In this document: piece after piece, positions 1 through 64,000 of the stretch
Layout: each line of letters opens with the position of its first letter
How positions within the stretch are numbered: position 1 is the first letter of the stretch
Source of the DNA: Lacticaseibacillus camelliae DSM 22697 = JCM 13995
GTDB lineage: Bacteria > Bacillota > Bacilli > Lactobacillales > Lactobacillaceae
DNA: 64,000 nt
NCBI RefSeq assembly: GCF_001311195.1
Contig: NZ_BBAJ01000003.1
Location: forward strand, 1-64,000
Direction of reading: 5' to 3'
Notes under the pieces: generated by a model
What the model was told of the DNA's origin: nothing
What the model saw: the letters and a program-made list of their open reading frames with translations, nothing else
Databases searched by the model: none
Translations under genes and position numbers: made by a program

Positions 1-2
1 CC

Positions 3-458
3 CTTTTCGAAGGCCAAGATTTCGCAGCAACATTAGATCACTACTACGACCGACACGGTGATTACCCAGATGAAGTACTCGCAGACACGCTATATCGTAA
101 TCGGGCGAACTTGAAATTGTGCAAGGACCTAGGTATCAAGATCTATGGTCCCAAACTGGGTCGCCACCCAAAACATATCGATGCGAACCAACGTCGCAAA
201 GATACCGACGCCGAGAATCGTCGTGGCGCCATTGAGTGCCGGTTTGCCTTTATGAAAGGCTCAGTGGGGCTTGATTTGGTGAACAGTCGAACTGCGGAAT
301 CACTAGTTGTAAAGATTGATGAAGCTGTTGTCTTGAGCAATGTGTTGGCCCTGATGCGGGTATTTGCGATACCAATTTTGATTTTGGCAGAATTTGAAGA
401 CGTGACCTACCAAATACGGTACAAATTTACTACAGGGCTCGAAGATATGGCGGCCTAG
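3..458 (+). CDS. IS5-group (IS1182-like) transposase, 3' part
   Basis: The reading frame is open from base 3 with no start codon, so the gene enters from outside the window. The visible 151 residues match the C-terminal half of IS5/IS1182-type DDE transposases: a YRNRANLKLC stretch, a basic RRKDTDAENRRGAIECRF block holding the last catalytic Glu, and the usual C-terminal helix. It catalyses cut-and-paste movement of the parent IS. The N-terminal half of a similar enzyme lies at 1990-2510 on the other strand, but nothing shows the two halves were one copy. IS family assignment is by pattern only. Confidence 0.8.
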   Translation, partial: LFEGQDFAATLDHYYDRHGDYPDEVLADTLYRNRANLKLCKDLGIKIYGPKLGRHPKHIDANQRRKDTDAENRRGAIECRFAFMKGSVGLDLVNSRTAESLVVKIDEAVVLSNVLALMRVFAIPILILAEFEDVTYQIRYKFTTGLEDMAA

Positions 459-803
459 TTCAACAGCTACTAATTAGTCGTACAATTATGGAAGCTTATT
501 TTTATGTTCTATATTTGACTAAAAGTAAGGGCGATAAAGCAAAAAAATAACTGGGGTACGATAAAAGTACCGAAAGCCAACATTAATTGTAAAGCGTCCG
601 ACACGGGACACTTAGGCTACTCCTTTCGTTAGGATTTATGGGCTTTAAAGGTTTAACACCATAAGCACCACCTCCGATTGGAAATAGCCGCCGCCTTAAC
701 TTCTCTACTCAATCCATTATACAGATAAACCAGTAGTAACAACAATCTAGGCGGAGTGTTAATATTTATTTGACGTAGAAATAATTTAAAGGGGACGTTT
801 AAA
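459..803. other. AT-rich region without a gene
   Basis: No convincing ORF on either strand. The region is clearly more AT-rich than the core chromosome and lies between the end of a transposase and a decayed accessory gene. It should include the right end of the first IS, but I could not pair its terminal repeat with another copy. A good ribosome binding site (AAAGGGGA) at the end belongs to the next gene. Confidence 0.5.
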
Positions 804-1567
804 ATGGTTGCACCTGCTTTATTGCAGTTTGTACCTAATGATGTTATTGCAAACAACTATCTACAAACTGATCTCTATTTAAAAGACGTTCTATGCTATA
901 GAAAAGCTGAAAAGATGGTTACTGGTACTGTGCCCCCTAATCTAAAATTTGATGATTCAGAGGGAAAAGCTAAAAATTGGAGTTTGCTAAGGCATTGCTG
1001 TTTTGTTTCCTGCTTTACAATGCTAAGCGATAAGGATTTTAAAGATGGCTTTTTGGATCCTAACATCGTAGAAAAATTAAAAAAAGGGAAATTTAGATAA
1101 AAATGGTAATAAAGTTAATAGGCCGTTTATAACCATTAGCGCAAAAAACAGTCCAAAATTACTGAATGAGTTATGTAAACAAGTTGGAGATTACTTGAAA
1201 GACAATAGCCTGAAAGGATCCGGACTATTTGCAAAAGTTGTGAATTATCTAAATGACGAGGATTACAAAAAAAGCTGAGCTATACGAGGAAAATAATATA
1301 TCAAAGATCAACGGGATCTTCATCAACAATGATACAAAAATGATCAGTCGATCCTCAATAACTGATACCTCGTTACAAAGTATATTACATTTTCTCTACT
1401 TAGTTAAACCCGCTTATTTCGAGGATCAACGAGAATATAGAGTGGGATTGGCTTTAGATGATTCTATAGATGCAAATGAGCTGCTTATTCCTATTCATGA
1501 CTTAACAAAGTATGTTAAAGTACACAAATCTCAAGATATTAATAATTTAAGATTGGGAGATATATAA
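804..1567 (+). pseudogene. Low-GC accessory protein, possibly DUF2971-like, broken by two frameshifts
   Basis: Three collinear pieces in successive frames join into one protein of about 254 residues. The breaks are at A7 runs at 1079-1085 and 1267-1273; removing one A from each restores one frame (LKKGNLDKNGN and NDEDYKKAELYEEN across the joins). The start follows AAAGGGGA at good spacing. I do not recognise it firmly. A cysteine-rich CCFVSCFTML stretch in the middle and a KPAYFEDQREYR motif near the end recall DUF2971-type proteins, some of which sit in phage-defence islands. Codon use is AT-rich unlike the core genes, which suggests transfer. Function unknown. Confidence 0.4.
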
Positions 1568-1639
1568 GCTCTTGGGGTATATTTTTACTAATTTTCATGA
1601 ATGAAAATTGAACAAATTTGTATAGCAATTCTCTTATAA

Positions 1640-1995
1640 GCAAGGCCACTAGGGTATGGTGATACGTGGTCTGTTAAGTTTGCCCAGCACATTTATACCG
1701 GATTCACTGGTGTACTTCAGTGCGATGGTTATTCAGCCTATAACAGTTTGGGTGATTGCGTCACGAGAGTGGGGTGCTGGGCACATGTGCGGCGAAAGTT
1801 TTATGATGATGCCGTAAAGGTCAAGGAACAGTTTCGTTCAACGATACCCTTGGAGCTACTGAACAAGATGTTCAAGCTCGAGGAGCAATGGAAGAACCTA
1901 ACTGCAGAGGAACGCCTGCGACATCGGCAGGCGGAGCTCAAGCCGTTGATTGATCAATTTTGGGTCTGGTGTGATTCAGCCAATCCGGCCGGTTA
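1640..1995 (+). pseudogene. IS66-family transposase fragment
   Basis: The frame reads GDTWSVKF, then LQCDGYSAYNSL and GCWAHVRRKF, which are hallmark motifs of the IS66 DDE transposase core, followed by a helical segment ending in FWVWCDSA. Both ends are broken: an in-frame stop lies just upstream and the frame runs into another IS fragment at about 1985. No start codon or terminal repeats are present. It is a dead remnant marking an old insertion that was later overwritten. Confidence 0.8.
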
Positions 1996-2510
1996 AGTCT
2001 GGCTTGATTGAGTAGCACAGTGTCTTGAGGATATTTAATCTTGATAGGAACTGCCGTCGCATCGGTGATCACGGTGTCGACCTTAAATGGCACCAGCGCT
2101 TCAATCTTAGCGCGCACAGTATCGTTGATGATGTCGGTAATCAGCGCCGAGATATCGGCGCTTCGCTTGCGAAAATGTGTCAAACTTGAATAGCTGAATG
2201 GTGCGACGGCTTTGTACTCAGAAAGACCCACGAAGTATTGGAGCGCTGGCGTATCGCAAATTGCCGCAACGACACCACGGTCAGTCAAGCCCATCCGCTG
2301 CGGGATCAAACTAGCGCCGTATAGTAAGCGAAAAGGCTTCGCTGCCCGGCCGGTATTCTTGGTGAACTCTAATTGGTATGCCTCATCAAGAGCTTTCCAC
2401 GGCATGATGTCCGCCAATTGAACCCATTCGTTGTCCGAGCTAAGCGGTGTGCTCAAAGCGGCACCAAATGATGCAAATGAGAGTTGAAGTGGACTGTGAC
2501 GATATGCCAT
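1990..2510 (-). pseudogene. IS5-group (IS1182-like) transposase, N-terminal part
   Basis: Reading leftwards from an ATG at 2510, the protein shows the N-terminal domain of IS5/IS1182 transposases (FRLLYGASLIPQRMGLTDR, LQYFVGLSEY, SSLTHFRKR), then the first catalytic Asp in VITDATAVPI and KYPQDTVLLNQAR. Similarity stops at about 1990, where the IS66 fragment begins; the last residues are read through foreign DNA. The C-terminal catalytic half is missing, so it cannot be active. Confidence 0.8.
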
Positions 2511-2701
2511 AAGATAGCCTTCGAGAATTTTTTTAAGAAGTGCAAGGAAAACACGTCAGATCGGTGAATTTATATGGATTCAGTATAACGAAATAATGAA
2601 CTTATTGGTTGACATGCTTGACTACTTAGATTTTTAGACAGTCACTATCTAGACGAGAAGTTCGCCGAACAATTAACAGCCAATTATTGACGGTGTTCTA
2701 T

Positions 2702-2729
2702 CCTAGATTGCATAATTAAAGTTACCACC
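2702..2729 (+). repeat. IS30 left inverted repeat
   Basis: Begins CCTAGATTGCA and ends AAAGTTACCACC. It matches the reverse complement of 3726-3753 over 28 bases with about three mismatches in the centre. Confidence 0.9.
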
Positions 2730-2812
2730 CAGAAAATGTGAAAAAAAGACCTGTCCGTTCTTGCTAAAATGGTGTTTGCATAACATACCATCTAGAGAGA
2801 AGGACAGGTCCC

Positions 2813-3733
2813 ATGGCCATTATAACCTTAATTGAACGATCTCAGATAGAACTGATGCAACACCACACGATTCAATACATCGCCGCGACCTTAGGCCGCT
2901 CTCGTATTTCTATTAGGCATGAGCTTCACCGTTGCCCTGAAGGTGATTACTGCGCCATTATAGCTCAGGATCATGCCGATACTTGTCGGCATCGTTGTGG
3001 TCGGCACTCGATTTTAACGCCTAAGTTGAAGCGGATGGTAACTGAGAAGCTAAACCTAGGTTGGTCCCCTGAAATGGTCGGTTATGCCGTTCACTGTGCG
3101 CCACACACGATTTACCACTGGATTTATCAAAGACAAGTCGATTTTCAGCCAAGCCAACTCTTTGATCACGGTAAACGTCATAAAAGAAGACAAGACCTTC
3201 GGTCGCGCTATAACCAAGCAGTAGGCACCTCAATTGAGATTCGCAGTGAGTCAGCTAATCGGCGAACCGAAAAAGGACATTTAGAGATGGATACAGTTCG
3301 CGGTGGTCGCGGGTCAAAGGCTGCTGTTTTGACCATTGTCGATCGGGTGACACGTTTAATGGCGACAACTAAGCTTGAAAACTTATCACAAAATGCTGTT
3401 CTTAAGGGATTTGCAAGACTGATGGTGGACTTTCCGGGTCCGGTTCGATCAGTGACGGTTGATCACGGTAAAGAGTTTTCCTGCGATCAGGCGCTTACAA
3501 AGCGCTATCGGATACCGGTTTACTTTTGCCACGCCTATCACCCGAATGAACGGGGCACAAATGAACGGTTCAATCGAGAACTTCGCTACTATTTCCCGAA
3601 GGGAACACAGTTTGATCAGGTTTCAGAGACCGATATTCAACAAGCCACAGCGCTTATCAATAACAAACCTAGAAAATGTCTCCGTTGGCAAACCCCAGTT
3701 CAAGCAGTGAGCAAGCCTCTTTCTAGGTGGTAA
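2813..3733 (+). CDS. IS30-family transposase
   Basis: 306 residues, normal for the family. An N-terminal helix-turn-helix (about residues 1-45, SISIRHELHR-type) binds the inverted repeats. The catalytic DDE core follows: first Asp in EMDTVRGGRG, second Asp in VTVDHGKEF, and Glu in NERGTNERFNRELR with the family-typical YFPKGT. The ATG follows an AGAGAGAAGGAC ribosome binding site. The stop codon lies inside the right inverted repeat, as is usual for compact IS30 copies. No frameshift is seen, so it should be active. Confidence 0.95.
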   Translation: MAIITLIERSQIELMQHHTIQYIAATLGRSRISIRHELHRCPEGDYCAIIAQDHADTCRHRCGRHSILTPKLKRMVTEKLNLGWSPEMVGYAVHCAPHTIYHWIYQRQVDFQPSQLFDHGKRHKRRQDLRSRYNQAVGTSIEIRSESANRRTEKGHLEMDTVRGGRGSKAAVLTIVDRVTRLMATTKLENLSQNAVLKGFARLMVDFPGPVRSVTVDHGKEFSCDQALTKRYRIPVYFCHAYHPNERGTNERFNRELRYYFPKGTQFDQVSETDIQQATALINNKPRKCLRWQTPVQAVSKPLSRW

Positions 3734-3753
3734 CTTTATTATTGCAATCTAGG
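3726..3753 (-). repeat. IS30 right inverted repeat
   Basis: Reverse complement of the left end (CCTAGATTGCA...GTTACCACC). It overlaps the last codons of the transposase and is followed by the TAT target copy. Confidence 0.9.
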
Positions 3754-3969
3754 TATTTGCCCCTGCTAGTTGCGATCATCCACGTAGGCGTTGCATTACC
3801 CTTTGTTCAGCGTCTACTACACGTCTTCGGTCTCACAAACTGGCACTTCTTCCTCAATGTCTCGCTGATCACATTGGCCATTCTGGCGCTAGTATACGTT
3901 CTTGTCTACAAACTGACCGGAAATATCTACTACCGGGTTGTTTCCGAACGACAACCATCCTCTCGATAA
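3754..3969 (+). pseudogene. C-terminal remnant of a BceB/FtsX-like ABC permease
   Basis: Directly after the IS30 right end, a frame continues for about 72 residues as YLPLLVAIIHVGVALPFVQ, then a second hydrophobic helix and the ending KLTGNIYYRVVSE. This matches the last two membrane helices and tail of BceB-type peptide-resistance permeases (compare the intact gene at 31704-33512, which ends ILTVWLYERIVIQ). The rest of the gene is absent upstream of the IS, so this is a truncated relic, probably cargo of the integrative element that follows. Confidence 0.75.
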
Positions 3970-4018
3970 GGATCTCTCCCACGGACAGCTCAAAACACTT
4001 ATCTCATAAGCTATCGAT

Positions 4019-4066
4019 CAAGAATCGACCTGTATGCATTCACTGCTACCGGTCGATTCTTTTTTC
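4019..4066 (+). terminator. Intrinsic terminator after permease remnant
   Basis: AAGAATCGACC pairs perfectly with GGTCGATTCTT across a 20-base loop and is followed by a T run. Confidence 0.85.
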
Positions 4067-4187
4067 GTGCAGCAATTCTCCATCAGGTAATTCGTCAAAG
4101 AAATATTTGGGAATCGCTTTCATAAGCGACCGAAAAAAATTGTCTGGAATTATGTAGCCCAATAAATCAAACGAGGAGGATAACCCA

Positions 4188-4586
4188 ATGAGTAGTGAGC
4201 AAGAAGTGACACGAATGTTTATTCGCTATGTACAACAAGCCCTCAAAAATGAACGAATCAATCGGTATAAGGCCTCTCTTCGGCGAATCAAGGAAACACC
4301 ACTGGAGGCCTGGCTACTGGAAGAAATCGAAGATCCCTATCATCTCGATGAATTCAGGTTGACCAATGAGGAAATCGAGCATCTTGAAGATTTCATCGAA
4401 AGTGAGAAGTTATCAAGAGCAGTTTCCACACTTTCTTCAACGGATAAAACGGTCTTGTATCAATATTATTATGGCGAACTCAACGACGTCGAAATTGGCA
4501 ACCGTAGTGGCAAAACAAGTCAAGGAGTAAATTATCGGCGTCAGCGTGCACTAGAACGAATTCGGGTAGCATACACAAATCTGTAA
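4188..4586 (+). CDS. Sigma-70 region 4-like regulator of the integrative element (Tn916 Orf7-like)
   Basis: 132 residues after a strong GAGGAGG site. The C-terminal half (about residues 85-132) has a sigma region 4 helix-turn-helix: LSSTDKTVLYQYYYGELND, then VEIGNRSGKTSQGVNYRRQRAL. Small sigma-like proteins of this size, followed by an Orf8-like HTH protein, excisionase and integrase, are the conserved regulatory block of Tn916/Tn5801 elements, where they activate transfer genes. Role here is inferred from domain and gene order. The conjugation genes it would normally serve are not in the window. Confidence 0.75.
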   Translation: MSSEQEVTRMFIRYVQQALKNERINRYKASLRRIKETPLEAWLLEEIEDPYHLDEFRLTNEEIEHLEDFIESEKLSRAVSTLSSTDKTVLYQYYYGELNDVEIGNRSGKTSQGVNYRRQRALERIRVAYTNL

Positions 4587-4604
4587 TGGATGCGGAGGTA
4601 TTCG

Positions 4605-4946
4605 ATGCATTACTCAGAGATCGATAACCTAGTACCGGTTATTTTAGCAGTTCAGGAGGAGGACAACGACGCTATTACGCTCTTGCTTGAATTATTTGGT
4701 CGTGATATTGACTACGAGGCCAGATACGGGCAACGGCATATTGATCCGGATTTGAGGCAAGAGCTTCAAATCAAACTGATCTACATTGCAAAGTGTTTCG
4801 ATGTTGAGAAACACCTTGCAATATCTTCAAAAAAAACCGGTCAGAAAAAAAACATAATCTTTTTTTTGCCATTTCTTTCATTTCGACCCGCTTTCATTGT
4901 CTGTATATACGAAGCGGGTTTTTATTTTCCCGCCAACGTTCTTTGA
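4605..4946 (+). CDS. Tn916 Orf8-like helix-turn-helix protein
   Basis: Start chosen at ATG 4605 because GCGGAGG sits just upstream; it lies 18 bases after the sigma-like gene, so they form an operon. Residues 1-65 (HYSEIDNLVPVILAVQ, ITLLLELFGRDIDY, DPDLRQELQIKLI) match the Orf8-type HTH domain of Tn916-like elements. The tail after about residue 75 is Lys- then Phe-rich low-complexity sequence translated through A runs and the terminator at 4886-4925, so the true end is probably earlier; a one-base change in the A8 run at 4829-4836 would give a stop near 4857. Confidence 0.65.
   Translation: MHYSEIDNLVPVILAVQEEDNDAITLLLELFGRDIDYEARYGQRHIDPDLRQELQIKLIYIAKCFDVEKHLAISSKKTGQKKNIIFFLPFLSFRPAFIVCIYEAGFYFPANVL
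4886..4925 (+). terminator. Intrinsic terminator of sigma-like/Orf8-like operon
   Basis: ACCCGCTT and AAGCGGGT form the stem, followed by TTTTTATTTT. It lies inside the apparent 3' end of the Orf8-like ORF. Confidence 0.75.
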
Positions 4947-5216
4947 CAACTGAATACCATCATTCAGCAACGAAGGCCCCAAAACGCCACGACCTCTCAC
5001 GAGCGAGCGACTAACCCAGTGAGCCGGATACTTGCACGTCACCCTGACGAAACAAGGGAGAGAGGCTCTATTTAAGATCCTCGATAGCCGGTTGGAACCG
5101 GGCTGAATGATGACGAAACACGTATTGTTTTTTTGCACCAGGTATTGTTGCAAGTAACTTTTGGATGGTAGACTGGAGCATCGGTACGATCCGTGCTCCC
5201 CGGAAAGGAGAAGAAT
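4947..5216 (+). promoter_or_regulatory. Leader region before the excisionase, with hairpins
   Basis: No ORF. Two hairpins are visible: AGCCGGTT/AACCGGGCT at about 5080-5105 with one bulge, and GGAGCA-T-CGG pairing with CCGTGCTCC at 5175-5199. The second ends just before the CGGAAAGGAG ribosome binding site of the excisionase and could tune its translation. In Tn916 relatives this interval holds control sequences for excision; that role is inferred. Confidence 0.4.
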
Positions 5217-5464
5217 ATGGTTCACGTGATCACGATGACGAAACACGAACTGGTTGCTCTTGGGTATGGTGCCTCACGCGCACAGGACATTATTAGACGC
5301 GCTAAGCTGCTGATGGTACGTAAAGGTGTTCCCTACTACAAAAGCCCGAAGCTCGGACGCGTACCGGTAACTGCTGTTGAAGAAATACTGGGTCTCCAAA
5401 TTAGCACTCGCACGTTGCGGAACTCGCCAAAACCATGCACTCCGAAGCACCAAAGGAGAAATAA
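5217..5464 (+). CDS. xis: Excisionase-like DUF3173 protein, probable frameshift near its end
   Basis: ATG at 5217 follows GGAAAGGAG. The protein (MTKHELVALGYGASRAQ, IIRRAKLLMVRKG, YYKSPKLGRVPVTAVEEILG) is the small DNA-binding DUF3173 family found beside the integrase of Tn916/Tn5801-type elements, where it directs excision. The literal frame runs on to 5639 and would overlap the integrase by 172 bases. Instead, one missing base near 5398-5404 gives a tail ending HVAELAKTMHSEAPKEK with a stop at 5462-5464, three bases before the integrase ATG. I annotate the short form. Confidence 0.7.
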
Positions 5465-5467
5465 AAC

Positions 5468-6661
5468 ATGGCTACAACAACAGACCCAATCAAAACACGC
5501 AAGAATGGTACTTTCTACTTCCGCGCCTACCTCGGTGTTGACCCTAAAACAGGCGAGAAGATCCAGAAGCAGGTTGGTGGCTTCACGACACGTCGTGATG
5601 CACGCAAAGCCTACAAGGAAATGGTCGGTGGCAGTGTAGAGGAAGTTGTCGCGGAACGTGACCAACAACACATTCAATTCAAACAATTCTGGGAAGAATT
5701 CTTTCTTCCGTGGTACAAGAATCAAGTGAAGCCACAGACCTACGACAGTCGGCGTTCCAGTTTGAAGCACTTCAAGATGTTTGAGCACATGTACATGGAC
5801 AAGATCAAGCCGGTGGACATACAGAAATGGCAGAACCAAATGACCTGTCAAGTAAGTAAAAGCTACACCCGCTTAGTCCAATGCATGCTATCACGCGTCT
5901 TCCAACGAGCTATTGTGCTTGGCTTCATGAACGAGAACCCCACTAAGACTGTCGGCAACGTTAAGAAAGTGAAAAACCAAGTGGATTTCTGGACGAAGGA
6001 AGAATTCGAGGCGGTCATCAAGACCTTCTATATCGAAGACTTCTACCAGCACTTCTGCTTCTTCACCCTGTGGTTTCTGTTTATGACTGGCATGCGCATC
6101 GGTGAAGCAACCGCCCTGCAGTGGGACGACATCGACTTTGAGGAAGGCACAGTTCGGATCAACAAGACGCTGTGGTTACGCAGCTACACGAACTACTCCT
6201 TCTCCACACCGAAGACCAAAGCCAGCAATCGCACGATTCCACTGGACGCAAAAACGCTTGAGCTTCTCTCCGATTGGAAGAAAACACAAGCGCTTGAGTG
6301 TAAAACTGATTTTGTTCTATCGTTCAACGGCGTTCCTACTCGCCGCGATCTGGTCATGCGAATCATTAAACGGCATGCAGCTCTGGCAGGAGTTCATCGC
6401 ATCCGCGTTCATGCTTTACGGCATTCACATGCTTCGTTATTGATCAGTCTGGGTGAGAACCCACTGGTGATTAAAGAACGCCTCGGCCACGAAGATATTC
6501 AGACGACGCTCGGAACTTACGGGCACTTATATCCGAATATGAACTTTGAGGCCGCCAAACGGCTGAATGGTCTAGTCGAAATTTCGACCGCTAAATCAGA
6601 CGTGGCGCAGGTTCAAAACAACGGTGTTACCGCTGGACTTGCACCAGAAGTTGCACGATAG
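5468..6661 (+). CDS. int: Tyrosine integrase of a Tn5801/Tn916-type integrative element
   Basis: 397 residues, normal for the family. The N-terminal arm-binding domain (about 1-65) has RKNGTFYFRAYLGVDPKTGEK. A core-binding SAM-like domain follows (about 70-165). The catalytic domain has Arg in GMRIGEATAL, His-x-x-Arg in HALRHSHASLL, His in LGHEDIQ, and the nucleophile Tyr in TLGTYGHLYPN. GGAG of the excisionase tail is its ribosome binding site, so xis and int are translationally linked. It recombines the element at the 3' end of guaA, whose stop lies only 65 bases away. Confidence 0.93.
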   Translation: MATTTDPIKTRKNGTFYFRAYLGVDPKTGEKIQKQVGGFTTRRDARKAYKEMVGGSVEEVVAERDQQHIQFKQFWEEFFLPWYKNQVKPQTYDSRRSSLKHFKMFEHMYMDKIKPVDIQKWQNQMTCQVSKSYTRLVQCMLSRVFQRAIVLGFMNENPTKTVGNVKKVKNQVDFWTKEEFEAVIKTFYIEDFYQHFCFFTLWFLFMTGMRIGEATALQWDDIDFEEGTVRINKTLWLRSYTNYSFSTPKTKASNRTIPLDAKTLELLSDWKKTQALECKTDFVLSFNGVPTRRDLVMRIIKRHAALAGVHRIRVHALRHSHASLLISLGENPLVIKERLGHEDIQTTLGTYGHLYPNMNFEAAKRLNGLVEISTAKSDVAQVQNNGVTAGLAPEVAR

Positions 6662-6667
6662 TTGCAC
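6639..6667 (+). repeat. Three TTGCAC direct repeats at the element end
   Basis: TTGCAC occurs at 6639, 6651 and 6662; the last two are within 11-bp repeats AGTTGCACGA. The spacing is about one helical turn, in the last codons of int and beside the attachment site. This is what arm-type binding sites for the integrase N-terminal domain look like, but the assignment is inferred. Confidence 0.4.
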
Positions 6668-6725
6668 GAACGGGTTAGGCAGTCATCAAAACGTTGATAT
6701 ACCGGCATTTATAAGCCGATTCTGT

Positions 6726-8274
6726 CTATTCCCACTCGACGGTTGCCGGCGGCTTCGAGGTGATGTCGTAGACCACGCGATTAACGTGAGCGACCTCGTT
6801 GACGATACGGGCCGAGATCTTTTGCAACACGTCCCAGTCGATGCGCGCAAAGTCTGCCGTCATACCATCAATTGAGGTGATGGCACGAATGGCAATGGTG
6901 TAGTCGTACGTCCGGCCATCTCCCATCACGCCGACAGAACGGAAACCAGGCAGGACGGTGAAGTACTGCCAGATTTTCTCTTGCAGGCCGGCTTGGCGAT
7001 TTCATCGCGCAGGACCCAGTCGGATTCGCGAACGATTTCCAGCTTGTCCTTGGTGACTTCGCCGAGAACACGGATACCTAACCCTGGGCCTGGGAACGGC
7101 TGACGCCAGACCAAGTCATGCGGCAAGCCGAGGCGTTCGCCCAACTCGCGGGCCTCATCCTTAAACAGCTTGTTCAGCGGCTCGATCAGCTTGAACTTCA
7201 GATCCTTTGGCAGGCCGCCGACGTTGTGGTGAGACTTGATGGTCTGCGCCGTGTCAGTGCCGGACTCGACCACGTCAGTGTACAGTGTTCCCTGGGCCAG
7301 GTACTCGATGCCGTGCAGCTTGCGCGCTTCGTCGTTGAAGACCTCGATGAAGTCGCGACCGATAATCTTACGCTTTTGCTCGGGATCGGTGACCCCTTTG
7401 AGGTCACCCAAGAAGCGATCAGCGCGTTGACCTTGATGATTTTCACACCGAGACGACCATTGAGGCTTTCCATCACCTGGTCGGCTTCGTTCTTGCGCAG
7501 CAGGCCGTGATCCACAAAAATGCAGGTCAGCTGTTCGCCGATGGCCTTGTGCAGCAACGCGGCCACCACTGAGCTGTCGACGCCGCCGGACAGGCCGAGC
7601 AGGACTTGCTTATCCCCGACTTCGGCGCGAATCGACGCGATTTGATCATCGATGAAGTCACCCATGTTCCAGTTGGCCTTGGCACCGCAAACGTCAAAGG
7701 CAAAATGGTGCAGGATCTCATGGCCGTACTTGGTGTTTTGAACTTCGGCGTGGAACTGGATGCCGTAAAACTTGCGCGCATCGTCGTCCATCGCAGAAAT
7801 TGGGCAGTTGTGTGAGGTCGCAGTCACGCGGAATCCGGCCGGCGCCTTTTGCACTAAGTCGCCGTGACTCATCCACACCGTCTGCTTGTCCGGTAAATCT
7901 TGGAAAAGCTTGGCGGTTTTGTCCGTCACGGTAATATCGACCTTGCCGTATTCGCGGTTGTCAGCCGGTTCGACGTCGCCACCGAGACGTTGCGCCATCA
8001 GCTGCATGCCGTAGCAGACGCCAAGGATCGGAATGCCGAGTTCAAAAATCTCGTTGTCCACGCCCAGTGCGCCGTCGTCGTAGACCGAGTTTGGCCCGCC
8101 GGAGAAAATGATGCCTTTTGGCGCAATTTTGCGGACTTCCGCCGCGGTGATGGTATGCGGTTTGAGTTCGGAATAGACCCCGAACTCGCGGATGCGCCGC
8201 GTGATCAGCTGATTGTACTGACTCCCATAATCAAGGACGATGATCTTGTCATAATCCTGGCCCTGGTTTGCCAA
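6726..8274 (-). CDS. guaA: GMP synthase (glutamine-hydrolysing), read across two frameshifts
   Basis: Converts XMP, glutamine and ATP to GMP in the cytoplasm. Order: class I glutamine amidotransferase domain (Cys nucleophile in GVCYGMQL, His in YGIQFHAEV), ATP pyrophosphatase domain with P-loop LSGGVDSSV, then the GMP synthase dimerisation domain ending ATVEWE. Start chosen at TTG 8274 ([13 protein letters not shown]) after AAGGGAG; a GTG at 8286 is too close to that site. Single missing G residues near 7418 (NALDRFLGDL) and 6997 ([13 protein letters not shown]) break the frame. About 516 residues when repaired, normal size. Confidence 0.95.
6727..6737 (-). other. att: Attachment site core within the guaA 3' end
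   Basis: The minus strand reads GAGTGGGAATA immediately before the last base of the guaA stop codon, the known core at which Tn5801-like elements integrate. Because the core is the gene end itself, integration keeps guaA intact. Confidence 0.75.
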
Positions 8275-8359
8275 GTGTGCCCACACTCCCTTGTTTTTGA
8301 ATTGTTACTACTATACGGAAAATTCGCGCGCTGGTCAATTTTCAATGAGAAGAACCTCA

Positions 8360-9286
8360 TCAATTGAACTTGCGCAGCGCGACCTGATCGATCAAATGAT
8401 TCGCGGTTTTGTGGAGAATCACGTCCGCCCGATTTTTGGTCGGCAGAATGTACTCGTTCAGGTTCTTGAGGTTGACGTCGCGCCAAACCTCTTTGGCCAT
8501 TTTAAACGCATCGTCGCGGTTGCCGATCGCATACTGGTAATAGTAGTTGGTCGGATCGGTGAACGCCGTGTCCAGCAGCATGCCGAACCGCTCCAAGTAC
8601 CACTGCTCAATGTTTTTGGGGTCGGCATCGACATAAATCGAAAAGTCAAAGTAGTCGCTGATGTAAATCGGCTGCTGGCTCGGCAGCTGCAAGACGTTGA
8701 TGCCTTCAACAATCAGGATGTCCGGGTGGTCGATGACCTCTTCCTCACCCGGCACGATGTCATAGATCTGATGACTGTACTTCGGCGCCCGCACGATCCC
8801 GTTGTTATTCTTAACGTTGTTGAGAAAATGGATCAGCAGGTCCATGTCGTAACTTTCCGGAAACCCTTTGCGGTCCAGAATACCACGCTTTTCCAGTTCG
8901 GCGTTCGAGTAGAGAAAACCGTCAGTGGTGATCATCTGAATGCGTCTATCCGGATACGCGCGCGAAAGCAGCAGCTGCAGCAGCCGCGCCGTTGTGCTTT
9001 TGCCCACGGCCACCGAGCCGCAAATGCCAATGATGAACGGATGGCTGTGGTAGGACAGACTTAGAAACTGGGCCAGCGTGCGCTCGTCGTCTTGGTAATC
9101 CTTGTACCGAATGTGAATCAGGTGCCGCAACGGCGAGTAAATCGTCTTCACGTCGTCCATGCTGATGACATCGTTCAGCGAACGCAACTGCGCCAACTCT
9201 TCATCGGTAACCGAGGCAAAGTTGTGCGCGTGAAAGTTCGCCCATTCCGCACGGCTGAACTTGTAGTAATTCATTTCTGATTCCAT
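8360..9286 (-). CDS. coaA: Type I pantothenate kinase
   Basis: 308 residues. Phosphorylates pantothenate, the first step of coenzyme A synthesis. The P-loop GSVAVGKST is at residues 90-98, followed by ITTDGFLY and the family motifs KRGILDRKGFPESYD and VEGINVLQLP. The ATG at 9286 follows AAGGAGTCGTT. It lies upstream of guaA in the same direction with a 85-base gap, an arrangement common in lactobacilli. Frame intact. Confidence 0.96.
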   Translation of the reverse strand: MESEMNYYKFSRAEWANFHAHNFASVTDEELAQLRSLNDVISMDDVKTIYSPLRHLIHIRYKDYQDDERTLAQFLSLSYHSHPFIIGICGSVAVGKSTTARLLQLLLSRAYPDRRIQMITTDGFLYSNAELEKRGILDRKGFPESYDMDLLIHFLNNVKNNNGIVRAPKYSHQIYDIVPGEEEVIDHPDILIVEGINVLQLPSQQPIYISDYFDFSIYVDADPKNIEQWYLERFGMLLDTAFTDPTNYYYQYAIGNRDDAFKMAKEVWRDVNLKNLNEYILPTKNRADVILHKTANHLIDQVALRKFN

Positions 9287-9363
9287 AACGACTCCTTGAT
9301 ACTGATTTACTGTCTAGTTTAGCGCTTTCGCGACGGCTTGTGGGCCTTACAAGTGAAAAAGCC

Positions 9364-9906
9364 TCAGTCCGTCGGCTGTTGGCCGGCCTGACCGCTCCGG
9401 GCGGTGTCGCTCAGCGTCAAGTCGTGCACTGCACCAAGCTCACCGACACGTGTAAGCAGAACCGCGTCAAGTGCCTGGTTCAGTGCGGCTTTCAGTTTGC
9501 CAAGCCACACTGGGTCGGCTGCCACGTCATCACCGTAAAGTTGTTCCATCGGGGTCCACCACACTGGACCGGGCTTGGCCGTGTCCCCGGCATGACGCGG
9601 AAAAAGGTGCCAGTGCACATGGGCATCCCCGTTGCCAAGCAGCTCGATGTTCATCTTGTCGGCATGAAATGCCTGACTGCAGGCCTCTGCCACCAAGCTC
9701 ATCTCCTCGAGAAACACCAACTTGGTCTTGGGGGCCAACTCATGCAGTTCCGTGACGTGGCCCTTGGCTAAAAACAACGTGTAGCCCTCAAAGTACTGGC
9801 TGTCCGCCAGCACCACATAGCCGGTGGCAAGCTCTCGCACTAAGTATGGGTTCTCATTCTGGCGAATGGCGGCAATTCTCTGGCAAATCAGACAATCTTT
9901 TGGCAT
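9364..9906 (-). CDS. HIT-domain nucleotide hydrolase or transferase
   Basis: 180 residues. The histidine triad HVHWHLF (His 96, 98 and 100) marks a HIT-family nucleotide-binding protein; the middle His is the expected nucleophile. An N-terminal CLIC pair is also usual. The C-terminus after about residue 110 (WWTPMEQLYGDD) is more specific to a lactobacillar subgroup. Substrate unknown; members act on AMP-lysine, Ap4A or similar dinucleotides. ATG follows GGAGG at normal spacing. Confidence 0.85.
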   Translation of the reverse strand: MPKDCLICQRIAAIRQNENPYLVRELATGYVVLADSQYFEGYTLFLAKGHVTELHELAPKTKLVFLEEMSLVAEACSQAFHADKMNIELLGNGDAHVHWHLFPRHAGDTAKPGPVWWTPMEQLYGDDVAADPVWLGKLKAALNQALDAVLLTRVGELGAVHDLTLSDTARSGQAGQQPTD

Positions 9907-9999
9907 CGCAAACCTCCGTGGAACAATCTGTTTGCCTTCACTTTAGCCCTTCCCTTTGGCGAATACCAACTGTATCCATCGCATGCGCACGTTCACACG

Positions 10000-10047
10000 C
10001 AAAAGCCACGCGCGACTCCAGAAGGACCGAAGTTGCGCGTGGCTTAG
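10000..10047 (-). terminator. Terminator after the sucrose PTS gene
   Basis: AAGCCACGCGC and GCGCGTGGCTT form an 11-bp perfect stem around a 20-base loop. On the minus strand the stem is followed by only a short T run (TTTTGCG). Confidence 0.65.
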
Positions 10048-10061
10048 TTAATGGCTTGGAC

Positions 10062-12013
10062 TCACAGCGCGGCAGCTGGCTGCTTACCTGGGGATTGAGT
10101 CAGTGTCACCAGCGGCTGATCGTGCTCAACCTGTGCGGACTCAATCGGGGCCACCTCGCCAAACGCTGGTGTGTTGGTGACGACGACCATCACGGTGGCA
10201 TCGTACCCCGCCGCTTTGATTGCAGCAAAGTCCGCAGTTCCCAGCACATCGCCGACCTGAACCCGCTGGCCGGGCATGACCCGACTGCTAAAATACTGAC
10301 CATTGAGTTTAACGGTGTCGATCCCCAGATGGATAAGGACCTCCGCACCGTCATCTGCCTTGATCCCATAGGCGTGCATCGTCGAATCGGCGACGGTAAT
10401 GGTCCCGGTGACAGGCGCATAAATCATATTGTCGGTGGGCGTAATGGCCGCGCCCTTGCCCATCATTTCTGTGGCGAAGACTTGGTCCTTCACGGCCTTC
10501 AGACTCACCGGCAGGCCAGACACTGGGGCCATGATCATTCCGTCGCTGACAGCTGGAGCGGCGGGATCCGTTGGGGCTTGCACTGGCTCATCCGACTGTC
10601 CTACTGCTAACCTTCGACCGTAAACGTACGTACCAGTGAACGCCACCGCAATGCTCAGCGCAATGGCCAAGAAGAACGGCCCGTAGTACTCAACAGGGAA
10701 GGAGATGAACCCGATCACGCCGGCCGCCCCTAACGCACTGGAGCGAATACCGAACAGCCCAACGATAAAGCAACCCACCGCACTGCCGATCAGCGCAATG
10801 AAGAACGGGTAGCGCTTCTTCAGGTTGACCCCGAAAATCGCCGGTTCCGTAATGCCCAACAGTGCAGAAACGCCGGAGGATGACGCGAGCCCTTTTTCCT
10901 TCTTGTCCTTGGTCAGGAAGAAGATGGCCAGACAGGCAGCCCCTTGCGCTGCGTTGGCCATCGAGGCAATGGGGAAGAAAAAGTCCCCGCCCGTTTTGGC
11001 AATGTCCGCCAGCAGCTGGGTCTCAATGGCCGGGAAGCTCTGATGGAGCCCGGTGATCACAATTGGGGAATACACTAGGCCGAACACCGTTGATCCAATG
11101 AACCCGGACGCATCATACAGCGCCACCAAGCCGTTGGTGAGGCCGTCGCCAACCAGGCGCAGCACTGGCCCGACAAACGCGAACGTGATGAACGCCGTGA
11201 AGATAATACTGATCATCGGCGTGAAGATGAAATCCAAAGTTGCCGGCATCTTGCCGTGCAGCCATTTTTCCACCACTGCCAAGATCAGGACGGCCACTAA
11301 CACCGGCAGCACCTGACCCTGATAACCAGCCTCGCAATGTTCCAGCCAAAAATGTTCCAGTAAGTCATCTTCCCGGTGGCCAGCGCGTTGGCCACATCAT
11401 AGCCGTTAACCAGCGACGGCATCACCATGATCATCCCCATGGTCGCGCCCAGGAAAGCGTTGCCCCCAAAGCGCCGAGCGGCGGAGAAGCCGAGAAGAAT
11501 TGGCAGAAACGCAAACGGCGCAGAGGCGAAGGTGTTGATCATGCCGGCAATGCCACTGATACCGGGATACATATCGACCAATGACTTAGCACTGAACAGC
11601 CCCGGTGACGTCAGCACATTGTTGACGGCCATGAGCAGCCCGCCAGCGACTAAAGCCGGAATCAGCGGAACAAAAATATCAGACAGGACTTTGACTAACG
11701 CCATCAACGGATTGGCCTTTTTGCCATTGGCGGCAACAGCCTTCAAATCGTCGGTTGTGGCCTCCTTGAGACCGGTCAACTTGATCAGTTCAGCGTACAC
11801 TTTGTCGACGTCCCCAGGGCCAATAATGATTTGATACTGACCGTTCACCCGGAACGTGCCTTTCACTGCCGGATTGGCGTCCAAGGCCTGCTGATCGATT
11901 TTACTTTCGTCTTTCACGACTAACCGCAGCCGGGTGGCACAATGGGCAGCTGCCACAATATTATGTTCGCCGATCTCAGCCAGAATATCCTTGGCCGCTT
12001 GACGATGATCCAT
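10062..12013 (-). CDS. scrA: Sucrose-type PTS permease EIIBCA, one frameshift
   Basis: Transports and phosphorylates sucrose at the membrane. The EIIB domain (residues 1-85) has the phospho-Cys in [15 protein letters not shown] has about ten membrane helices with PALVAGGLL and [15 protein letters not shown] at the C-terminus has the phospho-His in [10 protein letters not shown]. Start chosen at ATG 12013 ([11 protein letters not shown]) with GGGGGAA upstream. One missing G near 11326 splits EIIC ([14 protein letters not shown] across the join). Divergent from scrB and sharing its operators, which is why sucrose is preferred over a beta-glucoside substrate. Confidence 0.9.
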
Positions 12014-12083
12014 GATAATTCCCCCATTTCTTTTTTGCTTACTGGTTGAGCATAGGTTAAGTGTAATCGCCTCCAAAACGAAT

Positions 12084-12154
12084 TGTCAAACGTTTAGCAT
12101 TTCTTGCAATAGCATGCGTAAATCATGCTAAAATAGTCATGTAAACGTTTGTCA
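12084..12154. promoter_or_regulatory. Divergent scrA/scrB promoter region with two LacI-type operators
   Basis: Two near-palindromes centred on AAACGTTT lie at 12084-12096 (TGTCAAACGTTTA) and 12140-12154 (TGTAAACGTTTGTCA), centres 55 bp apart and in inverted orientation. This is about five helical turns, suitable for looping by ScrR. Between them is a third perfect inverted repeat, TAGCATG/CATGCTA (12110-12130), overlapping a TAAAAT -10 box for scrB. Confidence 0.75.
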
Positions 12155-12170
12155 ATCAGGAGGTGATCAC

Positions 12171-13609
12171 GTGCTTGAAGGGAACTCTGACCTGCGCTCC
12201 ACCCCTTATCAAAATTACTCACCAGCCTACTTGGCCACCCTTGAGGCCCAGCAGCAGCGTTCACGGTGGCGCTTAGGCTACCACATTCAACCGAGAAGTG
12301 GCTTGATCAACGATCCCAACGGTTTTGCCTACTTCGCCAATCAGTGGCACCTGTTTAAACAGCAATTCCCATTTGGGCCAGTGCATGGGCTCAAATCTTG
12401 GGGCCACTTGACCAGCAACGATCTCGCGCACTGGCAAGATCAGGGGACCGCGCTTCACCCCCACTCCCCTTACACGACTAATGGCGTCTACTCAGGCTCG
12501 GCGCTACCAGTCAAAGACCGGTTATTCATGATGTACACCGGTAACGTGAGAACCGCGGACGGCGGCCGCCGCACCACGCAGCTTGGCGCTTGGATGGAGC
12601 GGTCCGGGCACATCACCGAGCTGGCTGAGCCATTGATCGCAGAGCCGCCAGCCGGCTACACCTCGCATTTTCGCGATCCTCAGCTCATTGAACACAATGG
12701 CACCTACTACGCGTTGATTGGCGCTCAACGTGCAGATAAGCAAGGACAGATTCTTTTGTATACGGCTGCTGCCCCCACCGGCCCCTGGCAGCTCATCGGC
12801 CCCCTTGATTTTGGCCGGACCACACTGGGAGAAATGATCGAGTGTCCCAATCTCGCTTTCGTTGACGGCCAAGTCGCATTGCTGTTTTGTCCTCAAGGCA
12901 TGGCGCAACGCGACTGCGCGTACCAGAATGTTTATCCCAACACGGTGGTGGTGGCCGCCGGCATTGACTGGCAAAACGCGGCTTTGATTGTTCCTAGTCC
13001 CCTGCGCTTGCTGGATGAAGGTTTTGATGCCTACGCCGGCCATGTGGTAAATAGACCGAACGGGGAGGCTTTAATGATTGCCTGGATGGGCCTGCCCGAC
13101 CTCTCCTATCCCAGCGACCAGGAGGCTGGCAGGGATGCTATAGTCTCGCGCGCCGATTGGGGATTCGAAATGGCCGCCTTCACCAGGTACCAATCGATGA
13201 GCCGCTGCTTGGGCCCCCGTTCGCGCCGCTGCATGATAAACTAAACCTGCAGGAAGTGATCACGCTGACCACTGCCGCGCACCGCAGCGGTCAGATCCGG
13301 CTTGGCAACGCGCAAGAGAGCCTGAGCTTAACCATCGATTCGGCAGCCCAGGCGCTGACCATTGACCGGACTGAAACCGGCGTGCCTTTCGCCTTGCAGT
13401 ACGGTACAAAGCGAACGGTGCCGCTCGCTGCCGGGCCTCAGCGGCTCCAATTGTGGCTGGATCATTCTAGTTTTGAGCTGTCGGTGGCGAATGGCCAGCA
13501 CTTCGCCTCTGGTCGGATTTTTCCTCAGGTCAGCGCACCATGGCGCATGACCGCAGATACTGGCTTAGTGACGGCCGCCACTGGTCGTCGTCTGAATAAT
13601 ATGAGTTAA
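12171..13609 (+). CDS. scrB: Sucrose-6-phosphate hydrolase (GH32), one frameshift
   Basis: Splits sucrose-6-phosphate made by ScrA into glucose-6-phosphate and fructose. GTG start at 12171 after AGGAGGTGATC, an almost perfect anti-16S match. GH32 landmarks are present: nucleophile Asp in LINDPNGF, transition-state Asp in FRDPQL, acid/base Glu in IECPNL. A C-terminal beta-sandwich (about 330-479) follows. One missing G in GGG near 13124 breaks the frame (SDQEGWQGCYSLARRLGIRNG across the join). About 479 residues when repaired. Confidence 0.92.
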
Positions 13610-13620
13610 AGGAGCAGCCA

Positions 13621-14606
13621 ATGGCAAAATTAGCGGATGTCGCGGCACTGGCCGGCGTGTCGATTACGACGGTATCGCGCGTGATCAATAATTACGGGGC
13701 AATTTCTGCCAAAACGCGAACCAAAGTCCAGAGCGCGATGAAAGAACTAAATTACCAGCCAAATTCGCTGGCCCGCTCGCTGCAAGGTAAGCGCACCAAG
13801 CTGATCGGCCTGATTTTTCCTGGCGTTAGCAACCCGTTCTTCGGCGACTTAGTTCAATGCCTGGAGAATCAGCTGTTTGATCAGGGGTACCGGGTGATTC
13901 TCTGTAACTCCGCAAACAACGCGGAGAAAGAGGCCGCTTATGTTCGAATGCTACTCGCAAACCAAGTCGATGGGATCATCTCTGGCACCCACAACCTGAC
14001 CATCAAAGAATACGAGGCAATTGCTGCCCCAGTCATTGCATTTGACCGCCACCTCGGCACCACGATTCCAATCGTCTCCTCGGACAACTTCGAGGGGGGC
14101 CGCCTGGCGACCAATGCACTGGTCAAAACCGGCGCTCGAAACATCTGGATCGTGACTGGCGCTAATCGACCACTTAGCCCGACCAATGAACGGCTGCGCG
14201 GTTATCAGGCGGTCATGCGCCAAAGTGCTCTAACACCGCACGTCCTGGAGTTACCCTTCAGCATGTCAGCGCAACTCAAGTGGGTGCGACTTCAGCAATT
14301 GATTCAGACGCAACGACCGGAGGCGGTGTTTGCCACCGATGATCTCACCGCCTTGATGATTGAGGAAATCGCCAGAACCAAAAAGTGGCCATCCCCGGTC
14401 AACTCAAACTCATTGGCTACGATGGGACGGCGGCAGTCAGAACGACCCACCCCGGGCTCGCCACGATTGTTCAGCCGATCTCCGCCCTCAGTAAGCTGAT
14501 GATCGACTTACTGACGACCCGCATCGAAGATAAGAATGCCACTCTCGAATCGCAATATGTCCTGCCGGCCGAGTTGCATGCCGGCACGACGCTGCTTGGG
14601 GATTAA
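13621..14606 (+). CDS. scrR: LacI-family sucrose operon repressor, one frameshift
   Basis: N-terminal helix-turn-helix (residues 3-50: KLADVAALAGVSITTVSRVIN, then YQPNSLARSL) and a periplasmic-binding-type sugar domain (IGLIFPGVSNPFF to the C-terminus). It lies 11 bases after scrB, preceded by GGAGC, so it is cotranscribed and autoregulated. The AAACGTTT palindromes at 12084-12154 are its likely operators. One missing A in the run at 14380-14384 breaks the frame (ARTKKVAIPGQLKLIGYDG across the join). Confidence 0.9.
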
Positions 14607-14608
14607 TC

Positions 14609-14662
14609 AAGCTGCCCGCGCGACTGGGTCACTTCACAGGCGTGGCGGCAGTTTTTTTACCC
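14609..14662 (+). terminator. Terminator of the scrBR operon
   Basis: AGCTGCC...GGCGGCAG stem with additional GCG pairing, followed by seven T. Confidence 0.7.
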
Positions 14663-14775
14663 TGATGCAAAATAATTCAAAGAATTGTCAAAGGCCAAGT
14701 GTTGCCGCTTCCATTTTCTGGCTTGAACCTGATAAACTGAGGTTTCTATCCCAACCCGGAAGGAAGTCATTCCTC

Positions 14776-15790
14776 ATGAAAATTACCGCCTTCGGGGTGC
14801 GGCCGGACGAGCGCCAGCACCTCGAACGATGGGCACGGCAGCATGGCGACGACCTCGTGCAAACGTCTGCGCTGCTGACGCCTGACACAGTGGCCAAAGC
14901 GGCAGGCAGCGCAGGTATCAGTTGTTTCCAAACGGTGCCTTACGAAGCCGCCGTTTTCAAGACCATGCGCAAACTGGGCATCAACGCGTTAGCACTGCGA
15001 AACACCGGGTCGATAATGTCGACTTTGGCGCCGCGCAGCACTATTGCATTCACGTGACCAATGTCCCCGCATACTCCCCCAACGCCATCGCGGAATTTGC
15101 GTTGACGGACATGCTTTACTTGCTGCGCCAAACCGGACTCGTGCAACGCGATTTGCACCAAAATCACTACCAAACCGCGACGACGCACATTGGCCGCGAG
15201 CTGCGTCACACCAAGGTCGGCGTCATCGGGACCGGCCGCATCGGTCGCACCTTGATCGCCATTTTAAACGGCATTGGCGCAAAGGTCTTGGCCTTTGACC
15301 CGCACCCGCCAAGCGACCCCCACCTGATTTTTGAACCGGTCACCTTTCAGCAGTTGCTCCACGAAAGCGACATTGTGACCCTTCACATTCCCGGCACCCC
15401 TGAAAACACCCACCTGATCGACGAAGCGGCCATTGCCACGATGAAGCCTGGCGCGCTGCTGATCAACACCGGCCGGCGAACCTGATCGACACCAGCGCAA
15501 TGCTTGCCGCCTTGCGCACCGGCCAACTTGGCGGCGTCGGCATCGACACTTTTGAGCACGAAACCGAGGACCTGCTGGCCCTGGCTGAACACGGCCGCTT
15601 TACCGACCCGCAGTGGCAGGCGCTGCTCGCAATGCCCAACGTCATCCTGTCGCCGCACATCGCCTACTACACGGAAACTGCGGTCCGTAATATGTGCGAC
15701 ACCGCAATGCAGGCCCTGCACGACCTCGCCGAACAGCAAACCAGCGACTGCGAAGTCTACCCGGCAGCCGGCATGCGCAAGGCTCAGTAG
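14776..15790 (+). CDS. D-2-hydroxyacid dehydrogenase (D-lactate or D-hydroxyisocaproate type), two frameshifts
   Basis: NADH-dependent reduction of 2-oxoacids to D-2-hydroxyacids. The substrate domain starts MKITAFGVRPDE. VPAYSPNAIAEFALT is the typical linker of the D-LDH/HicDH branch, the Rossmann loop is GTGRIGRT, and the catalytic His is in LSPHIAYYTETA. Breaks: one G missing at 15007-15009 (RNTGVDNVDF) and one near 15475 (INTGRANLIDT). About 338 residues when repaired. It is convergent with ilvE; the pair could turn leucine via 2-oxoisocaproate into D-2-hydroxyisocaproate, an inference from adjacency. Confidence 0.88.
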
Positions 15791-15794
15791 CAAT

Positions 15795-15858
15795 CAAAAA
15801 GACGCATCACGCTTGGCAGCGTTAACGTTGCTGCGGCGTTGGTGCGTCTTTTTTTCAC
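15795..15858. terminator. Shared terminator between convergent genes
   Basis: AAAAAGACGCA pairs with TGCGTCTTTTT around an inner structured loop (AGCGTTAACGTTGCT). A and T runs on the two sides let it work in both directions. Confidence 0.8.
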
Positions 15859-15860
15859 TG

Positions 15861-16916
15861 CTAATCCAGCGAAACCGGCACGGTCCAGCCGGCCGGCGCT
15901 TCTCGGTCGCCGAACTGAATCCCGGTCAATTCATCGTAAAGCTTGTGGGTCATTGGCCCGATGCCACCATCGCCGAACTGGTGAACTTGACCGTTGTAGG
16001 TGATGCTGGCAATCGGGGTGATCACCGCGGCCGTTCCGCACGCCCCGGCCTCGCCGAATTGATCCAAGCTGTCAATGGAAATGCGCGTCTCCTCGGCATC
16101 GAGCCCGAACCGATCACGCGCCAGCGCCAGCAGTGACCGCCGTGTGATACTTGGCAAAATCGACGGCGACTTCGGGGTCAGAAACTTCTTCTCATCCTTG
16201 GTAATGCCAAAGAAATTGGCACTTCCGACCTCTTCGATGTACTTGTGTTCGATTGGGTCGAGGTAAATGGCATCACCGTAGCCGTGTTCGTGCGCGTACT
16301 TGCCCGCCTGCAAGCTAGCGGCATAGTTGCCGCCGACCTTGCTTTGGCCGGTGCCGTAATGGGCAGCGCGATCGGCGTGGTTGGCGACCATAAACTTAGT
16401 TGGGACCATCCCGCCCTTGTAGTAAGCGCCCACCGGCATGGCGAAGATCGTGAATAAGTACTCCTTGGCCGGCGCGACCCCGATGTTTGGGCCCACCCCA
16501 AGCAGCAGTGGCCGCAGGTACAGCGTGGCGCCGGTGCCGTACGGCGGCACGTAATCCGCATTGGCAGCGACGACTTGCTTGGCAGCATCCAGGAATTGCG
16601 TCTGACTCAGCGGCGGCATCAGCAGCTTTTCGGCAGAATCGTGGAGCCGCTGCGCGTTTAGGTCCGGCCGAAACAGCTGAATCTCCCCGCTTTTGGTGCG
16701 GTAGGCCTTCATTCCTTCAAAAGCGGACTGGCCGTAATGCAGCGCCGGGCTACCCACGTTCAGTGTCAGCTCATTACCCTGCACCAGGCCGCCCTGATCC
16801 CACGCGCCATCTTGATAGTGCGCCTCGTAGCGGTAAGGCAATTCCATGTAGTTAAAGCCTAGACCATTCCAGTCGATATCCACAGCCAATTCGACACCCT
16901 CCTGTTTTCTCGTCAT
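15861..16916 (-). CDS. ilvE: Branched-chain amino acid aminotransferase
   Basis: 351 residues, intact. Exchanges amino groups between leucine, isoleucine or valine and 2-oxoglutarate. PLP-fold class IV: YGQSAFEGMKAYR near the N-terminus, the PLP-binding Lys in GTGQSKVGGNYAASL (about residue 200), YIEEVGSANFFGI and the phosphate-loop GTAAVITPI. The ATG at 16916 follows an AGGGAGAATGC site. It has its own promoter and convergent terminator, so it is a single-gene unit. Lactic acid bacteria use it mainly for amino acid catabolism. Confidence 0.95.
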   Translation of the reverse strand: MTRKQEGVELAVDIDWNGLGFNYMELPYRYEAHYQDGAWDQGGLVQGNELTLNVGSPALHYGQSAFEGMKAYRTKSGEIQLFRPDLNAQRLHDSAEKLLMPPLSQTQFLDAAKQVVAANADYVPPYGTGATLYLRPLLLGVGPNIGVAPAKEYLFTIFAMPVGAYYKGGMVPTKFMVANHADRAAHYGTGQSKVGGNYAASLQAGKYAHEHGYGDAIYLDPIEHKYIEEVGSANFFGITKDEKKFLTPKSPSILPSITRRSLLALARDRFGLDAEETRISIDSLDQFGEAGACGTAAVITPIASITYNGQVHQFGDGGIGPMTHKLYDELTGIQFGDREAPAGWTVPVSLD

Positions 16917-16992
16917 GCATTCTCCCTGTGCATCTTAAACGATATGCTGGATCAGCTCAAGGCCTCTTGTCAGCTAACCTAACAGGAATGAA

Positions 16993-17021
16993 AATTTATC
17001 AGCGTTCTAAGGCTTAATCAA
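16993..17021 (-). promoter_or_regulatory. ilvE promoter and leader
   Basis: On the minus strand TTGATT is followed after 17 bases by TAAATT. The roughly 70-base leader to the ATG shows no T-box motif or strong terminator. Confidence 0.5.
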
Positions 17022-17087
17022 CACCCGCTCACCTTGTGGTTAAGCATCAGTCTCTGCCGCAGAATAAAGAGTGTATTCACCCAATAA

Positions 17088-17135
17088 AAAAAGCCTCGGC
17101 CTGTGGTCATTCCCACATTCCGAAGCTTTTGATGA
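17088..17135 (-). terminator. Terminator of the NmrA-like gene
   Basis: On the minus strand AAAGCTTCGG pairs with CCGAGGCTTT, followed by TTTTTATT. It separates this gene from ilvE. Confidence 0.75.
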
Positions 17136-17204
17136 TTAGCCAACGAGTTGGCTAGTGATTTAACCCGCGGCCTTTGAAAAAGACCGCTTTAGCGAGTAGT
17201 AACC

Positions 17205-18056
17205 TTACAGATCTAATTCCCGCTTCAAGTACTGCTTGAAGGTCGTCGGCTTGCGGCCGAGCAGCCACTCCAGCACGCTGGTATTGCCATCCAGGCCCCA
17301 GTTCGTGTAGGTGTCGGCCAGGTGAGTCAGGCCATTACGTGAAACGATGTCGTTAATGTGCATCATATCGAGGAACTTTTCGATTGGGACGTAAACGGCC
17401 TTGGCGTCCTTGCCAGTGACCTCGTTGAACATGTCAACGCACTCCTGGTTGGAGATCAGCCCGGTGCCAACCAGTTCGTAGTCGGCCTTGTTGTACTTCT
17501 CGGGATCGCCAACCACCTTGGCCAGCACTTCCGCGACATCAGCCGGATCGACCCAAGCCACCAGCTTCTTGTCAACTGGGAAAAACATGTCGTACTCGTT
17601 CGTCTTCATGACCAGTTGCGGCGGGAAATTGTACATGTAGTGCGTCGGCTTGAGAATCGTGTATGGCATGCCGGTGCTCATCGCCGTGTACAGTAGGTGC
17701 TCCTCGATCTTCCGCTTAGTCGTGTGCTGAAGCAGTGTGCTCAAAATCGAGTGAATCACGGAAATCAGCACGAACTGTTTGACTTTCGCCTTCGCTGCCA
17801 AATCAATGAATGAGTTTGCGACCTGATCATCCTGCGCATTGTAAATGGGTGGAATGTAGACGATTTGGTCCGCGTTAGCGATCAACTCCTTTTGGAAAGC
17901 CAAATCGCCGAGATCGCCGACCATGGCCTTCTTGATTCCTGGCAAGTCCTTCACCTTAGGATTAATATCTGTTGCAACAACATCAAACCCGCGGTCAACT
18001 AGTCCCTTAACCATTACGGAACCGGCATTGCCCGCAGCACCTGTGACTAATATCAT
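17205..18056 (-). CDS. NmrA-like atypical short-chain dehydrogenase
   Basis: 283 residues. The N-terminal Rossmann motif TGAAGNAGSVMV binds NAD(P). FVLISVIHSILSTLLQH and PYTILKPTHYMYNF are typical of the NmrA/TMR-like branch, whose members act as redox sensors or quinone/imine reductases. No clear Tyr-x3-Lys catalytic pair, so an enzymatic role is uncertain. ATG after GGGGG at normal spacing. The promoter carries a cre-like site, suggesting carbon catabolite control. Confidence 0.75.
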   Translation of the reverse strand: MILVTGAAGNAGSVMVKGLVDRGFDVVATDINPKVKDLPGIKKAMVGDLGDLAFQKELIANADQIVYIPPIYNAQDDQVANSFIDLAAKAKVKQFVLISVIHSILSTLLQHTTKRKIEEHLLYTAMSTGMPYTILKPTHYMYNFPPQLVMKTNEYDMFFPVDKKLVAWVDPADVAEVLAKVVGDPEKYNKADYELVGTGLISNQECVDMFNEVTGKDAKAVYVPIEKFLDMMHINDIVSRNGLTHLADTYTNWGLDGNTSVLEWLLGRKPTTFKQYLKRELDL

Positions 18057-18098
18057 AGCGAAAATCCCCCTGACTTTAAATTGCGCTTTTAAAGGTTG

Positions 18099-18144
18099 TG
18101 ATAGCGCTCACATACGTCTTAGCACACCCGTTCTCATCCGTCAA
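18099..18144 (-). promoter_or_regulatory. Promoter with cre-like palindrome for the NmrA-like gene
   Basis: Minus strand: TTGACG, 17 bases, TAAGAC, then TGTGAGCGCTATCA (18099-18112), which matches the cre consensus at all but one fixed position. The site is downstream of the -10, a place where CcpA would block transcription. Confidence 0.6.
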
Positions 18145-18189
18145 AATGGGTTGTGAACGTGTCATCGTGTCGTATTGAAGCCAACGAAA

Positions 18190-18225
18190 ACAAAAAAAAC
18201 GTGCCCTCAAAATGAGGAACACGTT
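18190..18225 (-). terminator. Terminator after the thioesterase gene
   Basis: ACGTG..CCTC hairpin (CGTGTTCCTC/GAGGGCACG) followed by eight T on the minus strand. Confidence 0.8.
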
Positions 18226-18259
18226 GCTATGGCCAAAACCGTTGTTGGTGCCATCAAAA

Positions 18260-18727
18260 TTAGTCAATCGGGATCTCGGGCATCGCCGCTCGGGCGGCTT
18301 TATTGGCAGCGGTCCGCGCTGCGTAACCCGCCTGAAGCTGCTGCCCCAGCGGCGTATCCGCCTCAAGGGTCGGCAGCTGGCTCCCTTTTTCCACGACAAA
18401 AGTCATCAGGCTCCACGCGGCCAGGTACTGCTCGCCAGTGTCCAAGTCCTCACCCACCATGCGCGTGAACACTTCGATCGACCGGTGACCATACCCGGTG
18501 ACAAAACTTTCGTAGGTCAACGCGTGACCAATCTGCACAGGGCTCACGTACACCATCCGGTCCAGCGAGCCCGTGACCATGTGGCTGCGCGCAAAGCGGT
18601 GCGCGGAGATGCTGGCAGTTTCGTCCAGCCACTCCAGCGTTTGACCGCCAAAGAGACTGCCGTGCTCGTTCATCTGGCCCTCAAAGATCCGGTGGGTCGT
18701 GGTAGAAATCGTTTCAGACATTTTCAT
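18260..18727 (-). CDS. Acyl-CoA thioesterase, hotdog fold
   Basis: 155 residues. Motifs RIFEGQMNEHGSLFGGQTLEWLDETASI and MVTGSLDRMVYVSPVQIGHAL are those of the YciA/BACH-type acyl-CoA hydrolases, with the catalytic Asp in the LDE helix. It hydrolyses acyl-CoA thioesters in the cytoplasm. It starts six bases after the helD stop, so it is probably cotranscribed with helD. A second ATG at 18721 is also possible; neither has a strong ribosome binding site. Confidence 0.85.
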   Translation of the reverse strand: MKMSETISTTTHRIFEGQMNEHGSLFGGQTLEWLDETASISAHRFARSHMVTGSLDRMVYVSPVQIGHALTYESFVTGYGHRSIEVFTRMVGEDLDTGEQYLAAWSLMTFVVEKGSQLPTLEADTPLGQQLQAGYAARTAANKAARAAMPEIPID

Positions 18728-18733
18728 GCAGGA

Positions 18734-21022
18734 TCACTTCGTTTCGTAAAGATCCATCGGCACGTCGGCAAGCAGTGGTGACAATGCCGGACTGGCAAAA
18801 ATCGTCAGGCGGTGCATCGCGCGGCTGGCGATCGTGTACAGCAGCTCCCGCTCGTCTTCGTGGTGGAACATCGCCGCATTCGCCTGCCACAGCACGACCG
18901 CATCAAACTCGAGCCCTTTGGCCAAGTATGACGGGACAATGATGACACCGGCGGCAAGCCGCTGATTTTCGGAACGGATCAAGGTCGTTTGGACCCCTTG
19001 GTCGAGCAACGTATGATGCAGCTTTTCGGCCTCTTCAAGGGTCTTGGCGATGATGGCCGTCGTCTGCTTGGCGGCGTTATCGATCTTGATCTGGTCCTGC
19101 AACGCGTTGATCAGCGCCGCCTCGTCCTGGCGCACGTACACCACGGGCAACGGTCCCTGACGATCGAAGGCTTCGATTTTCTGACCAGACTTCAAAATGG
19201 CCTTGGTGAACTCGGTGACCTGCTTGGTCGAACGGTACGAGCGGGTCAGCTGGACCACGCGCGTTTTCTCCGGGTCGAACAGCTTGGACACGTCGGCGAT
19301 CAGCGAGTGCGAGTTCTCCTTGGTGAAAATGGCCTGGTTCAAATCACCGAGTAGCGTGAACTTGGCCTTCGGGAAGCTCCGCTGCAGGTACGCCAGCTGA
19401 TACGGTGTGTAGTCCTGGATCTCGTCGATGAAGACATAGCGCATCTCCCGCTCGCCGTGCCGGCCGGTCATCAAATCGTACAAGTAGATGTATGGGGTGG
19501 CGTCTGCGATTGCCAGCCGTCGCGCCTTGAACTCGGTGACGAAGTGGTCGACCTCGGCCGCCCATTCGCTTTCGGTCAGGTCAAACTGACTGAGGTCCAG
19601 GTAGTGTGGCAGCTCACGCAGGAAGTTCACGTACTGGCCGCGCACATTCAGAAAGTGGTTGCGCACAATGGCCTGCTGAATCTCGCCAAAGGCCTGAATG
19701 ACGATTTTGCGCGCGAAGAAGCTGTACTCGGCGTCGCTGTCCTTGAACTCCTGCGGGCCGTCTTGCTGCAGGTCGCGCAGCTGTTCCTGCGACAGGTTCT
19801 GGACCGTGTCTTGGACCCAGTCCGCCTTCATTTCACTTTTGACTTTGCGGTTCAGCATGGAAATCAGCCGGTTTTTAGTCGCGTCCAGTCGGTTACCCAA
19901 GTGGTAGTTTTCGTTGTAGGAATAGAAAATGTCCTCGATCCGCTTACGGGAAATGAAGACCTTGTCGCGGAACCGGATGTCGCGGAAACGCATACCAGAT
20001 TGTTCAAGGGACGCCGTGTACTTGCTGGTCGCCTGAAAAAAGGCCAGGCTCGCCTTGAGCGTCTCAATTTTCTTCTGGCTCGGCGTCAGCTTCGCCTCAA
20101 ACTGCGAAAACAGGTCCTGGACCTCAATGTTCGGCACACGGCGCGTCACGTACTGATAAAACGTGAACTGTACCATGTTCTGCTCACCCAGCTCCGGCAG
20201 CACATTGCCGATGTAGTCGGAGAACAACTGGTTCGGCGAAAACATTATCACTTGGCTGGATGACAGGTTGCCACGATACCGGTACAGCAGGTAAGCCACA
20301 CGCTGCAATACTGCGGATGTTTTCCCAGAACCGGCCGCCCCTTGCACGAACAGCAGATCTGCCGTGGTGTCGCGGATGATCTGGTTCTGCTCGCGCTGAA
20401 TGGTGGTGACAATGCTCTTCATCTGGGTGTCCGACTTTTCGTTCAGGACCTCCAGCAGCATCTGGTCGCCGATGGTTTCCGTGGTGTCAAACATGGTTTG
20501 GATCTTGCCATCCGCGATCACGAACTGGCGCTTCAAGGAAACGTCCACGGTTTGCGGCCCGTCCGGCGTCTGGTAAGTAACGTGACCCAACCCACCATCG
20601 TAATAGATAGATGAAATCGGCGCGCGCCAGTCGTAAATTTCAAACTTACCCGCGGCGTTCGTGAAGGAGCCCAGGCCGATGTATATGGTCTCGGGCTTCT
20701 CCTGGCCCTCTTGAAAATCGATTCGCGCAAAGTACGGGCTCTTCTTGAGCCGCCGCACTGTCGCCAGCTGCAGGGTCGACTGCTTCCAGGCATTGCTGCG
20801 TTCATCGAGCATCTGCTGCTGCTGTTGAATGCTGGCCGCAGTTTCGATGGTCTCGGCATCGTTCGTCAGGTTGATCTTGGTATCGGCAAAGAAGTTCTTG
20901 TTCAGGTTGGTTTCCTCGGCCTTTGTCCGTGCAACCTCCGCACTCAGCCTGGTGTCCGCCGCTGCCAATTCCTTCATTGTGTGATCAAGATGCGCCTGTT
21001 CGAGCTGTTTCTGATCTGCCAC
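18734..21022 (-). CDS. helD: HelD-like superfamily 1 ATPase, RNA polymerase recycling factor
   Basis: 762 residues, intact. HelD proteins remove stalled or antibiotic-bound RNA polymerase from DNA using ATP. A long N-terminal coiled coil (about 1-90) would reach the secondary channel. Walker A GAAGSGKTS is at residues 228-236, Walker B and DE in YVFIDEIQDY, motif III LLGDLNQAIF, motif IV RSYRSTKQ and a C-terminal motif VIIVPSYLAKGLEFD. ATG 21022 follows AAGGGGGCCC. Length and motifs fit Firmicute HelD rather than a repair helicase. Confidence 0.88.
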   Translation of the reverse strand: MADQKQLEQAHLDHTMKELAAADTRLSAEVARTKAEETNLNKNFFADTKINLTNDAETIETAASIQQQQQMLDERSNAWKQSTLQLATVRRLKKSPYFARIDFQEGQEKPETIYIGLGSFTNAAGKFEIYDWRAPISSIYYDGGLGHVTYQTPDGPQTVDVSLKRQFVIADGKIQTMFDTTETIGDQMLLEVLNEKSDTQMKSIVTTIQREQNQIIRDTTADLLFVQGAAGSGKTSAVLQRVAYLLYRYRGNLSSSQVIMFSPNQLFSDYIGNVLPELGEQNMVQFTFYQYVTRRVPNIEVQDLFSQFEAKLTPSQKKIETLKASLAFFQATSKYTASLEQSGMRFRDIRFRDKVFISRKRIEDIFYSYNENYHLGNRLDATKNRLISMLNRKVKSEMKADWVQDTVQNLSQEQLRDLQQDGPQEFKDSDAEYSFFARKIVIQAFGEIQQAIVRNHFLNVRGQYVNFLRELPHYLDLSQFDLTESEWAAEVDHFVTEFKARRLAIADATPYIYLYDLMTGRHGEREMRYVFIDEIQDYTPYQLAYLQRSFPKAKFTLLGDLNQAIFTKENSHSLIADVSKLFDPEKTRVVQLTRSYRSTKQVTEFTKAILKSGQKIEAFDRQGPLPVVYVRQDEAALINALQDQIKIDNAAKQTTAIIAKTLEEAEKLHHTLLDQGVQTTLIRSENQRLAAGVIIVPSYLAKGLEFDAVVLWQANAAMFHHEDERELLYTIASRAMHRLTIFASPALSPLLADVPMDLYETK

Positions 21023-21143
21023 GCAAGGGCCCCCTTAAGGTAAAATAATCGTTGAACAATCATACCACTCGCACGGCGCCACTGCAATGAAAACAGCCCC
21101 TCACCCCCCTGGCCCCAAGCAGATTTTTACTGAGTTAACGCCA

Positions 21144-21185
21144 ATAAAAAAAAGGAAGCCGACTGACGCGTCGACTTCCTTATTT
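21144..21185 (-). terminator. Terminator of trpBA
   Basis: AAGGAAGTCGAC pairs with GTCGGCTTCCTT (one G-T) and is followed by eight T on the minus strand. Confidence 0.85.
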
Positions 21186-21243
21186 GATGATTGGTGAAGA
21201 TGAACGTCTAGTGTTAGAGGCGGTCATGGCTGGATCAGCGCTG

Positions 21244-21969
21244 CTACTTGACAGCGTTCAAATACTTAATGGTGCGTGCCGTCACCTCGGCCGGCTCGGT
21301 CAAGCCAACGAACGCCTCTGTCAGCTGCACCCCGGCGACCTTTTGCGCCAGGGTCTTGATGGTATCCGGATCATCACTAGCGGTATTGATCACAATGGGC
21401 AGGGCAGACGCCGCGTGGACCGCCCCCAGTTCTTGGCCCAGCAGTGGTTCAGGCAGTGCAGGAAACAGGGTCAAAAAGCCAACGGCCGGCTCGACCACGG
21501 TGGCAGTGCGGTCCGGACTGGCCGGGCCGACGATTGTGATGAAGTCGACCCCCGCCTTGGCGAGAAACGGCGCAAACAGGTGTGCCTCTTCGTGCGGCAT
21601 GTCGGGTACAATCACCCCGGCAACGTTGAGCCCCGCTGCCTTGTTGGCAAAGGCCTCAAACCCATACACAAAGGCAATGTTGGTATAGGTCACCAGCACG
21701 ATTGGAACAGCCGTTTGCGCCCGAATCGCAGCAATGGCGTCAAACGCTTCGGGGATGCTGATTCCACCATCTAGGGCGCGCAAATTGGCAGCCTTGACTG
21801 CTGGCCCATCTGCGACCGGGTCGGAAAACGGCAGCGCCAATTCGATCAGTGGTGCCCCGGCTGCCGCTTCAGCGACGACATTCGCGACGGTGGTTTTCAC
21901 GTCAGGATCACCGATGACTTGAAACGGGATCACTGCTTTTTGCTTGAAAATTTCTGTCATGTTAGTCAT
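21244..21969 (-). CDS. trpA: Tryptophan synthase alpha chain, atypical C-terminal half
   Basis: 241 residues, slightly short. Cleaves indole-3-glycerol phosphate and hands indole to TrpB. Catalytic Glu in [11 protein letters not shown] and Asp in DPVADGPAV are present. In the C-terminal half the usual phosphate loop (GFGI-type after a GVTG segment) is not visible; the sequence instead reads [13 protein letters not shown] and [13 protein letters not shown] in an otherwise smooth frame. Start chosen at ATG 21969, overlapping the trpB stop, with GGGGGG upstream; ATG 21960 is an alternative. Confidence 0.8.
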
Positions 21970-23151
21970 TGAGATTGACCCCCCGATAATCTGCGACCTG
22001 GGCAACGTCTTTGTCGCCGCGGCCCGACAACGTGCAAATAATGATTTGGTCTGGCTCATGGTCTTAGCCAGCTTACGAGTGTAAGCCACTGCGTGTGAGC
22101 TTTCGATGGCCGCGATAATACCTTCCTTTTGCGCGATGTACTCAAACGCCTGCACCGCCTCCTCGTCGGTAATGCCAACGTAAGTGGCGCGACCGCTCGC
22201 CTGCAGCGCAGCGTGCTCAGGCCCGATGCCCGGATAGTCAAGGCCAGCTGAGATCGAGTAGACCTTCGCGATTTGACCGTCCTTATCCTGCAGGAACTTG
22301 GAAGCCATGCCGTGGAAGATCCCGTCGGAACCGAGCTCCAGCGTGGCGGCGGTTTTACCGGAAGCCAGGCCCTGGCCGCTGGCCTCGGCGCCGTACAGCT
22401 TGACCTCGGGGTCGTCCAGATAGGCGGCAAAACTGCCGATTGCATTGGACCCCCCGCCGCAGCAGGCCACAATGGCATCTGGCAGGCGGCCTTCCGCCTT
22501 AAGAATCTGCTCTTTGGACTCGGTCGAGATCACGCTTTGAAATTCGTGGACCATGGCCGGGTATGGCGCCGGGCCAACCGCCGAGCCAATCACGTAGAAG
22601 GTGTCCTGGGTGTGCTGCGACCAGTCAGCCAGCGCGGCGTTGACGGCATCCTTCAGCAGGCCTTGACCATCAGTGACAGGCACCACTTTGGCGCCGAGCA
22701 GCTCCATCCGAAACACGTTCAGCTTTTGTCGCTCGGTATCTTCTTTGCCCATGAAAATCTCACACTTCATGCCGAACAGGGCAGCAATGGTGGCCGTGGC
22801 CACGCCGTGCTGGCCCGCGCCAGTTTCAGCAATCAGCCGCGTCTTGCCCAGTTGTTTGGCCAAAAGGGCCTGCCCGATGACGTTATTGATCTTGTGGGCG
22901 CCGGTGTGGTTTAAGTCCTCGCGCTTCAGGTAAATCTTGGCCCCACCGATGTCTTCAGTCATGCGCCGCGCATAATACAGCAGGCTGGGCCGACCGGCGT
23001 AATCGTTCAGCAGCCGGTGAAACTCCTTTTGGAAGTTCTCATCCGTTTTGCAGGCCTGAAACGCCTCGTTCAGCTTCAGCAGCTCCGGCATCAGCGCCTC
23101 AGGGACGAACTGACCGCCGTACTGCCCAAAATGTATGTCTTGTTGTGCCAT
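21962..23151 (-). CDS. trpB: Tryptophan synthase beta chain, one frameshift near its end
   Basis: PLP enzyme joining indole and serine to tryptophan. Motifs: [17 protein letters not shown] Lys in [12 protein letters not shown], catalytic Glu in [11 protein letters not shown], and phosphate loop [13 protein letters not shown] missing G at about 22050 shifts the last 30 codons; repaired, they read [18 protein letters not shown] and end in the stop overlapping trpA, so the two are translationally coupled. About 397 residues. ATG 23151 follows GGAGAGATTC. Controlled by the T-box immediately upstream. Confidence 0.95.
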
Positions 23152-23185
23152 GTGAATCTCTCCTTTTTGTTGGAAAATATTTGCC

Positions 23186-23554
23186 AACAAAAAATCCGCC
23201 CCAAACCAGCCGACATGACTGATTAAGGACGGATTGACTCCGCGGTGCCACCTTAATTGCGCGCTGCACAAACAGCGCGCCCCTTGACGAAGGGCCAACA
23301 CCCTTCCGGTAACTGACGTATACCTCACGTACAGACTGACTTGCCTTCAAGCCCCGGTGCCGCAACGGAATTGCGGCACCTACGCTCTGGCTTTTGGTCT
23401 GTCCCTCAGTGGTCCATTTAACTGCCTGCGTTCGACGACACTCTCAGCTGCGGTCGCTCTCTGTGCGTGCACGACAATCTTGATCTCCACTTCAACGGTT
23501 TAGGACGAATTATTTTGTTACTGCGAGTCTAAGGCCTCGCTCATGAAACGTCAA
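23186..23554 (-). promoter_or_regulatory. Tryptophan-type T-box leader of trpBA
   Basis: Promoter TTGACG-17-TAGACT (23554-23526), then a leader with the conserved T-box sequence AAGGTGGCACCGCGG (about 23240-23256, minus strand). A terminator stem GTCAATCCGTCC/GGGCGGATT with T run follows, just before the trpB ribosome binding site. The bases AATGGACCACTGAGG place UGG at 23416-23414 as likely specifier codon, so uncharged tRNA-Trp would allow read-through. Only trpB and trpA follow. Confidence 0.88.
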
Positions 23555-23665
23555 CCGCTTTCACATAATTTTTTTTAATTAACCGAAGCCCGGCTGGTAG
23601 GCGGGACGCAAACGCCCCTCACTTGCGGTAAAATGGTCACAAATTCGGGTTGCTGGAGGTCCGCC

Positions 23666-25489
23666 ATGCAAAGTATTTCATTACTCGTCGTCCTGTTTGC
23701 GGCGCTGCTCACACCGCTTCTGATGGCCAAGTTCAACATTCACAGTCTTCCCACCGCGGTCGCCGAAATCATCGTCGGCATCATTTTGGGCAAGAGCCTG
23801 CTGGGCTGGGTCATCAGCAATGACGTGCTTGAAGAGCTGCGCACCCTAGGCGTCATTGTCCTGATTTTCCTATCCGGGATGGAGATCGATTTTTCGCTGT
23901 TCAAACCCCAAAAGCACCGCGACGGTAAAATCGCGTCGCACCGCTCGCCTTTTTGAGTTACGGCAGCATTGTCGTCATGGCGCTGCTTGTCGCCTGGGTG
24001 CTCGACCTGATTGGCTATATTCGCACATCGTGTTCGCGGCCATTATCTTTGCCACCGTCGCGCTAGGCGTCGTCATCGCCGCACTGAAGGAAAAGGAGCT
24101 CCTGAGCAAGCCCTTTGGCCAAACCATGTTACTGCTGGCGGCGCTGGGCGAAGTCCTGCCGCTGATTGCCCTGACGGTTTACCAGAACATCAACGGAACG
24201 TCTTCGCGCAGCGTCTGGCTGCTCCTGCTAATTTTCTTGGCGGCCATCTTCCTGCTGCTGCGGTTCCGCAAGCCTTACCAATGGTTTGCGGAAATTGATA
24301 AAAGCACCACGCAGCTGGACATTCGCCTCGCCTTTTTTTTCTGATCGTGACACTGGTCACCATCGCCGAGTCCGTCGGCGCCGAGAACATCCTGGGCGCC
24401 TTTCTCGCCGGCATGGTCATGAAGCTGCTGCGGCCGCGCGAGGAAACCGAAGACAAACTGACCAGCATCGGCTACGGCTTCTTCATCCCCATTTTCTTCA
24501 TCATGACCGGCGCCAACATGAACCTGCGCGCGATGTTCAAAGACCCTGCAAGCCTGGCGCTGATCCCAGTGCTGCTGGTCGGCTTTTTCGCCGCCAAGGC
24601 GCTGCTCCTGCCGCTGCTATTGACCCGTTTTCGCAAGCACAACGCGCTTGCCGGCACACTTCTGACCTCGACCACGATCACGTTGGTCATTCCGGCACTG
24701 TCGGTGGGCAAAAGCCTCGGCATCATCAGCAGTACCCAAAGCGCCGCTTTCACGCTGGCCGCTGTCATCACCTGTATCGTCAGTCCGATCCTGTTTAATA
24801 CCTTCTACGTTGCGGAAAAAGATGACATCAAAAAGACGCGTGTCCACATCATCGGTGCTAATCTCATGACGGTGCCAATCGTTCAGCAGCTCTCCAAAGG
24901 CTTGTATGACGTGCAGCTTTACACAGATGACCCCGTCAAGTTCAAGACTTATAACTCCGAGGCGCCGGTCACGCTGTTGAGCGACGTGACCGCACCGACA
25001 CTGCAAGCTGCTGAGGTGTTTGACGCCGATATCATCGTTCTCGCGCATTTTGATGAGGACAAAAATTTTGCGGTCGCGGAACTCGCGCTGGCCGCCAAGG
25101 TCCCACGTATCATCGCCCGTTTTGACGCCAAAAACGCCACCGATGCGCGCTATGACGAACTCGCGGCCCAAGGCGTCGAAGTCTACAACACGTTTGAGAC
25201 CAACATCGCGATGCTGCGCAGCCTGATTGAAACCCCATCGACCCTGAAGATCCTGCAGGATACCACGGCCGGGATTTTCGAAATTGTTGTCAACAACCGG
25301 CGCTTTGCCGGCTTGGAGGTCAAGAACCTGCCATACGTCAACGACATCACCATCAGCCAGATCTTCCGCGGGGACCACTTTATCGCCCCGCACGGCGACA
25401 CCCAGCTGCATCTGGGCGATCACATTATTTTCTCCGGCGACAAGGCGCAAATCGGCCAGATGCGGGCCGAATTCGAAAAGGTCAACTAG
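23666..25489 (+). CDS. KefB/CPA2-type cation:proton antiporter with TrkA domain, three frameshifts
   Basis: About 607 residues when repaired. Twelve to thirteen membrane helices (LTPLLMAKFNIHSLP, GMEIDFSLF) are followed by a TrkA-N domain (about 390-500, RVHIIGANLMTVPIVQQL) and a TrkA-C domain at the end (ITISQIFRGDHFIAPHGDT). Exchanges K+ or Na+ for protons, gated by nucleotide or ligand. Breaks: A lost at about 23929 (DGKNRVAPLAFLSYG), C lost at about 24024 (GYIPHIVFAAI), and T lost in the T8 run at 24323-24330. ATG 23666 after GGAGGTCCGCC. Confidence 0.88.
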
Positions 25490-25573
25490 CCTGACTTGGC
25501 GTCAAAACGCTTGTTGACCAGCCACCATGCGCTGGCCGAAAGTGATAGAATGAGATTAATCTAAGGAAATGCG

Positions 25574-26488
25574 GTGACCACGATGAAGCAAGGAACCACG
25601 ATTATTACGCTTGATAACGGCTACCACCTTTGGACCAACACTCAGGGTGAAGGCGACATTCACCTGCTCTGCCTGCACGGCGGCCCTGGTGGCAACCATG
25701 AATACTGGGAAAATTTTGGCGAGGAACTCAAGGACCTCGGCGTTCAGGTTCACATGTACGACCAGCTTGGCAGCTGGTACTCCGATCAACCGGACTACTC
25801 GGATCCGGAAATCGCGAAAAAGTACCTCACGACCGACTACTTCCTGGGCGAAGTCGAGGAAGTGCGCCAAAAGCTTGGCCTGGATCATTTTTACCTGATC
25901 GGCCAGAGTTGGGGCGGCGCCTTGACCCAGCTATATGCGCTGAAGTACGGCGAGCACCTCAAGGGCGCCATCATTTCGTCCATGATCGACAACATCGATG
26001 AATACGTCGAGCACGTCAACTATGTGCGCGAAGAGTGCCTACCGCCCAAGGCCGTCAAGTACATGAAGAAGATCGAAGCGGAAGGCAACTGGAAGGATGC
26101 CCAGTACCAGAAGTACGTCGACGTCTTGAACCGCAGCTACGTTGACCGCAAGCAGCCGCCTGCCATTTCGCACTTGATTGACACCACTGGCACCCCAGTG
26201 TACAACGCCTTCCAAGGCGACAACGAATTCGTGGTTACCGGCAAGCTGAAGGACTGGGACATTCGCGACCAGATCCACAACATTAAGGTGCCAACTCTGT
26301 TGACCTTCGGCGAGCACGAAACCATGCCGCTTCGCTCGGCTCAGCGCATGGCTGAAGACATTCCGCACGCGCGCCTTGTCACCACGCCGGATGGCGGCCA
26401 TCACCACATGATAGACAACGCGCCGGTTTACTTCGCGCACCTGAAGCAGTTCATCAAGGATGTCGAATCCGGCAACTTTAACGACTAA
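25574..26488 (+). CDS. pip: Proline iminopeptidase
   Basis: 304 residues, intact. Removes N-terminal proline from peptides in the cytoplasm, completing casein-peptide breakdown. Alpha/beta hydrolase: oxyanion segment LHGGPGGNHEYW, nucleophile Ser in GQSWGGALTQLYA, acid in FGEHE, and His in DGGHHHMID. GTG start at 25574 is chosen because AAGGA lies six bases before it; the ATG at 25583 is the usual alternative. Followed by its own terminator. Confidence 0.93.
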   Translation: MTTMKQGTTIITLDNGYHLWTNTQGEGDIHLLCLHGGPGGNHEYWENFGEELKDLGVQVHMYDQLGSWYSDQPDYSDPEIAKKYLTTDYFLGEVEEVRQKLGLDHFYLIGQSWGGALTQLYALKYGEHLKGAIISSMIDNIDEYVEHVNYVREECLPPKAVKYMKKIEAEGNWKDAQYQKYVDVLNRSYVDRKQPPAISHLIDTTGTPVYNAFQGDNEFVVTGKLKDWDIRDQIHNIKVPTLLTFGEHETMPLRSAQRMAEDIPHARLVTTPDGGHHHMIDNAPVYFAHLKQFIKDVESGNFND

Positions 26489-26496
26489 GTCATATT

Positions 26497-26526
26497 GCCA
26501 GCCCTTTGCGGCTGGCTTTTTTTTCG
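26497..26526 (+). terminator. Terminator of pip
   Basis: GCCAGCC/GGCTGGC stem, six-base loop, nine T. Confidence 0.9.
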
Positions 26527-26573
26527 TCGCAGCAAAGCGCTATAATGATGGCAAAGTTTAACGGAGGCACAAT

Positions 26574-27526
26574 ATGGCAGACATCGATACAATTATTGAC
26601 CGCGCGGAAAAGGACCCGAATATCGTCGCCATCGGCACAGAAGGGTCCGGCAATGATCCGGCCCAGGCCCCTGACAAGTGGACCGATTTGGACGTCACGC
26701 TGTTCGCCAGCGATCCTGCTCAAGTGGACGCCGAGGCCTGGGTCAAGGCGCTGGGCGAGCCTCGGCTGGTGCAGCACCTGCACGACACGCACCTGTTCGG
26801 TCCTGGCACTGGCGCTTGGGAATCCTGGCTGACCCGCTACCAAGGGACGCGTCGGATCGATTGGAAAATCGCGCCGGCAGCTGACGAAGCCGCGTACCTG
26901 GCCGCCGACCACTTGAACACGATCATTTGGCGGCAGGGTCAAGGCCGCGTCAGCCCACGTGCACTGATGCATCCAGCCATTTTCTCACGGTGCCGACGCA
27001 GGCGGACTACGAAGCGACCCTCAATGAAATCTTCTGGATCGCCGGCAATGTGATCAAGGGCCTTTCGCGCAACAACCTGCTTTACGCCAATGAGCAGTTC
27101 AACGCCCACCTGCGGCCGCAGGTGCTCAAGCTTTACGCCTACCGGGAAACGCTGGCACAAGATGGCCACTTTGACCCAGGCGTTAACTTCAAGAATGTCT
27201 GGTCCAAGCTGGCATCCTATGAGCAAAATCAACTCGCTGCCACATACGACCAAAGCAGCCGCGCGGCGACTCTGGCCAGCCTGAAAAACTGTGTAGTCAT
27301 CGTCGAAAGCGTGGTGGACGAGTTTAACGACGACCAGACTCTGCTGCGACCGGCCTGGATCGGCCCCGCCGACGCTCAGGTCACCAGCTGGTTCTTCGAC
27401 CTGACCGCACCGCTGAACGCCGAAAAAAAAGCCCAAGAAGCCGCGGCGGCCAAGCAGAAGGAAGAAATTGCTAAGCGCCACGCCGCCAAGCGTGCCGCGT
27501 ATTACGAAGGCGAGCAGCAGAGATAG
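26574..27526 (+). CDS. Aminoglycoside 6-adenylyltransferase-like nucleotidyltransferase, one frameshift
   Basis: About 317 residues when repaired. The nucleotidyltransferase fold is shown by GTEGSGND and the metal-binding pair in WTDLDVTLF. Then come DWKIAP and the C-terminal half of the ANT(6)/AadE family (EIFWIAGNVIKGLSRNNLLYA, TYDQSSRAATLASL). Family members adenylate streptomycin, but divergent chromosomal copies often have no proven resistance role. A missing A at about 26963 breaks it (VSPRATDASSHFLTV). The C-terminus ends in a charged Ala/Lys-rich helix. An A8 run at 27422-27429 is in frame here. Confidence 0.8.
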
Positions 27527-27623
27527 TTCGATCCAAGGGACGGCCGCCAGCCGCCCCCCCTTTTTGGCCTCGGCGGAAGCTTGTGCTGTGGTAAACTTGA
27601 GGTAAATATGACGGAGGTGCGCC

Positions 27624-28286
27624 ATGAAAACAGTTACCGTTTACCTGGTCCGGCACGGCCAGACCTGGTTCAATAAATTCAACAAGATGCAAGGCTGGTC
27701 GGACTCGCCACTGACGGAAAAAGGCATCGCGGATGGCAAGCGTGCCGGCGCGGCCTTGCGCCACGTCACGTTCACGCACGCTTACTGCAGCGACACCATG
27801 CGCGCTCGGCGCACGGCCGGCTTCATCCTCGACCAGAATTTCAACAGCAACGTTGAACTCACCGAAACCCCACTGTTTCGCGAGCAGTTCTACGGTTACT
27901 TCGAAGGCGAGGACTCGCCTAAGACCTGGTACGCGGTCGGCATGCCTCACGGTGTCCCCACCTTCAAGGAACTGATTGAGAAATTCGGCGTCGACGCGAC
28001 AAAGGACTTTATGCACGAGGCTGATCCCTTCCACGACGCCGAGGACGCGCTGACTTACTGGAACCGGCTGCAAAAAGGCTTCAAGCTGCTGCGCGACCAG
28101 AACCAAAACGGTGACAATGTCCTTCTGGTCACCCATGGGACAACCATCCGCAGCATCATCGACAAATTTGGCAAAGCGGACGGCTGGGTGGTCACCGATT
28201 CGCCGCGCAACGGTTCCATCTCGCGCATTGCACTCACCGACGAAGGCATCAAGGTGCTCGGCTACAACGAGCTCAAGCTGGTCTAA
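27624..28286 (+). CDS. Histidine phosphatase family protein (phosphoglycerate mutase-like)
   Basis: 220 residues, intact. The phospho-His motif LVRHGQTWFN is at residues 8-17, a second Arg in SDTMRARRTA, Glu in LREQFYGYFEGE, and the second His in LVTHGTTIRSI. Members are cofactor-independent phosphatases of small molecules or true mutases; this subgroup is usually called phosphoglycerate mutase in lactobacilli without proof. ATG after GGAGGTGCGCC. One base separates its stop from the TetR start, so they form an operon. Confidence 0.88.
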   Translation: MKTVTVYLVRHGQTWFNKFNKMQGWSDSPLTEKGIADGKRAGAALRHVTFTHAYCSDTMRARRTAGFILDQNFNSNVELTETPLFREQFYGYFEGEDSPKTWYAVGMPHGVPTFKELIEKFGVDATKDFMHEADPFHDAEDALTYWNRLQKGFKLLRDQNQNGDNVLLVTHGTTIRSIIDKFGKADGWVVTDSPRNGSISRIALTDEGIKVLGYNELKLV

Positions 28287-28287
28287 G

Positions 28288-28844
28288 ATGGCCACTGACA
28301 CAACCAAGCGCCGCCTTGCTCGCACCCTGCGCGAGATGATGGCCACTACGGCGCTGGAGCACATCACGATCAGTGCGCTGACGAAGAAGGCCGGGGTAAC
28401 GCGCAACACGTTTTACTACCACTTCGAGGATATTTATTCCCTGTTGGCCTGGATCTACGAGCAGGAAATCATTGTCCAGATGGCAAAATACGCGCAGATC
28501 ACCGAGTGGCAAAAAGCGCTGCGCATGCTGCTGGATTACATCGACGACAACCGTTCTTTCTGTGTGGCCTCGTTCAACTCGGTCGGCCGCGATCTGCTGG
28601 AGCAGCTGCTCGCGACCGTCGCCGAATCCCTGGTCCACCGAGTCGTGGTGGACGCCGATTCCAACCTGCCCAAACCGCTGACGGATGATATCTGCAACTT
28701 TTACGGGCTGGCCATTGTGGCACAAATCATTCAGTGCTCATGAAAGGGCTGGCGGAGCCCAAACAGGCCATCGTCCATCGCTGCGACATCATGCTGACCG
28801 GCGCGGTCCAAAACGCGATCCACAACGCGAATACATTACATTGA
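28288..28844 (+). CDS. TetR-family regulator, one frameshift
   Basis: About 185 residues when repaired. N-terminal helix-turn-helix: TTALEHITISALTKKAGVTRNTFYYHFEDIYSLL (residues 20-53), a DhaS/TetR_C_8-type regulator. The C-terminal helices read NFYGLAIVAQIIQWLMKGLAEP once a missing G at about 28735 is restored. The effector is unknown. The oleate hydratase gene follows, and TetR regulators often control fatty-acid stress genes; that link is inferred from position. Confidence 0.85.
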
Positions 28845-28849
28845 GATTT

Positions 28850-28882
28850 TTGGGCAATCCCCCGGGTTGCCTATTTTTTTTG
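28850..28882 (+). terminator. Terminator after the TetR gene
   Basis: GGCAA/TTGCC with a C/G-rich loop, followed by eight T. Confidence 0.7.
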
Positions 28883-28933
28883 CGCTGCTTTTCCCCATAC
28901 ACTGTAAGCGTAAACAGAAAGGTGGTCCATCTG

Positions 28934-29068
28934 ATGAAAAAGAAAACACTACTGTTTGGCCTGGTTGCCGGCGTTCTTGCCGGTGCGACCGCATACACCT
29001 TGAAGAAGCTGGACTGGTTCCATGACGATGCGAAAGATTACGCGATTTTTGAATCGCAGCGCCGGTGA
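28934..29068 (+). CDS. Small single-span membrane protein
   Basis: 44 residues with one N-terminal membrane helix (LLFGLVAGVLAGATAY, about 6-21), Lys-rich before it, and a short acidic cytoplasmic or external tail (DDAKDYAIFESQRR). ATG 28934 follows AAAGGTGG. I do not recognise a family; small YtxH- or DUF3042-type proteins look similar. It sits between the TetR terminator and oleate hydratase and may be cotranscribed with the latter. Confidence 0.6.
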   Translation: MKKKTLLFGLVAGVLAGATAYTLKKLDWFHDDAKDYAIFESQRR

Positions 29069-29159
29069 TAGTCGCGCTTCGGGCAGGCAACGCAAGCGTG
29101 GCTAGCCGGCCCACTAAAATCACCTGTCCGACGCAGCTCAAACGAAAGGAAGTTTTCAC

Positions 29160-30854
29160 ATGATCAAACATAAAGCAGTTATGATTGGTGCCGGCCTGGC
29201 CAATATGGCCGCGGCGGTGTACCTGATTCAAGAAGGCAAATGGAACGGCGACGCCATCACCTTCTACAGTCTGGACGACCACGGCTCCAACGACGGCAGC
29301 GCCGCCACTGACCAGGCCGCAGAATACTGGAACAAGGAGCACCCGCTGGACAACACCAAGGGCTATATCGCCCGCGGCGGCCGCATGCTGAACTACCGCA
29401 CCTATGTGGATCTGATGGATCTGCTGAGCCGCGTGCAGTCCGTCACCGAACCCGGCATGACCGCAGCCGAAGACACGCGCGATTTTGACAGCAAGCACCG
29501 CACCTTCGACAAGGCCAGGCTGTTGCGGCGCGGTGAAGGCATCATCAACGCCTCGCACCTCGGCCTCAACAACCAGGACCGGATGCTGCTGACCAAGCTG
29601 GTCATGATGCCGGACAAGGACGAGGAGCAGCTCGACAACGTCACCATTGCCGACTACTTCCAAGACGACCCACACATGTTCACCACCAACTTCTGGTACA
29701 TGTGGGAGACCACGTTTGCCTTCCGCACGCAGAGCAGCGCGCAGGAGCTGCGGCGTTACATGCACATGATGCTGTATGAGTTCACGCAGATCGAGCACCT
29801 CGTCGGCGTCAACCGCACGCGCTACAATCAGTACGAAAGTATCATGATGCCGCTGATCAAGTACCTGCAGGGCCAAGGCGTCAACATTGTGCTCGACAAA
29901 ATCGTCTCTGACTGGACGTTCAAGGACTCCAAGATGCAGGACGAGATCACCGTCACCGGCCTTGAAGTCACTGATGCTAACACAGGCGACGTTGAACATG
30001 TCGATGTTGATGAGGACACGGCGGTGATTTTCACCAACGGCTCCATCACTGACTCGGCCACCATTGGCGACTACCACACCCCGGCCCGCGAGAACATGGA
30101 CTACGGCATCGCCGCCAGCCTCTGGAAAAAGGCCGCAAGCCGCTTCTACAACTTGGGCAATCCGGATAAGTTCTTCGCCGACCGCGATGCCTCCGAGTGG
30201 GTCAGCTTCACCCTGACCACCAATGACCACCTGCTGCTTAACGAGATCACGCGCATCACCACGCAGGTCCCAGGCAACGCCCTGAATTCATTTCTGAGCA
30301 CGGCGCCGATCACGCCTCTCGGCCAGCCCGATGTCAACATGTCCATTGTGGTGCACCACCAGCCGCACTTCACCACGCAAAAGCCAAACGAAAGCGTCAT
30401 TTGGGGCTACTTCCTGTACCCGCGCCGCACCGGCGAGTTCGTGCAGAAGCCGTACATCGAAATGACCGGTGAGGAAATGCTCAAGGAGCTGCTCGGCCAA
30501 CTCTCAATGGTCGATCCAGGCCCAATCAACATCAAAGAACACGAGCAGGCAATCATGGATTCGGTAATTAACTGCATTCCCGTATACATGCCGTATGCCT
30601 CGGCGTTATTCAACAACCGCGCCAAGGCTGACCGGCCGCTGGTTATTCCGGCCCACTCAACCAACCTCGCGTTCACCGGTGAGTTCGCCGAGCAGCCGTA
30701 CCAGATGGTCTTCACTGAACAAAGTGCCGTCCGTTCCGGAGAAATCGCCGCTTACCACTTCGCCGGCATCCCGATGAGTCATTTGGTCAAAACGCCGCGG
30801 TACGACAAGGACATCCCCACCCTGCTGCGGGCCACCAAGAAGATGTTCGAATAA
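29160..30854 (+). CDS. ohyA: Oleate hydratase
   Basis: 564 residues, intact. Adds water to the 9,10 double bond of oleic and linoleic acids to make 10-hydroxy fatty acids, using FAD as structural cofactor; it detoxifies unsaturated fatty acids at the membrane face. The FAD-binding N-terminus is IGAGLANMAAAVYLI, followed by GRMLNYRTYVDLMDLL, WYMWETTFAF, and the catalytic region VIFTNGSITDS, plus C-terminal FTGEFAEQPYQMVFT. ATG follows AAAGGAAG. Length is normal for lactobacillar enzymes. Confidence 0.96.
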   Translation: MIKHKAVMIGAGLANMAAAVYLIQEGKWNGDAITFYSLDDHGSNDGSAATDQAAEYWNKEHPLDNTKGYIARGGRMLNYRTYVDLMDLLSRVQSVTEPGMTAAEDTRDFDSKHRTFDKARLLRRGEGIINASHLGLNNQDRMLLTKLVMMPDKDEEQLDNVTIADYFQDDPHMFTTNFWYMWETTFAFRTQSSAQELRRYMHMMLYEFTQIEHLVGVNRTRYNQYESIMMPLIKYLQGQGVNIVLDKIVSDWTFKDSKMQDEITVTGLEVTDANTGDVEHVDVDEDTAVIFTNGSITDSATIGDYHTPARENMDYGIAASLWKKAASRFYNLGNPDKFFADRDASEWVSFTLTTNDHLLLNEITRITTQVPGNALNSFLSTAPITPLGQPDVNMSIVVHHQPHFTTQKPNESVIWGYFLYPRRTGEFVQKPYIEMTGEEMLKELLGQLSMVDPGPINIKEHEQAIMDSVINCIPVYMPYASALFNNRAKADRPLVIPAHSTNLAFTGEFAEQPYQMVFTEQSAVRSGEIAAYHFAGIPMSHLVKTPRYDKDIPTLLRATKKMFE

Positions 30855-30886
30855 CCCCGCTGGTTTGGGGGAACCAACTGGCCCAA

Positions 30887-30918
30887 TTACCGGTCGTCAT
30901 TGTGACGGCCGGTTTTTT
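30887..30918 (+). terminator. Terminator of ohyA
   Basis: ACCGGTCGTC/GACGGCCGGT stem (one G-T), five-base loop, six T. Confidence 0.85.
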
Positions 30919-30933
30919 GTGGGGTTTTGCACC

Positions 30934-30968
30934 ACGAAAAAAGCGGTCCTCATCACGAGAACCGCCGC
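30934..30968 (-). terminator. Terminator of the zinc-ribbon gene
   Basis: On the minus strand GCGGTTCTC pairs with GAGGACCGC, followed by six T. Confidence 0.8.
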
Positions 30969-30974
30969 GCTTGA

Positions 30975-31499
30975 TTACAGAAATTGAGGATGGAACTTGA
31001 AGCTGATCTCAGGGTCTGGCGCCAAGTCGGTCAGACTGAGGTGGAAGGCGTTTTGCCGGTCAAACCGCTTGGTGTTGCCGGCCACAAAGATGTAGACATC
31101 CTTTGTGTTGATCTCAAGCTGCAAGGTTTCGCCGTTTTCGATCGGCAGGCACTGGGCAAAGCCGTTGAGCATCACGTACACCGTCCCACCTAGCCGATTC
31201 TTCTCGCGGGTGATGGTCAGGGTGTGTGGCACAGTGAGCCGCTCTTCAGCGCTCGCGTCGTGCGGCTGGGCATCAAACCGCCGGCCGCAAACCAGGCACT
31301 GCACCTCGATGGGTTTAAAGACGACTGGCTGCACCGAATCGTCTTCCATCACCATATCCATCCGCAGCTTGCGGTGCGCCAGGCGAACCGGCACAAAATG
31401 GTCGGCCCCGCAGTGCGGGCAGGAAAGCCCAGCCAAACTTGGATATGTGATCGCACCAATATCATCAATTGGCGCGAACGCCATGTCTTGCGAAATCAT
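30975..31499 (-). CDS. Unknown protein with an N-terminal zinc ribbon
   Basis: 174 residues from ATG 31499 (MISQDMAFAPID), chosen because GGGGG lies upstream; longer in-frame versions lack a site. Two Cys pairs, SCPHCGADH and QCLVCGRRF, about 50 residues apart, form a likely zinc ribbon. The rest is predicted beta-rich (LEINTKDVYIFVAGN, FHLSLTDLAPDPEISFKF). No enzyme motif is seen. It is a single-gene unit between two terminators. Confidence 0.7.
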   Translation of the reverse strand: MISQDMAFAPIDDIGAITYPSLAGLSCPHCGADHFVPVRLAHRKLRMDMVMEDDSVQPVVFKPIEVQCLVCGRRFDAQPHDASAEERLTVPHTLTITREKNRLGGTVYVMLNGFAQCLPIENGETLQLEINTKDVYIFVAGNTKRFDRQNAFHLSLTDLAPDPEISFKFHPQFL

Positions 31500-31629
31500 G
31501 ATAGCCCCCCTGACTCGCCGTATGCGAGCCGCCGTAATTTGAAAACGAGAGCTAGCATACTGCTTGCCTCTGGCAATGTCAAGCATTCGGCTCAGGCCGC
31601 ACCAGAACGGGGCTTTTGGCCACTTTCTC

Positions 31630-31668
31630 CCCATCAAAAAAAAGGCGGCTAAACAGTCGCCTTTCTAA
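31630..31668 (-). terminator. Terminator of the BceAB-like operon
   Basis: On the minus strand AAAGGCGAC pairs with GCCGCCTTT around TGTTTA, followed by a T run. Confidence 0.75.
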
Positions 31669-31703
31669 AGCTAGCTGACCGTCCGAACGAGCCCTAAGCT
31701 GCC

Positions 31704-33512
31704 TCAGTCCGTGGCGATATCTTTTTGGATGACGATGCGTTCATATAGCCACACCGTCAGAATATAGTAGATGGCGTACAGTAAGATGAACAGTCCAAAT
31801 GGCAGGGCCAGGTGCGCGTATGGTTCCTGCAGCAGCCCAACGAACATCTTCAATCCAAACAGCACGTGGATCACACCAAGCAGGCCGGGGAACAAGAACA
31901 GCGCCCCGATTTCCTGCCGCACGGATTTGCGCAGCAGGCCTGGCCGCACCCCAATCTTTTGCAGCATCAAGTACCGGCTTTGATCGTAAGACGCACCGCT
32001 GAGGATCTTGAACATCAGCGTCGACGCGAGCATCGCCAGGAACGCAATGCCAAGGAAGAAGCCCATGAACGCCATGCCCGAGAAGGCCCCGTTGATCATG
32101 TCGTAATAAGTAAATTTCTGGCCGTAAACGGCGCTGCTTTGCTTACCGTACTGCGCAATAATCGCCTTGTTCAGCGCCGCCAACTGATCATAATTGGCCG
32201 TGAAATCATCCAATCGCCAGGTGTGTGCCGTGGCGACCGGACTGTCCAGCTTGGCAAACGCCGAGGCGCTCAGGACAGCAGGCTGCTTGCCTGCGACTTG
32301 CTTGGTCATAAACTGATCAAACTGACTCTCGTAATCACCGGCCTCCTTGGCAAAGTTCGCGCCGGTAACTTTGGTGTATTGCACTGGGCCGCGACCGTAC
32401 TGTGCAAACAGCAGTGGGTGCTGATCCAGCTCGGCGGCATTAAAGTAGATGTGCTTTTTGTCCTGTTTGAGGTGGTAGTTGACCTGTGCCTTGACCCCGG
32501 TCAGCCGCTTGGCCTTGGCCAGCGTGGCCGCGTTGGGATCCACCACCACGGCATCGTAGCCATTCTGCTTGGAAGCCAGGTCCGGAATGTCATGCTCGAA
32601 TCCCAGCCCCACGGTAATGGCCCCAAGCGCCAGCGCAAAGAGGATTGATACCACTGCCAGGATCCGCGTGTAGTCACGAATGCGAAAGCTCAGCTGACTC
32701 AGCGTGAAGGTGTGCAGTCCCTTGGCCGCAAAGCGCTTGTTTTTTTTCAGCAGTCCAATTAGCCAAACCAGCAGAGAATTGAACAGAAAGTACGAACCCA
32801 GCACAATCGCGACGAGTGCGATGGCAATGCCCGCCAGTACCAGCTTGGCCAGCTGACTCATCGCCCAATAGCCAATCGCCAGCAGCACCACCGCCAAGAC
32901 CGCCTGAACTCCAAGCACCCACTTCTTCGTCTTGAGCCGGTTCGGCGTCGTCGCCGCGTGCAAGAGGTCTAGCAGCGGCGTTTTGAGCAGATTGTGCGCA
33001 TTGATCAGCGCCCCGACCACAAACATGAGTAGGAAAAAGACAAACGTCCACAGAATCGCCGGTGGCCAAACGACCGAAAAGTGCGTTGCCGGCGCGTGCA
33101 GCTGAGCCATCAGCACGTGCCCGGCCACGCCGGTCAGGCCCATGCCGACCAGAATTCCGGCCACGGCAGCCAGCACGCCAACCGTCACGGTTTCAATGAA
33201 GATCAGCTGGGCAATTTTGCGACTCTTGGCGCCCAGCATCATGAACATGGCGTAATCGCGCTGGCGCATGCTCATCAGAAAACTGTTGGCGTAGACGATG
33301 TACACCGTCGTGATGATCACGAGCAGAATCTCACCAAAGCCAAAAATGAACGAGGTCATCCCCACCATGGTGTTGGCGGTCAGAAACGCCTTGTTGGTCG
33401 CGAGGCTGAGAAACATGTAGAACACGGCGCTGCCGATCACCAGTCCGGAGAACAGGACCGCGTAATCGCGAAAGCGGGAACGAATCCCGCCGAGAGCTAA
33501 TTTGCGTAACAT
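31704..33512 (-). CDS. BceB-like ABC transporter permease
   Basis: 602 residues, intact. Ten membrane helices are predicted: four near the N-terminus, two around 200-260 and 280-310, and the last four after about 480. A large external domain of roughly 170 residues lies between them (about 315-480), the region that recognises peptide antibiotics in BceB proteins. SRFRDYAVLFSGLVIGSAVFYMF and SFLMSMRQRDYAMFMMLGAKSRKIA are typical of the family. It pairs with the ATPase 12 bases upstream. No two-component system is adjacent, so the substrate remains a guess. Confidence 0.88.
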   Translation of the reverse strand: MLRKLALGGIRSRFRDYAVLFSGLVIGSAVFYMFLSLATNKAFLTANTMVGMTSFIFGFGEILLVIITTVYIVYANSFLMSMRQRDYAMFMMLGAKSRKIAQLIFIETVTVGVLAAVAGILVGMGLTGVAGHVLMAQLHAPATHFSVVWPPAILWTFVFFLLMFVVGALINAHNLLKTPLLDLLHAATTPNRLKTKKWVLGVQAVLAVVLLAIGYWAMSQLAKLVLAGIAIALVAIVLGSYFLFNSLLVWLIGLLKKNKRFAAKGLHTFTLSQLSFRIRDYTRILAVVSILFALALGAITVGLGFEHDIPDLASKQNGYDAVVVDPNAATLAKAKRLTGVKAQVNYHLKQDKKHIYFNAAELDQHPLLFAQYGRGPVQYTKVTGANFAKEAGDYESQFDQFMTKQVAGKQPAVLSASAFAKLDSPVATAHTWRLDDFTANYDQLAALNKAIIAQYGKQSSAVYGQKFTYYDMINGAFSGMAFMGFFLGIAFLAMLASTLMFKILSGASYDQSRYLMLQKIGVRPGLLRKSVRQEIGALFLFPGLLGVIHVLFGLKMFVGLLQEPYAHLALPFGLFILLYAIYYILTVWLYERIVIQKDIATD

Positions 33513-33524
33513 CTTCCCGCCTCC

Positions 33525-34283
33525 TTACTGCTGGAATGTGCCCAGGGTCGTCAAAATCTCTTGGTAGAACTGCTCTTGCGTCTTTTCGCCGTGCACCAGC
33601 TCCTGGCCGATCTGGCCATCCTTAATGAACAGGATGCGCTTGGCGTAACTTGCCGAAAACGGATCGTGGGTGACCAACAAAATTGAGACGTGCTGCTGCT
33701 CGTTCAGCTGCGCCATCGTGTTCAGCAGCTCCCGGGCGGACTGGGAGTCCAAGGCCCCGGTCGGCTCGTCGCCAAACAGGATCGCCGGCTGCTGCACCAA
33801 GGCGCGAGCGGCCGCGACGCGCTGCTTTTGACCGCCGGACAGCTCTGTTGGGTAGTGGTCGAGCACAGCATCGATGCCCAAAGTCTGGGCGATTCGGGTC
33901 ACGGCTGCCTGCTGCTGCGCACTTTTGACGTTCTGCAGCGCCATCGGCAGGGCGATGTTTTCGCGCGCCGTCAGGTTCTCAAGCAGGTTGAAATCCTGAA
34001 AAATGAACCCGACCCGCTTGGCCCGAAAATCGGACAGCTGGTTACCTCGCAGCGCGGTGACGTCCTGGCCGTTGATCGCGACGCTGCCGGAGGTTGGCCG
34101 GTCCAGCGTGCTTAAAATGTTCAGCAGCGTGGTTTTCCCAGAGCCGCTGGCCCCCATGATGCCGACAAATTCACCGGGCTGTACATCAAACGTGATGCCT
34201 TTCAAGGCCTGGTACTGCTTTTCGCCGCGCTTACCATAAGTTTTGGTGACATCCTTAACGCTGACGACTGGTTGCTCTGCCAT
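33525..34283 (-). CDS. BceA-like ABC transporter ATPase
   Basis: 252 residues, intact. Walker A GASGSGKTTLL, Q-loop FIFQDFNLL, signature LSGGQKQRVA, Walker B AILFGDEPTGALD and switch His in LLVTHDPF. It energises the permease that follows; MacB/Bce-type exporters move or shield peptide antibiotics. ATG after GGAGGAATCAAC. Confidence 0.93.
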   Translation of the reverse strand: MAEQPVVSVKDVTKTYGKRGEKQYQALKGITFDVQPGEFVGIMGASGSGKTTLLNILSTLDRPTSGSVAINGQDVTALRGNQLSDFRAKRVGFIFQDFNLLENLTARENIALPMALQNVKSAQQQAAVTRIAQTLGIDAVLDHYPTELSGGQKQRVAAARALVQQPAILFGDEPTGALDSQSARELLNTMAQLNEQQHVSILLVTHDPFSASYAKRILFIKDGQIGQELVHGEKTQEQFYQEILTTLGTFQQ

Positions 34284-34339
34284 GTTGATTCCTCCATTTG
34301 GGGCGAGTGCCCCCTAATTTGTCCATGCCAATATCGTAA

Positions 34340-34373
34340 CGTAAAACGCCTTGCTGTGACCTTACGTTTTACG
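34340..34373. promoter_or_regulatory. Inverted repeat upstream of the BceAB-like operon
   Basis: CGTAAAACG and CGTTTTACG, perfect 9-bp arms 16 bases apart, about 60 bases before the ATPase start. BceR-type response regulators bind repeats in this position; binding here is a guess. Confidence 0.45.
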
Positions 34374-34527
34374 GCCGAACGCTAACAACTCTGTAAGTTG
34401 CTTAACCATTTCTCAACATATTTTCTGAAATGGCCTAGAATTTTCTGAAAAGTCGGCTAGAATTAATCAATAGTGTCATAAGTAAACTATGCGCCAGTAC
34501 CGCACAGTGCACGTGAGGAGAGTGGTC

Positions 34528-34575
34528 ATGGCTCGCAACAAAGCCCCCGGCCCTCAGCTTGTCGAACGTTACTGA
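34528..34575 (+). CDS. Leader peptide MARNKAPGPQLVERY before APC permease 1
   Basis: A 15-codon ORF with its own GAGGAG site seven bases upstream. Its RNKAPG core recurs in the leader peptide of the neighbouring paralogous permease with synonymous codon changes (CGC/AGA, AAC/AAT, CCC/CCG), a sign of selection on the peptide. Its stop codon overlaps the 3' arm of the hairpin that masks the permease ribosome binding site. Likely a cis-acting regulatory peptide. Confidence 0.7.
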   Translation: MARNKAPGPQLVERY

Positions 34576-34586
34576 CAACTGAGGAG
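34552..34586 (+). promoter_or_regulatory. Hairpin sequestering the ribosome binding site of APC permease 1
   Basis: CCTCAG-C-TTGTC (34552-34563) pairs with GACAA-CTGAGG (34574-34584): 11 base pairs with a single bulged C and a ten-base loop. The 3' arm includes GAGG of the permease site GAGGAG (34581-34586). The 5' arm is codons 9-12 of the leader peptide, so a ribosome stalled after PGP would open it. Confidence 0.7.
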
Positions 34587-34593
34587 TAATCAT

Positions 34594-36244
34594 ATGAATA
34601 ATGAATTAGACGAAAAAAAATCATTACATTCCGTGGTTCATCATTGCGCTGATGGACTTCGTCACCGTTATTGGCTTTGACGATATTATTTATAATTTCC
34701 GTAATCAGGGGCTGGTCGCCCTTTTCACTTGGGTGCTGATGACGTTCTTTTACGTCATCCCGTACAACCTAATCGTCGCGCACATGGGGTCGACCTTCTC
34801 TGACGAAGGCGGCGGCATCACGTCCTGGATGCGCCGGACCAATGGCGACACGGTCGGCTACTTTGCCGGCTGGTTCTACTGGATCACGGAACTGCCTTAC
34901 GTCGTGGATGTGGCCAATTCAGTCATCATTTCCGCCGGCTGGATCCTCAACGGCGACGGCAACATCCAGTCCCACATGGGGAACGCGTGGTTCGGAATTC
35001 TGTCCGCCTTCGTGTTCGTCGTCTTCATCTGGCTCGAGCACCTGTTCAAGAACAAGTCGCTGGAGGTCATGTCCACCATCGGCGGCATCGCGATGTTCGG
35101 GATGACGGTGATGTTTGTCATCATGACGTTCGTCGGCCTGAAACAGGGCCGGCCGATTGCCACGCACCCGTTCAACCTGCAGGCGTTCATGCCCAAGCAC
35201 TTCTGGTCCTTCCGCTTTCTTTCCACGTTCGGCCTGTTCGTCTTCGCGATGAACGGTTCGGAAATGGCAGCCCCTTACACGGGCAACATGAAACACCCGA
35301 GCCGCGATTTTCCCAAGTCCCTGAAAATGATCGCCATCATGACCATGTTCCTGACCCTGTTTGGCACCTTCAGTCTGGGCGTTTACTTTAATGCTCACCA
35401 CCTGCCAAACGACCTCAAAATGAACGGGAACTACTACGCGTTTCAGCTGATTGGCCACCAGTTCGGTCTGGGCAACACACTGCTCTACACCTTCACAGTC
35501 ACGCAGCTGCTGTACGACCTGGCGCAACTGGCCATTCTGCTGGACGGCTCGACCCGAATCTTCCTGGCCGACGTGAACAAGCGCTTCCTGCCCAAGCAGT
35601 TGACTAAGAAGAACAGTGACGGCCTGCCGATCAACGGCTACTGGCTGACCACCGCGATTTGCGGCGTCATTATGGCCCTGGGCGGCCTGCTGCCGAAGAT
35701 CAACGACATCTTCAACTGGCTGCTGGATCTGAACGGCATCGTGTCACCGTTTGCGACTTGCTTCCTGTTCTGGGCGTTCATGATGCTGCGGCGGCACTCC
35801 GACCGGTTTAAAACGCCGGAGTACACCTACATCAAATCTGACAAGCTCGCCTTCTTGGTCGGCCTGTGGATGTTCAGTGTCACATTCATCCTAGCGGTCA
35901 TGGGCTTTTTCCCGACCGACTCTGATCCCAAAACCTTTGCGACCATGCTAACGTTGAACTTTGCAGTGCCGGCCGGCATGATCATCCTCGGCTTCATGAT
36001 GCCCTGGCTCACTAAGCGGCAACAAGACCGCGGCACTGCGTTCGGCGTGCGCGGCTGGCAGATCATCACCATCCTGCTCGCCATTGGGGCCGTGGGCGCG
36101 GTCAGCTATGGCATCGACGTGCGGCTGTTTGCCGGACTTGCGACCCTGCCTAAGCTGGGGTTGGTCATCGTCGCCGACCTTGTGGCAGTCGGCTTGGTCC
36201 TTTTGATCACGCGCAACGGGCGCAAAGGCGTTTCCGCCGCCTAA
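34594..36244 (+). CDS. APC-superfamily amino acid permease 1
   Basis: About 550 residues and twelve membrane helices, like glutamate:GABA antiporter-type APC members. Landmarks are FVTVIGFDDIIYNFRNQGL, GGGITSWMRRTNGDTVGYFAGWFYWITELPY, and FVFAMNGSEMAAPYTGNMK. The ATG at 34594 is seven bases from GAGGAG, but one extra A in the A8 run at 34613-34620 puts MNNELDEK out of frame with HYIPWFIIALMDFV. The paralogue at 36527 has the same kind of break at the same place. Probably sequencing slips, though transcriptional slippage is possible. Substrate unknown. Confidence 0.87.
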
Positions 36245-36461
36245 ACCTGCACATTCATGCAACCCCTCAAGGGCACGCCGCCAATCGACAGCGTGCTCTT
36301 TTTGCGTTGACTTCAAGTATGACCAGACCATTTTTCAGCAGTCTGAGCCATTAGCGGACACTCGGAAGCCCGATAAACCACACACGTAATTTTGGGTGTT
36401 TACTGAAAACTAATATAGGGTAAAATGGGTAAGACAAAATTGTCTGACTTGGAGGAGCCCT

Positions 36462-36491
36462 ATGCGTAGAAATAAAGCCCCGGGCCTTTGA
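36462..36491 (+). CDS. Leader peptide MRRNKAPGL before APC permease 2
   Basis: Nine codons after a strong TTGGAGGAG site. It shares RNKAPG with the first leader. The stop codon falls inside the 5' arm of the hairpin that covers the permease ribosome binding site. Confidence 0.7.
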   Translation: MRRNKAPGL

Positions 36492-36522
36492 GCGCTGACC
36501 GCACACTGTCACACTCGGAGGA
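36485..36522 (+). promoter_or_regulatory. Hairpin sequestering the ribosome binding site of APC permease 2
   Basis: CCTTTGAG (36485-36492) can pair with CTCGGAGG (36514-36521) using two G-U pairs, with an inner TGAC/GTCA stem (36496-36499 with 36508-36511). The 3' arm contains the permease site CGGAGGA; the 5' arm is the end of the leader ORF. Same design as permease 1 with different bases. Confidence 0.6.
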
Positions 36523-36526
36523 TAAA

Positions 36527-38174
36527 ATGGATACTAAAGACAAAAAAAGAATACATTCCATGGGTCATTGTTGGCCTAATGGATTTCGTTACGGTCATCG
36601 GCTTCGACGACATCATTTATAACTTTCAGAATCAAGGACTCGTCGCCGTCACCTCATGGGTGCTGATGACGTTTCTGTACGTGCTGCCCTATAACCTGAT
36701 TGTGGCGCACATGGGCTCGACCTTCGCGGAACGCGGCGGCGGCATCACCTCATGGATGCGTGAGACCAACGGCGACACGGTCGGCTACTACGCCGCCTGG
36801 TTCTACTGGATCACCGGCCTGCCTTACGTCGTGGACGTGGCCAACTCAGTGGTCATCTCGCTGGGCTGGATCATCACCGGTAACGGCAACATTCAGGCCC
36901 ACCTCGGCAACGCCTGGTTCGGCATCACCACCGCCGCGATTTTCGTGGTCTTCATCTGGATTCAGCACCTGTTTAAGAACAAGTCGCTGGAAGTCATGTC
37001 GACCATTGGCGGCGGCGCCATGTTCATCATGACCGTACTGTTTGTGGTGATGACCTTTGTCGGTCTGGCCAAAGGCAACCCGATCGCCACCCACCCGTTC
37101 AACTTCAAGGCCTTTTTGCCGAAGGACTTCTTCTCGCTGGGCTTCCTGTCCACATTCGGCCTGTTCGTCTTCGCGATGAACGGCTCGGAACTCGCCGCGC
37201 CGTACACCGCGGACATGAAGCACCCGGCCAAGGATTTCCCCAAGGCCTTGAAAATGATTGCCATCATGACCATGTTTCTGACCCTGCTCGGCACATTCTC
37301 CCTGGGCGTGTACTTCAATGCCCACAAGCTGCCGAATGACCTGAAGATGAACGGCTCCTACTACGCCTTTCTGCGCATCGGCGAGCAGTTCGGCCTGGGC
37401 AAGAGTCTGATGTACCTGTTCGCCGGCGTGCAAGGCATTTACATGCTCGCCCAGCTGGCCGTCATCCTGGACGCGTCAACTCGCGTGTTTCTGTCCGATG
37501 TCGCGAAGCGCTTCATGCCGCGACAGCTCACGAAAAAGAACAGCGACGGCCTCCCAATCAACGGCTACTGGATGACCACCATCCTCTGCGCCTTGATCAT
37601 GGCGCTGGGCGGCCTGCTGCCCAAGATCAACGACATCTTCAACTGGCTGCTCAACCTGAACGGTATCGTCTCCCCGGCTTCCACCTGCTTCCTGTTCTGG
37701 GCCTACCTCATGGTCCGGATTCACCCGGAACGCTTCCCGAAGCCGAGTTACACGTACCTGAAAAACCGCCACGTGGCGATTTTCGTCGGTGCTTGGATGC
37801 TCGGCATCACGGCGCTGCTCGCGCTGCTTGGCTTCTTCCCAACCGACGCCACCGCTGATACCTTCGCGTTGCAGCTGGCGATGAACATCATCGTCCCAAT
37901 CGGCATGGTCGTGCTCGGCTTCATGATGCCGTGGATCGCGAAACGGCAGCAAAGCGGCAACGCGTTTAAACCGGCGACCTGGAACCTGATCACCATTGTG
38001 ACAGACGTTGCACTGATTGCCTTAGTCAGCTACGGCTTGGCCACCAGCATTTTGGCAAGCGCACCGAACGTGCTTAAGTGGGGCGTCATCCTCGTCATTG
38101 ACGTCATCATGGTTGCCGTCACCTTGTCAGCGACCCGCAACGGCCGTCACGGCATCGTCACTGAAGAGAATTAA
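36527..38174 (+). CDS. APC-superfamily amino acid permease 2
   Basis: About 549 residues, a close paralogue of the gene just upstream (same FVTVIGFDDIIYNF, GDTVGYYAAWFYWITGLPY, NGSELAAPYTADMK and SDGLPINGYW landmarks), so the pair arose by tandem duplication. Differences cluster around helix 8 and the C-terminus. The ATG at 36527 follows CGGAGGA; an extra A in the A7 run at 36542-36548 separates MDTKDKK from EYIPWVIVGLMDFV. It ends before a strong terminator. Substrate unknown. Confidence 0.87.
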
Positions 38175-38223
38175 TCGAGATTAAAATCAAAATGCAAGCG
38201 TCTTGATGAAACATCTGAGTAGC

Positions 38224-38270
38224 AAAATGACCCCACTGGCAACTAAACGCCGGCGGGGTCATTTTTTCTA
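38224..38270 (+). terminator. Terminator of APC permease 2
   Basis: AAAATGACCCC pairs with GGGGTCATTTT, followed by more T. Confidence 0.88.
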
Positions 38271-38275
38271 AAGGA

Positions 38276-38401
38276 TCAGCGTTTGCGTGCCACAGCCCAA
38301 GTCCGCCGCCGGACAATCAGCCCGGTGAAGCCGACAGAAACGGAAGCAACCAGCATGACAGGAATGGATTCATAAACAGCACTAGCCTTGGTTTGAATCA
38401 T
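38276..38401 (-). CDS. Possible 41-residue membrane peptide
   Basis: Starts MIQTKASAVYESIPVM, then a helix (LVASVSVGFTGLIV) and a basic tail RRRTWAVARKR. The topology resembles small membrane peptides or the end of a surface anchor. No clear ribosome binding site, so it may be the remnant of a longer gene. Confidence 0.35.
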   Translation of the reverse strand: MIQTKASAVYESIPVMLVASVSVGFTGLIVRRRTWAVARKR

Positions 38402-38479
38402 GCCAGTCTAACTGCCAGTGGTTTGGATTCGGCGGGCAAACGGTGGCCGCTTCATGAACATCACGACCTTCAGCAAAAT

Positions 38480-38599
38480 TTAATGCCCCTGTCTGATTGG
38501 CACGGGGACTGGGACGTTTGTTTCATGGCGCACGAAGACGGCTAGGGTTAAAGCCCCAAGGGTCAAGGTACCGGCGACGATCAATGTGGCATTCAGCAT
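38480..38599 (-). CDS. Small 39-residue membrane peptide
   Basis: From ATG 38599, preceded by GAGGTGATT, a good site. One helix, LNATLIVAGTLTLGALTLAVFV, then a polar tail RHETNVPVPVPIRQGH. I do not recognise it. Size and shape would fit a regulatory membrane peptide or toxin, but no antitoxin RNA is evident. It is divergent from the lipid kinase. Confidence 0.5.
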   Translation of the reverse strand: MLNATLIVAGTLTLGALTLAVFVRHETNVPVPVPIRQGH

Positions 38600-38703
38600 C
38601 CAATCACCTCTTTTCACCAGTATGCACTGCCAAACGGCCGCTTTGCATCTCAAACGCCTCGCCAATCTGCGTGTTACACTGGAGCTATTGGAGGGATGTG
38701 CCC

Positions 38704-39651
38704 ATGACATCTTACACGCTGATTTACAACCCAGAAGCTGGCCGCAAAGGCGGCTCGGCAGTTGCCGAACACATGGCCAACCGGATCAAGGCGGCCGGCC
38801 ACGCGGCCACACTGCAGCCGACCAAAGCGCCAGGTGACGCCACCGACTTGGCATATCATGCGCAAAGCGATGTCGTCGTCGCAATCGGCGGCGATGGCAC
38901 CATCAATCAGGTTGCCGGCGGCTTAGTCAAGCGCCGCAACCCGCCGCGTCTTGGTATCATTCCTCAGGGCACCGTCAACAACCTGGCCAAGGTCCTGCGC
39001 ATTCCGCTGATGCCGGACCTCGCGCTGGTCAACCTGCTGGAAGGCACCCCGCACGACTTGGACATCGGTATCGTCAACGACCGCGTCATGATTTCAACAT
39101 TGACCCTCGGCGTGCTGGCGAATGCCGCGGTGTCCGTCTCGCAAAAGGACAAGCAGCGCTTTGGCCCCATTGTCTACCTGACCCGCGGCCTGAACTCGCT
39201 CAGCCGTAATCAGCACTGGCACTTGAAGATTACCGGCAAAAATACAACGTGGGAACAGAACACCAGCTTTCTGCTCGTCACCATGACCAACTCGGTCGGC
39301 GGCTTTCGCAACTTTGCGCCGCAGGCCAAGCCCGACGATGGTTTGTTCCACGTGTTTGTGGCGCCGAAGCCGTCACTCAGCGGCTTTTTGCTGATGCTCC
39401 CGTATTTCCTGACCGGTAATTTTGCCAAACTGCCCGGCATGACGTACTTCGCGGCAGACCGCCTTATGATTGAAACCGAACCCGCCAACCCGAAGCTCAA
39501 AAGTCGTATCGACGGAGACCCCAGCGTCGGTCTGCCACTGCACATGCAGGTGATCTCAGGCAAGGTTCAGGTCCTGACCAAGCCGGTGGAGCCGCTTGGT
39601 GAAAAACTCGGTAAGCTGGCCCAAGCAACCGCCACGACTCCGAAGCCGTGA
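38704..39651 (+). CDS. Diacylglycerol kinase-family lipid kinase
   Basis: 315 residues, intact. N-terminal nucleotide-binding domain: LIYNPEAGRKGGS and VVVAIGGDGTINQVAGGL, the GGDGT motif that binds ATP in DagK/YegS/sphingosine kinases, with PQGTVNNLAKVL after it. The C-terminal beta-sandwich holds SVGGFRNFAPQAKPDDGLF, whose Asp is catalytic in DgkB. It phosphorylates a diacylglycerol-type lipid at the membrane. ATG after GGAGGG. The hflX leader follows. Confidence 0.9.
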   Translation: MTSYTLIYNPEAGRKGGSAVAEHMANRIKAAGHAATLQPTKAPGDATDLAYHAQSDVVVAIGGDGTINQVAGGLVKRRNPPRLGIIPQGTVNNLAKVLRIPLMPDLALVNLLEGTPHDLDIGIVNDRVMISTLTLGVLANAAVSVSQKDKQRFGPIVYLTRGLNSLSRNQHWHLKITGKNTTWEQNTSFLLVTMTNSVGGFRNFAPQAKPDDGLFHVFVAPKPSLSGFLLMLPYFLTGNFAKLPGMTYFAADRLMIETEPANPKLKSRIDGDPSVGLPLHMQVISGKVQVLTKPVEPLGEKLGKLAQATATTPKP

Positions 39652-39714
39652 TTGGCTGGAACTGACTAATCGTGCTAAACTGAAGACATCTATAAGGAAA
39701 GGAGCCGACTTGCG

Positions 39715-39750
39715 ATGCGCTTAAAGAAAGCAACGCCGACCAATGACTAA
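39715..39750 (+). CDS. hflX leader peptide MRLKKATPTND
   Basis: Eleven codons, ATG nine bases after GGAG. It lies inside the 9-bp long-range stem and ends before the terminator. Likely acts only in cis by ribosome position. Confidence 0.6.
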   Translation: MRLKKATPTND

Positions 39751-39788
39751 TTGTTTTTGCGCTGCTTGCAAGTCGGTTCACCCCGTCT

Positions 39789-39815
39789 GGGAAGCTTAGT
39801 GGCTTCCCTTTTTTT
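39789..39815 (+). terminator. Attenuator terminator before hflX
   Basis: GGGAAGC/GCTTCCC, six-base loop, seven T; placed inside the leader rather than after a gene. Confidence 0.85.
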
Positions 39816-39850
39816 ATGAGCTGCAGCAAACAGCGCCCAATGGAGGATTT

Positions 39851-41128
39851 ATGCAAGAAATACCTGAAAAAGTGATTATCGCCGGGATCTCCCGGATGCA
39901 AGAGAACTTCGACTACTCGATGCAGGAACTGAAAGAACTTGCCCTGGCCCGCCACTACGACGTGGTCGGCGAGTCCCGGCAGAACTTGGACCGGCCAACC
40001 GGTGCGACCTACTTTGGGTCTGGCAAGGTCGATGAGGTCGCCGAACTGGCCCGCGCCAACGACGCCACGACTGTCGTGATCAACGACGAGCTAACCCCAT
40101 CGCAGCTGCGCAACCTCGAAAAGGAAATGAAGCTGCACGTCGTCGACCGCACCCAGCTGATCCTCGACATTTTCGCCTCCCGTGCGGCCAGCAAAACGGC
40201 CCAGGCGCAAGTCGAAATTGCCCAACTGCAGTATGCGCTGCCGCGGCTGCACCCATCGGCGAACAAACTCGACCAGCAAGGCGGCGGTGGCGCTGGTGGT
40301 TTAGCCAACCGCGGGGCCGGTGAAACCAAGCTGGAAATGGACAAACGGGTGCTGAACAAACGCATCGCTCGCCTGCGCCGCGAACTCAAGGACGCCGACG
40401 TCGGCGAAGAAGTGCGCCGCGCCCAGCGTAAAGAAAACAAGTTGCCTGTCGTCGCCTTAGTCGGCTACACCAACGCCGGCAAATCCACGACGATGAACGG
40501 ACTGCTGGACCGCTACACCGACCGTGGCGCTGACAAACAGGTCTTTGAAAAGGACATGCTGTTTGCGACCCTGGACACCTCGGTGCGCCAGATCAGCCTG
40601 AAGGACAACCGCAAGTTTCTGCTGTCGGACACCGTCGGCTTTGTGTCCAAGCTGCCGCATAACCTAATCGATTCTTTCAAGGCCACCTTGGCCGAAGCGG
40701 CAAACGCCGACCTGCTGATCCAAGTGGTCGACTACCACGACGAGCACTATCCGGAAATGATGAAGGTCACTTCCGACACCTTGAAGAGCATCGGTATCGA
40801 GAATATCCCGATGATCGAAGCTTACAACAAGGCTGATCTGCGCCCTGGCACCCGCTTCCCCGAGGAAAACGGCAACACGCTGATTTACTCAGCCAAGGAT
40901 CCGGCATCGCTCGACAAGCTGGTGCAGATGATCACGGCGCGCGTCTTTTCAGATTCCGCCGTGCACACCTACCTGATTCCGTTCGACAAAGGTCAGCTGG
41001 TCGACTTTATCAACCGCGAAACCGGTGTGATCAATACCGAGTACGTGGAAACTGGCACGAAGGTCAAAACCACCGTCAACCCGATCCAGGCTGGCAAGCT
41101 GCGTCAGTACCTGGTTGAAGAAGACTAA
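39851..41128 (+). CDS. hflX: HflX ribosome-associated GTPase
   Basis: 425 residues, intact. Splits stalled or hibernating 70S ribosomes and can give resistance to some ribosome-targeting antibiotics. N-terminal HflX domain (TYFGSGKVDEVAELA, HVVDRTQLILDIFASRAASK), linker GGGGAGGLANRGAGETKLE, GTPase domain with G1 GYTNAGKST, G3 DTVGF, G4 NKAD and G5 SAKD, then a C-terminal domain with YLIPFDKGQLVDF. ATG after GGAGG. Expression is probably limited by the upstream terminator. Confidence 0.95.
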   Translation: MQEIPEKVIIAGISRMQENFDYSMQELKELALARHYDVVGESRQNLDRPTGATYFGSGKVDEVAELARANDATTVVINDELTPSQLRNLEKEMKLHVVDRTQLILDIFASRAASKTAQAQVEIAQLQYALPRLHPSANKLDQQGGGGAGGLANRGAGETKLEMDKRVLNKRIARLRRELKDADVGEEVRRAQRKENKLPVVALVGYTNAGKSTTMNGLLDRYTDRGADKQVFEKDMLFATLDTSVRQISLKDNRKFLLSDTVGFVSKLPHNLIDSFKATLAEAANADLLIQVVDYHDEHYPEMMKVTSDTLKSIGIENIPMIEAYNKADLRPGTRFPEENGNTLIYSAKDPASLDKLVQMITARVFSDSAVHTYLIPFDKGQLVDFINRETGVINTEYVETGTKVKTTVNPIQAGKLRQYLVEED

Positions 41129-41136
41129 CTTCACAT

Positions 41137-41168
41137 TGCTGACTCGCTTTGACGGGTCAGTTTTTTAG
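41137..41168 (+). terminator. Terminator of hflX
   Basis: CTGACTCG/CGGGTCAG stem, short loop, six T. Confidence 0.85.
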
Positions 41169-41233
41169 CGCAAAACGGCCAGTGAGGGCAGAAGCCCCAC
41201 TGGCCGCTTTGTGCTTTTGGGAAGAAGCAAGGC

Positions 41234-42627
41234 CTAATCTTCGCTGCCGAACGCCTCATACGCCTGATCGCGCAGAGGGCGACCGGACAGCTTTGCAATC
41301 AGCGTACCGCCGATCAGGCCGATCAGCATGAACGGCACAAAGTCCATCGAAATGTTGAACAACGGAATGTAGGTGCTGGCGAACGCATCGATTCCTTTGA
41401 GCAGCGAAAGCGCTGGAAAGGCCGTGTAAAGTGAATGCAAAGCGTCAAGAATGGCCGGGATCAGGGTCATGAAGACCGTCGTCTTGTAAATGATCGGGTT
41501 TTTACCGATGAACGGGTGCAAAATGCCCAGCGGAATCAACACGATCGCCAGCGGATAAAGCAGCATCAGCACCGGCGTGGAGAGCGTGATGATGTCATTC
41601 AGCCGAAGTTGGCAATGATAAACGAACCTGTGCAGGTCAGTGGCAAGAACCGCTTGAACCCAACCTTCGGAAAGCGGTGACCCAGGTCCTGCGACAGCGA
41701 GGTGACCAGCCCGATGGCGGAGGTCAGGCATGCCAGCAGCGTCATCGCCGCGAGCAGGCCGGTGCCAATCAAGCCGGTGTAGTGGGTCATGATCGAGGTG
41801 AATGCCGGACCGCCGTTGGCCGACAGCTTCGTGAAGTTCAGCGACAACACGCCCAGCGCGATCAGCAGTGCGTAAATAATGGCTTCCAGCCCCATCGCCA
41901 GCACGCCGACCTTCGCAACGTCCTTGGAACGTTGCAGCGGCTGGTTCACGCCGAAGAAACCAAGCGCCGTAACGATGGTGACGCCAAACCCCAGGCCGGC
42001 CAGTGCGTCCATGGTGTTGTACCCTTGCAGGAAGCCATTGGTGAGGTTGCTGCCGGCCGCGGTGGCGTGTGTCGCGTGGAGCAGTGTACCGCCGTCCCCT
42101 TTGATGACAAAGGCGGCGATGAAGGCACTGGAAAGCAGCAGGAGCAGCAGTGGGTTCAGAATTTTGCCCACGTAATCGGTCATTTTAGACGGCTTGCGGG
42201 AAAAGAAGTACGCCGCGGCAAAGTACAGCGCCGAAAAGCCGAGCAGCCACCACCGGATATCCGCTTGGGCAATAAACGGCTGAACTGCCATTTCAAACGC
42301 GACCGTCGCGGTGCGCGGGGTGGCGATCAAAAGGCCCAGGCTGGCATGGGTCGCAATCAGGAAAAAGAGTGCAAAGCCGTGGCCAACCGGCCGGGCCAAA
42401 TGAAACATCAAATCAGACTCAGTCATCGAAATGGCCAAAATAGCGAGCAACGGTAAAAGCACCGCCGACAGCAGAAAACCAACCGTTGCCGGGACCCAGT
42501 TGCCCCCTGCCAGCTGACCCAAATGAATCGGGAAAATCAGGTTGCCGGCCCCAAAGAACAGGCCGAACAGCATCGATCCCAAGGTGATGTACTGACGCTT
42601 GGTCAGCTTTGTGTCGCGTTTTTCCAT
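41234..42627 (-). CDS. brnQ: Branched-chain amino acid carrier BrnQ, one frameshift
   Basis: About 464 residues when repaired, twelve membrane helices. Na+- or H+-coupled uptake of leucine, isoleucine and valine. The N-terminal signature is YITLGSMLFGLFFGAGNLIFPIHLGQLAG; later ALAGLGFGVTIVTALGF and LYPLAIVLIPLGIL. A missing G near 41603 breaks it (IIANFGLNDIITLS). Start at ATG 42627 (MEKRDTKLT) after GGAGGCTTG. Directly downstream of a T-box, so uptake should rise when a cognate tRNA is uncharged. Confidence 0.92.
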
Positions 42628-42688
42628 AATCAAGCCTCCAATAAAGATTGACGAAAAGTCGCAGGCTAAAGGCCGCCCTGAAGACAGG

Positions 42689-42991
42689 AAAAGCGCCCCT
42701 AGCAATAAAAATTGCTAAGGCGCTTGCGCGTGTTACCACCTTAATTCGCCTAGTCGTCACCAACTAGACCTCTAAGCGTACGGCCGATCACTCGGCGATA
42801 TGCCATTGCTGTAATGGGCGCAATCCCAGGTGCCACTTCCGCAGTCGCCGCACCAACTCATAGCCTACTTTCGCTGACTGACCATCACCACTTCTCACTT
42901 GCCGCGGCTCACTGACATGGCGTCCTCAGTTACTCTGCTACTCTTCGTCTTTGTTGCTAGTCATATTAGATTAGAATCCGATAAGTGTCAA
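42689..42991 (-). promoter_or_regulatory. T-box leader of brnQ
   Basis: An excellent promoter, TTGACA-17-TAATAT (42991-42963, minus strand), opens a leader of about 260 bases. It contains the T-box sequence AAGGTGGTAACACGCG (about 42729-42744) and a terminator AAGCGCC..TAGCAAT/ATTGCTA..GGCGCTT with T run (42689-42726). The gene it serves predicts an Ile, Leu or Val specifier, but I could not fix the specifier codon with confidence. Confidence 0.85.
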
Positions 42992-43027
42992 GCCCTAATG
43001 TGAGAAAAAGATGAGATTCCGTTTGGA

Positions 43028-46000
43028 CTAGTTGCGCTTAAAGGCCACTGTCTTAATTTCAAAAGGCTTTAGGATCAGCGAGAAGGTCTCATCCTCACCA
43101 GCAGTCAGCGCCGCCACCGGCGATTCATCCAGTTGCACTTGCTCGGCACTGGCAAAGTCGAAGGTTGGCTTGACCGTAAACCGGGTGTCCCCCGGTGTGT
43201 TGTTGTGCACCCGCAGGATCACTGCATTGCCGTCTTCGCTGGCCTTGATGGCGTCGACCTGAACTGCGTCTGCATTGGCAAAGGTGAACAGCGGCTTCAA
43301 CCCACTGGCGGCGTGTTGGCGCACGACCACCGGATCGTTGAGCTTAGCTGCCTCTTCGGCCACTTGGCCCTCAATGAAGTCACCGCGGTGCGGCAAAAGA
43401 CTATAGGTAAACTCGTGCAGCCCCTGATCGGCATCGGTGTCCGGGTACACCCCACACTTGATCAGCGAAAGCGACAAACCGCGGTCGGTCGCCGCATACC
43501 CGTACTTGCAATCATTGAGCAGCGCCACGCCAAAGTTGCGCTGGGACATGTCGGCCCACTGGTGCCCCACGACCTCAAACTTAGCTTGCTCCCAGGACGT
43601 GTTACGGGCCACGGACCGCTGGATGTTGCCGAACTGAATGTCGTAGGTGGCTTGGTCGGTCAGGACATTCAGGTCAAAGCTGGTGCGCAGCAGCAGCTCG
43701 TGCTGGTGCCAGTCGGCCGTCGTCTTGAAGTCCAGCCGCCGCGACTCATTAGCCAAAATCAAGGTCTGCGTCACCGTCGACTGATCAAACTGGTACTTGA
43801 AGACCACGCGGTAGCCAGCGTCTTCCTGGTAGGTCGTGATCGACTCCGCCGAAAGTACGCGCGACTTCTCCGGGTAATCCGCGTCGATGTTCCAGTTGGA
43901 AAATGAGGTCGGCCGATCTTCGTAAACGGTGAGGACATTGCCCAGGCCGCCAGTTTTGATGGCTTCCCGGTCGTTATCCTTGTCAAACACGGAAGTCAGC
44001 TGGCCTGCCGCGTTCCACTTGACCAGGTAGTGCGGGGTTTCGATTTGATTGGCATTACTTTGCATTGCGGCTGGCGCTTCGCCCGTTGGCGTAAAGGTCA
44101 GCGCCGTCGTTCCGAAGGCCGGAACGGTCACGTCTGGCAGCAAGTAACCGGCGCCTTGGCGCTTGGCTTCAACCGCAGTGCCGTCAGCCGTCTTGAACTC
44201 ACCCTGACGCTTTTCGGGGACAAAGGCCTGCGTTGTTGCACCCAGCAGCGGGTTGCTCAGTTCGATGCCAGTGGTTTCTGTCGTGCGGTCGGCGATAATT
44301 TTGGCCACGAGGTCAAAGGCCTCGGCGTACAGCTTGTCGACGTCCTCATAGGCCTCGCCAATGGCAGAACCCGGCAGCACGTCGTGGAACTGGTTGCGCA
44401 GCAGAATCTCCCACGCCCGGTCGAACGCCTTCTTCGGATAAGGCGTGCCTTTTTCAACTAAGGCCGTAGTGGCCAAAATTTCGGCACGACGCAGGGCCAG
44501 TTCAAGCTTGCGATTGTTGCGCTTAGTCTTCGCCTGCGAGGTGTAAGTCCCACGATGGAACTCCAGGTACAACTCCCCGTTCCACTCCGGGTAGGTCTCC
44601 TCGTTGTCCTTGACTGACTGCTCCAGGTCGCTAAAGAAGTCAGCCACGGTCTTGTTCTTTGCGTGAGGCAGGCCAGGCAGTTTGTCGATCACGTGCAGGT
44701 TTTCGATCATTTCCTTGGTCGGGCCGCCGCCGCCATCGCCGAAGCCATAAGGCATTAGCAGCACGTTCGACTTGTCCTTGTCCTTGTACTCGTGATAGGA
44801 CCCCATCACCACATGCGGCGAGATTTCACCGTTGTAAGTGTAGTTCCAGACCTTGGACTGCGAGTAATCCTCAGTACGTTCAACCGTCGTCAAAAATTGT
44901 GTCAGCACGCGGCTGCCATCCAGCCCGGTCCACATGAACAGGTCATGCGGCATCCGGTTCGTGTCGTTCCAGGAGATTTTAATGGTCACAAACCGTTGAA
45001 TGCCAAACCCCCGCATGATTTGCGGCAGGGCATAGGAGTAGCCGAATACATCCGGCAACCACATCACGGTTTGCTTGTGGTGGAACTTTTCCTCAAAGTA
45101 GCGCGTCCCGTACAGGAACTGACGTACTAAGGCTTCGCCGCTTGGCAGATTGGTGTCCGGCTCCAGCCAGGTGCCACCGTCTGGTTCCCAGCGGCCCTCA
45201 GCTGCGCGCGCCTGGATCTGCTTGAACATCTCCGGGTCGTCTTCCTCAACAAATTTGTGGACCTGCGGTGTCGAGTAGAAGAATTTGAAATCAGGGTACC
45301 GGTCCATCAGGCGCAGCGCCGTCGCAAACGAGCGGCGCGCCTTTTCACGCGTGTGCCGGTAGCGCCACAGCCAGGCCACATCAATGTGGGTTTGACCAAT
45401 GGCGTCAACAGCAAAGTCCAACTTCTGGTTTGGTGCTTGGCGATGAAGTCATCGATCAAAGCCAGCGCATGCTCGGCGTTCTTTTCCGTTTCTGCAGGTG
45501 TGGCCGTCGCCCAGAAAAAGCCTTTAAAGGCGTGCTTGACCAACCGAATGTAGCTGTAACGCAGCGGATTGTCCTCGCTGAGCTCAGGGATCAAGTTCAC
45601 GATGTTGCTCAGGTAACGGTAGGCCTTACGCACGGTCCGGCGCTCCGGCCCACGCTGAGCAGTGGTGAAGACGTAGTGCTGGCTCTTTTTGGGCCCGCCG
45701 CCTTCAAGCCCCGTCCACATCATGATCTGAATATCGACAGTCTGGCCGTCGTACTCAGGGCCGAGAAAGACCTCTTCGTGATTGGAATCAACCGCCTGAC
45801 GCGCCTTACCGTTCAAAAATAGCAGCGATTCAAATCCCGAGTTATTGCCTTCGCCGGTCCGGCCCAGATCCAGCCGCAACACGGTTTGGCTGGCCTCGCT
45901 CGCGTGCACTTGCACCTTAAAGCGCAGCCAGTAGTAATCGTCCCGGCCCGACCACTTGTCGCCGATCTTGACGGGCTGCCAGTCGGCGTCTGCCGGTGGC

Positions 46001-46131
46001 ACGTCCCGGTGATCCGCCCGCGTTTCGTGCCAGATCGACATGCCCTCAATGTCGGTAAACCCGGCGTAAATCGCCTGATGCAACAATCTGACTTGCTGAT
46101 TGGCCTTGCGTTGATTAAATTCCTCTGTCAT
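43028..46131 (-). CDS. GH38 alpha-mannosidase, one frameshift
   Basis: About 1034 residues when repaired. Removes alpha-linked mannose from oligosaccharides. The N-terminal 250 residues are the bacterial GH38 ancillary domain (FKVQVHASEASQTVLRLDLG). The catalytic domain starts with zinc-binding GQTHIDVAWLWRYRHT; the nucleophile Asp lies in WLPDVFGYSYALPQI and zinc His in YGFGDGGGGPT-type region. A middle helical bundle and C-terminal beta domains follow. A missing A near 45424 breaks it (KHQTRKLDFAVDAIGQTH). A cre-like site lies before it. No signal peptide, so it is cytoplasmic. Confidence 0.92.
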
Positions 46132-46182
46132 TGTTTGCCTCCTTGCTCACATTGGTGCAAGTATAGCGCATCCAAATTTAGG

Positions 46183-46196
46183 TGAAAACATTGACA
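46183..46196 (-). promoter_or_regulatory. cre-like site before the alpha-mannosidase
   Basis: TGAAAACATTGACA matches the cre consensus at all but one fixed base, just downstream of a possible TAAAAT -10 box on the minus strand. It suggests CcpA repression. Confidence 0.5.
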
Positions 46197-46473
46197 TTTT
46201 ATTTTAATTTGTTCCAAATCAAAGCAATCGTGCCGATGGCCGCCGAGGGCCCTCCCGACCGACTCATGCGACCGCCAGCTCGCCTGAAGCAACTAGGCTA
46301 ACTACGGTCAAGGCGGGCGCCCGTAGTTGAGAGTATTTTTCCGGAAGCGGTTGACATTCGTGGCCGACTCGATATGCTGGAAACGGATTCAAATATATTA
46401 ATATTTTAGATTGTCGTTGCCGCAATTTCCCAGTGGTTAAAAAAATCTCACTATTTAAGGAGTGATCCGCATC
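46197..46473 (+). promoter_or_regulatory. Intergenic region with a hairpin and promoter for the next gene
   Basis: AACTACGG/CCGTAGTT (46300-46328) forms a hairpin without a strong T run. A good promoter follows: TTGACA at 46351 and TATGCT at 46373 with 16 bases between. The 5' leader of about 90 bases is AT-rich. No other gene is seen. Confidence 0.5.
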
Positions 46474-46836
46474 ATGACAAAGACCATAATTATTTATAAT
46501 CAACCCGCGCAAAAGTTAACGAATCAGGACCCAACGACCGGTCCAGTCGACTTGAGCAGTATTGGATTATCCCCCACCGCCGATTTGACTGCTTTGGTTT
46601 CACCCGACACCTTTGCTTTGGTGTATGACGGCCACCAATGGCACAGCCAAACTTACATGGCATGGGAAGCCCTGCGCATTAATGAAGCCTTGAGCGTCAC
46701 GCGGGGTCATTATTCCCCGGAAACGCAGGCCATCCTGACGCAGTTTGTGGCCAGCATGGACATCAAGTATCAAGGCCAGAAGTCATGGGTCGAGTTGTTG
46801 AACGAATTAGGGACAGCAATCGACGCCCTTAATTAG
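46474..46836 (+). CDS. Hypothetical protein
   Basis: 120 residues from ATG 46474, with AAGGAG 11 bases upstream. Soluble, no signal peptide or membrane span. An N-terminal strand KTIIIYN, a Pro/Thr-rich loop, then LVYDGHQWHSQTYMAWEALRINEAL and a helical C-terminus. I do not recognise a family. Own promoter, no cotranscribed neighbour. Confidence 0.65.
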   Translation: MTKTIIIYNQPAQKLTNQDPTTGPVDLSSIGLSPTADLTALVSPDTFALVYDGHQWHSQTYMAWEALRINEALSVTRGHYSPETQAILTQFVASMDIKYQGQKSWVELLNELGTAIDALN

Positions 46837-47137
46837 CCGGCTGCTGCGAGGGCCACCCCCTCACACTACCGGTTTTGCCGATCCCAGCGGGCGGCTTCTT
46901 GCCAGGTATCACTGCTTTCAACGCACCCAAAAGGAGGCAAACAAAGCGGCTCTTGAAGGCCCGACACTCTCCTGCCTCAGGTGAAAAACAGGCTCAGACA
47001 TAATCAACCTAGTCGCGTTCCACATAGCAACGCCCAGACACACAAACGCCCCTGCATCGCGATTCGTAGTGCGAATCGTGATGCAGGGACGCCTGCGTTT
47101 TGGGCTAAAACCGCTTTGTTGCTCAGCCTCTTTTTGG
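46837..47137. other. Intergenic region between convergent genes
   Basis: No supported ORF. An AAAGGAGG sequence at about 46930 has no start codon behind it that opens a frame. The only strong structure is the long palindrome at 47049-47090. Confidence 0.5.
47049..47090 (-). terminator. Long palindrome, probable terminator of the ABC importer operon
   Basis: CCCTGCATC-CGATTCG pairs with CGAATCG-GATGCAGGG around TAGTG: a 17-bp stem with one G-U pair. On the minus strand it is followed by only CGTTTGTGTG, so termination may be weak. The length and perfection exceed a normal terminator. Confidence 0.55.
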
Positions 47138-47791
47138 TTAATTCAGCTTGTGGTCGATCACATGCGAGGCCACCGACAACGCGTAATTGACGACAAAGTA
47201 AAGCAGCGCCAGCGCCACAAACATCGGAATCGTGTAATTGACGTTCTGGCCGTAAATGATCTGGGCGTGCTGCGTCAGCTCCGGCAGCAGGATGATGGTT
47301 GCCAAACTCGTGTCCTTGACCAGCGAAATAAACTGCGACACGATCGGCGGGATCATTTTCTTGAAAGCTTGGGGCAAAATGATCTGCGTCATCGCCTGCG
47401 TGTAGGTCATGCCATTGCTGCGGGCCGCTTCCATTTGACCGACAGGCACGGCGCCGATCCCGGAACGAATGATCTCAGCCAGCATGGCGGACTCAAACAC
47501 CGTCATCGCGATGATCGAAGCTGGAATGACCGACAACCGAATCCCAATATTTGGCAGCGCGAAGTACGTGAAGAACAGGATCAGCAGCAGCGGCAGGTTC
47601 CGGATCAAGTCAATGATGAAACCAACAATCGCGCTGAAGTACTTGATTTTGACGTAACGGGCAACGCCTAGCAAAGTCCCGATGATAAAGCTGAAGAAAA
47701 TCGACACCACGGAGACTTCCACGGTGACCCACAGGCCTCGCAGTAAGTAGGAAAGGTTGACCGCCGAATACGCATTAATAAAGTTTTGCAT
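47138..47791 (-). CDS. Amino acid ABC transporter permease (GlnP type) 1
   Basis: 217 residues, intact. About five membrane helices, with the EAA loop ARSNGMTYTQAMTQIILPQAFKKMIPP that docks the ATPase. YLLRGLWVTVEVSVVSI opens the polar amino acid permease family. It is last in the operon ATPase, binding protein, permease 2, permease 1, so the membrane part is probably a heterodimer of the two permeases. Confidence 0.92.
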   Translation of the reverse strand: MQNFINAYSAVNLSYLLRGLWVTVEVSVVSIFFSFIIGTLLGVARYVKIKYFSAIVGFIIDLIRNLPLLLILFFTYFALPNIGIRLSVIPASIIAMTVFESAMLAEIIRSGIGAVPVGQMEAARSNGMTYTQAMTQIILPQAFKKMIPPIVSQFISLVKDTSLATIILLPELTQHAQIIYGQNVNYTIPMFVALALLYFVVNYALSVASHVIDHKLN

Positions 47792-47808
47792 GAGCGTTCA
47801 TCCCCTTC

Positions 47809-48454
47809 CTAGGCCCGTGACCAGTGTTTTTCAAGGTACCGCATCGCGTACGACATCGGCATGGTGATCACCAGGTACAAGACCCCGACTACCAGGTAGG
47901 TGTCAAAGGTGTTGAACGTGGTGGCCGCGATGATCTTGCCTTGGTACATCAGGTCAAAGCCCGCCACGAAGGCCAGAATACTGGAGTTCTTGACCAGATT
48001 GATGAACTGGTTCCCTAGCGAGGGTACGACGATCTTGATCGCCTGGGGAAACACGATGTGGACCATGGCCTGCGTGTAACTGAGCCCGTTGCTGCGGGCC
48101 CCTTCCATTTGCCCAGTCGGCACCGCCTGGATCCCGGCGCGCACCGTCTCAGCAATGAAGGCGGAAGTGTAAATCGTGAGCCCAATGGTCCCGGCGGTGA
48201 AGCCGTCCATTTGCACAACGAACTGCGGGACGATGACGTAAAACGCCATGGTGATGACCAGCAGTGGAATGTTGCGGATAAACTCCACGTATGCTTTGCC
48301 GATGAACCGCACCCATTTTTTTGTGGGAGATCTCAAGCAGTGCAAACACGGTGCCGATGATCAAGCTGGCAATCAGCGCAATGATCGAGGACAACAGCGT
48401 GTAACCCAACCCTGAGATCAGGGTGCCAAAGTTATGGGTCAGAATCTCAATCAT
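47809..48454 (-). CDS. Amino acid ABC transporter permease (GlnP type) 2, one frameshift
   Basis: About 215 residues when repaired. Starts MIEILTHNFGTLISGLGYTLLSS; the EAA loop is ARSNGLSYTQAMVHIVFPQAIKIVVPS. An extra A (T7 on the plus strand at 48316-48322) breaks the frame at EISHKKWVRFIGKAY. Its ATG overlaps the stop of the binding protein by four bases, so the two are translationally coupled. Confidence 0.9.
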
Positions 48455-49278
48455 GGCTGCACCTCCTTGATGTCAAAGCCCGGCACATCGCTGAACCACT
48501 TCTTGAGCAGGCGCTCGTATGTTCCGTTTTTCTGCAGCGTCGCCAGCGCCTTGTTCATCGCGCGGGTCATGTTGGTTTGTCCTTTGTTCATCGCGATCCC
48601 GTACGGCTCCTTGGTGAAGGTACCGCCCACGACGACGTAATTCGGGTCCTGCTGCGACATCCCGTACAAGATGCCGTTATCTGTGGTCAGCGCGGCACCT
48701 TGGTGGGACTTCAGCGCCGTGAACGCCTGCGAGTAATCGGTCAGCTGCAAGACGCGCGCATCCGGTGCCGCTTTTTTAACGTTGTCCACCGAGTTTGACC
48801 CTTGCACGCCAATCACTGTGGTGCCCTTTTTCAGGTCTTTGACCGACTTGATCTTGCTGCCCTTGGGCACCAGCAGCGACTGACCAGCAGAAAAGTAGCT
48901 GTGGGAAAAATTGAGCTGTTTCTGGCGCTCCGGCGTGATCGACATCGTGCCGATCACCGCGTCAACATTGCCGGCTTTCAACATTGGCACGCGGGTGTCC
49001 GAGGTGACCTGAGTCAGCTCCGCCTTGCCGCTCTTGCCGAGAATCTGCTTGGTCAGCGCCTTGGCCATGTCGACCTCGAAGCCTTGAATCTGACCGGTTT
49101 TCGTGTTCATCAGTCCAAACAGCCGGGTGTCGGCCTTAACGCCCCAAACGATTTTATCCGTCCGCTTCGCGCGGGCCAAGGCATCGCTATCCGCAACGGA
49201 CTTGCCGCAGCCGCTCACCACCAGGAGCATGGCGAGCGCAGCAAGCAAAAGGCCGAGGCGGCGAATTCTTTTAGCCAT
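48451..49278 (-). CDS. Amino acid ABC transporter substrate-binding lipoprotein
   Basis: 275 residues, intact. Lipoprotein signal MAKRIRRLGLLLAALAMLLVVSGCG with Cys about 24 as lipid anchor, so it sits on the outer membrane face. Type 2 periplasmic fold with GFEVDMAKALTKQIL and VDAVIGTMSITPERQKQLNFS, typical of glutamine/glutamate binders. ATG after GGGGAGATT. It feeds the two permeases downstream. Confidence 0.92.
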   Translation of the reverse strand: MAKRIRRLGLLLAALAMLLVVSGCGKSVADSDALARAKRTDKIVWGVKADTRLFGLMNTKTGQIQGFEVDMAKALTKQILGKSGKAELTQVTSDTRVPMLKAGNVDAVIGTMSITPERQKQLNFSHSYFSAGQSLLVPKGSKIKSVKDLKKGTTVIGVQGSNSVDNVKKAAPDARVLQLTDYSQAFTALKSHQGAALTTDNGILYGMSQQDPNYVVVGGTFTKEPYGIAMNKGQTNMTRAMNKALATLQKNGTYERLLKKWFSDVPGFDIKEVQP

Positions 49279-49289
49279 AATCTCCCCTC

Positions 49290-50025
49290 CTAGTGGTTCA
49301 AGATCTTACTGATGAATTCCTGAGCGCGCGGTTCCTTAGGGTGATCAAAGAAACCAGTCACATCCGACGAATCCTCCAAAATGCGGCCGTCTGCCATAAA
49401 GACGATCCGGTCGCCGACGCGCTTGGCAAAGCCCATTTCGTGGGTGACCACGACCATGGTCATCCCTTGCTTGGCAATTTTCTGCATGACATCCAGGACG
49501 TCGCCGATCATTTCGGGATCTAGGGCAGAGGTGGGCTCGTCAAACAAGATCGCGCGGGGATTCATCGCCAAAGACCGGGCGATGGCGACCCGCTGCTTCT
49601 GACCCCCGGAAAGGCGGCCGGCAACTTGGGCGCCTGATCCGCCAAGCCGACCATATCCAGCAGGTCCATGGCCTCCTTCTTGGCCTTCTCCTTATCCTGC
49701 TTGAGCACCAAAGTGGGGCCTAACGTGATATTCTCCAGCACGGTCTTATTCGCGTAGAGATTGAAGTGCTGGAACACCATGCCGACGTTCTTACGAATGC
49801 GGTTCATGTCGGTCTTCTTGTCTGCCAGGTCGAAGTCATTGACAATCAGCTGTCCCGACGTGATGCGTTCAAGACCATTGATTGTCCGCAGCAGCGTACT
49901 TTTCCCCGACCCTGAGGCCCAATAATCGTGACGACTTCACCACGGTCGATCGTCAGGTTGATATTCTTTAGCGCGTGAAACTTTCCGTAGTACTTCTCGA
50001 CGTCGTGAAATTCGATCATTGACAT
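49290..50025 (-). CDS. Amino acid ABC transporter ATPase (GlnQ type), two frameshifts
   Basis: About 246 residues when repaired. MSMIEFHDVEKYYGKFHALKN, Walker A GPSGSGKST, Q-loop VGMVFQHFNLY, signature LSGGQKQRVAIARSLA, Walker B ILFDEPTSALDPE and His in VVTHEMGFA. Missing bases near 49916 (in the Walker A region) and near 49613 (in the signature) split it into three frames. First gene of the importer operon; ATG 50025 follows GGGGGAATCACG. Confidence 0.92.
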
Positions 50026-50330
50026 CGTGATTCCCCCTTTACGCAAACAGAATTTACCGCACAGTGCTTGCGTCTAGAATACCGCGTCAGCGCAACCGTT
50101 TGCAAGAAAAATGAATTGCAGACTAAGTGTCGTGACACGGTTGTACCGCTGATAATGCTCTATCAGTATATTGAGCGGCTCACCTATCATGCCGATTTGA
50201 GCCATGATAGGTGGACGACTGTTAGTAATTTGAGAACAAACCAAAGTAAACAAAAACGCCGCTCCGTCTGACAGAATTATCATATGTATTAAATAATTCT
50301 ACCAATATTCAGGCGCGACGCAACTGCTTT
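50026..50330. promoter_or_regulatory. Upstream region of the ABC importer with a perfect inverted repeat
   Basis: CACCTATCATG (50181-50191) and CATGATAGGTG (50203-50213) are perfect 11-bp arms with an 11-base spacer. There is no T run on either side, so it is more likely an operator or an RNA structure than a terminator. It lies about 155 bases before the ATPase start. No gene is seen in the interval. Confidence 0.5.
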
Positions 50331-51158
50331 CTACCTGGTCGTCACTTCAGGCCGCGGCGTGTATGCAACTTGGACGCTGATCGAATACGGCGCGTGCTCG
50401 GTCAACAAGCCGGCGCGGCCCGGCCGCTTCGACTCACCGCCTTGCAGAAAGACATGCGCCGCGGCTAACTGGTAGTCCTTTTCCGCTTGCTTCACCGGCA
50501 TGAGGCCGACCTGAGTGATTTCACCCAACGCCACGGGCTTCAGCGCGTTGACGCCGCCATAAACCGTTAAATGACCCCGCTCTTGGCTGAGGCGGAAGTA
50601 CGGCAGGTCAAACGGGCCGCCCATCGCAGCCACGGGCTGGTGCGTCTTCTGCGCCACGCGCTGAACCGCCCGCTCATCCAGCCCCTGATAATTCAGACTC
50701 AAGGCGCCGGTTTGGACGAGCTCATCCACCAGTGCTTTTAGGGCCTGCTGCTGGGCATCGGAACTGATCACGGTCGTCGGCAGCAGCTGCTGGTCCGCGA
50801 ACAGCCCGCTGGCGGCGCCGGACTGACTCTGCCGAGTCAGCGCTGATTCAGCTTCCTTCATCCGTTCGGGATTGCCGCCCAGCAGTTTCTCGACCCTGGG
50901 CGAAATATCAAATGGCACTGTTTTGTCAGTGTAGTAGTACACCACATTCAGCACGACAAAATACAAGAGCACCACAAACAGCAACAGAAACAGCACCCCT
51001 TTTAAGCGGTAACCGGGGTAGCGCAGGCAGGTAATGGCCAAGTACAGAATGTAAAAGTTGGCTGCGCCCGCCACTACGGTGAAGGCCTTACCCTTCGCCT
51101 TATCCTGAATATTAAAATAACCGAGTAACCGGTTGAGCACGTCCAGCGCCGTCAGCAT
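50331..51158 (-). CDS. DUF6681-like membrane protein of lactobacilli
   Basis: 275 residues, intact. Begins MLTALDVLNRLLGYFNIQDK, then two membrane helices (AGAANFYILYLAITCL and GVLFLLLFVVLLYFVVLNVVYYYTD, residues about 30-75). A cytoplasmic or external domain with FDISPRVEKLLGG and VAAMGGPFDLPYFRLSQERGHLTVYGGVN follows. The family is common in lactobacilli and has no known function. It starts 12 bases after the Ser-rich protein gene ends, so the two form an operon. Confidence 0.7.
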   Translation of the reverse strand: MLTALDVLNRLLGYFNIQDKAKGKAFTVVAGAANFYILYLAITCLRYPGYRLKGVLFLLLFVVLLYFVVLNVVYYYTDKTVPFDISPRVEKLLGGNPERMKEAESALTRQSQSGAASGLFADQQLLPTTVISSDAQQQALKALVDELVQTGALSLNYQGLDERAVQRVAQKTHQPVAAMGGPFDLPYFRLSQERGHLTVYGGVNALKPVALGEITQVGLMPVKQAEKDYQLAAAHVFLQGGESKRPGRAGLLTEHAPYSISVQVAYTPRPEVTTR

Positions 51159-51170
51159 GCGCTCACCTCC

Positions 51171-51605
51171 TTATTCATTCGTGTCATTGGTCTCAGTCTT
51201 GCCATCCGTCGTGGTCGCCGGTTGCGAGCTGGCACTACTGCTGCTACTGCTGCTTGCCGCCGGCTTACTGCTGGTGGTCGAACTGCTAACCGCGCTGGAT
51301 GACGTCGCCTTGTCCGCGCCTTCCGTCTGCGGCTGGCTAGAAGAAGACGCCGTGCTGCTGGAAGCTTCCGGCTTGCTAGAAGAAGCCGCTGGTTTGCTGC
51401 TGGAAGCCGGCGCCGCGCTGCTGCTAGACGAATCGGTGCTGCTGTCCTTGGCCTTCATGCTCGACACCAATGAGCTCTGGGCCGCCGGCGACTTCGGCGT
51501 ACTACTCGGATTCACGGTGTTATTGATCCAATTGTAACCGCTGATCAAGACGATCAGCGAAACGATTGCTGCCGGTGACAGCAGCGGTGGTGTGCGATAG
51601 GCCAT
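51171..51605 (-). CDS. Serine-rich single-span surface protein
   Basis: 144 residues. An N-terminal membrane segment (LLSPAAIVSLIVLISGYNWI, about 8-27) is followed by a roughly 110-residue external tail of Ser, Ala, Thr and Pro with SSKPAASSSKPEASSS-like repeats. Such tails are often glycosylated spacers. No sorting motif. ATG after GGAGGACCAGCA. Cotranscribed with the DUF6681-like gene. The low-complexity DNA can expand or contract between strains. Confidence 0.75.
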   Translation of the reverse strand: MAYRTPPLLSPAAIVSLIVLISGYNWINNTVNPSSTPKSPAAQSSLVSSMKAKDSSTDSSSSSAAPASSSKPAASSSKPEASSSTASSSSQPQTEGADKATSSSAVSSSTTSSKPAASSSSSSSASSQPATTTDGKTETNDTNE

Positions 51606-51706
51606 TGCTGGTCCTCCTTTTCAAACTTGCTACCTTGATTCTAACGTAAACTTCCGCGCCTGACCCTAAAGAAACCTGAAAAGCGCAGAATCGTCCCATT
51701 TTGCGC

Positions 51707-51737
51707 ACTAAAAAAATCCCGCCTGAACGCGGGATTC
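51707..51737 (-). terminator. Terminator of the Fur-family gene
   Basis: AATCCCGC/GCGGGATT stem, six-base loop, seven T on the minus strand. Confidence 0.88.
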
Positions 51738-52169
51738 TCACTTGTTGAGCTTCTTGGCGCAATCCGCACACAACCCGTAAAGTTCAAAATTGTGGCTGGC
51801 AATTTTGGCCCCCGGCAACTGGTCCTCAAAGTACGCCAGAGGACACATCTTGACCTCCTGGACCCGGTGACAGTTGGTACAGATGAAGTGGTGGTGGTGC
51901 GGGTGCTGGAAGTCACACTGCAGTTTGACAATGGCTTGCTCGTTTTCCACGTCACTTTCCAAAATCCCGAGTCGTTCAAATTCCTTCACGTTGCGATAAA
52001 TCGTGTCGTGAGAAAGTCCCGGATACTCCCCACGCATGTACTGATCCAGCTGGGTAACCGGCACAAACCTGCCACTTTGGTCAAGGTAAGCGACCAGGGC
52101 GCGGCGCTGCTTAGTGACACGCATGCCGCTTTGCTTCATTTTTTCAATTGCAATCGCTGCCTGAGACAT
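51738..52169 (-). CDS. Fur-family metal regulator, Zur- or PerR-like
   Basis: 143 residues, intact. Winged helix (MRVTKQRRALVAYL, LSHDTIYRNVKEFERLGIL), regulatory metal site in QHPHHHHFICTNCHRV, and two CxxC pairs (CTNC and CADC) for structural zinc. The His cluster and short N-terminus fit a zinc-uptake repressor, but PerR cannot be excluded without modelling. It acts on DNA in the cytoplasm. No metal transporter is adjacent in this window. Confidence 0.85.
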   Translation of the reverse strand: MSQAAIAIEKMKQSGMRVTKQRRALVAYLDQSGRFVPVTQLDQYMRGEYPGLSHDTIYRNVKEFERLGILESDVENEQAIVKLQCDFQHPHHHHFICTNCHRVQEVKMCPLAYFEDQLPGAKIASHNFELYGLCADCAKKLNK

Positions 52170-52241
52170 GACGACCTCCGCTTTCTAAATCGGATTGATT
52201 ACGATTAAAGCTAGCTTATCACAACTGCTGCCGACCGGCAA

Positions 52242-52816
52242 TTAACCCGGGGTCACCGCCGTATCGATAAGCTGCGCCATGAACACGTCAATCTGGCGAC
52301 AGGCCAGCGCCCAGTCATCATTTTTAATCTCCGTCGCCACCGCCGCTAACCCTGCAGGCAGCCGCAGATCACGTTTATACTCGGGCGAGGCCAGCCGCTT
52401 TTCAATCATTGCCTGGGGATCGCCGCGATCAAGCAGCGCTGCCTGAGAATGCTGGGGTCCTCAATGGTCAGGTACAGCACCGCGATTTTATCTCCCAGCT
52501 GCCGGGCGTAAGTCAGCGCCCCTTTCGTGTCCAGCACGATCGACACAAAGTCCGCCTGCGCCCAGGCCTGGTTGAGGGACTCAAAGGAACTGCCGTACTC
52601 GTAGCCCGCGTATGTCACATGCTCGATGTAGTGCTTGGCGGCAAAACTGGCCGGCGTCTCGAAATAGTAATCCACGCCGTCAATCTCGCCCGGCCGCTGC
52701 GGCCTGGTGGTGTGCGTCATCACCCGATTCACCCCGTAGTGCCTTTTCAAATAGGAAGAAACGGTTGTCTTGCCGGTCCCCGTCGCGCCGGTGATCACAA
52801 TCAGCTTGTGCTGCAT
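52242..52816 (-). CDS. Guanylate kinase-like P-loop kinase, one frameshift
   Basis: About 191 residues when repaired. P-loop VITGATGTGKTTVSSYL, THTTRPQRPGEIDGVDYYF (GMP-binding TTRxxRxGE signature), YAGYEYGSSF and a C-terminal lid LRQRLLDRGDPQAMIEKRL. A missing base near 52435 breaks it just before the lid. The signature supports GMP kinase activity, but the protein is shorter and more divergent than housekeeping Gmk, so it is probably an extra paralogue. Confidence 0.75.
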
Positions 52817-52865
52817 CGATGACCCTCCTTCATAGTTACGCCTATTTTACCCTAAAAAACCCAAT

Positions 52866-52894
52866 CAAAAAAGCCGGCAACTTGCCGACTTCAG
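52866..52894 (-). terminator. Terminator of NlpC/P60 gene 1
   Basis: AAGTCGGC/GCCGGCTT stem, short loop, six T on the minus strand. Confidence 0.8.
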
Positions 52895-52913
52895 TGAGTG
52901 AATGTTTAACGCT

Positions 52914-54150
52914 TTAGATCCGCCGTGCGTTAGTTGGCGTCCATGAACCAACACTCTGCGTCGTCACGGTTTGGCCAGCGTTTGGCGCGTGAACGAAGGT
53001 GCCGCCACCGATGTAGATGGCCACGTGGTATGCTGGCGCGCCCCAGAACAGCAGGTCGCCTGGTTGGAGGTTGGACAGCGAGACAGAAGAACCAAGCTGC
53101 TGAAGCTGCGAAGCCTGGTGAGGCAAGCTGCCAAGACCAGAAAGCTTAGCGGCGTAAACGACAAGCCCGGAGCAGTCGAAGGATGAAGGACCAGCAGCGC
53201 CCCAGACGTACGGCTTGCCGCGCTGCGCCAGTGCCGCCGCAACAAAGCCGGACATGTTACTGCCGTAATGAGCGGCCGGCGTTGCCGAGGCAATGGTCGC
53301 GGTTGCGGCCGGTGCAGTGTGATGGCTAGTTTGAACGACGCTTGCAGTCTGCGTCTTGCTCTGCGTCTTTGTTGTTGCCTGAGCCGGTGCCGCCTTAGCA
53401 GCCTTCGCCGCGTTGGCCTGCGCAACCAGTGCCGCAGCAGCGTCAGCCGTCGCCTTGGAAACTGTGTTCTGCAGATCAGTCAGCTTAGCTTTGTTGGCCT
53501 CGACCTGAGCGGAGAGGTCATTGGCCTGCTTCGTCGCGCTGGTCTTCATGGTGTCAAGCTTAGCCTTATCGGCAACCAAGGTTGCTTTGCTGGTGACCAA
53601 CTGCTGCTTCTTGGCTTCCTGATCAGCCTTCAGTGACGCAACCTTGGCTTTTGCCTCCTGAACCGCCGTCAGAGCTTCCTGACTGGCCTGGTTCAGTTTG
53701 TTGACGGTGAAGCCGCGAGAGATCAAATCAGACAGATCTTTAGCGTTCAGCATGAAGTCCAAGTAAACGTTACCGGTGACAGAATCACCGACCTGCTTTT
53801 GTAGGGAGACCAACTGCTTCTTCAGGACCGCTTTGCGGCTGTTGACTTCGGCAGTGGCCTTGGCAATCTGGCCGTCATAATCCGCGATCTTCGCCTGGGC
53901 AGCATCGATGCTATCCTGCGTTTTTTTGAATCGAGACGACTTTGTCGGAAATCTGGTTGTTGATCTTGCTGACGTTGACCTGGGCATCCTGCAACTTAGC
54001 CACAAGCGCTGCGGTCGCCGACTGGTTCTTGGAAACGGCACTCTTGGCGTCGCTGACGGAATCAGCAGAAACAATCGTTCCGGTACTTAAGGTGCCGGCA
54101 CTAAGCAGTGCAGCCACCGCGATAACTGATAAGGTTTTGGAAAATTTCAT
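52914..54150 (-). CDS. CwlO-like NlpC/P60 peptidoglycan endopeptidase 1, one frameshift
   Basis: About 411 residues when repaired. Secretion signal MKFSKTLSVIAVAALLSAGTL (cleavage after about 30). A long coiled coil of Ala, Lys, Gln follows (about 40-250), then a Thr/Ala-rich linker and the NlpC/P60 domain. Catalytic Cys is in SFDCSGLVVYAA and His in YHVAIYIGGGTFVHA. It cuts D-Glu to diamino acid links in the wall, and FtsEX-type control through the coiled coil is usual. An extra A (T7 at 53921-53927) breaks it. ATG 54150 after GAGGAG. Confidence 0.9.
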
Positions 54151-54351
54151 TAAACATTCACTCCTCAATGAATTAACTGTAGTCTAATGTACCAACCGAA
54201 CGTTACAGCCGTGTTACAGCAGCGTTAACAATTAAAGTCCGTCATGGCGCGATTTGGCTGCAGTGTGACAAACGACACATTCCCCCAATTTGGAGCCGTG
54301 TACACCCACATTTGGCCTGAAAAGGCAACAGGAAATATTCAGATTCTAGCC

Positions 54352-54389
54352 ACCAAAAAAAAGCCCACAATTTATTTGCGGGCTTTTCC
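54352..54389 (-). terminator. Terminator of NlpC/P60 gene 2
   Basis: AAAAGCCC/GGGCTTTT around a 13-base loop, then further T on the minus strand. Confidence 0.8.
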
Positions 54390-54404
54390 GATTCTATCAC
54401 TGCA

Positions 54405-55625
54405 TTAGATCCGGCGAGCGAAGTTTGGCCGCCAGCCATTAATGCTGGCCGTGTGAACATGATCGCCTGGCTTCGGCGCGTGGACATAGGTGCCACCACC
54501 AACATAAATGGCCACGTGATAAGCTGAGCCAACGCCACCCCAGAAAAGCAAGTCGCCTGGCTGCAAGCTGGACAGCGAAACCATCTTACCCATTGAGCTC
54601 AGTGCCTGCGATGTGTGATAGGTGCTGAAAGCAGGAATTCCTGCGGCGCGGCCGGCAACATAAACCAGCCCGGAGCAGTCAACCCCTGCAGCAGTCTTGC
54701 CGCCGTAAACGTAAGGCACACCTTGCATGGCCAGTGCGTTTGCTACCAGTGACCCACCGTGAAGTGATGGCGCAACTGAGCGTGAACCAGTCGTGGAAGG
54801 CGCAGCAACCGCGCGCGTCCGGTGCGCGACCTGCACTGCGACACTTGCTGACCCAGTTGTCTTAGAAACCTGGCTCTTGGTGGCCGCAGAAACGCTCTTG
54901 GCCTGCGGTGCGGCTGAGTCAACTAGCGCCTTCGCAGTTGCCGCAGTGGCTTTGTTATTAGAAGTCGCAAGCGCAGTCAATTTAGCCTTATTCGCATCGA
55001 CCTGCTTCTGCAACGAAGCCGCATCGGCAGTGGCCTGCTTGGCCGCCGCGTCAAATTGGGCCTTAGAAGCGGTCAGTTTAGCCTTGCTGGCAACCAACTG
55101 CGCTTTTTTTCGCGGTTAGTTCCTGACTCAAGGTCTTCGCCTTGGCCTCGGCATCCTGGACCGCCTGCAAGGCTTCCTGGGAGGCTTGGTTCAGCTTGTT
55201 CACCGTGAACCCGCGCGAAATTAAATCTGAAAAGTCCTTGGCGTTCAGCATAAAGTCAAAGTAAATATTGCCAGTCACTGAATTGCCGACCTGCTTTTGC
55301 AGGGAAATCAGTTGCTTTCTCAGCACTGCGCGCCGGCTCTTGACCTCGGCGTCAGCCTTTTTGATCTGGCTTTGGTAAGCCGTGATCTTAGTTTGCGTGG
55401 CGTCAATGGCTGTCTGCGTCTCATCGATCTGCGTCACCAGGTTGGACGCGTCATTGGACGCTTCATGACCTTGTTTTGCGCGGCTTGCAGTTTTTGAATC
55501 AAGCTTGTGGATGACTGACTCGCATTATCCGTTGAAGAAGCAGCAGACACCACGTTCAGCGACACCCCACTCACACCGATCAGTGCTGCAACCCCCAAAG
55601 AAACAACGACTCTCCCAAACTTCAT
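54405..55625 (-). CDS. CwlO-like NlpC/P60 peptidoglycan endopeptidase 2, two frameshifts
   Basis: About 406 residues when repaired; a tandem paralogue of the previous gene. Signal MKFGRVVVSLGVAALIGVSG, coiled coil with SLQKQVGNSVTGNIYFDFMLNAKD (nearly identical in paralogue 1), linker, and NlpC/P60 domain with Cys in GVDCSGLVYVAG and His in YHVAIYVGGGTYVHA. Breaks: one A lost near 55465 and one A gained in the T7 run at 55104-55110. Each copy has its own terminator. Start ATG 55625 after GGAGGAG. Confidence 0.9.
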
Positions 55626-55730
55626 TCTCGACACACTCCTCCGAAATTAACTAGCTTGACCATAGCAGTCACAGATTACAGAGGCGTTACATAGTCGTTA
55701 ACAAAGTAAGTCAGTTTGAACACGGCCATT

Positions 55731-55764
55731 AAAAAAAGCTTCGGCAACCACGCCGAAGCCAAAA
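55731..55764 (-). terminator. Terminator of the 55769 gene
   Basis: GCTTCGGC/GCCGAAGC stem, six-base loop, seven T on the minus strand. Confidence 0.88.
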
Positions 55765-55768
55765 TGAG

Positions 55769-56125
55769 TTATTGCTCTGCAGGCTGATGGACCGGTACGA
55801 CCTCGATGTGCAGCTGAAACGCCTCGGTGCGGTCCATCACTGCGATGACAAAGTGGTCATCGGCAAACCAGCTCACTGAAAGCGAGTCTCCAGTCGCCTC
55901 TTCCAGCTGATGCAACTTTGGCGACTGGGCCATGGCAAAATTCAGGACTTGCTCCGCCAACTCGTGAATATCCGGAAGCGGACAGGCGGCAAGCTCTGCA
56001 TTCAGCAGGCGCAAGGCCTCCTTGCACGCCGCTTTAAAATTGAGCGGTTGCAAGCTGTCCTGGCCTGAATAAAAGACTGACAGCGATTGATGTTGGTAAG
56101 TGGCGCCGATCACCGAATAAGCCAT
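55769..56125 (-). CDS. Hypothetical protein
   Basis: 118 residues, intact, soluble, no signal peptide. Starts MAYSVIGATYQHQSLSVFYSG; the middle is helical (CKEALRLLNAELAACPLPDIHELAEQVLNFAM) and the end is beta-rich (LSVSWFADDHFVIAVMDRTEAFQLHIEVVPVH). It preserves frame over its whole length with core-like codon use and a good GGGGGAAACGGC site, so it is a real gene. Function unknown. Confidence 0.65.
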   Translation of the reverse strand: MAYSVIGATYQHQSLSVFYSGQDSLQPLNFKAACKEALRLLNAELAACPLPDIHELAEQVLNFAMAQSPKLHQLEEATGDSLSVSWFADDHFVIAVMDRTEAFQLHIEVVPVHQPAEQ

Positions 56126-56236
56126 GCCGTTTCCCCCTTTTTATTCAGTATAGCATCCTGACCGGCGCGCGCTCCCTTTCGGCGACGAAAAAGGCGGCAC
56201 ATTGGCCACCTTTGCTTCTATCGATTGAGTCCCCGG

Positions 56237-57498
56237 CTACTTCTGAATGCGCACCAGGAAGTACTTCTTTTTCCCGCGGCGCACGATCGTAAATTCACCA
56301 GCAAAGTGAGCGCTCGGATCGACCGTGAAGTCCAAGTCGCGCTGCTTGGTCCCGTTAATAGTGATGGCCCCATTTTGGACATCCTCGCGCGCCTGGCGCC
56401 GCGACGACTCGATACCAGTCGTATCGACCAGCCAGGTCACAATGTTTTCAGCAGTCCGTGGCGCCGTTTTACTTGGAAATTGCTTGAAGCCCTGCTCAAT
56501 TTCTTCGGCAGTCAGGTCCTGGACATCGCCAGAGAACAGCGCGGCAGAAATGGCTTCGGCCTGGTCGACGGCTTTTTGCCCGTGAACAAACTTGGTGACC
56601 TCTTGGGCTAGCCGGCGCTGCGCTTCCCGCTTCTCCGGGTGCGTCTGGGTCGCTTCGACCAGCTGCTGGATCTCGTCTTTAGATAAGAAGGTAAAGAACT
56701 TCAGAAACTTCTCCACGTCCTTGTCGTCCTGGTTGAACCAGAACTGGTAGAACTCGTACGGTGAAGTCTTCTCCGGGTCGAGCCAAACGGCACCGCCGGC
56801 GGATTTGCCAAACTTGGTGCCATCAGCTTTGAGCATCAACGGGTTCGTGAGCCCGTACACCTTGGCATCCGGGCCTTCGACCTTATGGATCAGGTCGATG
56901 CCAGCGGTAATGTTGCCCCACTGATCGGCGCCGCCCAGCTGTACCTGCACGTCCTCGGTTTGGTACAGCTTCAAAAGTCGATCGACTGCAGGATCTGGTA
57001 AGTGAACTCGGTGTAGGAGATCCCATTTTCCAGCCGGCTGGCGACAACTTCCTTGTTCAGCATCTGGTTGACCGGGAACAGCTTCCCGTAGTCACGCAGA
57101 AAGTCCAGCAGGCTGAGTTTGCTGAGCCAAGAGTAGTTGTCGACGATGCGAAAATTATCGGTGCCAAACAGGCGCTCCATTTGCGCGGTCAGCTTTTTCT
57201 TGTTCTCATCGATGGTGGCCATCGTCTGCAGCACCCGCTCAGAGTTGCGGCCGGACGGGTCGCCAATTGATCCGGTGCCGCCGCCGATGACGATCACCGG
57301 TTTGTGTCCCATCAGCTGGAACCGCTTGAGCATCATGAACGGGATCAGGTGACCGACGTGCAGCGAATCGCCGGTCGGGTCCGTCCCCACGTAGATACCA
57401 ACGTGCTTTTCCGTTGTGAGCTTGCGCAATCCATCCTCATCGGTGATCTGATTCAAAGCTCCGCGCCACGCCAGCTCGTCTAAGATATTCTCTGTCAT
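56237..57498 (-). CDS. tyrS: Tyrosyl-tRNA synthetase, one frameshift
   Basis: About 420 residues when repaired. Class I synthetase: HIGH-type motif GDSLHVGHLIPFM, tyrosine pocket QVQLGGADQWGNI, KMSKS-type motif KFGKSAGGAVW, and a C-terminal S4-like RNA-binding domain (ESSRRQAREDVQNGAITING). A missing T in the A4 run at 56973-56976 splits it at QSIDFLKLYQTED. The gene is essential, so the break is almost surely a sequence error. Start ATG 57498 (or 57501) after AAGGAGGAAC. Controlled by an upstream T-box. Confidence 0.95.
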
Positions 57499-57544
57499 CA
57501 TGTTCCTCCTTAAAAACTCTGAACAGGAAATTAAAGTCACGACC

Positions 57545-57795
57545 GAAAAAAAAGCCCCCGCTTGCATCTGCAAACAGGGACGGAAAAATTCCGCGGTACC
57601 ACCCACGTTATGGCTAAAGCCATCACTCTTGATGAATAACGCCATCACTCGTGAGCCGCACTGCGAAGCTGTAATTCGTCTAGCAGCGAAGGCCGGCTCT
57701 CATCACCCGCCGACTTTCTGAGGCATCCACTGCACAACTACTGAACTTCCGGTCGAAATATTGACTCTAGTGTCCCACCAGCCACCGGACTGTCA
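57545..57795 (-). promoter_or_regulatory. Tyrosine-type T-box leader of tyrS
   Basis: The minus strand carries GGGTGGTACCGCGG (about 57591-57604), the T-box sequence, and a terminator stem GTCCCTGTTTGC/GCAAGCGGGGGC with eight T (57546-57582). A possible specifier is UAC in GACGAATTACAGC (57673-57671). A TTGACA -35 box overlaps the end of the arsR gene (57795-57790). Confidence 0.82.
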
Positions 57796-58143
57796 ATCCT
57801 CATCCACCGTTTCCGCCGCCCGGGCCCGCAGCGCCGCCGTGATCCGTTCCAGTCGCTGAATCGTATCGTCAAGCGTTAAGTAGTAATAAACGACATTGCC
57901 TTCTTGGCGTGACCCCACCATGCCAATATCGTGAAGTGTCTTCAAGTGGTGTGAGGTGGCTGGTTGCGAAAGCCCGATTTTCTTCGCCAGGTCATTGACC
58001 TTGACCCCTTTGCTGTCGCCGCTCTGCCCCAAAATCATGAGCAGCTTCTGCCGGTTTGCGTTAGCCAGCGCATTCAGATGGCCAATATCCGCTTTAAACT
58101 CATTCAAAGCAGCCTCGTGGGCTGCTGTGTAATTTGTCAACAC
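57793..58143 (-). CDS. ArsR-family winged-helix regulator
   Basis: 116 residues from GTG 58143, chosen because GGAGGTG lies just upstream; a TTG at 58155 overlaps that site. Winged helix with VNDLAKKIGLSQPATSHHLKTLHDIGMV, and wing QEGNVVYYYLTLDD. No Cys-rich metal motif of classic ArsR is present, so the effector is unclear. Divergent from apbE, with an inverted repeat at its promoter that should be its own operator. Confidence 0.88.
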   Translation of the reverse strand: MLTNYTAAHEAALNEFKADIGHLNALANANRQKLLMILGQSGDSKGVKVNDLAKKIGLSQPATSHHLKTLHDIGMVGSRQEGNVVYYYLTLDDTIQRLERITAALRARAAETVDED

Positions 58144-58155
58144 CAACACCTCCAA

Positions 58156-58179
58156 AGTATTATTGCTTTTTATAATACT
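58156..58179. promoter_or_regulatory. Probable ArsR operator
   Basis: AGTATTAT and ATAATACT, perfect 8-bp arms eight bases apart, 12 bases before the ArsR start and overlapping its -10 region. Confidence 0.65.
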
Positions 58180-58250
58180 CCTTTTCTTTCCTGTGTCTTG
58201 ACATTTTATAAAAAAATCTTTTCTTTACCGATGACTTTAGCAGTCACAGC

Positions 58251-58279
58251 TTGAAAACGCTTGCTGATGGAAGGATAAT
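58251..58279 (+). promoter_or_regulatory. apbE promoter
   Basis: TTGAAA, 17 bases, GATAAT, about 40 bases before the ATG. Confidence 0.6.
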
Positions 58280-58327
58280 AAAACTAGTAGTGTGCCGGCT
58301 CGCGGCACTAGGAAAAGAGGTTCTCCC

Positions 58328-59263
58328 ATGACAGCCACATTTCAGTTTGACGGCCTGGGTGCCAAGAACACCCTCATCATTTACAGCGGCGGCGAAGCTG
58401 GCACGTTCGATAAAAGCGTGGCCTTGGTGTCCGCGTACGCCAAGCTGTTGTCCTTCTACGACCCAGACTCACTGCTGACGCAAATCAACCAGCAGGCGGG
58501 AATTGCGCCGGTGCAGATCCCGGTCCGCCCCGTGTTTAACTTGATTGCTCGCGCCGTGGCCTGGAGCAAGCGCGGCCTTGGGTACAACGCGTTGATCGGC
58601 CCCTTGGTCGCACTTTGGCGGATCGGATTTGACGATGCAAGCGTCCCCGCCTCCGACCAAATCAAAGCGCGCCTTGCCTTGACCGACCCAGAACAGGTCA
58701 TTTTAGACTCCGAGGCGCAAACCGTGTTTCTTAGCCAAGCCGGGATGTCGCTGGACCTTGGCGGCATCGCCAAAGGCTTCATCCTCGACGAACTCGCCCG
58801 GCTGTGGGCCCGGCGCGGTGTCACCGGCGGTCGAATCGACCTTGCCGGCAACCAGGTGCTGATCGGCAGCGGCGAGACGGGCGTGCCGCTTTGGCAGATT
58901 GGCCTGCCTGACCCGCGCACGCCGAAGAACCCCCCGATTGCCACGCTGACGACCGCCCCGAAGGCCTTAGTCACCACCGGCATCTACTTCCGCCACTTCG
59001 ACCGGCAGGGCCACATTTACCACCATCTGCTGGATCCGCAAACCGGCAGTCCAGTGGAATCCGACATGGCCAGCATCACGGTCGTGGCAGATTCCGCGGA
59101 AAAAGCGGATGTCCTGTCCTCAATTGGCTTTTATGCGGGCCTCCCTGATGGCATTGACCTGATTGAAAACGAAGGCGCCGAGGCCGTGTTCATCACCAAG
59201 GACACCCGGATCAGCCAAACCGGCGGGCTGCGCGAGACGCTGATGCCGGAAATGGACCATTAA
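58328..59263 (+). CDS. apbE: FAD:protein FMN transferase
   Basis: 311 residues, intact. ApbE proteins attach FMN to Thr or Ser of target flavoproteins, for example those of extracellular electron transfer. Family signature LDLGGIAKGFILDELARLW with metal and FAD residues, GRIDLAGNQVLIGSG, TTGIYFRHF, and HHLLDPQTGSPVESDMASITVVA, which holds the FAD-pyrophosphate loop. There is no lipoprotein signal in this copy, so it works in the cytoplasm or is exported in another way. No target flavoprotein is adjacent. Confidence 0.92.
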   Translation: MTATFQFDGLGAKNTLIIYSGGEAGTFDKSVALVSAYAKLLSFYDPDSLLTQINQQAGIAPVQIPVRPVFNLIARAVAWSKRGLGYNALIGPLVALWRIGFDDASVPASDQIKARLALTDPEQVILDSEAQTVFLSQAGMSLDLGGIAKGFILDELARLWARRGVTGGRIDLAGNQVLIGSGETGVPLWQIGLPDPRTPKNPPIATLTTAPKALVTTGIYFRHFDRQGHIYHHLLDPQTGSPVESDMASITVVADSAEKADVLSSIGFYAGLPDGIDLIENEGAEAVFITKDTRISQTGGLRETLMPEMDH

Positions 59264-59414
59264 GATCAAAGCGGCTGCACCATGAAGCAGCTTTAGCGCA
59301 AAGCACAAGCGCTCCTGGGCCACGGTTTCTTTTTGGAATCGCGGACCAGGGGCGTTTGTGCACTTGGGCGTGGCGATATAAGCCACCACTAGGATATTTT
59401 GACTTGACTTCTTT

Positions 59415-61183
59415 TTAGTCCAGCAACTGAAGCACCTGACTGTGGGCGGGAATCTTTGTGGTGCGCAGCCGCACCTGCTGGTCGGCGCTCAAGTAGCGCA
59501 AGTCGGCCTGAGCGCGGGAAAAGGTCAGCGGCGCTTTCGTGGGGTTGAACAACGCCACGAGCGTCTGGTCGGCACTTTCCCGCACAACGCCAAGACCAGC
59601 GCCAAACGTGAAGCCAGTAAACAATGCGGCCGCCTGCAAAGCAGGCTCCTGGCGCCATTTTGCCGCCTGCGCATAGAGGTTCAGCACCGTCTGGTTTTCA
59701 CGCCGCCAAGGATAGTACTTGCGATTCGCCGGATCGGCGCTGCCGGTCAGCCCGACTTCATCGCCATAATAGCCGACCTGGTTACCTGGCAGCACCGTCC
59801 ACAGCAGCACGGCCTGCGCCAGCGCGGTGAGATCACCATTCAGGACCGTCAGCACCCGCGGCGTATCGTGCGTGCCCAAACTGGTGAAATTGGAATTGAA
59901 CACCGCAGCAGGATAATTCTCGCGCAGCGAAAGCAGCTGCTGAAGCACCGCGGCAGCTGACTGTCTGCCCAGCACAAACTCCAAGATCAGCGTACGCTGC
60001 GGGTAATTCATCACACTTTGGAGCATATCTCCCATCAGGTACGGGCGTCTGGTCCCGTATGCCACCTTATTGGACGCGTCTCCCAGACTTCGCCGATCAC
60101 CACCCGGTCCGGGTACCGGTCTAACAGCTGGCGGATCTGGCGCAAAAAGTCCAGATCGAGCTCATCGGCCACGTCCAGCCGCCAGCCGTCGACGCCAAGG
60201 CCGGTCCAGTAACCGAGCACCGAATCGGGCCCACCGGCGATGAACTGGTGAAACGATTGGCTCTGCTTATTGATAGCGGGAAGATCCATCACTCCCCACC
60301 AACTCGAGTAATCATCCGGAAAATGTTTAAAGGTGAACCAATCCGCGTACGGACTAGCAGCGTCCTGGGCCGCACCAACCGTTGGGTAATGCCCCAGCGC
60401 GTTGAAGTAGCGCGAGTCTCGCCCCACGTGGTTGAACACCCCGTCCAAAATCAGGTGCATCCCCCGCGCGTGCACGGCTTGAACCAGGGCCTTAAAGTCG
60501 GCCAGCGTGCCGAGTACCGGATCAATTTTGAAGTAATCGCCGGTGTCGTAGCGATGATTGCTGGCGGCCTCAAAAATTGGGCTCAAGTAGAGTGCGGTGA
60601 ACCCGCGTTGCTGAATCAGGTCGAGCTGTTGGCTGATGCCCTGCAGATTACCGCCGTAAAAATCCCAGCGCACCACCTCGCCGGCGCCATCCTTGACGTA
60701 ATAAGGATCGTCTGTCAACTGGCCGTATAAAAAAGTGTTGGATTTTGGCGCATTGACGTGGCCATCGGCGTTGCCGTTATTGAAGCGGTCAACAAAAATA
60801 TGGTAGATTCGCGCGTTTTCGTACCACGCCGGCACTGTCTCCTGCCGGGCCACGACCGTGAGCTGATACCAGGCGGCCGCGGCTTGCTCCTGGTAGGCAA
60901 CTGAAACGCCGCCAAGGCCGGTGCGAGTTGGCGCCAAAATCTGCGTGCCACGGGGGCCGACCACGACAAACCGGTAAAACCACAGGCCAGACGACAGTGG
61001 TGGCGTTGCCCCTTCAAACGCGTCTGCGGTGTGCGCCAAGTTCGTTGACAAAGCCGCCTGCCCGTCTTGACGCAGCATTAGCATCACGCTGTCAGCATCA
61101 GTGCCACGCACGGTGAAATGCAGGGCAGTGCCTGCAGTCACTGCGCCGCCCGGCTGGCGGTCCAAAAACGAATCGTATTCCAT
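59415..61183 (-). CDS. GH13 alpha-glucan hydrolase (neopullulanase/maltogenic type), one frameshift
   Basis: About 589 residues when repaired. N-terminal beta domain (1-120), then the GH13 barrel starting WYENARIYHIFVDRFNNGN. Catalytic nucleophile Asp in GWRLDVADEL, acid/base Glu in VVIGEVWE, third Asp in SLGTHDTPR, and HLILDGVFNHVG for region I. A missing G at about 60076 breaks it just after the acid/base (VWETASNKVAYG). It lies nine bases after glgP with GGAGGG, so it is the last gene of the glycogen operon and probably trims limit dextrins. No signal peptide. Confidence 0.9.
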
Positions 61184-61191
61184 CAGCCCTC

Positions 61192-63582
61192 CTATTCGTC
61201 AGCCGGCTGGGTCGCAGCACCTGCCAAATTTCACGGCCGTAGTGGGCCACCGTGAAGTCGGCCGCAAACTGCCCGCTTGCGGCAATGCCCCTCAAAGCCA
61301 ACTTGCCCCACGTCAGCGGTGTCAGATACAGATCATCCAGCCGGCGCGAAGCAGCCAGATAGCTTTCAAAGTCGGCCAGCACGAAGTAATTGTCGTTGTA
61401 CTCAAGCAGCTCATCCTGAATCTCGCGGCCCTCACTGGCAATACCGGGAATCGACCATCCGTCAGCATGTCGACAATTTGGTGAAGCAGCGGGTCCTTTT
61501 CGTAGAGCGCCCGGGCGTGATAGCTGTGGTCACGCTGGACGCGCTCGACCTGCTGAGCAGTCAGCCCAAACACCGCCATCGTGTCTTGGCCAGCGGCGTC
61601 TCGGATCTCGATGTTGGCACCGTCCAGCGTGGCCAGCGTAATGGCCCCCGTTGCCATCAGCTTCATGTTTGAGGTGCCGGACGCCTCGGTCCCCGCCAGC
61701 GAGATCTGCTCTGAAACATCGGCCGCGGGAATGATCTGTTCAGCCAAGCTGACCCCATAGTTTGGCATAAAGGCCACCTTGAGTTTGGCGTTGACCGCAG
61801 GGTCGTGGTTCACCAGATCAGCCACCGCGTTGATTAGCTTGATCACGGCCTTGGCGTACTGGTAGCTAGGGGCCGCTTTGGCCCCGAAAACATGCACCCG
61901 TGGCGGCCGGTCCGCTCCACCTTTGATTGCCAGATAAGCCTCCAGAATGCCGAAAACATGCAGCAGCTGGCGTTTGTAGGCGTGGAGGCGCTTGATCTAC
62001 ACGTCGAACATGGCGGAAGGCGCGACGGTCAACCCCAACTGCCGCTGAATGAGGTCTGCCAGGCGCAGCTTATTCTGGTGCTTGGCCGCCAGCAGGGCCC
62101 GCAAAAACGACTCGTCGTTTTCAAACTGACGCAGCTGCGTCAGCTGCAACGGGTCACGCCGCCACGCTGACCCAATTTTTTGGTCGATCAAATTGGCCAA
62201 GGCGGGGTCGGCGAGCTGAACCCACCGCCGCTGTGTGATGCCGTTCGTCTCATTTCTAAACCGCTCCGGAAAAATCTGGTACAAGTCCTTCAGCACGCTC
62301 TGCTTCAGCAGCTCCGAATGAAGTTTCGCGACCCCGTTGACAGAATGGCTGCCGATCACCGCCAGAAACGCCATGCGCAACTGCCCGTTCGCCAGCGGCG
62401 CCGCATTGTTGATCAACAGCTCACCGTAGCGCCGAGTGTACGCCAACCGAAATCGTCGATCGACCTCTTGCGCAATTTGAAACAGCCGCGGCAGCAGGGC
62501 TTCAAACATCGACTGGGGCCAGCTTTCCAGCGCCTCGGTCATCAGGGTGTGATTGGTGTAACTCATGGTGGCCACGGTTACCCCCCAGGCCTGGTCCCAG
62601 CTCATTTCCTCTTCATCCAGCAGAATGCGCATGAGCTCGAGCACCGCCATCGCCGGGTGCGTGTCGTTGATGTGAATCGCGACAAAATGCGGTAACACCG
62701 CCAAATCGCTGTGGAACCGCTTGAAGTGGGTCACGATGCTTTGAATGCCGGCGGACACGAAAAAGTACTCCTGACGCAGGCGCAACTCCCGCCCCGCCGA
62801 ATCCGAATCATCGGGGTAAAGAATCTGCGTGATCTGATTGACCCGCGCTTTTTCCGCAAGGTTGTGGACGCGGCCAGGCACCGTTTCGGCGCGCCAAAGC
62901 CGCAACGTGTTGACCACGCCGGTGTGGTAACCAACCATTGGCGTGTCGTAAGGAACCGCGAGGACGTCGTCGGTGTCGTGGTAAATGGCCTGCAGACTGC
63001 CGTTAGGCCGCGGCCGCAGTTCAACTTGCCCGCCGTACTTCACGATCACCGCCCGATTTTCCTTGCGCGTTTCCCACATGTCCGGATCGCGCAGCCAGTC
63101 GTCCGGCAGCTCGACTTGGTAGCCGTCGACGAACCGCTGCTGAAACAGCCCGTACTGGTAGCGAATGCCATTGCCGTTGCCGGCCATCCCAATACTGGCC
63201 ATACTGTCCAAAAACGCGGCCGCCAGCCGGCCCAGCCCACCGTTACCCAGCCCGGGGTCGGCCTCCTGCGCATAGATTTTGGCCGGGTCGAGTCCCAACT
63301 GGTGCAGCCCGGACTCCACCGTGGCTTGATTCCCAAATTCAGCAGATTCGACGCCAGCAGCCGCCCGGGCAGAAACTCAATGGAAAAATAGTACACCTGT
63401 TTTTGCTGCGTCCGGTCGTAATGGTCCTTAGTGGTGGCCCAGTCTTTGGCGTAATAGCGCTTGACCGTCACGGCCAGGGCCTGGTACTGCTGCTGCGGCG
63501 ACAGCTTCTGCAAGTCGTCAGCAAACAGCGCCAACGCATTGTCCTCAAATTCGTGCACAAATTGCGCGGTCGTCAGTGCCAT
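61192..63582 (-). CDS. glgP: Glycogen/maltodextrin phosphorylase, frameshifts plus one amber codon
   Basis: About 797 residues. Releases glucose-1-phosphate from alpha-1,4-glucans. GT35 landmarks: VYYFSIEFLPGRLL, DPGLGNGGLGRLAAAFLDS, HINDTHPAMAVLELMR, VQIKRLHAYKRQ and the PLP site EASGTSNMKLMATGAI with its Lys. A missing G near 63333 and another near 61444 break the frame. In addition CAG is replaced by TAG at 61999-61997 within VQIKRLHAYKR. The last codons are unsure; I end at the TAG 61194-61192 before the next ribosome binding site. ATG 63582 after GGAGGG. Confidence 0.9.
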
Positions 63583-63600
63583 GCGTTTTCCCTCCATTTT

Positions 63601-64000
63601 CTACAGCTGGCGGTAGGTTGCAAGGTAATCCTTGGCCGCATGCGTCCAATCAAAGTCCTGGGCCATGGCCTGCTGCTGCAGCTGCAAGTACACCTTGGGT
63701 TGATCACGCCAGATCTTGGCCGCACGCACCAGTGTCTCGCCCAGCACTTGCGGCGTAAAATCGTAATACGAAAAACCGGTGCCGCGGCCAGTGGTCGCGT
63801 CGTACGCCTGCACGGAATCGCGCAGGCCGCCGGTTTCGTGGACAATCGGCAGCGTGCCGTAACGCATGGCCATCATCTGCGCCAGCCCGCTGGGCTCAAA
63901 GGCACTGGGCATGACGAAAAAGTCGGCCCCACCATAAATTTTTTGGGCCAAGCCTTCGTCGAACCGAACCAGACTGGCCACTTTGCCGGCAAAGCGGTCG
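63601..64000 (-). CDS. glgA: Glycogen synthase, C-terminal part (runs off the window)
   Basis: About 133 C-terminal residues are visible. They contain the GT5 nucleotide-sugar motif PSAFEPSGLAQMMAMRYGTLPIVHETGGLRDSV, whose Glu binds the ADP-glucose sugar, and a final helix FDWTHAAKDYLATYRQL. It transfers glucose from ADP-glucose to glycogen. It ends 18 bases before the glgP start, so the order glgA, glgP, GH13 is one operon, as in other lactobacilli; glgBCD would be expected beyond 64000. Confidence 0.92.
   Translation of the reverse strand, partial: DRFAGKVASLVRFDEGLAQKIYGGADFFVMPSAFEPSGLAQMMAMRYGTLPIVHETGGLRDSVQAYDATTGRGTGFSYYDFTPQVLGETLVRAAKIWRDQPKVYLQLQQQAMAQDFDWTHAAKDYLATYRQL

Follow-up and report, generated by a model that had tools for sequence, protein, structure and literature searches.

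Short leader peptides with a conserved N-K-x-P core precede APC permease genes in Lactobacillaceae and may act as translational attenuators

Introduction

Two tandem APC permease genes lie in the window, the 64,000-nucleotide stretch of Lacticaseibacillus camelliae DNA analysed here, and each is preceded by a short ORF encoding the peptide core RNKAPG. The locus raises the question of whether these peptides control translation of the permeases and, if so, by what means.

Leader ORFs and permease genes in the window

As a sequence-only reading had described, a short ORF with its own ribosome-binding site was found before each permease, at 34528 and 36462. The features are as follows.

34515..34520, + strand: Shine-Dalgarno (SD) sequence GAGGAG of leader 1 (sequence)
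34528..34575, + strand: leader ORF 1, MARNKAPGPQLVERY, with TGA stop (sequence)
34534..34551, + strand: RNKAPG core of leader 1, Pro codon 34546-34548 (pattern search, codon statistics)
34594..36244, + strand: APC permease 1 (AA_permease_2; distantly YjeM/GadC-like); in this assembly its reading frame is interrupted within the A8 run 34613-34620
36451..36457, + strand: SD sequence GGAGGAG of leader 2 (sequence)
36462..36491, + strand: leader ORF 2, MRRNKAPGL, with TGA stop (sequence, pattern search)
36468..36485, + strand: RNKAPG core of leader 2, Pro codon 36480-36482 (pattern search, codon statistics)
36527..38174, + strand: APC permease 2; in this assembly its reading frame is interrupted within the A7 run 36542-36548

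Permease 2 is 69% identical to permease 1. The core codons, CGC AAC AAA GCC CCC GGC in leader 1 and AGA AAT AAA GCC CCG GGC in leader 2, agree with the synonymous changes at Arg, Asn and Pro reported earlier. Counterparts of leader 1 are MARNKAPGPQFAERH in L. hegangensis (L034) and MTHNKAPGPQLVANC in L. jixianensis (L035), and leader 2 has the same sequence, MRRNKAPGL, in L. hegangensis (genome G018).

The permease frames that begin at the ATG behind the SD sequence (34594 and 36527) are both interrupted in A-runs within ~8 codons, which the sequence-only reading had overlooked. Of the 114 permeases compared, 104 start in frame downstream of an SD match of 4 or more bases; both window copies are among the other 10, and the remaining eight simply lack such an SD by that test. 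A programmed +1 frameshift at both permease starts was considered and rejected, as both copies are in frame in L. hegangensis, 104/114 permeases start in frame behind an SD, and a gene of the window near 23.9-24.3 kb is likewise broken, at two places of which one is a T8 run, its counterpart in G018 being an intact 607-aa ORF. For the same reasons, the breaks are probably homopolymer sequencing errors of the draft assembly, which is 84.51% complete and 5.89% contaminated, or alternatively may represent real strain variation.

Distribution of the leader family

The regions upstream of 114 related Lactobacillaceae permeases were examined for short ORFs containing N-[K/N]-[A/P/S/G/E]-P. Such an ORF was present in 52/114, including 39 of the 45 permeases that are at least 60% identical; among these 45, five lack an NKxP leader altogether, and in a sixth (L025) only the variant HNKSSP is present. 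No motif leader was found at copy 2 of L009/L037. In 43/114 regions the short ORF with the motif also had an SD match of 4 or more bases, whereas 60 dinucleotide shuffles gave 0.20 such regions on average and never more than 2, and the motif ORFs are thus not due to chance. In a tree of 58 full-length permeases, one clade of 42 (support 100/98) spans Lacticaseibacillus, Schleiferilactobacillus, Loigolactobacillus and genome G062, and 36 of its members have the leader. Four outgroup leaders carry NPPP or KPPN.

A non-redundant set of 42 leaders was drawn from the motif-ORF loci. These are 9-31 residues long, with the Pro at residue 7-16 and the stop anywhere from 2 to 19 residues beyond it. A start codon lies upstream of every motif counted, and the SD match of the leader is at least 4 bases in 36/42 and just 3 bases in the other 6.

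The RNKAPG pattern was matched 49 times in 397 genomes of the family, and 21 matches were upstream of this permease family, as judged by position. Of the 28 remaining matches 16 were examined for leaders before other genes; none had a start codon with an SD, and most lay over long frames, on the other strand or in another frame. Outside the genus a reversed control pattern was matched more often than RNKAPG, so matches there are expected by chance. In the open PMC literature, none of the papers containing RNKAPG, NKAPG or RNKPPG concerned leader peptides by title, and wider searches of that literature did not bring up such a paper either.

Selection on the peptide

Across the 42 leaders, entropy at codon positions 1 and 2 of N and P is zero, an invariance that is partly by construction because the search motif required N, [K/N] and P; at position 3 it is 1.0 bits for N and 1.9 bits for P. 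All four Ala codons are in use in the NKAP leaders (22/42), and third-position freedom was seen at the N, K, A, P and G codons. As the first two codon positions do not change and the third does, the comparison supports selection at the level of the peptide rather than the DNA, as had been proposed from the two window copies.

The residue before Pro is A in 22, P in 14, S in 4, and G and E in one leader each. Two residues before Pro, Lys is found in 36/42 and Asn in 6/42, these being the only residues that the search motif allowed. The residue after Pro is more varied (G24/C6/S4/I3/A2/T2/L1), and from two past Pro onwards residues are free. The emphasis placed earlier on PGP in copy 1 was therefore not sustained, as the residue following Gly is free across the leaders and PGP is no general feature.

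Pairing of the leader with the permease Shine-Dalgarno sequence

The predicted pairing partners, identified by duplex analysis, are as follows.

34552..34563, + strand: 5' arm CCTCAGCTTGTC, pairs with the permease 1 SD region
34574..34586, + strand: 3' arm GACAACTGAGG with the permease 1 SD GAGGAG (34581-34586)
36485..36492, + strand: 5' arm CCTTTGAG, pairs with the permease 2 SD region
36514..36521, + strand: 3' arm CTCGGAGG containing the permease 2 SD GGAGG

The end of each leader had been described as able to pair with the permease SD, and both duplexes, CCTCAG-c-TTGTC/GACAA-CTGAGG in copy 1 and CCTTTGAG/CTCGGAGG in copy 2, are present, with energies of -12.5 and -11.8 kcal/mol, respectively. 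When the same window leader segments were paired with the SD segments of the other 41 loci, the means were -8.7 and -8.8. Across the loci, the core and following bases paired with their own SD at -11.8 kcal/mol versus -8.4 kcal/mol when swapped (z = -10.7; 20,000 permutations), and z was -7.7 with the SD itself masked. Three controls gave z = +1.0, -1.1 and -2.0; the last, leader against permease codons 2-8, had p = 0.03, and there is therefore some background locus specificity. These sequence comparisons support a pairing between leader segment and permease SD that is specific to each locus. The position of the 5' arm is weak evidence: the arm begins no further than +15 from the Pro codon in 41/42 own pairs, but also in 87.6% of 1722 swapped pairs, because the core is C-rich and will pair with any SD. 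The GCNCC within the core is itself able to pair with GGAGG/GGAGC.

Loss of the leader peptide or hairpin from related genomes, which would have told against control by the leaders, was looked for, and both were instead found to be kept, with motif ORFs at 52/114 permeases and pairing that is specific to the locus.

Modelled effect of a paused ribosome

In a folding model, blocking the footprint of a ribosome at the Pro codon raised the unpaired probability of the permease SD from 0.29 to 0.57 for permease 1 and from 0.08 to 0.64 for permease 2. Over the 42 loci, median SD accessibility rose from 0.27 to 0.40 (Wilcoxon p = 1.2e-4), and there was no rise with the footprint at the leader start codon (0.26). 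The modelled pause at Pro increased accessibility by >0.2 in 16/42 and decreased it by >0.2 in 3/42, and the paused value exceeded 0.5 in only 14/42, so that the switch predicted by the model is a partial one. At many loci a modelled ribosome at the leader stop exposed or covered the SD to an equal or greater extent, the values being 0.98 for window copy 1, where the footprint overlaps the SD, and 0.43 for copy 2. The distance from the Pro codon to the SD is 33-44 nt in 28/42, a spacing that would leave room for both a paused and an initiating ribosome.

Proposed mechanism

In our judgement it is somewhat probable that the permeases are under translational attenuation, with a pause at the invariant Pro freeing the permease SD. 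Of the earlier proposal of this architecture, the anatomy, namely peptide-level selection and locus-specific SD pairing, has held, and the weight given to PGP has not. Without a paused ribosome, the permease SD would be held in pairing with a stretch that starts at the leader core. A ribosome that has just completed N-[K/N]-[A/P/S/G/E]-P would slow or arrest, its P site occupied by the invariant Pro and its A site mostly by Gly, but also by Cys, Ser, Ala or Thr; covering the 5' arm, it would free the SD and allow the permease to be translated. We infer that a ribosome pauses, where it does so and in which direction control runs.

As the chain is only 7-16 residues long at Pro, any signal would be expected to be sensed in the upper tunnel or at the peptidyl transferase centre. 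Candidates would be a small molecule, or EF-P or Pro/Gly-tRNA status, rather than membrane insertion of the nascent chain. Nothing in this analysis pointed to a particular amino acid, polyamine or antibiotic. The neighbouring genes were also considered, namely HflX, a lipid kinase, an ABC permease/ATPase pair and, in L041, a MgsA/RarA-type ATPase, and none indicated a permease substrate. E. coli yjeM is reported as a multicopy suppressor of a threonine-uptake defect (PMC12003319), and Glu/GABA transport has been proposed (PMC9909107). E. coli YjeM is only a distant homologue of the window permeases.

Alternative explanations

A sensor of EF-P activity or prolyl-tRNA supply, in which an X-P-(P/G) context pauses the leader and the permease responds, is rather unlikely. 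It would account for PP in 14/42 leaders and for NPPP or KPPN in the outgroup, and E. coli yjeM lies directly downstream of epmA, the EF-P lysyltransferase gene. However, the distance of that homologue weakens the last point, the commonest type, NKAP, has a single core Pro, and the leaders lack the series of Pro codons seen in starvation attenuators. The upstream Asn and Lys are also conserved, and EF-P dependence is not known to need them.

In plain translational coupling, translation or termination of the leader would melt the hairpin for the next ribosome irrespective of peptide sequence. The modelled ribosome at the leader stop, which exposes or covers the SD in many loci, is what such coupling would predict. 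However, coupling requires no core, whereas the leaders keep N, K and P despite variable third bases and are free only from the second residue past Pro onwards, and the stop position ranges over 2 to 19 residues after Pro. This explanation is also considered unlikely.

A drug-inducible attenuator, in which a ribosome-targeting antibiotic or bacteriocin stalls a short chain as in erm and cat, is quite improbable. A chain of ~7-12 residues at the core, as found here, is typical of drug-dependent leaders, and R-N-K resembles the macrolide +X+ motif. In several genomes an FtsX-type ABC permease and its ATPase are divergent from the permease, a pair that we take to resemble Bce-type resistance transporters. 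Against this, what follows the leader is not a resistance gene but an amino acid permease (AA_permease_2), and the R of R-N-K is present in only 21/42 leaders, whereas the Pro beyond it is kept.

Conservation of an RNA signal (anti-SD plus binding site) with an incidental reading frame is highly improbable, for although the GCNCC that pairs with GGAGG/GGAGC tends to be used by swapped pairs too, third positions are free in five core codons, all counted motifs follow a start codon, mostly with an SD match of at least 4 bases (36/42), and rli28 at 542-730 was the only Rfam family found at gathering threshold in the window, the sequence searched.

Comparison with known systems

The ErmCL, ErmBL and Cat86 leaders are translational attenuators. 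In common with them, a short leader ORF was found directly upstream of the permease at the 52/114 motif-ORF loci, with an SD match of its own of at least 4 bases in 36 of the 42 non-redundant leaders, and the downstream SD is predicted to be sequestered by a 5' arm in or after the leader (own versus swapped z = -10.7). The predicted stall site may also overlap that arm, although the arm starts by +15 in most swapped pairs too and modelled SD accessibility rises by >0.2 in 16/42 loci and falls in 3. However, the peptide core differs, the downstream gene is a metabolic transporter rather than a resistance gene, and NKxP leaders are found at orthologous permeases across genera, whereas erm and cat are on mobile resistance genes.

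TnaC, SpeFL and MgtL are amino-acid-sensing leaders, and share with the NKxP leaders a position before a transporter or metabolic gene. The NKxP leaders differ in the shorter chain at the core, the lack of a regulatory codon run and the pairing with the SD. No codon run of the his/trp type was found in the leaders, which have one or two core Pro and no repeated residue in common, and a run of at least 5 T between core and SD, such as an intrinsic terminator would have, is present in only 7/42 and in neither window copy.

The core also resembles the RAPP/RAPG-type arrest peptides ApcA, ApdA and ApdP, or 'RQH family', (R/Q/H)-(A/G/D)-(P/G/S)-(P/G) (PMC7897499, PMC10987492, PMC10951233, PMC12992588). 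In that family 19/19 substitutions failed to replace the Arg (PMC12992588), and ApcA, the RAPG member, tolerated no change of its Ala either. Many Gram-positives, Bacillota among them, are reported to have no RAPP/RGPP uORFs. The X-P core is common to both groups, and each lies in a leader upstream of a regulated gene, or, in the case of the permeases, a putatively regulated one. The A, P, S, G or E before Pro overlaps the substitutions that ApdA and ApdP tolerate fully or partly, and the residue after Pro (G, C, S, A or T in 38/42) is of the same kinds as in ApcA-clustered RAP-x motifs. In contrast, the permease leaders have Lys or Asn in place of the essential Arg and an extra conserved Asn, are too short at 9-31 residues, judged by length, for a signal sequence and linker, and precede an amino acid permease. 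When compared with the RQH motif, 23/42 leaders strictly fit position 2 and 24/42 the last position, and the Pro (42/42) is fixed by the search motif.

It is possible, and we propose it only tentatively, that N-K-x-P-(G/C) is a new minimal arrest motif, acting in a chain of 7-16 residues that has no signal sequence and with Asn-Lys replacing the Arg of RAPP, and that these leaders form a family of sensors through which the state of the peptidyl transferase centre is linked to amino acid exchange. If so, a compact conserved translational switch would be added to those of lactic acid bacteria, the family would offer a natural test of the minimum nascent chain needed for ribosome arrest, and the leaders would provide a handle on the substrate and control of YjeM-like permeases.

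Leader ORFs and permeases in the L. camelliae sequence

The sequence-only reading had proposed that twin RNKAPG leaders control two APC permeases by translational attenuation, and the elements on which it was built, namely two short ORFs, strong Shine-Dalgarno (SD) sequences and two tandem APC permeases, were all found in the window. The leaders are:

34528–34575, leader 1 ORF, MARNKAPGPQLVERY, with a strong SD sequence
36462–36491, leader 2 ORF, MRRNKAPGL, with a strong SD sequence

Permeases 1 and 2, which follow leaders 1 and 2, respectively, are 69% identical and were assigned to the AA_permease_2 family by a family search; the YjeM and GadC NCBIfam models matched them weakly, far under the cut-off. 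The closest named relative found was L. hegangensis (98% identity for permease 1), and the DNA of the L. hegangensis-linked genome G018 shares ~79–90% identity with the permease region in aligned pieces. An ABC permease of the FtsX type and the ATPase that goes with it (31704–34283, minus strand) are divergent from permease 1, and the same layout is found beside the permease in Loigolactobacillus jiayinensis (L045). A match to the Listeria sRNA family rli28 (Rfam, score above gathering) is located at 542–730 (minus strand).

In neither permease is the start codon next to the SD in frame with the rest of the gene, owing to an A8 run (34613–34620) in permease 1 and an A7 run (36542–36548) in permease 2, each one base too long and inside the first 8 codons. 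Both copies are in frame in L. hegangensis, and an in-frame start was found behind the SD in 104 of 114 permeases. The genome is a draft of 161 contigs. As another gene in the window, encoding a membrane protein judged by reading to be antiporter-like (23900–24340), is broken twice, once at a T8 run near 24333, and its counterpart in G018 is an intact 607-aa ORF, it is likely that the A-run breaks are homopolymer errors of assembly or sequencing, strain variation being a possible alternative source.

Conservation of the leader peptide

Relatives of the permeases were gathered from 60 near genomes, GTDB species contigs (15 loci) and 397 family genomes (among the matches listed), and the upstream DNA was examined for 114 distinct permease starts, part of the relatives matched. 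A short ORF encoding N-[K/N]-[A/P/S/G/E]-P (the NKxP motif) was present within 250 nt upstream at 52 of the 114 loci, and at 39 of 45 where the permeases are at least 60% identical. The exceptions were the second copies at L036, L040 and L037, where the first tandem permease has the motif, and loci L028, L030 and L025, the last with the variant HNKSSP in its place. When a start codon and an SD match of 4 or more bases were also demanded, the motif occurred in 43 of 114 upstream regions, compared with a mean of 0.20 and a maximum of 2 in 60 dinucleotide shuffles. A stricter pattern gave 49 matches in the 397 family genomes, 21 before permeases of this type; none of 16 examined among the 28 elsewhere was a leader by the SD-start test.

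A maximum-likelihood tree built from 58 full-length permease sequences has one clade (support 100/98) where 36 of the 42 permeases carry the leader, a clade spanning Lacticaseibacillus, Schleiferilactobacillus (core RNKPPG), Loigolactobacillus (KNKSPG and QNNPP) and genome G062 (HNKPPC), and over the whole tree the leader label required 8 changes versus 15.6 with shuffled labels. More remote relatives in genus g31 carry RNKGPG, RNKEPG and RNKAPG. Leaders with [N/K]PP, a pattern chosen after looking, were found at 4 of 62 loci without NKxP, where shuffles gave a mean of 0.1. These four, at the remote permeases L149, L123, L155 and L157, are short ORFs with an SD in front and NPPP or KPPN inside, and are perhaps distant versions of the NKxP leader.

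The 52 loci were reduced to 42 non-redundant leaders by dropping L011/L038 and L080, which yielded no in-frame permease SD, and 8 loci more than 80% alike to another. Because the search motif itself demanded N, [K/N] and P, the lack of variation at these residues across the leaders is in part a product of the selection, a reservation that does not apply to the 39 of 45 figure or to the third-position pattern. Variation in the N and P codons is confined to the third base (1.0 and 1.9 bits, respectively), as it is in the K/N codon, and GCA, GCC, GCG and GCT are all used for Ala across 22 NKAP leaders. From two residues past the Pro onward, the leader sequence is without constraint.

Pairing with the permease SD

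The two arms match in a locus-specific manner. Duplex energies between the core-to-+48 segment and the SD region averaged −11.8 kcal/mol for true pairs and −8.4 for swapped pairs (z = −10.7, 42 loci), and the arms flanking the SD still gave z = −7.7 once the SD itself was masked. Controls gave z = +1.0 for the segment upstream of the core (42 loci), z = −2.0 (p = 0.03) for the leader segment against permease codons 2–8 (40 loci) and z = −1.1 for loci without the motif (55 loci). In 41 of 42 loci the 5′ arm, the leader-side bases pairing with the SD region, begins no later than +15, counted from the first base of the Pro codon, and would be covered by a ribosome holding Pro in the P site; however, this is also the case in 87.6% of 1722 swapped pairs, because the C-rich core can pair with whichever SD it is given, and the position therefore adds little. 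The Pro-to-SD distance is 33–44 nt in 28 of 42 loci.

SD accessibility was also compared in RNA folding with the ribosome modelled as a blocked 31-nt footprint. A footprint at the Pro moved the median from 0.27 to 0.40 across the 42 loci (up by more than 0.2 in 16, down by more than 0.2 in 3, exceeding 0.5 in 14), whereas one at the leader start codon gave no gain (median 0.26). The window copies went from 0.29 to 0.57 (copy 1) and from 0.08 to 0.64 (copy 2). On these counts, the modelled switch is partial.

Proposed mechanism

The best explanation is translational attenuation, in which a ribosome would pause on the leader with the core Pro in the P site and this putative pause would free the permease SD. 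Plain translational coupling, where translation of the leader itself would open the SD, is an alternative; in the model, many loci likewise have their SD exposed or covered when a ribosome sits at the leader stop codon, so the RNA alone does not separate the two. The peptide-level constraint argues for nascent-chain-dependent pausing over coupling. Sensing of force or insertion outside the tunnel is unlikely, as the nascent chain is short. In E. coli MG1655, the distant relative yjeM (L166; 4382643–4385341) lies directly downstream of epmA, encoding the EF-P lysyltransferase.

Relationship to known arrest peptides

The leader core resembles the RAPG/RAPP arrest motifs. Published accounts place the third residue of these motifs in the P site at the stall (PMC12992588), record that ApdA and ApdP tolerate G before the Pro, and S, D and P in part, with V and E also tolerated in ApdP (PMC12992588), and describe ApcA-like uORFs in which G, S, A, T, C or others come after RAP (PMC10987492). 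The Arg of RAPP-type motifs is irreplaceable, as is the Ala in ApcA (PMC12992588), and the structural account is built on Arg contacts (PMC10951233). In contrast, position one of the NKxP leaders is occupied by Lys or Asn, with an Asn in front of it, and a signal sequence would not fit in leaders of this length; Lys could probably replace the Arg contacts just partly. Because of these two differences, the NKxP leader may act in the manner of a RAPP arrest peptide while falling outside that family.

Open-literature searches with the strings RNKAPG, NKAPG and RNKPPG found no leader-peptide paper by title, a wider search found no description of such leaders by title, and RAPP/RGPP uORFs are reported to be absent from many Gram-positives including Bacillota (PMC12992588). 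The system was thus rated as a new version of a known kind of regulator, the leader-peptide translational attenuator.
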